A stretch of 32,715 nucleotides of DNA from Pseudomonadota bacterium (lineage in GTDB: Bacteria > Myxococcota_A > UBA9042 > GCA-2863065): contig PKDL01000252.1 of NCBI GenBank assembly GCA_002863065.1, forward strand, positions 1 through 32,715. Reading direction: 5' to 3'. The position numbers and the translations under genes are program-made. Shown here piece after piece: positions 1 through 32,715 of this stretch (position 1 is its first letter; every line of letters begins with the position of its first letter). The notes beneath the pieces are model-generated. The model saw nothing but the letters and a program-made list of their open reading frames with translations, did not search any database and was not told where the DNA came from.

Positions 1-4
1 GGTA

Positions 5-445
5 CTACGACAGAGTGTGACGCGTCGTCCGGTCTTCGATGCGATGAGCCATCGGCCGGAAAATTAGTTCAGCTAACATCACCCCATATAGGGGAGAAAG
101 AAGTGCCACTGCCATTGCAGGACCAATTTTCGAGGGGTCTTCGAGGTCCGCAAGCATAAGGACTACGCCGATAAGCACCCCAATTATACCGCTGGAAGTC
201 GACAACGAGCGTAGCGTTCTCATTACGTTCAGATTGTGCTGCGCCTCGGCCGGCGTGATCGGCTCCGTACCTACCGCAGTTTTAAGTGCATTTAGCACGC
301 CGGATGGTGAATAAAAGGCGGCCGCAATAAGAAAGGTCGGTGCGAAAACGATGATCACCGACGGAGCATCAAAGAACGATCCGGGCGAGCCCAGCGAGGA
401 CATACCGACGATGAAGCATCCGAATCCAAGAATAAAAAATATCAA
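5..445 (-). CDS. Short MotA/TolQ/ExbB-type proton-channel protein
   Basis: Likely an inner-membrane stator-type subunit that would pair with a MotB- or ExbD-like partner. Hydrophobic segments fall near residues 1-17, 27-45, 85-101 and 110-128, the four-helix plan of MotA. The last two contain the MotA-like signatures GIIGVLIGVVLML and IGPAMAVALLSPLYG. At about 146 residues it is far shorter than flagellar MotA (about 250-290). The cytoplasmic loop between helices 2 and 3 is only about 37 residues and the C-terminal tail is minimal. An in-frame GTG at 454 is possible, but AAGGAG would then touch the start codon; the TTG at 445 sits 8 nt downstream of it, so I prefer TTG. The gene follows comEC on the same strand by about 118 nt. 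A MotB-like partner could lie just beyond the left edge. The family call is firm; the role is unknown. Confidence 0.75.
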   Translation of the reverse strand: MIFFILGFGCFIVGMSSLGSPGSFFDAPSVIIVFAPTFLIAAAFYSPSGVLNALKTAVGTEPITPAEAQHNLNVMRTLRSLSTSSGIIGVLIGVVLMLADLEDPSKIGPAMAVALLSPLYGVMLAELIFRPMAHRIEDRTTRHTLS

Positions 446-563
446 TGTCCTCACTCCTTAGCTTCGAAAGACAGAACGGGTCTGTGACAGAAAGTATGTG
501 CTGCACTATGCCTTTTTAGTGAATCGGCTGTTTCGACCAAAATCCCAATGAATTTATTCGCTA

Positions 564-2978
564 TTAATTTTCCGTATGCGTTTTGAAAGCACTGCAAAAG
601 CGTCTGAGGTGTGCATTGGAAGCGTACGGAACGACCTGGAACCCATGTCCGTTGGTCTGTACCTGCACCGCACCACAACGGCCTGTGACCCAGAAGGGTA
701 TGTTCGCATTTCGGTATCGCTCTTCCACGTGCGTATGCGGCAGACCGAAGTGTCCACCGTCTTCTGCTTGCACCACGGCGAACGATGGACGTGTGATGCC
801 AATAAGTCCGTGACCAGACGACGTTTTACTGCCGTGATGTGGAACTTTCAAAACGTCGACTGACGATAAGTGGGGCAGCAGAGCCCGTTCAGCGCGCGAT
901 TCAATATCACCGGTGAAAAGAGCTGAGAACGACCGATATCGGACTTCAAGCACCAGTGATGCGTCATTTGCAGACCAGTGGGAGGTCTCGGGTGCGATGC
1001 GCTCTGCGAGAAATGGCCGAAGGGTCACGCCTTGCCATTCGATACGGTCTGATTCGGCCGTGGACATATCGATAAAGTCGATGTCAGCGCTGGCAATGCG
1101 TCTGCGGAGGTCCTTCCATTTGGTATCGCGTGTTTGGTGGCCGTTGAACCAGATGACCTGAGGTCTGAACGATTGGAATACTCTGTACAACCCACCGTAG
1201 TGGTCGGGATGTGCGTGGCTAATGATGGCGAGGTCGATTTGCTTGACTCCGAGCGCACGCAAGGCTGGCACGACGACGCGGCCCCCTGGATCGCGGACGC
1301 CATGCGGGTCACCGCCGGCGTCGATCAAGATAGCGTGTCCGTCTGTTCGCTGTAAGACGATACAGTCCCCGTGCCCGACGTCTAAAAACGTGATGTGCAA
1401 CTCAGGGTTTGGTGCTTCAGATGTCTTGTGTACAGTGGCTGCCAATATGAGGATTAGTCCGAAGCGTTTCGCTTTTGGCCAAACGCGTTTTCTCCAGGCT
1501 CTAGTTGTCCTTCCGCAGACAATCGAGATCGCAAGAACACTTGCGATAGTAATTGTTGTTCGTGAATCCCAGATCGGGCCCTGACTTTGTTCTATGACCC
1601 AGGACAGCAGGTCACATGCTGTCTCGGCCCACAAGGTGAGACCGGTATCAGCAATCGTCACCGGTAGATGGCATATGTCTAGTACCAGTAACAGCATTCC
1701 TGGAACCACTAATCCGTAGGCTGCAATCGGTATGGCCACGAGATTAGTCAGCAAGCCGAGCGGTGCAAACGTATCAAAGTAATACAGGACGAAAGGCAGC
1801 GTTCCTAAAGTGCACAAAGTGCTCACCCACAAAGATTCACCCACGAGCTGCACGGCCTTTGCTATCGTTCGGAATGGCCAGGGCTGGCAGTAATTTCTTA
1901 GCCACTTCCGTCCTGTATCCAGGCCTATGATTAGCGCGGTTACGGCGCCGAAACTCAGTTGTATTGATGGGTCGACCAGCCCCCTCGGGTTCCCTCCGAG
2001 TAGACATGCAAAGGCGAATGCGAGGGCACCTACACGATCGGGAGCACGTAACACGATCCGACCAATAGCCAAAGCGGTCACCATCCACGCTGCTCGTTCA
2101 CCTGAGGGAGGCGAGCCTGCGATGAACACGTAGCTCCAAGCGACTCCCATTGCGATGACTGCAGCTGGTTGTATCGCGGCGAAGCGGCGTGTCCAAAAAG
2201 GGCAGAAAAATGCAATGAGACGCCATGAGACCGCATAGGCTGACCATGCTAAGAGCCCGATATGGAGTCCTGAAATTGCCAGCAGGTGACTAGTTCCTGT
2301 GCGTTGATAGGTATTCTTGATCGTTCTGGGAATGGCCCCTGCATCGCCGAGTATCAATCCGAGTAGGTGTGCACGAGCTATGCTTGGTGCCGAGCGTATT
2401 CGTTCGCGGTATCCGCTTCGGATGTTGTCCACCGGTCCGGTGGGATGAGGGGTCAGACGTGGTTTATTTGAGTGTGCACGAAACCGAATACCACGCCGGA
2501 GCCACACCCGCGCAGCATCTGGTACTCCTGGATTGAAATGCGGCCAAATAGGGCGGAGTACAACGGCATCACACATTATCTGCCCCGGCACCGGTAAGGC
2601 CTCGACGGCACCGCTCGTGACGCGAACTCTGCCGACGATAGGTTGCATATTCACGCGCACGTGATTGAGCAATACGACGCCCCCTGTCTCCGTTTTTCGC
2701 GGTACCGATGCGGCTTTCCCACAGAGCTGAACAGGCTTTTGAGTCCACCGTCTGTTCGGTACTGGTGGAATATCTGGAGTGACCACCAGCGATGGGAGAC
2801 TCCAAAGAACACCGAAGATTATGTGGGTTGCAACGCGGATATTTCGTCGTCGTAGCCACCAGCCAATGGCGATAAGTGCTCCGCTCAAGCATATGGGCCA
2901 TATTGGGGTACAGAGGACAGAGACAACCGAGGTTGCGATTCCACCTACAATAGAAAACCAGCCGGGGTGTACTGCCAC
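564..2978 (-). CDS. comEC: ComEC/Rec2 DNA-uptake channel protein
   Basis: Inner-membrane channel that carries single-stranded DNA into the cytoplasm during natural transformation. The order is typical: hydrophobic helices in the first 75 residues, an OB/DUF4131-like soluble part, then the Competence membrane domain with the hallmark HLLAISGLHIGL near residue 231. A C-terminal metallo-beta-lactamase domain follows, with FLDVGHGDC near 531 and the metal-binding HAHPDHYGG near 588. The 804-residue length is normal for full-length ComEC, and the metal site looks intact, so a nuclease-active C-terminus is plausible. The GTG start at 2978 is the first start after an in-frame TGA and has no convincing Shine-Dalgarno; a slightly later start cannot be excluded. 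It lies 125 nt downstream of the M20-like gene and may share its transcript. No other competence gene is visible. Confidence 0.93.
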   Translation of the reverse strand: MAVHPGWFSIVGGIATSVVSVLCTPIWPICLSGALIAIGWWLRRRNIRVATHIIFGVLWSLPSLVVTPDIPPVPNRRWTQKPVQLCGKAASVPRKTETGGVVLLNHVRVNMQPIVGRVRVTSGAVEALPVPGQIMCDAVVLRPIWPHFNPGVPDAARVWLRRGIRFRAHSNKPRLTPHPTGPVDNIRSGYRERIRSAPSIARAHLLGLILGDAGAIPRTIKNTYQRTGTSHLLAISGLHIGLLAWSAYAVSWRLIAFFCPFWTRRFAAIQPAAVIAMGVAWSYVFIAGSPPSGERAAWMVTALAIGRIVLRAPDRVGALAFAFACLLGGNPRGLVDPSIQLSFGAVTALIIGLDTGRKWLRNYCQPWPFRTIAKAVQLVGESLWVSTLCTLGTLPFVLYYFDTFAPLGLLTNLVAIPIAAYGLVVPGMLLLVLDICHLPVTIADTGLTLWAETACDLLSWVIEQSQGPIWDSRTTITIASVLAISIVCGRTTRAWRKRVWPKAKRFGLILILAATVHKTSEAPNPELHITFLDVGHGDCIVLQRTDGHAILIDAGGDPHGVRDPGGRVVVPALRALGVKQIDLAIISHAHPDHYGGLYRVFQSFRPQVIWFNGHQTRDTKWKDLRRRIASADIDFIDMSTAESDRIEWQGVTLRPFLAERIAPETSHWSANDASLVLEVRYRSFSALFTGDIESRAERALLPHLSSVDVLKVPHHGSKTSSGHGLIGITRPSFAVVQAEDGGHFGLPHTHVEERYRNANIPFWVTGRCGAVQVQTNGHGFQVVPYASNAHLRRFCSAFKTHTEN

Positions 2979-3103
2979 ACCGTGGGTAACGCATCAATCA
3001 TGCTAAGTATCTCGTTCTGAGCGCGATATTTTGATGTTACTCCCAGTTGCTGAGTAACGTTGGCTGTCTCATCAGTGACTCTTCTGAACTTAGGATCGTC
3101 GTC

Positions 3104-4492
3104 TTACCGGCAGCACATGCGGCGAATCACATACTCGTAAAGGTCAGCAGCGCGCTCGATATGGTTTAGAGGGACATGCTCATTACCTCGCCCATGTAAT
3201 TCGGCTTGTCGCCCTGGCCCAAAGACGACCGTTTCTACCTGATACGCTGGTAGAAGCCAGGCCTCGGTCGCGAGAGGGAAATGACCGGTCACCGGTGGAA
3301 TACCGAGTCGATATAGACCTCTTCTGCATGTTTTGAGGAGTCGGCCTTTTCCGGCGGCATCGAATGGAAGTACGCTACGCGCGATATCGACTCGGCTTAC
3401 CAGGTGTTCGGGGAGCAACCGCTGTACTTCAGAACGAACGTCTTGGACCAGCACCTCGGTATTTTCTCCGGGTAAAGGCCAATGTTGGAGAGCGAACTCC
3501 AGCCCGTCCCGTACGGGACGGATCGCTGAGAATAGGCTCGGTGCCGAGTTCACGCGAGACCATAGTGGGCGGTGCCAACGGACTAGCTGCATCAATCGCG
3601 GAGATATCGCAGTGAATGCTGACAGGATCGTGTCTTCGGCTGACCCAGGAGTCGTTCTTGCCAAATGGAACTTCAAGTCTGGAGATCGCGGTGGAGTGGC
3701 CTCATTTGTGGCGATCGAGAACGTGGGTGGCTTGTCGTGAGCAGCGGAGAGTTGGTGAACGGAGAAAACACACTGCTGTCGAAGTGAGTGTATTGCCTTG
3801 AGGGTTCTTCCGACTCGATTTGCCCTCGAAATAGCATCTGTGTTCATCGGACCAGTGAGTTCTGCGTCGTACGTGTATTCTCCCGCAGGAGGGCTGGTCT
3901 TGGTTTGGCAAATTTCGATTCGGAGGTCGAGCTCCCCCGGATGAGTGTGCGCCAATTCTAAATTAGTCCCTGCTCCGACCAGTGCCATATCCGGGGCGCA
4001 TACTCCAGAGTCCATCAAGTGCATGATGCCGCTTACATGCGCGGCTGAACCAAATAGCCCAGCTAAAATTAGGGGCTGCTTATATTCGTTCCGGTCGATA
4101 CGGCTGGCCGCATGCGCTTTTATAAGGAGGTCTGGTAGTCCGGCAGTGGCGCCATGGGCGTACAGAGCGCCGTCTCTCCATGTGCTATTTCTCGGATTCT
4201 CTTCCGTAACAGTCCACTGTGTCGCGTCTGCGGTACCTTGTGGCCGAATGGCTGTGGAAAGCAGCAGTCCCCCGCGAGTGTAGGGCCCTCTCAAGCCGAT
4301 CAAGTTCGTTGACTCCGTATCTGAGAATGAGGCTGCTTGTTCGATGATTTGAAAGTCTGCCCAGTCGAGCAGATCCATAAGATACACCAGTAATGCGCGG
4401 TATCCCGTAGGGGTTGCTAAGTCGTACGTGAGCGTCTGTTGTATGGCTCGCGGTAAGTCGAAGGCAGCTGTCATCGTGTTGAAGTGTTGCAT
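3104..4492 (-). CDS. M20-family (ArgE/DapE-like) protein lacking the metal site
   Basis: The fold is recognisable along its length: GGLLLS near residue 74, WTVTEENP then RDGALYAHG at 93-114, LVGAGTNLEL near 171, and C-terminal TEAWLL plus TVVFGPG near 409-427. These align with ArgE segments for acetylornithine deacetylase. The residues that bind the two metals or act as general base are replaced: GHTD becomes TAIR (A81, R83), TADMKG becomes TAGLPD (A117), DEE becomes GSA (S149, A150) and GEPT becomes GAGT (A174). Only the last histidine (H433) remains. It is therefore probably a binding or scaffold protein, not a hydrolase; this is inferred from hand alignment to remembered family motifs. No signal peptide is evident. 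AGGA lies 7 nt before the ATG. It is divergent from dtd, with 30 nt between start codons. Confidence 0.75.
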   Translation of the reverse strand: MQHFNTMTAAFDLPRAIQQTLTYDLATPTGYRALLVYLMDLLDWADFQIIEQAASFSDTESTNLIGLRGPYTRGGLLLSTAIRPQGTADATQWTVTEENPRNSTWRDGALYAHGATAGLPDLLIKAHAASRIDRNEYKQPLILAGLFGSAAHVSGIMHLMDSGVCAPDMALVGAGTNLELAHTHPGELDLRIEICQTKTSPPAGEYTYDAELTGPMNTDAISRANRVGRTLKAIHSLRQQCVFSVHQLSAAHDKPPTFSIATNEATPPRSPDLKFHLARTTPGSAEDTILSAFTAISPRLMQLVRWHRPLWSRVNSAPSLFSAIRPVRDGLEFALQHWPLPGENTEVLVQDVRSEVQRLLPEHLVSRVDIARSVLPFDAAGKGRLLKTCRRGLYRLGIPPVTGHFPLATEAWLLPAYQVETVVFGPGRQAELHGRGNEHVPLNHIERAADLYEYVIRRMCCR

Positions 4493-4522
4493 GCGGTCAT
4501 CCTGTCGGGCAACGTCCCCATT

Positions 4523-4972
4523 ATGCGTATTGTTTTACAGCGAGTTAGTCGTGCATCTGTCACCGTCGATAAGACGGTTACCGGTGCTATCGAGCAGGGA
4601 TTCCTTGCATTGGTCGGGGTAGGACAGGAAGACGATGAGCGAGATGTGGATTACCTCGTCGAAAAGACCGCGGGTCTTCGAGTCTTTGTGGACGATGCAG
4701 GGAAAATGAATCGTTCGGTAGTGGATGTAGAAGGTGATGTGTTGGCTGTAAGTCAATTCACGTTGTACGGGGACTGTCGGAAAGGTCGTCGTCCAAGCTT
4801 TGTTGCCGCGATGGCTCCTGAGCGGGCAAACCAGTTGTTTGAAAGATACGTTGCAGGATTGCGAGCGAAGGGTCTGAGTACTCCTACCGGGGTCTTTGGC
4901 GCTCATATGGATGTTGATTTATTGAATGATGGGCCAGTTACGCTTCTTCTGTGCTCAAAGAAATCGTTCTAG
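4523..4972 (+). CDS. dtd: D-aminoacyl-tRNA deacylase
   Basis: Cytoplasmic proofreading enzyme that hydrolyses D-amino acids (and glycine from mischarged tRNA-Ala) off tRNA. The N-terminus MRIVLQRVSRASVTV, the active-site strand AVSQFTLYGD near residue 76 and the C-terminal NDGPVTLLL with its Gly-cisPro element are all diagnostic of DTD1. The reading frame is open 13 codons upstream, to 4484, but family proteins begin at MRIV, so the ATG at 4523 is chosen; this gives 149 residues, the usual length. The Shine-Dalgarno is weak. The gene ends 3 nt before the tolB stop codon on the other strand, so the two genes converge with no room for a conventional terminator between them. Confidence 0.96.
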   Translation: MRIVLQRVSRASVTVDKTVTGAIEQGFLALVGVGQEDDERDVDYLVEKTAGLRVFVDDAGKMNRSVVDVEGDVLAVSQFTLYGDCRKGRRPSFVAAMAPERANQLFERYVAGLRAKGLSTPTGVFGAHMDVDLLNDGPVTLLLCSKKSF

Positions 4973-4975
4973 TGA

Positions 4976-6340
4976 TCAACGTACGGGCGGCCGTTCCCAT
5001 GCGGGAGTAAAGTATTCACCCGGTCCGCGTGATACTTGTCGGGCCTCGCGGCCGTCCGATGTCATAATCCAAATGGCTCGACTACCAGAACGGTCACTAG
5101 AAAATGCAATGTACCGGCCGTCGGCAGAGAAGCAGGGCTCTTCATTACTTCCTGTTTCTGTGAGTCGACGAACGACATTAGTGTCTAGTTGAATTTCGAA
5201 AATTTGATATCGCTCGCCACCGGTCATCGCGCTGTAGACAATGCGTGGTCCGATAGGAGACCAATCCGGACCCGTGTTGTATCCGCCGACTTGTGGTAGC
5301 CGGTCGACTTGGGCGCTTTTTAGGTTGAATCTCGCTATCTGAGGCCGCCCAGTATACCGGTCAGTGACGAAAGCAAGTTCATTTCCTTCGGGCGACCAAG
5401 TCGGTGACGTATCAATTGCTGGGTGATGAGTGACTCTTAGACGCTCTTTTCCCGATACAGAATCCAAAACATAAATCTCTGGGTTCCCGTCGCGACTGAG
5501 AGTGAGTGCTACTTTCTTTCCGTCGCGGTAAAAAGCAGCCCCCGTGTTCATGCGTGGTCTAGTGGAGAAGGGGCGGTTACCGATATAGAGGTCGGGATTA
5601 TTCTTTTTGAATGATGTGTAGGCAACGACTCCTCGGGAAGTCCAAGCTGGGAGAACGTTAATTGAGCCGTTTTGGGTGACATGTCTTTCGAATTCGCCGT
5701 CGATGTCCATGACCCTGATTTCTTTAGAACCTCCGCGCTTAAGTCGGTGTGCAAAGGCGAGCTGCATGCTGAGAACACCTGCTTTACCGGTAAAATGTCG
5801 AATCACCCCATCTACCCAACGCGATGCTGCCCGCTTTACAGTAAGCGGATCTGCGCTCGGAAGGCGCTGTTCTTCGAATGGTAATTCAACCCACCGACCC
5901 GCTTCCGTTAGGTACAGACGTAGGGTGATCCGGAGTTCTCCGTTTTGGCGACGCAGGGCTCCCTTTACGACGGCATAGGCTCCGATGTCGTGCCATGCTT
6001 GATAGTCGACGGTAGTTTTTCCCAGATGTTCCAATGTTCGCTGCGGCGGGTACGTCGATTCGTTCAGCACTGTGAAGAAGCCGGACCAGCTCAGTTGTTG
6101 ATGAAGATGGGTGAATAGCCGGTTTGATACTTGGCTTGAGCGGCTTTGTTTATCGACATCGAAGATACGATCGACGGCCATTGGAAATAATCGGAAGACG
6201 GTAGGGTCTGACAGCGATTCGCATGCTCCACCGATACATGCTTCTCCCACGGTACACTCTTCAGTACTTGCGCAAAATGTGAAGTCAGCGGGAGGCTGAA
6301 TAAGCAGTAGTGCGGTAATTGCGATACCAATACTGCTCAC
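4976..6340 (-). CDS. tolB: Tol-Pal system periplasmic protein TolB
   Basis: Periplasmic beta-propeller of the Tol system, which links TolA to Pal and outer-membrane constriction. A signal-peptide-like start (residues 1-17) leads to an N-terminal TolB domain (about 45-185) and then about six propeller blades with repeats such as DTSPTWSPEGNELAFVTDR, GPDWSPIGPRIVYSA and EEPCFSADGRYIAFSSDR. The total of 454 residues is close to E. coli TolB at 430. An oddity is a small cysteine cluster at the mature N-terminus (C23, C29, C35, C40, spacing CX5CX5CX4C), where E. coli TolB carries its TolA-binding tail. The start ATG overlaps the tolA stop as ATGA, indicating translational coupling. No pal gene follows; dtd converges from the other side. 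Confidence 0.93.
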   Translation of the reverse strand: MSSIGIAITALLLIQPPADFTFCASTEECTVGEACIGGACESLSDPTVFRLFPMAVDRIFDVDKQSRSSQVSNRLFTHLHQQLSWSGFFTVLNESTYPPQRTLEHLGKTTVDYQAWHDIGAYAVVKGALRRQNGELRITLRLYLTEAGRWVELPFEEQRLPSADPLTVKRAASRWVDGVIRHFTGKAGVLSMQLAFAHRLKRGGSKEIRVMDIDGEFERHVTQNGSINVLPAWTSRGVVAYTSFKKNNPDLYIGNRPFSTRPRMNTGAAFYRDGKKVALTLSRDGNPEIYVLDSVSGKERLRVTHHPAIDTSPTWSPEGNELAFVTDRYTGRPQIARFNLKSAQVDRLPQVGGYNTGPDWSPIGPRIVYSAMTGGERYQIFEIQLDTNVVRRLTETGSNEEPCFSADGRYIAFSSDRSGSRAIWIMTSDGREARQVSRGPGEYFTPAWERPPVR

Positions 6341-7245
6341 TGGAATAGTCTCCCATCCAAGTCCACCAGAATGCCTTTGTCATTCACAAACGCCAGTATA
6401 TCCGCGTCTGGTCGCGGCAGGCGGCGAGTCCCCCCTTCACGTGGCATAAATTGCCGTATTGCGGCTTCGGCAGCGGATGTGAATGCCTTCGAACGAGCTT
6501 TCCGTTTGAGTCGATAGGACTCTATCGAACCATCGGCCGTCATCTTCGTGATGATTAGTCGTACGATTTGCCGTTTTATCTGTTTTTTCGAAAGCGAGTT
6601 GGGTACCAGAAAAACTCGGTGCATCTCCAACGCCATTTTGCCGAAATACGTATCGAATTTTTCTTGGTCTGCGCCTTTTCCGTACATCTCGCCGTCTAGT
6701 CGGCCAGTAATCTCTTCAAACGCCGTTGGCCGGGCGCGCGGGTCATCATCGAGGTTGAAGAGGTCCCGGCGTGGGCGTTTGCGTTTGTTTCTTCGCTTGT
6801 CCAGTTGGGCTTTGCGCTTGAGGAAGTCCTTTATGGGTAGTGGCTGGAGCTTTTTAGGCTCCTCAGCCACATTGATGGACTCTTCGATTGTCTCCGGTTC
6901 TTCATACTTCTGGATTACGGGCAGCTTCGTTTTATCGGGCTCCTTACCGCCAAGCTTTGCCACCTTGAGTTCTATTTCCACGGGTTCGATACGAGGCTGA
7001 CACTCTTCTATTGAGCGACAATCTCGTTCTATCCGCCGCCTCTCGAATGCAACCTCAAGGTGTTGTGCGCGCGCTCGCAACCGTCTTGAACGCTCCCATT
7101 GAAAGGGCTCAGGCACGCGTAAGCGTACGTAGTTACTCTCCACAGTCATCAAGGTGTAGCCCAGCCCGGCATGGACTAGTATTGTTCCGGCTAATCCAAC
7201 CAAAAGCGCAGGGAAAACCGCCGCATCGTTGGATTGTCGATTCAC
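6337..7245 (-). CDS. tolA: TolA/TonB-like energy transducer
   Basis: Inner-membrane-anchored, periplasm-spanning protein that transmits the force of the TolQR motor to TolB and the outer membrane. There is one transmembrane segment (about residues 10-30), then a long charged linker rich in Glu, Lys, Arg and Pro (35-180). A compact C-terminal domain (about 195-302) follows, with VRLIITKMTADGSIESYRLK and AFTSAAEAAIRQF, typical of TonB_C/TolA_C. The linker is much shorter and less helical than E. coli TolA's, and it carries Cys at about 76 and 82. Its start overlaps the tolR stop and its stop overlaps the tolB start, both as ATGA, so it is translated as part of the tol operon. TolA is preferred over TonB because of tolQ, tolR and tolB beside it; sequence alone would not settle this. 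Confidence 0.82.
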   Translation of the reverse strand: MNRQSNDAAVFPALLVGLAGTILVHAGLGYTLMTVESNYVRLRVPEPFQWERSRRLRARAQHLEVAFERRRIERDCRSIEECQPRIEPVEIELKVAKLGGKEPDKTKLPVIQKYEEPETIEESINVAEEPKKLQPLPIKDFLKRKAQLDKRRNKRKRPRRDLFNLDDDPRARPTAFEEITGRLDGEMYGKGADQEKFDTYFGKMALEMHRVFLVPNSLSKKQIKRQIVRLIITKMTADGSIESYRLKRKARSKAFTSAAEAAIRQFMPREGGTRRLPRPDADILAFVNDKGILVDLDGRLFQ

Positions 7246-7859
7246 TTGGACTCTTTATCCTCAGCCTGTGGTCCGGTGGCGATGATATTCACCTGCTTTA
7301 TGCCATGCTCCGATCCCATAATGGCCATAAATTTCGTCGCCCATCCCCACGGAATAGATTCATCTGCTGCAAAATTGACCCGCTGTTTTTCTTGGATACG
7401 GACGTTGGGCCCAAGTACGGCTGCCGCGCGTTTAGCGCAGCGTTCGAAAGCTTGGTCAGAACGTTCGGATCCTACTTTTGAGCTGGTCTCTGCCAAGAGA
7501 GGTTCGACGCTTTTACAGTCTACGATAGCGGTGGCGTCCAGCCGAAATACCAGGTTTCGATCGAGTACCACCTTGGGCTCTCGCTGCTCACTCTCTTTCA
7601 CCTGCTTCACATTGGTATTTGGCACCGTTACCGGAACATCTTTGAGTGGGTTTTTGGGTGGCTCGGGCTTTCGGGGAACGAGATCCCGTTCAATACGTTG
7701 TGTTTCGCGTAGCTCACGTTCGGCTCGCACTGTTTCGACACTGGCAGTAATCATGAAGATAATGAGCAACACGAGCATCACGTCCACGAGTGGTGTGACA
7801 TTAATTTCGGCCAGGGTAGACGGTCCACCACCATTGCTGTTGGGGTGATTCATGCCCAT
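7242..7859 (-). CDS. tolR: TolR/ExbD-family stator protein
   Basis: Partner of TolQ in the proton-driven motor. The N-terminal segment INVTPLVDVMLVLLIIFMI (about residues 19-37) is the ExbD/TolR transmembrane helix and contains the conserved channel aspartate of the VTPLVDV motif. The periplasmic part is about 165 residues, making the whole protein 205, longer than the usual 140-150. The extra length is a basic and proline-rich stretch followed by two lone cysteines (DCKS and ERCAK). The start ATG at 7859 has GGGAGG 8 nt upstream. It lies 56 nt after tolQ and overlaps tolA by 4 nt. Confidence 0.9.
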   Translation of the reverse strand: MGMNHPNSNGGGPSTLAEINVTPLVDVMLVLLIIFMITASVETVRAERELRETQRIERDLVPRKPEPPKNPLKDVPVTVPNTNVKQVKESEQREPKVVLDRNLVFRLDATAIVDCKSVEPLLAETSSKVGSERSDQAFERCAKRAAAVLGPNVRIQEKQRVNFAADESIPWGWATKFMAIMGSEHGIKQVNIIATGPQAEDKESK

Positions 7860-7915
7860 GTCAAGGCCCTCCCGTGCGCTTTTTGGACGGTATATATTGG
7901 CGTATTAGCACGTCT

Positions 7916-8626
7916 CTACTCCGCAAAGTAGAGACGTCGGATGGTGTTGAGGCAGTCGGAACCAAAGCCGTCTATGTCGGTCGCCGTGCGTCGTACTTTC
8001 TGTACGAAAAGATTGTACGCCATAACGGCTGGTATTGCGGCAAGCAATCCAATAGCGGTCGCTACGAGTGCCTCAGCGATGTGTGGCGTCACCGTGGTGA
8101 GTAGGTTGGCTTCGTCTCCCATTTCCGCAAGGCCACCGAAGGCACGCATGATCCCCCAGACGGTGCCAAATAGGCCGATGAATGGCGCGGCTGAACCGGT
8201 GGTGGCAAGGATGGGGAGAAGCCGCTCGAGTCGCATGACTTCCGCGTTGACTTGGCGTCCGACCGCACGTTCAATATTCTCAAAGCCCGTTCGTACCACC
8301 CCATCTTGTCGGGCCGAGATACGTCCCAGTTCTTTGATGGCACCGACGAAGATACGCGCTTCCGCAGACATAGGATTCGCACGAGTGTCCTCATAGAGAT
8401 GGTTTGGATTTTCCATATTCCAGTAACTCGCTAGAAATTTTTCTGACGCGCTACGGTTGGTACGAAACCAGACGCTTTTGTAGAAAATGACCAGCCAGCA
8501 CACCACGCTCATGAGTATAAGTGTGATGAGTACTGCCAGTACGACGCCCTGCGAATCAAATATATTAGAGAAGATGTCGAACTCTCCACCGCCGCCATGC
8601 GTTGCAGAGAGGAATATTACTGTCAT
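7916..8626 (-). CDS. tolQ: TolQ/ExbB-family proton channel
   Basis: Inner-membrane proton channel subunit that powers TolA. It has three hydrophobic segments (about residues 27-50, 135-160 and 175-200). The MotA/TolQ/ExbB core includes ILATTGSAAPFIGLFGTVWG and the downstream IAEALVATAIGLLAAIPAV, with the conserved small residues and threonines of TolQ. The length of 236 residues is normal. GGGGG lies about 8 nt before the ATG. It is the first gene of the tolQRAB operon and is divergent from the FHA gene. Confidence 0.93.
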   Translation of the reverse strand: MTVIFLSATHGGGGEFDIFSNIFDSQGVVLAVLITLILMSVVCWLVIFYKSVWFRTNRSASEKFLASYWNMENPNHLYEDTRANPMSAEARIFVGAIKELGRISARQDGVVRTGFENIERAVGRQVNAEVMRLERLLPILATTGSAAPFIGLFGTVWGIMRAFGGLAEMGDEANLLTTVTPHIAEALVATAIGLLAAIPAVMAYNLFVQKVRRTATDIDGFGSDCLNTIRRLYFAE

Positions 8627-8696
8627 CCTCTAGACCCCCTTGTCTTTTGGCTAAACCGTACATAGGTGCCGGGTATTCCCGAGAAGCCATGACATC

Positions 8697-8725
8697 GGCC
8701 TAACAGCAACAGCTAGGGCTGTCAA
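8697..8725 (-). promoter_or_regulatory. Possible tolQ promoter
   Basis: A perfect TTGACA -35 box (8725-8720 on the minus strand) is followed after 17 nt by TAGGCC (8702-8697), a poor -10. It lies about 70 nt upstream of tolQ, in the short divergent intergenic region. The -35 is convincing but the -10 is not, so this is a candidate only. Confidence 0.3.
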
Positions 8726-8776
8726 TTTCACGAGCTTGAATCGAGATGCCTTTACATTGCTGATTTTATTGTGCTT

Positions 8777-8804
8777 TTGACAATCCTGCCCTCAGGGATA
8801 CAAT
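8777..8804 (+). promoter_or_regulatory. Sigma70-like promoter of the FHA gene
   Basis: TTGACA (8777-8782), 16 nt, then TACAAT (8799-8804): five of six -10 bases and all six -35 bases match consensus. Transcription would begin near 8811, 32 nt before the ATG at 8843. Because the promoter lies inside the in-frame upstream extension that begins at GTG 8771, it argues that the extension is not translated. Confidence 0.75.
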
Positions 8805-8842
8805 CGGGATACGAACGCGCATGCGCTGGGAGCTACACCGCG

Positions 8843-11479
8843 ATGAGCAATGACGAAGATGAGTTTGAGTTCTCTGATAGTACGGCTGTTGACCTCGGTG
8901 CCGCCGACTATCTCCAGAGCGAGAGTTCGGCGAGAATTCGTACTCTTCTCGGCCACTCTAGTCCTCCCCCAATACCGCCAAGCGACTTAGAGGGCGACAC
9001 GGGGGGTACTGAGCGTCAAGAACCGCCCGCAGATTGGGATGATGATGGCGGTCATACGGCGGCTTTGGATGTATCTTCCGTTAACTCTGGTGAAGACATT
9101 GCTAGTTCTGGTGAAGACATTGCCGGACTAGTGCTTGAGGGACCGTTTGCTGGAGTGGAGTCAGCTCCGGTCGTCGATCCGCATCGTACGATGGCATTAG
9201 ATGTGGGTCGTGAGCAGGAGGCCGTTGGTACTCCTGAGTTGGCTGACGCCGTCTTTGGGGTTGATCCTCAGTCCCTCCCTTTTTCGTTGGATAATGAAAT
9301 TGAAGAGCGGACTCAGCTATCCACCCCGGCATATGTCTTCGACACCGACGATAAATTGGTCCGTCCGCCACCGATAGAGCCACCTGAAGACCTGTCTTTG
9401 GTTTCGGTGACTGATGAAAAGACGACGGCAGTCAACACACCGGAATTCGATATTTTACCGGATGATAGCAGCAGTCAGGCGAGTGAAGAGGTCACATCCG
9501 TTGGCCAGCAAGAACCGACATTTTCACCGTACGGCCCCGCGGGTGATGGAGCTGCAAGCATACAGTTGCCGGAGGAATCGAAGGACGTAGATTCGACCAT
9601 GATGTTTGACGCATCGGAGCTGCTCAAACCTCGATTGGAAGGTCCGCAGGGGGTGATCACTGTCCTTGAGGGAAATGACGCGGGCAAAGAGTACTTTTTG
9701 CGGGGGGAAGCGACGGTGGTTGGTCGTGGCTTAGATTGTGATCTGGTGCTCAACGATGCCTCCGTGAGTCGTCGGCATTTTCGTCTCGATCGACACGGTG
9801 ATACCTACACGATGATCGACTTGGGTAGTGGGAATGGGACAAAAGTCAACGGGACGAAAGTGTCAGAGATTGTTCTCAAGCGTGGGGCTGATATCTCGAT
9901 TGGTACCACTCGACTGCAGTTCGGGTTTGTGGGTAGCGAAGAGCGCGCTCCAGTAGAGAAAGTGGTGGATTTGAAGACTGCAGGAACCGGCTTGAAAGTC
10001 GGTTTTGTGGTGCTTCTATGCTTGGTAGTAGTGGGTGGCGTATGGCTCATTGGGAAATCTCAGGCCTGGTGGTCCGCTACGGAGCCATCTTCGCGTCCCG
10101 TGGTCAAGACTCCGGTAGATACAACGAAGCCGAAGTCTGAGGCAGAAGAACTGGCGGAAAAGTCACGCGAGTATCTCGCGAAAAAAGATCTCATGGAGGC
10201 GGCTGGTACGATTGATGCTTTGGAAAGTCAGGGCGGAGATCCGGACTTGGTGTCTAACCTCCGTCTTCGGTTATCTGCTGCCCAAACTCACCGGAAAGTA
10301 CTTGAGGCTGAGAAAACACGTTTGATGCGCGGTGATCCGCAAGAGGTCATCACCAGTCTGGAGGTTATTCCCTCGACTAGCCCATACTACACCGCGGCCG
10401 ATGAGCTTCGCGACCAAGCACAACAGATGCTACTGGAGCGGCTGAAGGAATCAGCGTACGACTTGAGGGATAGCGGTAAGAGAGACCAGGCTCGAGTCGT
10501 ACTAAACAGAGTACTTTCTATGAATCCTGATGATGGAGAAGCTAAAGCGCTCATGGCGACTTTGGATAAGCCTTCACCATTGGTAGGAATGCAGGGCAGT
10601 ACTATTATTCCTGAGTTACCAAAGGTAGCCGGAAAGGGTGCAGTGCCGGTCAAGCCAACCGTTACCGCAACACCCGCCGGATTAGCTTCCGCCCAAGGTC
10701 ATCTCAAGGGTGCTATCGCGTCGGGCACAACCGATGCCAAGCCAGCCACAAGAGCAGCGTCTGCGAATGCTACCCAAAAGGGTAGGTCGACGCAGAAATT
10801 CAAGAGCATGCATCGGAAAAATTCTCCTAAACGGAAGGGTTCCTCTGTTGGGAAAAAGTCAAAGAAGTCTCCGAAGGCACGCGGCCTACGCAAGGGGTAT
10901 AGCTTGTACTCTAGTCGGAAGTTCAGCGCGGCTGCCGCAGCATTCCAGCGGGCTAGTGAGGATGCATCTCTAAGCAACCAAGAACGGGCAAAAGCCGCAG
11001 TGCTAGCGCCAAAGGTTCGTCAGTTCGCGACATTATTCAGCGAAGGGAGATCAGCAGCTGATGCATTCCAACCTTCAATTGCCATACCCAAGTTGAAAAA
11101 GGCCGCCACTATCGACAAGGCGGTCAGTGGCACATTTGCGGGGGATATCCGGCGCAAGTTAGCGAAGATGTATGCTTTCAAGGCTGCTGGTGCCTATTCG
11201 AGCAGCCAATACCGGCAGGCTGCGCAGTTTGCGAAGAAGGCATTGGGCTACAACAAAGGGGAAGCATCAGCACGACTTATTCGGGAGAAGGTGGAAGGGA
11301 AAGTAGGGGCTATGATGTCGAGCGCTCGGCGCGCTAAGTCAAACGGTAATCTCAGATTGGCCGAACGGCAGCTTACCACCATTCTTGGCATTCTTTCCGA
11401 ATCGGATGCTCGCGCAAAACAAGCGCGCAGGATGCTGAACGAAATCCTCGCGAGTCGAGTGGATGATGACGATGATTAG
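8843..11479 (+). CDS. FHA-transmembrane-TPR protein
   Basis: Probable inner-membrane adaptor whose cytoplasmic FHA domain reads phosphothreonine marks. An acidic, low-complexity N-terminus (about 1-260) is followed by the FHA domain (about 265-363) with ATVVGRGLDCDLVLND, SVSRRHF and GSGNGTKVNG, so the phosphothreonine-binding residues appear intact. One transmembrane segment comes next (about 383-403, VGFVVLLCLVVVGGVWL). After it are TPR-like helices, a Lys/Ser-rich basic linker near 660-700 and more TPR-like repeats to the C-terminus, presumably periplasmic. An imperfect tandem repeat encodes SGEDIA twice at about 9085-9124. The ATG at 8843 is preferred over the GTG at 8771 because of the promoter and because GGGAG lies 10 nt upstream. 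Function is unknown; its kinase partner could be the one encoded at 24765-26789. Confidence 0.8.
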   Translation: MSNDEDEFEFSDSTAVDLGAADYLQSESSARIRTLLGHSSPPPIPPSDLEGDTGGTERQEPPADWDDDGGHTAALDVSSVNSGEDIASSGEDIAGLVLEGPFAGVESAPVVDPHRTMALDVGREQEAVGTPELADAVFGVDPQSLPFSLDNEIEERTQLSTPAYVFDTDDKLVRPPPIEPPEDLSLVSVTDEKTTAVNTPEFDILPDDSSSQASEEVTSVGQQEPTFSPYGPAGDGAASIQLPEESKDVDSTMMFDASELLKPRLEGPQGVITVLEGNDAGKEYFLRGEATVVGRGLDCDLVLNDASVSRRHFRLDRHGDTYTMIDLGSGNGTKVNGTKVSEIVLKRGADISIGTTRLQFGFVGSEERAPVEKVVDLKTAGTGLKVGFVVLLCLVVVGGVWLIGKSQAWWSATEPSSRPVVKTPVDTTKPKSEAEELAEKSREYLAKKDLMEAAGTIDALESQGGDPDLVSNLRLRLSAAQTHRKVLEAEKTRLMRGDPQEVITSLEVIPSTSPYYTAADELRDQAQQMLLERLKESAYDLRDSGKRDQARVVLNRVLSMNPDDGEAKALMATLDKPSPLVGMQGSTIIPELPKVAGKGAVPVKPTVTATPAGLASAQGHLKGAIASGTTDAKPATRAASANATQKGRSTQKFKSMHRKNSPKRKGSSVGKKSKKSPKARGLRKGYSLYSSRKFSAAAAAFQRASEDASLSNQERAKAAVLAPKVRQFATLFSEGRSAADAFQPSIAIPKLKKAATIDKAVSGTFAGDIRRKLAKMYAFKAAGAYSSSQYRQAAQFAKKALGYNKGEASARLIREKVEGKVGAMMSSARRAKSNGNLRLAERQLTTILGILSESDARAKQARRMLNEILASRVDDDDD

Positions 11480-11506
11480 GGGGCTGTTCAGCAACACGAC
11501 AGCGCC
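11480..11506. terminator. Hairpin between convergent genes
   Basis: Arms at 11480-11487 and 11499-11506 pair at 7 of 8 positions around an 11-nt loop. There is no U-tract on either strand, so it is at best a weak bidirectional stop or RNA-stabilising structure between the FHA gene and the PilZ gene. Confidence 0.25.
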
Positions 11507-12003
11507 TACGCGGCCCGCAGGTCTTCGTCAGTTTGTTCGTTCTCGGTGGCAGACTTGTCCGCGCCGGCGAGATACCGGTGTAGGTCGCTAAGGTCTCCTT
11601 CTTCGACGCGAACAAACTGTATCCCCATACCGCCGCCTTCGCCATGGCGGAGCCATGCAACTCGTCCCACCGCCTTTATTACGGGTGAGTGACCATCGGA
11701 TTGCGGTAGACGAAATCTTACAAGAACCAGCTTGCCCGGTGATTCCGGCGTTTTACACCGTAAGAAACAGCCACCCAGACTGAGATTCGACATGAGCATT
11801 TCGCTGGCTTTCGGGCCAAGTTCTTGTTCGACGATGCTCTTGATTTGCACTTCAAAACGCTGGTGTGTCCGGCGATTCGTGGAATCGTCACTCGCTTGTT
11901 TTGTTGCGGCAGCTAGGCTTTCGCTTTGTCCATCTGAACTGGTAGTCAAGGTCGTCTGATCTTGAGTGCTTCCGGATGTTCGTTGATGTTTGTTATCAAC
12001 CAT
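11506..12003 (-). CDS. PilZ-domain protein, predicted c-di-GMP binding
   Basis: Small cytoplasmic c-di-GMP receptor. A polar, disordered N-terminus (1-42) leads to the PilZ motifs RRTHQR (RxxxR at 45-49) and NLSLGG (73-78, the [D/N]xSxxG motif), then a beta-barrel with VGRVAWLRHGEGGGMGIQF. The GMGIQF end resembles the PilZ paralogue family described in Myxococcus xanthus. Both ligand motifs look intact. The ATG at 12003 has AGAGG 6 nt upstream, although this start lies inside the preceding lipoprotein gene (58-nt overlap). It is the last gene of a three-gene overlapping unit. Confidence 0.88.
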   Translation of the reverse strand: MVDNKHQRTSGSTQDQTTLTTSSDGQSESLAAATKQASDDSTNRRTHQRFEVQIKSIVEQELGPKASEMLMSNLSLGGCFLRCKTPESPGKLVLVRFRLPQSDGHSPVIKAVGRVAWLRHGEGGGMGIQFVRVEEGDLSDLHRYLAGADKSATENEQTDEDLRAA

Positions 12004-12614
12004 TCAAGTCCTCTTGGCTCTAAGACCAGCAGCCATTCTGTCCCCGGTAAAGTCCGTGGTGACGATCGACGGTCTGGCGGACGGTACAGTATGCGCATTC
12101 GGCGCTGATTTTGTTCAATGACCCGTATGGACTGGCCAAAAAAGCGCCTGTCTGCAGGGTCGATAATATCTTCGACCCACAATAGCCATGTCTTTAGCCA
12201 CTTATCAATTGATACACGACGTTCACCAAGCTCGCCAGCGAGATACTGCGACGCCCAGGTCTCTCCGATTGGGTCATTGTTATAGACCAGTCGCGCGGTG
12301 TTTATGTACGTCCTCACTTGCTCTTTGTCGCGTTGCATCGCTGATGTGATGAAGGTGCGGATAGCCAAGGTTGGGTCTTCGCAGGTAGCGAGGCACCCAC
12401 CCACGAGAATCTCGCGTTTAATTCGGGGAGTGGCGGGAATTGGTTTAGGCGTGGTGGGCTTTTCTGGGTTGAGTATTTTGGGAGTGGGCGACTGGAGGGG
12501 GGCAGCGCCAATCTGATGATGAATTGTCGCCCTTCGCTCAGACGCCTCATGACATCCAATCAGCAAGCTAAGAGCTATTCCCATGCATAGGTGTCGTCTG
12601 GCGAATTTAGTCAA
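11946..12614 (-). CDS. Predicted lipoprotein of unknown function
   Basis: Starts with a basic and hydrophobic signal and a lipobox LLIGC (Cys21). A proline/threonine-rich linker (about 40-66) and a globular domain (about 72-222) follow. The segment TLAIRTFITSAMQRDKEQVRTYI followed by beta-rich sequence recalls NTF2-like domains, but this is a weak guess. The TTG start at 12614 is well supported by AGGAG 6 nt upstream and overlaps the stop codon of the upstream HisC-like gene. Its 3' end overlaps the PilZ gene by 58 nt. The product would sit in the envelope while both neighbours are cytoplasmic. Not recognised as a named family. Confidence 0.7.
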   Translation of the reverse strand: MTKFARRHLCMGIALSLLIGCHEASERRATIHHQIGAAPLQSPTPKILNPEKPTTPKPIPATPRIKREILVGGCLATCEDPTLAIRTFITSAMQRDKEQVRTYINTARLVYNNDPIGETWASQYLAGELGERRVSIDKWLKTWLLWVEDIIDPADRRFFGQSIRVIEQNQRRMRILYRPPDRRSSPRTLPGTEWLLVLEPRGLEWLITNINEHPEALKIRRP

Positions 12615-13458
12615 TACGATCTCCTGCGTTGGTGCATACGGATAGCCTCACCCCGTCTCGCCAAGTCCAGTCTGTTGATGTGGTCAGTCGCCACTTTACG
12701 TCATTTGGGCTATCTAGCATCGACTCGTCGATTCTATCTGATTCGACTCCAACCACGGTTTTCCAGTATCCAGCGGTTAGGGGGCCATGGCGGTTAGTCG
12801 GCTGCTGGGTAGCTCGCTCCATTTCGCTGGACCACTGTGCCACTCGGTGATGCATTCCACTACTTTGGACCCATCGAGCGTGTGCTTGAGCAACTGCCGT
12901 CGTTGATGACGAGAGCTGGAGCTTACAGCTTGGCGACATGAGTGCGACGATCCCACGCGTAGGATGGCCTGATGCCAAGTCGGTGCTGCGGAGCCAAACC
13001 ATGTTGGAGACAGGCCATTCGAGATCTTTTCTAAATGGCCGAAGGTCATACCGTCCGTCAATGATAACAAGCAGGTTTGCGTCGGCAGCTTCATCCAATC
13101 TCGATGGATGGGGGACTATCCCTAGAGGCTCATTCGGCAACATCACCCAGGCAGTTTGGATTTTTTCCAGCGCCACCGCGAAACGCCAACCCTGTGGGTG
13201 GATTCGAAATGCAAAGTCACGGCCCGTATCGACATACTTTCTCCCACTAGCGACAATGCATTCCGTTATTTCAGGAGCACAAGGTCGCGATAGAGCAATC
13301 CGCCCGGCTGGAAGCTGCGATATGAAGTCTTCTAAGGATCCACACCAGACCTGACGCGGCTCAATCGAGAACTGGTCTGCAATACGACGGTGTGCGCTCT
13401 CTGGCACGGGAGGTAACGGGGTTACGGCAGGTAGTCCCAAGTCTATTTCGTTCCACAT
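12607..13458 (-). CDS. HisC-like aminotransferase-fold protein without catalytic lysine
   Basis: Resembles class I/II PLP aminotransferases of the HisC/CobD type. VWCGSLEDFISQL (37-49) matches the vGnGsdElI region, MLPNEPLG (106-113) matches NPNNPTG, VIIDGRYD (131-138) matches VDEAY, and WLRSTDLASGHPTRG (155-169) matches the RTlSKafglaGlR region. In that last motif the Schiff-base lysine position is occupied by Asp (D160), and the PLP-contacting Asn is Glu (E110). At 283 residues it is about 70 shorter than HisC. It is therefore probably unable to use PLP and may serve as a binding protein. The alignment was made by eye and the family call is moderate. It is the first gene of an overlapping trio with the lipoprotein and PilZ genes, divergent from moeB. 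Confidence 0.55.
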   Translation of the reverse strand: MWNEIDLGLPAVTPLPPVPESAHRRIADQFSIEPRQVWCGSLEDFISQLPAGRIALSRPCAPEITECIVASGRKYVDTGRDFAFRIHPQGWRFAVALEKIQTAWVMLPNEPLGIVPHPSRLDEAADANLLVIIDGRYDLRPFRKDLEWPVSNMVWLRSTDLASGHPTRGIVALMSPSCKLQLSSSTTAVAQAHARWVQSSGMHHRVAQWSSEMERATQQPTNRHGPLTAGYWKTVVGVESDRIDESMLDSPNDVKWRLTTSTDWTWRDGVRLSVCTNAGDRID

Positions 13459-13556
13459 ATACGGAATCGTGTCCTATAGGGGTTGCCAAATCTAGACCCC
13501 CGTCCCATTCTAGTCCTTCTAGGTCTCTAAAATGTCAGCAATGCTAGAGGTACTCT

Positions 13557-14726
13557 ATGGGTGTGAGTTTTAGTGATTACTTAGCGCGAACGAAAGCGAT
13601 GGTGCGAGAAATCACCGCCGATGACCTCTCAGAGCGTCTACGGTCCAATTCGGATATGGTCGTTGTGGACGTTCGTGAGAAGGATGAGCATGAACAGGGG
13701 GTTGTGCCGGGTTCCAAGCTGATTCCGCGCGGGCTGCTCGAATTGAAAATTGAGAATACCGTACCGGACCGTTCAACCCCGGTGGCCCTTATATGTGCCG
13801 GCGGCACGCGGTCCGCTCTCGCGGCTCGGTCCCTTTTAGATTTGGGCTATCAGGATGTTGTCAGCGTGGCTGGAGGCTTTGCGAAATACGCACAAGGCGG
13901 CCACCATGTAGAAGTCCGGCGGTCTTTGACGACAGACCAACGCGCGCGCTACTCGAGGCATTTACTCATGCCGGAAGTTGGTGAAGAGGGCCAACTCAAG
14001 CTCTTGGACGCGAAGGTCCTTTGTGTGGGTGCTGGCGGATTGGGCAGCCCAGCTGCTCTGTACCTCGCCGCCGCTGGCATTGGCACTTTAGGCATCATTG
14101 ATGCGGATACGGTCGACAAATCGAATCTGCAGCGTCAGATTCTTCATACCGAAGACCGCGTCGGGGAACCGAAGGTAGATTCGGCCGAAAAAACGCTCAA
14201 AGCTTTGAACAGCGATATCATCGTCCGCAAGCATCGGGCCCGTCTCACCAGTGAGAATGTGATGGAATTGTTCTCGGAGTACGACATCATTTTGGACGGA
14301 ACCGATAACTTTCCCACCCGATACTTGATCAACGATGCCTGTGTTTGGCTAAACAAGCCAAATGTCCATGGGTCCATCTATCGATTTGAGGGCCAGGCTA
14401 CTGTGTTTTGGCCTGGTGGCGGAGGCCCCTGCTATCGGTGTTTATACCCGGAACCACCGCCGCCTGAGTTAGCACCAAGTTGCCAAGAGGCCGGCGTTCT
14501 TGGCGTCTTACCTGGTCTTGTTGGCGTGATAGAGGCGATTGAAGTCGTCAAGCTTATCCTGGGAAAGGGCACTACACTCACCGGAAAGATGCTGACGTTG
14601 GATACTATGAGCTTAGACTTCAGAAAACTACGCATGCGACGCGATCCAGATTGCCCAGTGTGTTCTGACCATCCGACCATTACTGAATTGATAGACTACG
14701 AACAATTTTGTTCATTTGACGGTTAG
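13557..14726 (+). CDS. moeB: Rhodanese-MoeB/ThiF E1-like adenylyltransferase fusion
   Basis: Activates the C-terminal Gly-Gly of a ubiquitin-like sulfur carrier (MoaD or ThiS type) by adenylation, and probably supplies sulfur through its rhodanese domain. Rhodanese domain: about residues 15-115, active-site loop CAGGTRS with Cys80. ThiF domain: about 125-389, with nucleotide-binding GAGGLG (158-163), SNLQRQ (189-194), DGTDNFPTRY (247-256), two zinc Cys pairs (C292/C295 and C366/C369) and conserved PSCQEAGVLG (C309). All key residues look intact. The rhodanese is N-terminal, reversed from the better-known MOCS3/MoeBR layout. TAGAGG lies 6 nt before the ATG. No other molybdopterin or thiamine gene is nearby, so the exact carrier cannot be named. 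Confidence 0.9.
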   Translation: MGVSFSDYLARTKAMVREITADDLSERLRSNSDMVVVDVREKDEHEQGVVPGSKLIPRGLLELKIENTVPDRSTPVALICAGGTRSALAARSLLDLGYQDVVSVAGGFAKYAQGGHHVEVRRSLTTDQRARYSRHLLMPEVGEEGQLKLLDAKVLCVGAGGLGSPAALYLAAAGIGTLGIIDADTVDKSNLQRQILHTEDRVGEPKVDSAEKTLKALNSDIIVRKHRARLTSENVMELFSEYDIILDGTDNFPTRYLINDACVWLNKPNVHGSIYRFEGQATVFWPGGGGPCYRCLYPEPPPPELAPSCQEAGVLGVLPGLVGVIEAIEVVKLILGKGTTLTGKMLTLDTMSLDFRKLRMRRDPDCPVCSDHPTITELIDYEQFCSFDG

Positions 14727-14769
14727 GCCGACCATTCGCAGCCGTTTCGAGCGGCACTGAATTACACAT

Positions 14770-14803
14770 AAAAAAGCCCGGGCACGTAATTCGTACCCGG
14801 GCT
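14770..14803 (-). terminator. Intrinsic terminator of the beta-barrel gene
   Basis: Arms 14775-14786 and 14792-14803 form a 12-bp GC-rich stem around a 5-nt loop. They are followed on the minus strand by a run of six U. The one imperfect pair is G-U in the minus-strand RNA but C-A in the plus-strand RNA, and only the minus strand has the U-tract, so it serves the gene ending at 14837 rather than moeB. Confidence 0.9.
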
Positions 14804-14836
14804 CTAGAATCATTAGGCATCTAAGTAGGTATCACG

Positions 14837-16117
14837 CTACCAGTCTTTGGACAGCGCTGCATTTACTCCGAAGCCACCACCGTCTCCGCTCAACAAGTAC
14901 GGCCCACGCTGCCACCATCCGGTGCTGACCTCGACGTCGAGCGAAACACCTGCGGGTAGGTTAAAGCCCAAGCCGGTGCTGATGCTGGAGTCGACACGAG
15001 ACTCCGTCGAAGTCGCGATTTGAGCCCCGTCGTCGTCTCCATTATTCCAAACCCAGTAGACGCGCTGGGCGCCACCGAAGCGGATATCCAGCCAGTCTGT
15101 GACCTTCACGTCGACCGCGAGGTTGTAGAATGGGAATGTGAATTGGTGAGCGGACCGGTTGGAGATAATTCCATCGTTGTCTTGTGCCCGATTTACGATA
15201 CCACCAGAGAAGCCGATACCAGGCTGAACAGTAATGCCGTCGCCTAGGTTGAGTCGAATATCGACACCCGCTGTGAAGTTGAAGAGAAAACCGCTGAATG
15301 TCGGTGATGGATCCGCAGCGAGATTTTGACCACTGCCGAAGCCTAAATCCATGACTGCGAAGGGAACAATCTCGTGCGGACCGCTGAACGGGAATGCACC
15401 ACGGAAAACAAGGCCGATGTCGAACTGGTTGGCTTCGACCAGTGCACCTTCTGAGTCTTCATTCGTTGGAAACGCCATTGAAACGAGTAAGCCAAGGTCA
15501 ATATCGCCTGGGCCGGCTGCGAAGCCAGCGCCGAAGCCAAAGTCGATAACGAGCGCACCGTTGTTTGCCGTTATATTGTTGTCGGAATCGAATGTTGCAA
15601 GACCATCCGAAAATGCGCCAAGCATGAAACCAATCCGGGCATTGCCGAGATCATGTCCGTAGAAAATTGTCCCTTTGTGACCGCCGTCTACATCGGTTTG
15701 ATTGGCTTCTGGGGGAAGTCCCGGACCAGCAGCTAGCGCTGCATCCTGAGTCCAATCTACGCCACCCATTCCTAGGCGTTGCCCAAGGCGTATGGAGTTG
15801 ACGTCGTTTGTCGAACCGTAAACGCCGAGTACGGACGTCGGGTTGAAGTTGTAGTGGATTTGGAAGCTATTGTTGGTACCCGCATCAGCATTGTTTTTAC
15901 CGCCGGTTACATCTGCAGCTCCCATTTCAATCGCTGCCCATGTGCCGTACTTCACAATTTCAGCAGGAAGGAAAAAGATGTTGGTTTCATCTAGAACTGT
16001 GAGCTGCTTAATACCGCCGCCCATCGAGCGGATTCGCGACTGAGTCGCGCTGGCGGTACCTACGGCTCCAAAAATCATCGCAGCAGCTGCTGCAATTGAA
16101 ATAAGACGTTTAGTCAT
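14837..16117 (-). CDS. Predicted outer-membrane beta-barrel protein
   Basis: The first 25 residues form a signal peptide ending in ASA. The rest is rich in glycine, aromatic residues and alternating hydrophobic strands (for example IGFMLGAF, DIGLVFRGAFPF, DIRLNLGDGITVQPGIGFSG). It ends in ALSKDW, a terminal aromatic residue as used for BAM recognition. Aspartate-rich loops such as NNGDDDGAQ may face outward and could bind cations. The length of 426 residues fits a porin-sized barrel, but I cannot assign a named family or substrate. A good Shine-Dalgarno (AGGAG, 10 nt before the ATG) and a dedicated terminator indicate a single-gene, probably well-expressed transcript. Confidence 0.75.
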   Translation of the reverse strand: MTKRLISIAAAAAMIFGAVGTASATQSRIRSMGGGIKQLTVLDETNIFFLPAEIVKYGTWAAIEMGAADVTGGKNNADAGTNNSFQIHYNFNPTSVLGVYGSTNDVNSIRLGQRLGMGGVDWTQDAALAAGPGLPPEANQTDVDGGHKGTIFYGHDLGNARIGFMLGAFSDGLATFDSDNNITANNGALVIDFGFGAGFAAGPGDIDLGLLVSMAFPTNEDSEGALVEANQFDIGLVFRGAFPFSGPHEIVPFAVMDLGFGSGQNLAADPSPTFSGFLFNFTAGVDIRLNLGDGITVQPGIGFSGGIVNRAQDNDGIISNRSAHQFTFPFYNLAVDVKVTDWLDIRFGGAQRVYWVWNNGDDDGAQIATSTESRVDSSISTGLGFNLPAGVSLDVEVSTGWWQRGPYLLSGDGGGFGVNAALSKDW

Positions 16118-16224
16118 GCCTTTCTCTCCTTGTCCCCTTACTCAGGCCTCAGAACATGCTGCTGCCGTCGTTTGGTGCAATTCGTCGCCCATGTATATCC
16201 GCGCAAGCAGATAGAGCTCATGTC

Positions 16225-16246
16225 GCTATATGTTTCATCCTGAAAC
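16225..16246 (-). promoter_or_regulatory. Inverted repeat beside a possible beta-barrel gene promoter
   Basis: A perfect 6-3-6 inverted repeat GTTTCA-TCC-TGAAAC (16232-16246) lies about 115 nt upstream of the beta-barrel gene. Immediately downstream of it on the minus strand is TATAGC (16230-16225), a fair -10 box, so the repeat would cover the -35/-10 spacer as an operator might. The -35 is poor. Treat this as a candidate regulatory site. Confidence 0.35.
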
Positions 16247-16386
16247 TAGCTAAAACCAAAGAAATTACTGAATAAATTCTATATCCAGCCTCTTTGAGTT
16301 GGCGACGATTACCATGGGGTTTTCAGCGGCGTCAATAAAGCCACAGCTGTGTTCGCCACACGAAATGTCGCCCTAGAAGGCAAGTA

Positions 16387-16414
16387 TTGACCTAGCCCCC
16401 CGAACACACAAAAT
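16387..16414 (+). promoter_or_regulatory. Possible ftsE promoter
   Basis: TTGACC (16387-16392) and CAAAAT (16409-16414) are separated by 16 nt, about 165 nt upstream of the ftsE ATG. The -35 matches five of six consensus bases and the -10 about four of six. The long leader it implies would include the hairpin at 16551-16578. Confidence 0.35.
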
Positions 16415-16550
16415 ATTTTGTCTTTTCAATGACTTTAGAACGCCTTCTGCTGTTAGTCATGTCATCAAAGTGCGAAAGATTTACGCGCTACAGAAGATAC
16501 GCAATGCGTAGAAGTATGCGCACTCGTAAAAGGGTGGCTTTTTCGGCACT

Positions 16551-16578
16551 CGGGGGTCCGTGTGGTAGCGTGCCCCCG
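16551..16578 (+). promoter_or_regulatory. Hairpin abutting the ftsE start codon
   Basis: CGGGGG (16551-16556) pairs perfectly with CCCCCG (16573-16578), extended by one T-G pair, around a 14-nt loop. The 3' arm ends at the base before the ftsE ATG, where a Shine-Dalgarno should be; no purine-rich site is seen there. It could limit or regulate translation initiation. No test of stability was possible. Confidence 0.35.
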
Positions 16579-17292
16579 ATGATTCAACTTTACCACGTGT
16601 ATAAGCGGTATCCGAACGGTGTGGAGGCCCTCAACGACGTCAATCTGCGTCTGCATGAAAGCGAATTCGTATTTTTATCGGGACCATCTGGTGCCGGTAA
16701 AACGACGTTGGTGAAAATCCTGCTCGGATACGAGCGACCGACCAGTGGTCAGGTGCTCGTCAATGGCAGGAACCTCGCAGTACTTAGCGAGGGCTCAATT
16801 CCATATTTGCGGCGCAACATTGGGGTGGTCTGGCAGGACTTCAAGCTTCTGAACAGTCGCACTGTCTTCGACAATGTGTCAATATCATTAGAGATACTCG
16901 GCCTTCGGCCGAAGGAGATACAACGTCGGGTAACCCAAATCCTTGAGGTCGTCGGCCTGGAAAGCTACGCGACTGCCCGGCCACAGATGCTGTCGGGTGG
17001 TGAGCAGCAGCGGGTGGCCATCGCCAGGGCCTTGGTAAACGAACCAGCGATACTGCTTGCAGACGAGCCGACCGGAAACTTGGATCCAGACCTCTCCGTA
17101 GAGATCATGAACCTCTTGTTAGACCTTCAACAGCGAGGAACTACGGTCATGGTGGCTACGCACGATAAGTATCTTATAGAGCGGTATTCGCGCCGAACCA
17201 TCCTGCTTAATCGAGGGTATCTCGTAGAAGATGGAATGGGTGACGCTGCAAGTTACCTCGATGATGATGATGAGGAGTTCGCGGGTCGATAG
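16579..17292 (+). CDS. ftsE: Cell-division ATP-binding protein FtsE
   Basis: Cytoplasmic ATPase of the FtsEX complex, which couples the divisome to septal peptidoglycan hydrolysis. Intact ABC motifs: Walker [10 protein letters not shown] (about 35-43), ABC signature [14 protein letters not shown] (about 136-149), Walker [13 protein letters not shown] (about 157-168) and the switch His in VATHD. The ATG at 16579 begins [14 protein letters not shown], as in family members, and gives 237 residues. An upstream in-frame ATG at 16429 would add 50 basic residues not expected in FtsE. The C-terminus carries an acidic tail (DDDDEE) beyond the usual end. ftsX starts 2 nt after its stop. Confidence 0.95.
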
Positions 17293-17294
17293 TT

Positions 17295-18194
17295 ATGACA
17301 CTGTATCGGATCAGCTATTTCTTCCGAGAGGCGTTCAAGAACGTCGTCGCATCGCCTGTGCTCACTGTTATCAGTGTACTAACAGTTGCAGTATCACTCA
17401 TCCTAGTGGGTTTTTTCGGCGGATTGCTATCTGCTGCAAGTGACTTGATCGACGGCGTTGCTGAGGACATCAGGATAAGTGCCTATCTGGAACCAGAAAT
17501 ATCAACAGGTGAAGTCGACACCATCATTGAGGCGATCAAGGGCCGTGATGGAGTCGAAGAAGTACGCTTTGTCACGTTGGAAGAGGATAGGGCGCGGAAC
17601 CGGCTGCTACTGAGCGAAGATTTACTAGCGGGTCTTGATGAGCAAAGTATTCCGGCAGCTCCTACCCTAGAAATCATACTTGAGAAAAAACGCAGGCTTC
17701 GTAAAGACGTGGAAGTAATAACGCACTGGGTGGCGCAGCTTCATGGTGTCGACGGCGTCAGCGAAGTCGAAGTCGGCATGGATAAAATTCGATTGGGCCT
17801 CGCGTTCGTAGACGTTTTTAGAACGGTAGCTTGGTCTATCTGCTTAGTGCTTGTGATCGCGGCCGTATTCTTCGTCTTTTCGACGATTAAGATGGCTGTA
17901 CATAATCGTTCCGATGAAATTGAGATCCTCCGCCTGGTGGGTGCAACAAAGTGGTTTATCCGGATGCCCTACTACATTGAGGGGATGTTTCAGGGACTAT
18001 CAGGAAGTATCATTGCGTTTCTCGTCGTACTTTGGGTGCATGCACGCCTAGATACTTACATACGTGAAGAGCACCTGCTTGACTTGGAATTGGACCTGAT
18101 CCCACCGGGGATGATCGTATGGTTCTTCGTGGGAGGAATCGTACTGGGGCTACTCGGTAGCGTCTTATCCGTAGGGCGCTACCTACGGTCCTGA
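17295..18194 (+). CDS. ftsX: Cell-division permease-like protein FtsX
   Basis: Inner-membrane partner of FtsE. A short cytoplasmic N-terminus (RISYFFREAFKNV) is followed by transmembrane helix 1 (about 22-46) and a periplasmic domain (about 47-170). That domain would bind the EnvC-like activator encoded next. Three further helices follow (about 172-196, 225-250 and 265-292). Between helices 2 and 3 lies the FtsX signature NRSDEIEILRLVGATKWFIR. The length of 299 residues is normal. Spacing of 2 nt after ftsE and 19 nt before the next gene indicates one operon. Confidence 0.94.
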   Translation: MTLYRISYFFREAFKNVVASPVLTVISVLTVAVSLILVGFFGGLLSAASDLIDGVAEDIRISAYLEPEISTGEVDTIIEAIKGRDGVEEVRFVTLEEDRARNRLLLSEDLLAGLDEQSIPAAPTLEIILEKKRRLRKDVEVITHWVAQLHGVDGVSEVEVGMDKIRLGLAFVDVFRTVAWSICLVLVIAAVFFVFSTIKMAVHNRSDEIEILRLVGATKWFIRMPYYIEGMFQGLSGSIIAFLVVLWVHARLDTYIREEHLLDLELDLIPPGMIVWFFVGGIVLGLLGSVLSVGRYLRS

Positions 18195-18213
18195 TGGAGG
18201 GCATAGCGGGCTA

Positions 18214-19284
18214 ATGTGGTCCACACTTCTCATAACTGCATGCCTTTATGCGCCACCGTTGGAGACGGTTGAAGACCTACCGAATTTGCTCGGTGAGGAG
18301 TTTGATCTCATTCAGGCCTTGGACAATCTTGACGATGACCGTCGCCTTCAAGAGAAATTATTGGCTGAGAACCAAACGAAACGCGTCGAGGTGATTGCTC
18401 GTCGGGACCGTGCTGCTGCGCGTTATAGTGAAGCGAAGAAGAAGCTCCAACGCGAGCGGAACCGCATACGCCGGCGTATCCAGGTGTATGTTGACTTGAA
18501 GAAAGTAAGGCAATGGCAGTTGCTTGCCAGTGCTGGCGATTATGCGACCTACCTGAGAATGCGTAGAGCTCTGGGCCAGTTGGTGCAGGGAGATGAGTCG
18601 AGGATTCGAGCCTATCATGACATCGTAAAGGCGTATCACACTGCAAAGACGGGACACGAAGAAGAGCTGGCTGAGCTTGATCGCGTGGAAAATCGTATCA
18701 GTGATGCTCGTACGAAGTTGGAGCGAGACAAAGCCATAAAGACGGCGTTGTTGGAGAGCGTTCGAGCGGATAAAAAGTTTTGGCAGAAGGCAGACCGTGA
18801 CCTGGACCGCGCCTCCCTGCGACTCCAGAAGCGCATTGATAATTTCAAACAATGGAAAGACAAGCGCCTGTGGTTTCGCGATCTGAAAGGGCAGTACCTA
18901 AATCCGGTACCTGGCGGTGAAATAAAGCAGGGCTACGGTAAAACCACTCATCCCAAGTTTCAGACGAATACATTTCATCGTGGGCTGCGTATTGTGCCGG
19001 GACGAAAACGGATACGGACCGTTCGAGTAATCTACTGGGGGCGGGTGGTGTATGCGGGCTGGTTACGCGGATATGGGAACACGATCATCGTAGACCATAC
19101 CAAAGGAGACTACACGCTCTATGCGCACTTAGCTGATGTGAACGTCAAGGTAGGAGATGTGTTGAAGTCCAGGCAGGAAATTGGCGTCATGGGCCGCAGT
19201 GGGGCGCTTGACGGAGAGATGGGCCTGTATTTTGAACTCCGCCTTAGCGGAAAGCCTGTAAATCCTATCTCGTGGTTCCGGTAA
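18214..19284 (+). CDS. envC: EnvC-like amidase activator, coiled coil plus degenerate LytM
   Basis: Predicted periplasmic activator of cell-wall amidases, recruited by FtsEX. A short hydrophobic N-terminus (1-13) precedes a long charged coiled coil (about 30-218) and a C-terminal M23/LytM domain (about 235-356). Two of the three zinc ligands of active LytM enzymes are missing: HxxxD reads HRGLR (H255, with R259 in place of Asp) and the HFE histidine is Tyr (LYFELR, Y339). The YAHL histidine (H305) remains. This mirrors E. coli EnvC, which is non-catalytic, and the same LYFE-R and NP-W ending occurs. Its position after ftsEX and before a YibQ-like gene agrees. GGAGG lies upstream of the ATG. 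The amidase partner is not in this window. Confidence 0.9.
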   Translation: MWSTLLITACLYAPPLETVEDLPNLLGEEFDLIQALDNLDDDRRLQEKLLAENQTKRVEVIARRDRAAARYSEAKKKLQRERNRIRRRIQVYVDLKKVRQWQLLASAGDYATYLRMRRALGQLVQGDESRIRAYHDIVKAYHTAKTGHEEELAELDRVENRISDARTKLERDKAIKTALLESVRADKKFWQKADRDLDRASLRLQKRIDNFKQWKDKRLWFRDLKGQYLNPVPGGEIKQGYGKTTHPKFQTNTFHRGLRIVPGRKRIRTVRVIYWGRVVYAGWLRGYGNTIIVDHTKGDYTLYAHLADVNVKVGDVLKSRQEIGVMGRSGALDGEMGLYFELRLSGKPVNPISWFR

Positions 19285-19330
19285 TCTCTTTGCCGATTAT
19301 GAGCCCGGTTCTTCTGTATTGCGGACGCGA

Positions 19331-20227
19331 ATGTTGACTATGCGTGCCTTGTCCATCGTAGCCGTCGTTCTAGCTGGGACGATTATCTGTGGTTCCGGAT
19401 GCAAGAAGCACTCAACATCTATTATTTCCGCCTTCAATGAAGGCACCGCGCTTCGAACACCGTCTGAACGATACGACGTTCCGCGGGCGCCATTACCTAG
19501 GCAGCATCAACCAAACAAGCCAACGACGGTAGCCAATTTTCCAACGATATCGATAGTACTCGATGACGTAGGCCTGAGGCGGAACGCGCATGACCCTTTT
19601 TTAGCAATCCGAGGTTTACGGGGAGCACTGTCTTGGGCCCTTCTTCCCGGTGCTGTGCATTCAATACCCATTGCTAGAGAGCTTGTAGACTTGGGCGAGT
19701 CACTGCTGCTGCATATGCCTATGGAGCCTGCGAAGGCACAACACATCGCCCCGCACCTTGGACGGTACTTGTTATCCCGGCATACGCATGAAGAGATATC
19801 TGCAATTCTATCTGCGGCGTATGAGACATTTCCTTTGGAGATTCGACCTCATTTGGCGGGCCTGAATAATCACCAGGGTTCACGGCTTACGATGTCGCGT
19901 ACCCACATGTCTGCGGTGGTTGCCTCTGTGAAGGCTCGTAATGGGTATATCTTGGATTCCCGAACGTCGGGTGAATCGGTCCTTGTACAATCCGCCCTAG
20001 AGCAGTCGGTTCCTGCGCGAAGTCGAGATGTATTTCTGGATAATATCCGTGAGATTGAGGCCATTCGTGAGCAACTTACAATTGCTGAGGACGTAGCGTT
20101 AGCTAACGGTAGTGCAATAGCAATTTGTCATCCCTACCCGGAAACTGCGCAGGCTCTTGCTCAATGGGTGCATGAACGCAATCAGACGATCAAACTTATC
20201 CCAGTTCGCGCACTAATGCGTAAGTAG
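19331..20227 (+). CDS. YibQ-type divergent polysaccharide deacetylase, probable lipoprotein
   Basis: Family of NodB-like fold proteins usually encoded beside EnvC. Diagnostic motifs are ISIVLDDVGL (about 75-84), SLLLHMPMEP (about 130), GLNNHQGSRLT (about 183), YILDSRTSGESV (about 210) and DVFLDNI (about 235), ending with AICHPYPETAQAL. A basic N-terminus and hydrophobic stretch end in GSGC, a possible lipobox (Cys24 with this start), so it is probably anchored in the periplasm. Start options are TTG 19319, ATG 19331 or ATG 19340; GGA lies 6 nt before 19331. Its substrate is not established for the family from this sequence. It is 46 nt after the EnvC-like gene and likely in the same operon. 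Confidence 0.88.
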   Translation: MLTMRALSIVAVVLAGTIICGSGCKKHSTSIISAFNEGTALRTPSERYDVPRAPLPRQHQPNKPTTVANFPTISIVLDDVGLRRNAHDPFLAIRGLRGALSWALLPGAVHSIPIARELVDLGESLLLHMPMEPAKAQHIAPHLGRYLLSRHTHEEISAILSAAYETFPLEIRPHLAGLNNHQGSRLTMSRTHMSAVVASVKARNGYILDSRTSGESVLVQSALEQSVPARSRDVFLDNIREIEAIREQLTIAEDVALANGSAIAICHPYPETAQALAQWVHERNQTIKLIPVRALMRK

Positions 20228-20244
20228 GGGGGATTAGAATGCGC

Positions 20245-22131
20245 TTACATTTGTGCGAAGGACGAATCATAAAATCCGTCTAGGACATCTTGATAGCGTG
20301 CTTCAATCGCCTTACGTTTTACCTTCAGAGAAGGTGTGAGCGTGCCGTCCTCTACGGAAAAGTCTTCCGCTAGAAGCTTAAACTTCTTGATGGTTTCGAA
20401 GCTTGCGAGCCCCTCGTTCAACACGTCTATATAGTCTTGGTACATACGGTTCACTTCGGCATCTTCGGCCAAGGCGCCATAGCTCAGCGAGCTCTTTCCA
20501 TTCTCCTGGGCCCATACGGTCATCGCCTCAGGATCCATAGTGATCAACGCACTGCAAAAGTTGCGGGCATTGCCATGGACCAGAATCTGGGAAGCTACCG
20601 GGCAAATGGCTTTGAATGAGCCTTCTAGCTGCTGCGGAGCAACATACTTTCCGCCCGATGTTTTGATGAGGTCCTTTTTTCGGTCCGTAATTCGTAGGCT
20701 TCCTTCAGAGGTTAGTTCGCCGATATCACCAGTAGCCAGCCAACCGCCGTCTAGCAGGGTGTCAGCGGTCTTTTCTGGAAGATTCCAGTAACCGCGCATA
20801 ACACCACGGCTTCGAAACAGAATTTCACCATCCTCTGCGATTTGTATTTCGGTTCCAGGCAGTGGAGGTCCAACGGTGCCGAAACGGTTGCTGTCCGGTC
20901 GGTTGACAAAAGAAGCTGCACTGGATTCTGTCAACCCATAACCTTCCAGGATGGTTAGACCTGCAGCATGGAAGAATTCCGCAATGTCTCGGTTCAAGGG
21001 GGCTGACCCTGATATAAAGAACCGGATGCGTCCACCGAATCGGGCGCGTAGCTTTGAAAACACTAATTTGTCCGCAATTCGGAATTTCAATCCGAGTAGT
21101 CCGCTTGGTTCATGGCCTTGTTGAAGCAGTTTAGAGACCTGCTTCCCTACCCCAAGAGACCATTTGAAGATCCCATATTTCAGGCCACCAGCCTCCTTCG
21201 CACCATTGATTACTTTGTTATAGACTTTCTCAAAGATGCGAGGGGCCGCGGCCATGAACGTCGGTTGGACAACCGCAAGATTATCAATGATTTTTGGTAT
21301 TTCACCGTCCACCGCGGTAGGCATGCCTACACGAATGACGATCACTTCCAGCATTTTTCCGAAGGAGTGCGACAACGGTAACCAAAGGAACTGTTTGTCG
21401 TCCTTTGTCATTATCTTTTCGTTGTCGATGACTTCGCAAACGTAGAGCCAGCAGTCGTGGACTAGAATGACGCCTTTGGGATTTCCTGTTGTTCCGGACG
21501 TGTAGATCAGGGTTGCCAAGTCCTCTGGCCCGACAGATGCGATCGCTTCGTCGACGCAGTTAGGCTGGTCGGTCAGCTTTGCCTCTCCCTTGGCAATGAA
21601 GTCAGCCCATGAGAGGACAAAGCCGTCGTCGCTGCTTACGCCATCGATATTTACAATGAAACGAAGGTCAGGCAATTCATCCTGAACTGCACGGACTTTG
21701 GCGGTTTGAGCGTCGTCTTCGCAGAAGATAGCAACCGCACCGGAGTCTTTGAGAATGTATGCACAACCATCTTCCGGAGTGGATGGGTAGACGGTGGTGG
21801 TTGCTGCTCCCGCGCAATTTATTCCCAGGTCCGCCCAAAGCCAATCCACGCGCGTGCTACAGAGCAGTCCGATGCGTTCGCCTTTCGTAATATTCAGCGA
21901 AATAAGGCCAGCCGCGACTTTATCCACGATTGAGCCGACTTGAGACCAGGAGAATGGCTCGAAGCCACCACGACCGTCTGGACGCGAGAATGCCTCAAGC
22001 GTAGGAGTAGAGGCGACTCGTTGGCGAAGCATATCGCCGACGCTAGTTGGGTTGTTCAAATGAACTCCTTCTGCATTAGCTAGTGTTTGGGGTCGGTAAA
22101 TATCGTTGTTTCTGATAATTGCCAAGGCCAA
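20245..22131 (-). CDS. Long-chain fatty acid-CoA ligase (AMP-forming)
   Basis: Activates fatty acids to acyl-CoA through an acyl-AMP intermediate. Motifs run in order: the P-loop LIYTSGTTGNPKGV (about 206-219), FMAAAPRIFEKVYNKV (about 292-307, typical of the eukaryote-like/FadD15 branch), ILEGYGLTESSA (about 392-403), then the hinge GDIGELTSEGSLRITDRKKD and TSGGKYVAPQQLE (about 470-505). The length of 628 residues is normal for this branch. The TTG at 22131 is the first start after an in-frame TGA and lacks an obvious Shine-Dalgarno; another TTG lies two codons later. It follows rsmG by 24 nt and converges on the yibQ-like gene 17 nt away. Confidence 0.93.
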   Translation of the reverse strand: MALAIIRNNDIYRPQTLANAEGVHLNNPTSVGDMLRQRVASTPTLEAFSRPDGRGGFEPFSWSQVGSIVDKVAAGLISLNITKGERIGLLCSTRVDWLWADLGINCAGAATTTVYPSTPEDGCAYILKDSGAVAIFCEDDAQTAKVRAVQDELPDLRFIVNIDGVSSDDGFVLSWADFIAKGEAKLTDQPNCVDEAIASVGPEDLATLIYTSGTTGNPKGVILVHDCWLYVCEVIDNEKIMTKDDKQFLWLPLSHSFGKMLEVIVIRVGMPTAVDGEIPKIIDNLAVVQPTFMAAAPRIFEKVYNKVINGAKEAGGLKYGIFKWSLGVGKQVSKLLQQGHEPSGLLGLKFRIADKLVFSKLRARFGGRIRFFISGSAPLNRDIAEFFHAAGLTILEGYGLTESSAASFVNRPDSNRFGTVGPPLPGTEIQIAEDGEILFRSRGVMRGYWNLPEKTADTLLDGGWLATGDIGELTSEGSLRITDRKKDLIKTSGGKYVAPQQLEGSFKAICPVASQILVHGNARNFCSALITMDPEAMTVWAQENGKSSLSYGALAEDAEVNRMYQDYIDVLNEGLASFETIKKFKLLAEDFSVEDGTLTPSLKVKRKAIEARYQDVLDGFYDSSFAQM

Positions 22132-22155
22132 TGGTCACCGGGGGTAGCGCGTTTC

Positions 22156-22773
22156 TTAGGCCGACAATTTAGCGACCGTGAGATGCCGGACTTGCCCACC
22201 CAGGGTAAACCTATCTCGCTCAATGATTTGTGCTTCCGGTGAAAGTTCAACCGTCTCAGAGCTCATCACGACTGCGATTCCATTCGGGGCCAACAGCGGC
22301 TGAATATGCGTGAACAGTGTGTCTGGAGGAAAGGTGGCGCGGCTTACAACAATATCGAAGAGGCCGTTTAGCGATGGTTCTGGTAGCCGGCCATCGTGCC
22401 ACGACGCATGGTTTAAGCGGGCTTGGCGTATGACTTGAGTAAGGAATGCACCGCGCTTTTTCCTGGGTTCAAGCAGGACCACTTCGAGGTCAGGCCGAGC
22501 TGCTGCCAACGGTATTCCGGGATAACCGGCGCCAGAACCGACATCAATGAGTCGTCCAGTTGTTTCCTGTATTGAGCGGAGTCGTAAAAGAGAGAGCGCA
22601 TCAGCGGTATGCCGGACCTCTGCGAAGGGTAGGTCCGTTTTACTCACAAGATTCACCTTAGGTGCCCACTTTCGAAGCAAATCTAAGTGGACCGATATTG
22701 CTGCAAATGCTTTGTCCTCAATCGAGATGCCAAGAGAAGATATCGCTTTGTGAAGGGTATCAGTATCAGTCAT
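22156..22773 (-). CDS. rsmG: 16S rRNA (guanine-N7) methyltransferase RsmG
   Basis: Methylates the 530-loop guanine of 16S rRNA using S-adenosylmethionine. The family motifs are clear: KVNLVSKTDLPFAEVRHTADAL (about 39-60, the NLt.....evw.rHi.DSl region), the SAM-binding loop DVGSGAGYPGIPLA (about 77-90), and VVLLEPRKKRGAFL (about 98-111). The 205-residue length is normal. It overlaps the end of the upstream TPR lipoprotein gene by 8 nt, so it is probably translated with it, which is an unusual partner for rsmG (often found with parA/parB or mnmG). Confidence 0.95.
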   Translation of the reverse strand: MTDTDTLHKAISSLGISIEDKAFAAISVHLDLLRKWAPKVNLVSKTDLPFAEVRHTADALSLLRLRSIQETTGRLIDVGSGAGYPGIPLAAARPDLEVVLLEPRKKRGAFLTQVIRQARLNHASWHDGRLPEPSLNGLFDIVVSRATFPPDTLFTHIQPLLAPNGIAVVMSSETVELSPEAQIIERDRFTLGGQVRHLTVAKLSA

Positions 22774-24706
22774 CGTCCGCTGGTGGCGCTGCCGCTGCTT
22801 GTGCTTCTGCCTGCTTTACCGCTTCATCGAACATCGCGATGGTTCCATCAGGTAGGTCGGATTGGTTTTGTAATAGCCTTCGCAGCCGAGCAACGGCTTT
22901 GGGATGCTTCAAGAGCGTATGTAATTGCGCAAGGCTTATCACGACTTCTAGTCGTTTGGGATGAAGCGACACCTCCTGCTCAAGCAGCTGTACTGCGGCC
23001 TCAAACTGACCCGCTTGTAGAAGCGGTTCGGCAATCTTCATTCGCGCATCTTTATCGAAGCGGGCGTACTTCGCCACGACAGCAGCTGCCTTATCAGGGG
23101 CATTGGCCATGGTGTGGGCAAAGTACGCTAGGACATGAAGTTCGCCGTCTTTGGGGGATTTCTCGAGCGCGGTTTCCACTAATGCGGCAGCTCCGATTGC
23201 ATTCCCAGTCGAAATACTCAGCTCGGCAAGTCGAATATAGCCCAGCGGTAGTTCCGGAAATCTGTCTCGAAGCTCAGCTGCTTTCTTTTGGGCTTCTGAG
23301 AGCTTTCCGGCCTCCTGTAGAGTGGACGCTAATTGATCAAGGATATCAGGGTCGTAGGGTGCCCTTCGGGCTGCGGATTGGAGGGCATCAATGAGTCGGT
23401 CTGGCTCATTTCGTTCGGCATAGAGAGATGCCAAGCGCATGAGGGGTTCTGCATCTTCTCGGTCTACTTCTGCGGCACGTTCAAGATGGCGTTCCATCCG
23501 GGAAATCTCACCGTCGGCGGCGCAAAGCTCGCTCATGAGAAGGTGCAGTGTGGCTCGTTTGGGAAACATGTTGAGTGCTTCGGCACCGAGCTGTTTAGCT
23601 TTTTCGCGCTTCCCTTTGGCTTCTAATCGCTGGATTCTCAGTTCAACGAGACCGAACGCATCTTTCCCAATCTTCGCGAGGGCTGCTTCTACTTCATCGA
23701 GTTGCTTGGTCAACGGCTCCCGCATTTCTGCCGGTGTGTTGTGCCATCGTTCCATCAAAAGGGCACCAATCGCTGCCCAAACTTCCGCATATGCTGGGTC
23801 CAGCTTGGCGGCCCTTTGTAAGGCTTCATACGCCTGGAAATTGCTTTCGTCTTGCAGGTGGGCAATGCCGAGGAGGTACCAGCCGTGTGGGTCTGGGGCC
23901 GCCTCAACGGCAGCTTTCAATGATTTTATTCCGCGTGCCGGCTGGCCTTGAAGAAGGGCGAGATGTCCTTCTAAAAATTGGACGCCAGCGTCAGTTGGTA
24001 AGTTATGTTTCAGGGCTTCTAATGCCTTTTCCGCATCATTGAATCGCCGTTCTTCAGTGAGTGCCAAGACACCTAACGCATCGCGAAGGGCTTCAAAGTG
24101 CTTTGGGGCGACGGGCGTATTTGGCGTTCGGTCACGTACCGGCGATTTATCCGCCGCGTATACGCCTAGAAATCCATCTGTTTGAATATCTGCTGCATAG
24201 TTCCGGTGGCGTATAGATGTAGCCCCAGCCCGTTCCGATAGCAGTAGGGTCGGCGTAGCCTTGGCCCCTAGGGCAGTGGCTGCAGCGATTAATAGTCCAG
24301 TGCTTTCGATAGACGTGACGGCGATGGTATCCGTCGTCTCCATGAGTCGCGTGGCGAGCGTACTTGGACTGTACGGGGGTCTTCCAAGCGGCTGGGTAGG
24401 TAGTAGAGCTTCCAACCGTGAAGCAATTCCACCTACGAGCTGTCGTAAACCAGCCGCTTTCGTTTTCGCGCCGCTGGTCAACCGGCGAGTTAGCTCGGCG
24501 ACTGGGATGGCGGTATCCGCTGCTAGACGCAACGGAGCGTCGGTAGGGCTCTCGGTAGATTTCTCTGCAGGTTTGGCTTGTTTAGGCTCCGTGACTGTGG
24601 AGCTAGGTTCATTCGGACTCGGTTGCGTTTCTGACTTACACGCAACCAATATGAGCGCGAACGACGCCACGAAGTGGATGGTCTGTTTTGTCGAATAAGA
24701 TAGCAA
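22766..24706 (-). CDS. Large TPR lipoprotein
   Basis: A lipobox LVAC (Cys23) follows a hydrophobic signal. A Pro/Ser/Thr/Glu-rich linker (about 25-60), an uncharacterised domain (about 70-195) and about eleven TPR-like helical pairs to the C-terminus (about 205-630) follow, ending in an Ala/Pro/Asp tail. Examples are GWYLLGIAHLQDESNFQAYE and PYDPDILDQLASTLQEAGKL. It is likely a periplasmic scaffold bound to a membrane. The TTG start is well supported by AGGAG 7 nt upstream. It lies 58 nt after the kinase gene on the same strand, so it may continue the signalling block, and it overlaps rsmG by 8 nt. No specific function can be given. Confidence 0.85.
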   Translation of the reverse strand: MLSYSTKQTIHFVASFALILVACKSETQPSPNEPSSTVTEPKQAKPAEKSTESPTDAPLRLAADTAIPVAELTRRLTSGAKTKAAGLRQLVGGIASRLEALLPTQPLGRPPYSPSTLATRLMETTDTIAVTSIESTGLLIAAATALGAKATPTLLLSERAGATSIRHRNYAADIQTDGFLGVYAADKSPVRDRTPNTPVAPKHFEALRDALGVLALTEERRFNDAEKALEALKHNLPTDAGVQFLEGHLALLQGQPARGIKSLKAAVEAAPDPHGWYLLGIAHLQDESNFQAYEALQRAAKLDPAYAEVWAAIGALLMERWHNTPAEMREPLTKQLDEVEAALAKIGKDAFGLVELRIQRLEAKGKREKAKQLGAEALNMFPKRATLHLLMSELCAADGEISRMERHLERAAEVDREDAEPLMRLASLYAERNEPDRLIDALQSAARRAPYDPDILDQLASTLQEAGKLSEAQKKAAELRDRFPELPLGYIRLAELSISTGNAIGAAALVETALEKSPKDGELHVLAYFAHTMANAPDKAAAVVAKYARFDKDARMKIAEPLLQAGQFEAAVQLLEQEVSLHPKRLEVVISLAQLHTLLKHPKAVARLRRLLQNQSDLPDGTIAMFDEAVKQAEAQAAAAPPADDD

Positions 24707-24764
24707 GGTGTCGCTCCTGAGAGTTGTCGATACCGCGGCTCAGGCTAGCTCCGAGCCTCTTCTT

Positions 24765-26789
24765 TCAGCCAATACGTATATGTTCGGTTTGATGCAATAG
24801 GAAGAGCACAAAGTACACATGGTGTTTGCTTTCATCGTTTCTTCCGAAAGACTTTAGCAACGCCGGCACGGTAGTCGGTCGGGTGAGTAAGCCCATGTGA
24901 ATCCTATGTTCCCGTGGAGATAGCTTTAGTCGTGCTGCGTCAAACGGAGGGGTTCCCGTAAGCCGGACACTGGTTCCGCGTTGTTCCTCAATGTAGTCGC
25001 GGAGCACATCTGTGCTGACGTACCGTCGGACACCCTCAGTAATTGCAGGCAAGGGGTCGAGCGCAAAGGGCGCTATCTTCACGTGTGGAACCGTGTCTTG
25101 ATATACCTCGTAGCGAGCGTCCTCCCAGGCGAAGAGTGACACAAATTTTTCTCTGAACTGGATATCTAAAATCTTAAATAGGTCGGTCTGAGCCAAGAAA
25201 CCCAGTTGAACAAGGACTGTACCCAAGGGTCCTCCATGGACCTTGATTTCGGATACTGCACGATCAAGCTGCTCTTGGGTGATAAGTCCTTTTTGTACTA
25301 AGACAGACCCGAAAAGTTCGCGCTTGCTATTCGATGTAATTCGAATGACTTTGCCTCGCCTGAAATAGACCTCTTTTCGGTACATATCCCGAATAAGGAC
25401 TAAGCGGCGTTCTTTCGGGCTTCGGCTCAGCCGGGAAATAATGTCGACTGCATTACGTGGACCGAAGTCTCCGGACAGAGTGGGCGGGTCATAATCTACG
25501 ATGAACGGTGTTTCGGTGAATTCCGTGAGTTGAGTGACTTCTCTGATGGGCCGCCAGTTTTCGCCGTTGACGCTCACCAACTCATCCGGCCCCACCGAAT
25601 GAGTCTCCATTAGTTGCTGTAAGTTCGTAAAAGTGATGGGTCCGAAGATACCGCTCTCAGGGGACTTGAACCTGAATAGACTAGTCTGCAGGCGAGATGG
25701 CTCTGACCGATTGTGAACGGCCACTGTGACCTCGCTAGTCATCGGTGGCGGGTCAGACTCATCCGCATCTTCAGGGTTAGGAACATCGTCCGCTGCATCT
25801 ACATCCGGTGAATGCATAGCATCAGCCACGCCATCGGCGCTCCATGAGATATGCTTAGCATCTTTGGGTACCTCTTCGAAGAGTTGGCGTAAATACTTTC
25901 CAAGCGCCTGGGGGGTAACACGTAGCCGCTGTTCGAATAGGTATTGACTCAGTGACTCTTCGAACTCATAGGCACTCTGAAAGCGTGTATCTACATTACG
26001 AGTCAACGCGCGTCGGATGATGTTCTTCACTTCGTCAGGAATGTGTGAGTGCTTTGCCAGCCGCGACTCGATATTGGCGTCTCGAATATTCTTAAGCGTC
26101 TGCATATCGGTCCTACCGAGAAACAATCGCTTAAGTGTGAATAGTTCGTAGAGGATAATTCCTAAGGAGAACAAGTCAGATCGTCGATCGATTGGTTTAC
26201 CGGTCACTTGTTCCGGACTCATGTACCCAAGCTTGCCTTTGAGGCGGTCGTCACGAGTTGAATCCCCCGCTACTGTGGCTCGGGCGACACCGAAGTCGGT
26301 AAGCTTCACCTCGCCGTCCCAGCTCAGCAGGATATTGGATGGTGATACATCCAAATGGACCATACTCAGGGGCTTTCCTGTCATGTCCGTGGCTGAATGA
26401 GCGTAGCCAAGTCCTTTACACACCTCGACTACGATGAAGAGGCACAGCTCCGGAGGAAGCAGCTGCTTTTCGCGTGCCGCACAGGTAAGGGTTTTGAGAA
26501 GGTCAGGGCCCTGAACGTACTCCATGGCAATGAAGTACTCGCCGTTTTCCTCTCCCAATTCATAAATTTGGACCACGTTCGCGTGGTGCAGGCCCGACGT
26601 TACTTTGGCCTCTTGGATGAACATGGTGATGAACTGCCGACTACGAGCAAATTCCGGTAGAATCTTTTTCACCACCAGTATTTTTTCGAAGCCGTCGACC
26701 CCTCGAAGGCTGGCTTTCCATATCTCGGCCATTCCGCCCTCGCCGATTTTTTCGAGGAGGGTATATTTTCCAAAGGGACGTCCGCTCAT
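24765..26789 (-). CDS. Ser/Thr protein kinase with GYF_2 and DUF4388 domains
   Basis: Kinase domain about 6-290: glycine loop GEGGMAEIW, lysine in LVVKKIL, catalytic HLDVSPSNIL (about 142-151), DFG in KLTDFGVA and the APE-equivalent MSPEQ. The Arg of HRD is Leu, so it is a non-RD kinase; the catalytic Asp, Asn and DFG Asp are present. Next come an acidic linker, a GYF_2-like domain (about 368-412, GIFGPITFTNLQQL and VNGENWRPI) and a DUF4388/PatA-like region (about 430-600, KEVYFRRGKVIRITSN, GSVLVQKGLITQEQLDRA). There is no transmembrane segment, so it is cytoplasmic. The ATG at 26789 overlaps the upstream stop as ATGA; the GTG one codon before is less likely. PP2C and FHA genes in the window suggest counterparts. 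Confidence 0.92.
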   Translation of the reverse strand: MSGRPFGKYTLLEKIGEGGMAEIWKASLRGVDGFEKILVVKKILPEFARSRQFITMFIQEAKVTSGLHHANVVQIYELGEENGEYFIAMEYVQGPDLLKTLTCAAREKQLLPPELCLFIVVEVCKGLGYAHSATDMTGKPLSMVHLDVSPSNILLSWDGEVKLTDFGVARATVAGDSTRDDRLKGKLGYMSPEQVTGKPIDRRSDLFSLGIILYELFTLKRLFLGRTDMQTLKNIRDANIESRLAKHSHIPDEVKNIIRRALTRNVDTRFQSAYEFEESLSQYLFEQRLRVTPQALGKYLRQLFEEVPKDAKHISWSADGVADAMHSPDVDAADDVPNPEDADESDPPPMTSEVTVAVHNRSEPSRLQTSLFRFKSPESGIFGPITFTNLQQLMETHSVGPDELVSVNGENWRPIREVTQLTEFTETPFIVDYDPPTLSGDFGPRNAVDIISRLSRSPKERRLVLIRDMYRKEVYFRRGKVIRITSNSKRELFGSVLVQKGLITQEQLDRAVSEIKVHGGPLGTVLVQLGFLAQTDLFKILDIQFREKFVSLFAWEDARYEVYQDTVPHVKIAPFALDPLPAITEGVRRYVSTDVLRDYIEEQRGTSVRLTGTPPFDAARLKLSPREHRIHMGLLTRPTTVPALLKSFGRNDESKHHVYFVLFLLHQTEHIRIG

Positions 26790-27088
26790 CACCGCTGCTG
26801 CTGCTGTCGTTCAAGCGCGGACAGTAGCTCCAAGTTCGCTTCACACTGCGCGTTATCTGCATCAGACGCCGTCGCAGCTTGTTTTTTTAGTTCCCTACAG
26901 GAAGCCACGATTGCCCGGATTTTTTTGCACTTGTCGGTCAATTCGCCCGATCCATTAGGCTCACACTCGGTCAAGTCTTTCTGGGTCCGGTCGCATACAC
27001 GGCCCGCGAACTCTTCGCAGGGCTTGCTGCACCCCATGCTCAAGGCATGAATGAGGAACACTGCTATAAGCGCCTTTTGCTTGGCCAT
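26789..27088 (-). CDS. Small cysteine-rich lipoprotein
   Basis: A 99-residue product with lysines, a hydrophobic stretch and a lipobox LSMGC (Cys20). The mature part has six more cysteines (C24, C32, C42, C54, C64, C82) in a helical, charged sequence, enough for three disulfides. It ends in a glutamine run. It overlaps the kinase start by 4 nt and follows the PP2C gene by 18 nt, so kinase and lipoprotein are translationally coupled. A lipid-anchored periplasmic sensor or partner for the kinase pathway is a reasonable guess, but a cytoplasmic kinase without a transmembrane segment could not contact it directly. No family is recognised. Confidence 0.75.
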   Translation of the reverse strand: MAKQKALIAVFLIHALSMGCSKPCEEFAGRVCDRTQKDLTECEPNGSGELTDKCKKIRAIVASCRELKKQAATASDADNAQCEANLELLSALERQQQQR

Positions 27089-27106
27089 ACTAGGTACCTT
27101 GCTCGT

Positions 27107-28117
27107 TTACTTTTTCCGGCGGTCAGATTTTAGGACAATCTGGCCAACCTCAACAACGAGTGCTGTGATGTTATCTACTCCGCCTCTATCGTTTGCCTCC
27201 GCTACGAGCTGTTCGCACGCAGTCGTTGGCGAGTCGGCAGCCAGAACGATTTTCAAGATATCTTCATCCTCTACGAGATCGGTCAGTCCGTCAGAGCATA
27301 GTAGAAATTGATCTCCTGACTTTGCCTCTCGGTAGAAGGTGTCGATCTGGACGCTCTCTTGTAATCCGAGCGCTCGCACGATGACGTTCTTATACGGGAA
27401 CCGGGGTAAGTCCTCCTTACGTAAAATCTTCATCTTTACGTATTCGTTTGCCAATGAGTGATCATCGGTAAGTTGTTTCAACTGGCCGTTTCGTATTCGG
27501 TATACGCGACTGTCCCCGACGTGGCCGATGTAGACTCTAGCTCCGACAAAGTGCACAGCGACTATTGTCGTGCCCATATCTCGAAACTGCTCATGCTGCC
27601 TGGCGGTGTTGAATATATGGAGGTTCGCCGCTTCTAGTGCTTTCCATAATCGGAATTCATCAAATGCTCGATGATTGTGCCCCTTCCCAGAACGCTCTCG
27701 ATAGGCACGGAAAGCTCCTCGCAGCATGGAATCGGTAGCATCATGTTCGTAAAACGCTCGTACCGAGTCTACCGCAAGCTTGGAGGCAACTTCGCCGCTG
27801 TTGTGCCCCCCCATTCCATCGGCGACCACAAATAGCCCGTTGGCGCGCATTGTGAGCGCGTTATCCTCGTTTTTTTCACGAACCCGCCCCACGTCCGTCA
27901 GGACCCCGACCCGCATACGCGTTGCTGGACCGAATTTAGCCAAGTCTGAAATGAGTATTGGCTGGGTATCATCATCGCAACCGACTCTCTCTGACGGGTT
28001 CACAGGTGCATTCGTCTGTTTAATACCAAGAGTGGTGGATAAGCCTGTACCCTCTCCGTCGGTGGATGCTTTCGTTCGCTGCTTTCCAGACTTATGGCGG
28101 ACATCTGACCCAGGCAC
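27107..28117 (-). CDS. PP2C-type Ser/Thr protein phosphatase
   Basis: Metal-dependent phosphatase of the Stp1/PrpC type that would reverse the neighbouring kinase. Motifs in order, with numbering from the GTG start: VREKNEDN (about 80), VADGMGGHNSGEVAS (about 99), FRDMGTTIVAV (about 176), YIGHVGDSRVYRI (about 193), LLCSDGLTDLV (about 268) and GGVDNITALVVEV (about 312). The metal-binding aspartates appear intact. A polar leader of about 65 residues precedes the domain. The longest frame begins at TTG 28147, but AAAGGAG lies 7 nt before GTG 28117, so I take the GTG (336 residues). It sits between the zinc-ribbon gene (109 nt upstream) and the Cys-rich lipoprotein. Confidence 0.95.
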   Translation of the reverse strand: MPGSDVRHKSGKQRTKASTDGEGTGLSTTLGIKQTNAPVNPSERVGCDDDTQPILISDLAKFGPATRMRVGVLTDVGRVREKNEDNALTMRANGLFVVADGMGGHNSGEVASKLAVDSVRAFYEHDATDSMLRGAFRAYRERSGKGHNHRAFDEFRLWKALEAANLHIFNTARQHEQFRDMGTTIVAVHFVGARVYIGHVGDSRVYRIRNGQLKQLTDDHSLANEYVKMKILRKEDLPRFPYKNVIVRALGLQESVQIDTFYREAKSGDQFLLCSDGLTDLVEDEDILKIVLAADSPTTACEQLVAEANDRGGVDNITALVVEVGQIVLKSDRRKK

Positions 28118-28226
28118 GCCGCGTCTCCTTTCAGATTCGAAGGTCAATCGGCTGACACCTCGTGACGTGAAGGTACTGCTGGGTCAACACGTACGTCAAC
28201 CAAAGCGCGCACCGAGAATAGTTGAA

Positions 28227-28694
28227 TCAAGGCCTCATACAGGTTTGCATGCAACCAGACATGAAATGTCTAGGAGGCTGCGAGAGTTGTTTTTCTTTTT
28301 CAATGCACTGTGATCGGCAGTCTGTCGCCTGTTTTTCGCCCTCGCTTGCCGTGGGCCAGAGTAGAAATATCGCAGCTACGACAACGAGCAAGATTGATGC
28401 CTTCATTGGCCAGCCAATCGACGGAGGTGTAAATCCCGATTCAACCCGACCAGCCGTAGTCGCGGCGCGCTTCGATGCCATAGATATTGACGCGTCGATC
28501 ATGGGTTCCACGAGTTCTTGTTTGGGCAGCTCTGGTTTTTTGGGTTCCTCCGTAGGCTGCGCCTCGATGTCTATTGCGACGCCTGCTCGCACTGCATCCC
28601 AAAACTCAGGTGGAAGGTGGTATCCACAGTATCTGCAGCGTTTGACATCTGGTGCTAGGAGCATGTCACAGCTCGGACAGTGTGCGTTTGCCAC
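28227..28694 (-). CDS. Zinc-ribbon membrane protein with a twin CX3C tail
   Basis: An N-terminal zinc ribbon has two CXXC pairs (C6/C9 and C20/C23). It is followed by a Pro/Glu linker, one transmembrane helix (about 99-113, SILLVVVAAIFLLWP) and a short tail of about 40 residues. The tail has C126, C130, C148 and C152, spacing CX3C-X17-CX3C, which could form a disulfide-linked helical hairpin if periplasmic. The GTG start overlaps the preceding TAG stop by one base, so it is coupled to the TPR gene upstream. The phosphatase gene follows after 109 nt. Not a recognised family; zinc-ribbon membrane proteins of this build are often associated with regulators. Confidence 0.78.
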   Translation of the reverse strand: MANAHCPSCDMLLAPDVKRCRYCGYHLPPEFWDAVRAGVAIDIEAQPTEEPKKPELPKQELVEPMIDASISMASKRAATTAGRVESGFTPPSIGWPMKASILLVVVAAIFLLWPTASEGEKQATDCRSQCIEKEKQLSQPPRHFMSGCMQTCMRP

Positions 28695-30757
28695 TACTCC
28701 TCCCCACCGCGAAATAAGCCAAAGATGCCAGAGCGCTTTTTATCCAGAGATTCCAGTAGTGCAGCTGCTTCGTCATGGTTGGTATGCGTCCGTATCAATT
28801 CTTTCAGGATGTCCTTAGCATGATCCTCATGTTGCGTAGCTAGCTTCTGTTGAGCATGGATGAGCGCGAGTCGATAATCGAGACGCCTGGATGGTGCATC
28901 TTTCAGCGCTCTTTCTGTAAGTTGCTTGGCCTTGCTATAGTTACCCATCGCGGCATGCATACGCGCTGAGTAGTCCAGAACACGTGAGTCGGGTGCAAGC
29001 GCCTCTTTGACAGACATTCTCTCAAACGTCGGTTCTTGTTCTTGTTCTGAGCTCGCGTCCTCGGCCTCCACCGAGACTGAATCCCGTGATGGTTGCTTCG
29101 TTTCTCGACTGTGAGCCAATGCTTGAGCAGCAAGTTGTGCTGCGCTACGTGGGCCAGTGTTACTGGCGGACTCTTTTTCGGGCTCCGGAGCCGGGCCTAC
29201 AATATGTCTTTCAGTCGGTGTTTCCTCTAATACAGCAGGTCCTGAAGTTGCCGCGTCTACGCTCGCTGCAGCATCATCTTCATTCCGGTCAGATATACCG
29301 TCTCGGTCACCAAAAGCGGGCACAGATCCCTCTTCATCCCCATCCGTTGTATCCCGGCTTTCGTGGGGTTCCTGTGGCACAAGCGAGGGGGCTATTTCGG
29401 GGATGGATTGACCTTCACTATGTCTCACAACGGATACTCGCTCATTGGGTTCCGATGATGATTGAGTCAGTCGTTGGTCTTCTTTCGCGGTAGACCCGTC
29501 GGGAGCACTGCCGAGAGGCATTGATTGCTTTGGCACCCCAGCAGTTTGGCCTAGCGGCTTTGCGGCCTCATCGTTTGGTGACGGCCATTCTGTATTGTTC
29601 AGGGCATCGCTTTTTATGGGCGCTATGTGCTCGGAGATGGGGGGCTGGTTTTCTTGTTCATCAGCTACTCTTGTGGATGTTTCGACTACCGCGCCTACGG
29701 CGGCGTCGAATAGGGAGCCGAGTTTCCTACGGGGTGAAGATTGAGCGCTATTTACGTTGTCTTCTACGTGCTGGTGCCTCCCCACGATACTGGCGAGAAT
29801 GGAATCAAAATCATCGCCTTCGGATGTCGCTCCCGCATCATCATCAGTCCCTAGGAGTTCATTGAGTAAGCCTGCACGTTCTTTCGGTTGAACCGGTTGA
29901 GCTGTTGGTGGTGGCTCTGGTTGCCGGGCTTCTGTGTCTGCTGAGCGGGGGGGGGCAGTGACTGCTTCAGCTGGTTGTAGTTCCTCTACCGTAGGCTGCG
30001 GTGGGTGTACCGCAGTCACATCGGCTTGGCTTGCTGCAGTTTTACGACTGGGCTCCGTAGACGTCTTGGGCGTCTTTTCAAGCGATTCTAAATATTTCAG
30101 GCGACGTTCGTTGTTGCGTAGAGTGGCTAATGCCTCATTCAGTGAGTTGGTTATTGACCGTTGAATTAGCCGGACTTCGTTGGGGTCGCCCTCACAAGGG
30201 CTTTCAGTCAATTCCCGGAGACGGCGGTTATACTCTCGCCGGATAGTGCTTACGTTCGCATTATAGGCCACCCCCAATCGCTCAAAATAGTTCTGCTTCA
30301 CCAACGTCGCTTGCAGGGAATTCAGTCGTTCGGTGTTGAGTGGCTGACTAGCTGGCTCATTCGGCAGTAGGTTAGCCAGTGCTTGAGCTGTATATGGCTC
30401 AGACAACCAGGCATTTATCGTCAATCCTTTGAGATAGCTTTGAAGCGTTTCGGTTTCAGTAGGTTGGCATGTTGCAATCACGACTAGGTCGTCTGGTGCG
30501 GTAAGCTCTCGCGCACGGTAGAGGGGAGCTAAGTCGCTGAGTGAGGCGAGGCTAAGCGAGGTGATCAGTGCGTCACCTCCTCGTGCTAACAGCTGTGTGG
30601 TAGCGGCGGACGTACTATCACAATAGGTCGCCTCCCAATCGCTGCTCAGGAGAGTTTGCCGAAGCGATTGTTGATCGACGCCTTGTGGAACGACAATTAT
30701 GGCCCGTTTGGTCCCCACGTTTATACTGTACCTGATTTCACGGTCTTTACTGACCAA
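28694..30757 (-). CDS. Degenerate receiver / J-like / TPR protein
   Basis: The N-terminus (about 17-130) looks like a receiver fold: RAIIVVPQG, DALITSLSLASLS, DLVVIATCQP and NAWLSEPYTAQAL. The phosphoacceptor Asp is replaced by Ser/Thr and the LsKPf lysine is Glu, so it should not be phosphorylated. A J-domain-like segment (about 157-222, NYFERLGVAYNANVSTIRREY) lacks HPD. A long acidic, Pro/Ser/Glu-rich disordered region (about 225-570) and C-terminal TPR helices (about 595-680, SARMHAAMGNYSKAKQLTERA) follow. There is no signal or membrane segment, so it is cytoplasmic. The TTG start at 30757 has no clear Shine-Dalgarno and GTG 30718 is an alternative. It lies 23 nt after the propeller gene and overlaps the zinc-ribbon gene. 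Confidence 0.75.
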   Translation of the reverse strand: MVSKDREIRYSINVGTKRAIIVVPQGVDQQSLRQTLLSSDWEATYCDSTSAATTQLLARGGDALITSLSLASLSDLAPLYRARELTAPDDLVVIATCQPTETETLQSYLKGLTINAWLSEPYTAQALANLLPNEPASQPLNTERLNSLQATLVKQNYFERLGVAYNANVSTIRREYNRRLRELTESPCEGDPNEVRLIQRSITNSLNEALATLRNNERRLKYLESLEKTPKTSTEPSRKTAASQADVTAVHPPQPTVEELQPAEAVTAPPRSADTEARQPEPPPTAQPVQPKERAGLLNELLGTDDDAGATSEGDDFDSILASIVGRHQHVEDNVNSAQSSPRRKLGSLFDAAVGAVVETSTRVADEQENQPPISEHIAPIKSDALNNTEWPSPNDEAAKPLGQTAGVPKQSMPLGSAPDGSTAKEDQRLTQSSSEPNERVSVVRHSEGQSIPEIAPSLVPQEPHESRDTTDGDEEGSVPAFGDRDGISDRNEDDAAASVDAATSGPAVLEETPTERHIVGPAPEPEKESASNTGPRSAAQLAAQALAHSRETKQPSRDSVSVEAEDASSEQEQEPTFERMSVKEALAPDSRVLDYSARMHAAMGNYSKAKQLTERALKDAPSRRLDYRLALIHAQQKLATQHEDHAKDILKELIRTHTNHDEAAALLESLDKKRSGIFGLFRGGEE

Positions 30758-30780
30758 CTTACAAGCAAAGATTGTTACTG

Positions 30781-32715
30781 TTATTCCGCCTGGCCGATTG
30801 TTCGCCGCAATACAGTTCCTAAGTCTCCGACTGCGACAACTTGGTTCGCACCGAAGCCGATGACTCCGTACAGCGTAGCAATACTATTTGTGGGCTCTAC
30901 ACTGACGGTCTGTCCGTCGAATGCCATTACCGTCCCTTCTCGGCCGACCATCCACATGTCGCCATCTGTATTGCCCCAGATTCCACGCATGGTGATTGTA
31001 TTCTCCTGAGGTAATTTCTCCCAGACGACGTCTCCAGTTACTTCGTCAGGTACCGTCCGAATGATGGCTCCGCCAGCGCCGATTGCGTAGACATTGTCAG
31101 CGTCCGTAGCCCAGACATCCAGTAAGAGATCAGTGACCGGTTGAGGTTCTCCGCCGATCAGTTGGTCTTCGACCACGACTTGAGACCAGTACAGCCCATT
31201 GAATCGCATGATGGTGGCGCGAGCACCAACGGCGAAGACGTCCGATGGGCTGCGGCCCCAAACTGCCCGGAGGGCATTCGGGGTACTAGAGCGGAGGACA
31301 GACCACTTGCTGCCGTCCCATCGCAAGGTAGTACCTGCTGCTCCGACCGCATAGATGTCGTCACTCGAACGTCCCCATATGCCGTAGAGCGTAGCTGAAG
31401 TTGGGCTTTCCGCTGATTCCCATACCCCGTTTACTCGACGGATAATCGTGCCTAAATTTCCGACCGCCCATGCCGTATTCGTCGATTGCCCCCAGACATC
31501 GTGGAGCACAAATGTCGTGGGCGATTTTAGTTTTTTCCAGGTTGCTCCATCGAATTCCGCAATGGTCCCTTTACCTCCCACTACAACGTACGGACCCGCT
31601 GGGCCATCACCCATCATACTTCGGAGTTCATTTGAGATAGTATTCAGGGTTTGGTTTACCCAGGTACCGCCGTTGTAGTGATACAAAGTACCTTTATCTC
31701 CGCACACCCAGACATTATCGGCTGCTGTTCCCCATGCTCCGTATAGTGTTGAAGCAGTACCCGGGCTATTTGCAGACCACGTTGCCCCATTACGAAATAT
31801 CACTTGACCTTGCTCGCCCACTGCGACCACCGTGGAGCCGTCGGTCCAAGCGCCGTTCAAGTTCGCAAAGACACCGCTTGGTTCCGATGTCCATCCAATG
31901 CCATCGAATGTGACTATGGCTCCAGAATCTCCGACTCCAATCGCGGTATCATCATTGAGTACCGCAACGTCACGAATCGCGTTGACACCTGCGATGTCGG
32001 TGGCGAGGCCACCACCGATATTCGAAAAGACCTCGCCGTTCGCGCCACCTGCTACGACCAGTTGGTCATTGCCGCTCACTCCGTATAGATCGGATGCGTT
32101 TCCACCCGACTGTAGCTTCCAGCTTATTCCATCCCAGTGGATAATCGTGCCCTGATTACCTACCGCATAGACGTCGTCCTCGGCGAGGCCAGATACGTCC
32201 CAAAGTGTGGGGAAGCGTGTGCCTAGCGCACCGCATGTGGTGTTTAACGTCAAGTTATCGATATAGACGCCTTCTCCGCTATTTGCTCCGCTGTCGAGTG
32301 AATCGAACCAATAGCGTATCTGGATGGTTTGGCCTGCAAATTCGCTCAAGTCAGCAGAAGCAGAGACAAAGCTCTTCCCGGTCGTTCCACCGACATCGGC
32401 TTTAGTCCAAACAGTGGTCTCTTCCCCGTCCGCTAGCACTCTCAACTCGAGCTGGTCGTAATAGGAACTGGACTCACTATCGATGAAGACATCGAAGGTT
32501 GCAGTTACCGATTCGGCATCTGGGACTGCAATTGAAGGGCTAGTGACTTGTGCCGATACGATAAGTCCATTGTTAAAGTTCGGGCATACGAGCTCGGTGC
32601 TTCCTGTGCATAATTTGTTGGGGTCACCGAAATACAGTGAATACATGCCGTCAGTAGCTCGTGGCGTACCGTTGCTTACTACCGCTGCTGCTTGCCAAAG
32701 CATTCCAGTACCTTC
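30781..32715 (-). CDS. Secreted propeller-like repeat protein, 5' end outside window
   Basis: The frame is open through the right edge and the first ATG inside the window is at 32701-32703, mid-domain, so the true start is missing. The visible N-terminal part (about 1-155) resembles a MAM/choice-of-anchor-J jelly-roll (TDGMYSLYFGDP, ATFDVFIDSESS, FAGQTIQIRYWFDS, GVYIDNLTLN) with Cys pairs. About twelve repeats of 37-50 residues follow, pattern L..vWG.s.ddvyaVG..GTI...dG..W, for example LYGIWGRSSDDIYAVG. They predict one or two beta-propellers. It is likely exported or on the cell surface; the signal peptide would be outside the window. It is upstream of the receiver/J/TPR gene by 23 nt, so it belongs to the same transcript. 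Ligand unknown. Confidence 0.8.
   Translation of the reverse strand, partial: EGTGMLWQAAAVVSNGTPRATDGMYSLYFGDPNKLCTGSTELVCPNFNNGLIVSAQVTSPSIAVPDAESVTATFDVFIDSESSSYYDQLELRVLADGEETTVWTKADVGGTTGKSFVSASADLSEFAGQTIQIRYWFDSLDSGANSGEGVYIDNLTLNTTCGALGTRFPTLWDVSGLAEDDVYAVGNQGTIIHWDGISWKLQSGGNASDLYGVSGNDQLVVAGGANGEVFSNIGGGLATDIAGVNAIRDVAVLNDDTAIGVGDSGAIVTFDGIGWTSEPSGVFANLNGAWTDGSTVVAVGEQGQVIFRNGATWSANSPGTASTLYGAWGTAADNVWVCGDKGTLYHYNGGTWVNQTLNTISNELRSMMGDGPAGPYVVVGGKGTIAEFDGATWKKLKSPTTFVLHDVWGQSTNTAWAVGNLGTIIRRVNGVWESAESPTSATLYGIWGRSSDDIYAVGAAGTTLRWDGSKWSVLRSSTPNALRAVWGRSPSDVFAVGARATIMRFNGLYWSQVVVEDQLIGGEPQPVTDLLLDVWATDADNVYAIGAGGAIIRTVPDEVTGDVVWEKLPQENTITMRGIWGNTDGDMWMVGREGTVMAFDGQTVSVEPTNSIATLYGVIGFGANQVVAVGDLGTVLRRTIGQAE

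Follow-up and report, generated by a model that had tools for sequence, protein, structure and literature searches.

A probable M20-family pseudoenzyme encoded head-to-head with the D-aminoacyl-tRNA deacylase gene dtd

Nicastrin is a protein of peptidase clan MH that no longer acts as a peptidase. Metal-site pseudoenzymes are already known in the M28 family, which is related to M20. Transferrin receptors 1 and 2 are also clan members that are no longer peptidases (PMC4000134). In the bacterial CA_C2195 (DUF4910), an M28-like protein of the same clan, neither invariant catalytic residue has been kept, but the metal site still has three ligands and one Zn (PMC4000134). Among the papers that we searched, none described a pseudoenzyme of the M20 family itself.

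The window, that is, the whole stretch of 32,715 nucleotides analysed here, is contig 8 within a fragmented 5.4-Mb assembly. A preliminary description of this DNA had read the open reading frame at positions 3104–4492 of the minus strand as an ArgE/DapE-like M20 protein, and the matches of its 462-residue translation to Pfam, NCBIfam and PDB confirmed this assignment. The Pfam Peptidase_M20 model (PF01546) matched with 28.5 bits (E 1.7e-6), above its cut-off of 24.6. The best NCBIfam model was acetylornithine deacetylase TIGR01892, with 56.9 bits against a trusted cut-off of 297.7, which places the protein outside that equivalog, and E. coli ArgE was its sole sequence relative in the PDB (E 1.6e-4). 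The true start is likely M7, at position 4474, because the homologues begin at the matching residue (MALAFD.., MSLPPD..). We refer to this M20-fold protein without metal ligands as M20-psi.

To compare the active site residue by residue, we used an alignment of 22 proteins, 14 of which are intact M20 rows from the same phylum. The catalytic and ligand columns read H, D, D, E, E, E, H in all 14 intact rows. In the window protein, encoded on the minus strand, the metal-ligand His of GH(T/L)D is Ala at codon 81 (4250..4252), the catalytic Asp of HxD is Arg at codon 83 (4244..4246), and the bridging Asp of (A)D(M/A)K is Ala at codon 117 (4142..4144). The general-base Glu and the ligand Glu of the EE pair are Ser-Ala at codons 149–150 (4043..4048), and the ligand Glu of GEP(T/S) is Ala at codon 174 (3971..3973). 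All of these replacements had been listed in the preliminary description, whose numbering proved exact; its list was incomplete, as the lid-domain His is also replaced (T218), and so is the Arg of D(L/V)RP (W338). Less secure was its statement that H433 alone is left. The C-terminal ligand His region corresponds to codons 433–434 (His-Gly, 3191..3196), with a register that is ambiguous by one residue: the ligand column holds G434 in two MAFFT alignments and H433 in a third, owing to a one-residue indel before NE438. A co-catalytic M20 site cannot be built from a single His, whichever register is right. The set of five metal ligands of an active ArgE/DapE-type M20 enzyme is therefore not present (A81, A117, A150 and A174, with H433 ambiguous), nor are its catalytic Asp and general-base Glu (R83 and S149). 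We rejected a misalignment that masks the ligands, since H433 was the only one to shift register in several alignments that included both clade members and intact relatives.

AlphaFold2 models, built from four-row alignments, had a pLDDT of 61 for the window protein, which is low confidence, and of 71.5 for a homologue from family f9. When these models were compared with the PDB using Foldseek, DapE and ArgE ranked first for the window model (E 2.4e-12) and ArgE ranked first for the f9 model (E 8.4e-19). The structure prediction suggested in the preliminary description thus recovered the ArgE/DapE fold, from a window model of moderate quality. The assignment to the M20 two-domain fold, as predicted by these models, is secure; the low-confidence stretches include the former active-site loops, and details of the pocket are insecure.

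We then examined how widely this form of the protein occurs. At the protein level, a search through 90 related genomes returned full-length relatives in both other genomes of the same family, at 36–37% identity, and weaker relatives in other families. When all 52 genomes of the class were searched with a profile, eight clade members were identified in four families, with three in f1, three in f9, one in f4 and one in f10; the sample of this ligand-poor clade is thus only eight genomes, all of them draft and fragmented, and the f4 and f10 copies are split by contig ends. Members of f1 share 24–40% identity with one another and with those of f9. No intact orthologue was found among the 52 genomes of the class, where the next profile matches fell below 90 bits. 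The contigs of GTDB r220 gave no match to the window protein, and a search of them with the f9 alignment returned only the three f9 genomes.

The ligand-poor M20 gene has one constant companion. The product of dtd, D-aminoacyl-tRNA deacylase (DTD), corrects mischarged tRNAs. In the window, dtd lies at 4523..4972 on the plus strand (PF02580, E 1.2e-56), and a 48-bp gap (4475..4522), presumed to be a shared promoter region, separates the divergent start codons. The M20 gene is head-to-head with dtd in 8/8 genomes, at a start-to-start distance of 46–345 bp (345 bp at one locus and 46–190 bp at the other seven), and this arrangement was seen at none of the 20 dtd loci from class genomes without a clade member. 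The preliminary description had named comEC and a MotA-like gene as neighbours that give no reason for a peptidase; it had overlooked dtd, the immediate divergent neighbour and the only conserved one. The other flanking genes are not common to the homologous loci and have been exchanged even between members of one family. Only in the window is the pair flanked by comEC and tolB, and a conserved link to comEC or the tol genes was rejected because the homologous loci share neither. DTD itself looks normal, with its motifs SQFTL and N(D/E)GPVT intact wherever the sequence is complete. The DTD tree is too weak to resolve vertical from horizontal inheritance.

Elsewhere in the window, a cluster of TolB, TolA-like, TolR and TolQ genes follows dtd (4979–8626), and a second MotA/TolQ/ExbB-type protein is encoded at 8–454. 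A large FHA-domain protein is found at 8771–11476, and at 24768–28147 a Ser/Thr protein kinase that carries DUF4388 and GYF_2 domains adjoins a PP2C-type phosphatase. In G008, a genome without a clade member, a weak M20 Pfam match is located about 0.9 kb downstream of dtd (locus L095, about 5581–6081; G008:C119:7580–8080). The profile of the clade does not recognise this match, which may reflect cross-matching of a protein from some other family of peptidases.

The constancy of the pairing led us to consider a functional link between M20-psi and DTD, for which we judge the chances to be about even from the gene arrangement. A direct physical partnership of the two proteins is doubtful. It is also possible, although somewhat unlikely, that the pseudoenzyme is maintained but unrelated to DTD, and that the pair is held together only by overlapping promoters in the very short divergent intergenic region. 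This explanation, the strongest of the three that compete with ours, ahead of residual unorthodox chemistry and then slow decay, draws on the short spacing, 46–190 bp at all loci but one and 345 bp at that one, since splitting a pair so closely set would damage the promoter of a housekeeping gene. It also draws on the net charge of M20-psi, which ranges from acidic to near neutral and is not obviously suited to binding RNA; RNA binding by charge was rejected on this ground. Over such divergence, however, insertion or loss would break most head-to-head pairs, every other flanking gene has been replaced even within one family, and dtd does well with other neighbours in class genomes that lack M20-psi. 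As a separate observation, the basic loop RHRRMPP in the lid domain (loci L006, L008, L009 and L010) is common to the f9 and f10 homologues despite their low identity, and is absent from f1 and from the window protein. This loop is a possible nucleic-acid or partner contact.

To trace the origin of the clade, we extended the sample to 379 genomes of the phylum. Ten genomes of one further family, f39, which belongs to another class, carry homologues that score 173–233 bits against the clade profile. Their metal sites proved intact when seven f39 rows and L123 were read column by column. In a maximum-likelihood tree of 41 M20 proteins, the ligand-poor proteins form one clade (ultrafast bootstrap 100, SH-aLRT 97) that is sister to the f39 clade (97/94), and the group was still recovered when the ligand columns were removed (99). 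As reconstructed from this tree, the ligand-poor clade is lineage-restricted and has a single origin from an intact ancestor of the ArgE/DapE deacylase type. In f39, the M20 gene is not near dtd. It belongs to a conserved operon with the gene for arginine N-succinyltransferase, AstA (PF04958), a succinylglutamate-semialdehyde-dehydrogenase (AstD)-like gene and a GBBH-like_N gene (loci L114–L123 and L156–L162). We infer that the f39 enzyme desuccinylates an N-succinyl amino acid in an arginine succinyltransferase (AST) pathway, where it probably replaces AstE as the desuccinylase. AstA is present in 10/10 f39 genomes, 0/8 genomes of the ligand-poor clade and 0/9 other genomes of the class, and accordingly none of the eight ligand-poor M20 genes stands beside it. 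We rejected the idea that an old ArgE duty was made redundant by ArgJ, because ArgJ does not discriminate between the two groups: it occurs in 6/8 dtd-linked genomes and in 5/5 of the f39 genomes tested.

Against this intact sister clade, simulation along the tree showed that f39-invariant residues have been lost throughout the ligand-poor clade more often than expected (20 observed, 10.4 expected; P 0.01). New invariant polar or charged residues numbered four (1.5 expected; P 0.05), a borderline excess that is only suggestive; in the window protein these are D24, D40, E51 and R390. Asp at codon 24 (4421..4423, minus strand) is invariant in 8/8 ligand-poor homologues and is Pro or Ser in the intact sister clade, and Glu of EQ at codon 51 (4340..4342, minus strand) is likewise invariant in 8/8 and absent from the sister clade. 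D24, D40 and E51 all lie within the N-terminal segment.

The preliminary description had proposed that the ligands were lost simultaneously and that conservation of the substitutions among homologues should be checked. His81 and Asp117 are indeed replaced in all ligand-poor members, the bridging Asp by Ala, Ser or Gly, and the other ligands vary by branch. The EE pair is EE in the three f9 members, which also retain the lid His alongside their GEE pair, and is DD in G001 and G002. At the Glu position of GEPT, G001 keeps Glu, G002 has Asp, and every other member has either Ala or Trp; among full-length members, only G001 has a C-terminal His in register. Because the surviving ligands differ among branches, only His81 and Asp117 were lost clade-wide and the others stepwise; the f9 GEE pair, together with the GE(P/G)T Glu and C-terminal His of G001, does not support a simultaneous loss. 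The same survivors are what favours a second alternative, namely that M20-psi is still catalytic, either by chemistry that needs no metal in the old pocket or by metal chemistry that relies on an incomplete or relocated set of ligands. H433, H152 and E179 of the window protein are near the old ligand positions, and reviews of pseudoenzymes report alternative chemistry in folds that were thought dead (PMC10211241). Nevertheless, we consider this alternative quite improbable. The alignment contains no His, Asp, Glu or Cys that is conserved across the clade as a replacement, so that relocation of the ligands within the same pocket, which would have spoken against the preliminary description, was not seen. 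Moreover, no member keeps the bridging Asp, the ligands that survive are not the same from branch to branch, and the new conserved charged residues D24, D40 and E51 are N-terminal.

Because protein identities of 24–40% leave pairwise dS saturated, we compared differences at codon positions in place of the classical dN/dS that had been recommended. Third positions change more than second positions in 15/15 pairs within the ligand-poor clade, by a margin of 0.035 to 0.27 per codon; for example, second and third position differences are 0.45 and 0.70 for G000–G001, and 0.27 and 0.40 for G010–G013. All eight copies, in four families, are open and without internal stops, two being merely cut at contig ends, and the structural glycines and the TEA, GPG and PG motifs are conserved in the clade. 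The rate of change is nevertheless high. Within f1, M20-psi identity is 35–40% where DTD identity is 64–68%, and at a DTD identity of about 0.65, the M20 identity is about 0.52–0.61 for intact proteins, about 0.5 for f9 and only 0.35–0.40 for f1. These comparisons point to a constraint on M20-psi that is real but weaker than, or different from, that on intact M20 proteins; the fast evolution fits weak constraint and counts against our best explanation. That M20-psi is a relic in slow decay, open in eight genomes by chance, is very improbable, since a neutral 1.4-kb frame would close over such divergence, all copies are open with conserved motifs, and third positions change most, even though it evolves faster than intact M20 proteins whose DTD has diverged to a similar extent, the window's own branch above all, and its ligands went stepwise. 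Recent decay was rejected, as no intact orthologue was found among the 52 class genomes and intact relatives are confined to another class; the intact site in sister species that the preliminary description had named as a refutation was not encountered. Its suggestion of selection for a non-catalytic role, as opposed to recent decay, is supported by open frames in four families, by their membership in one clade, by the excess of third-position change and by the lack of an intact orthologue in the class genomes.

Catalytic residues are lost clade-wide in eight genomes of one clade, with fold and reading frame kept, and M20-psi is very probably a maintained metal-free pseudoenzyme. Our overall reading, to which we assign a probability of roughly 0.6 on the comparative sequence evidence, is that metal chemistry was lost anciently from a desuccinylase-like enzyme, which became a maintained non-catalytic M20 protein that is probably expressed and acts with DTD. 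The absence of AstA from the dtd-linked lineages would leave a desuccinylase without its substrate and free the fold for re-use. The first His and the bridging Asp were lost clade-wide and the remaining ligands piecemeal, and the freed fold would have been placed beside dtd and kept for a non-hydrolytic job. The head-to-head arrangement suggests that M20-psi and DTD are co-expressed from the short shared intergenic region. M20-psi would then most likely serve the process in which DTD acts, the clearance of D-amino acids or of mischarged tRNAs, and would do so by binding, either of a ligand that resembles an amino acid or of a partner protein, in place of hydrolysis. Candidates for what it may bind are a D-amino acid, an acyl-amino acid, tRNA and DTD itself. 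A narrower version, in which it is a dedicated DTD partner that, for example, senses or holds the released D-amino acid or modulates DTD activity, is unlikely; such a partner would be, to our knowledge, the first accessory protein known for a bacterial DTD.

If that narrower version is correct, an amino-acid-deacylase fold has been re-used in translation proofreading. The strict pairing with dtd offers a testable lead on D-aminoacyl-tRNA quality control in uncultured deltaproteobacterial lineages. In addition, a clade with an intact sister, a single origin and graded ligand loss could serve the study of how a binuclear metallohydrolase becomes a non-enzyme.

Comparison with known systems places M20-psi close to active enzymes in fold and apart from them in its metal site. 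With the ArgE/DapE-type M20 deacylases (PF01546; E. coli ArgE, 7rsf, and DapE, 7uoi) it shares the fold, the domain order with an inserted lid domain, the TEA, (F/L)GPG and PNE motifs and a conserved C-terminal Cys. It differs from them in having no secure metal ligand out of five and no catalytic Asp or Glu, and in an additional segment that precedes the second catalytic half. The f39 M20 proteins have this same segment, form the sister clade and reach 233 bits against the clade profile; however, all of their ligands are intact, and their genes lie in the AstA/AstD-like operon with the GBBH-like_N gene, away from dtd. Transferrin receptors 1 and 2 and nicastrin resemble M20-psi in that a metallopeptidase fold was kept for binding after catalysis was lost, but they are eukaryotic M28-type membrane ectodomains with no close relation to it in sequence or context. 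The closest published bacterial case that we found is CA_C2195, which belongs to the same peptidase clan and also has its catalytic residues replaced, with a metal site that is partly kept; it is an M28 rather than an M20 protein in which three ligands and one Zn are left, it has DUF2172 and winged-helix domains, and it shows no link to dtd (PMC4000134).
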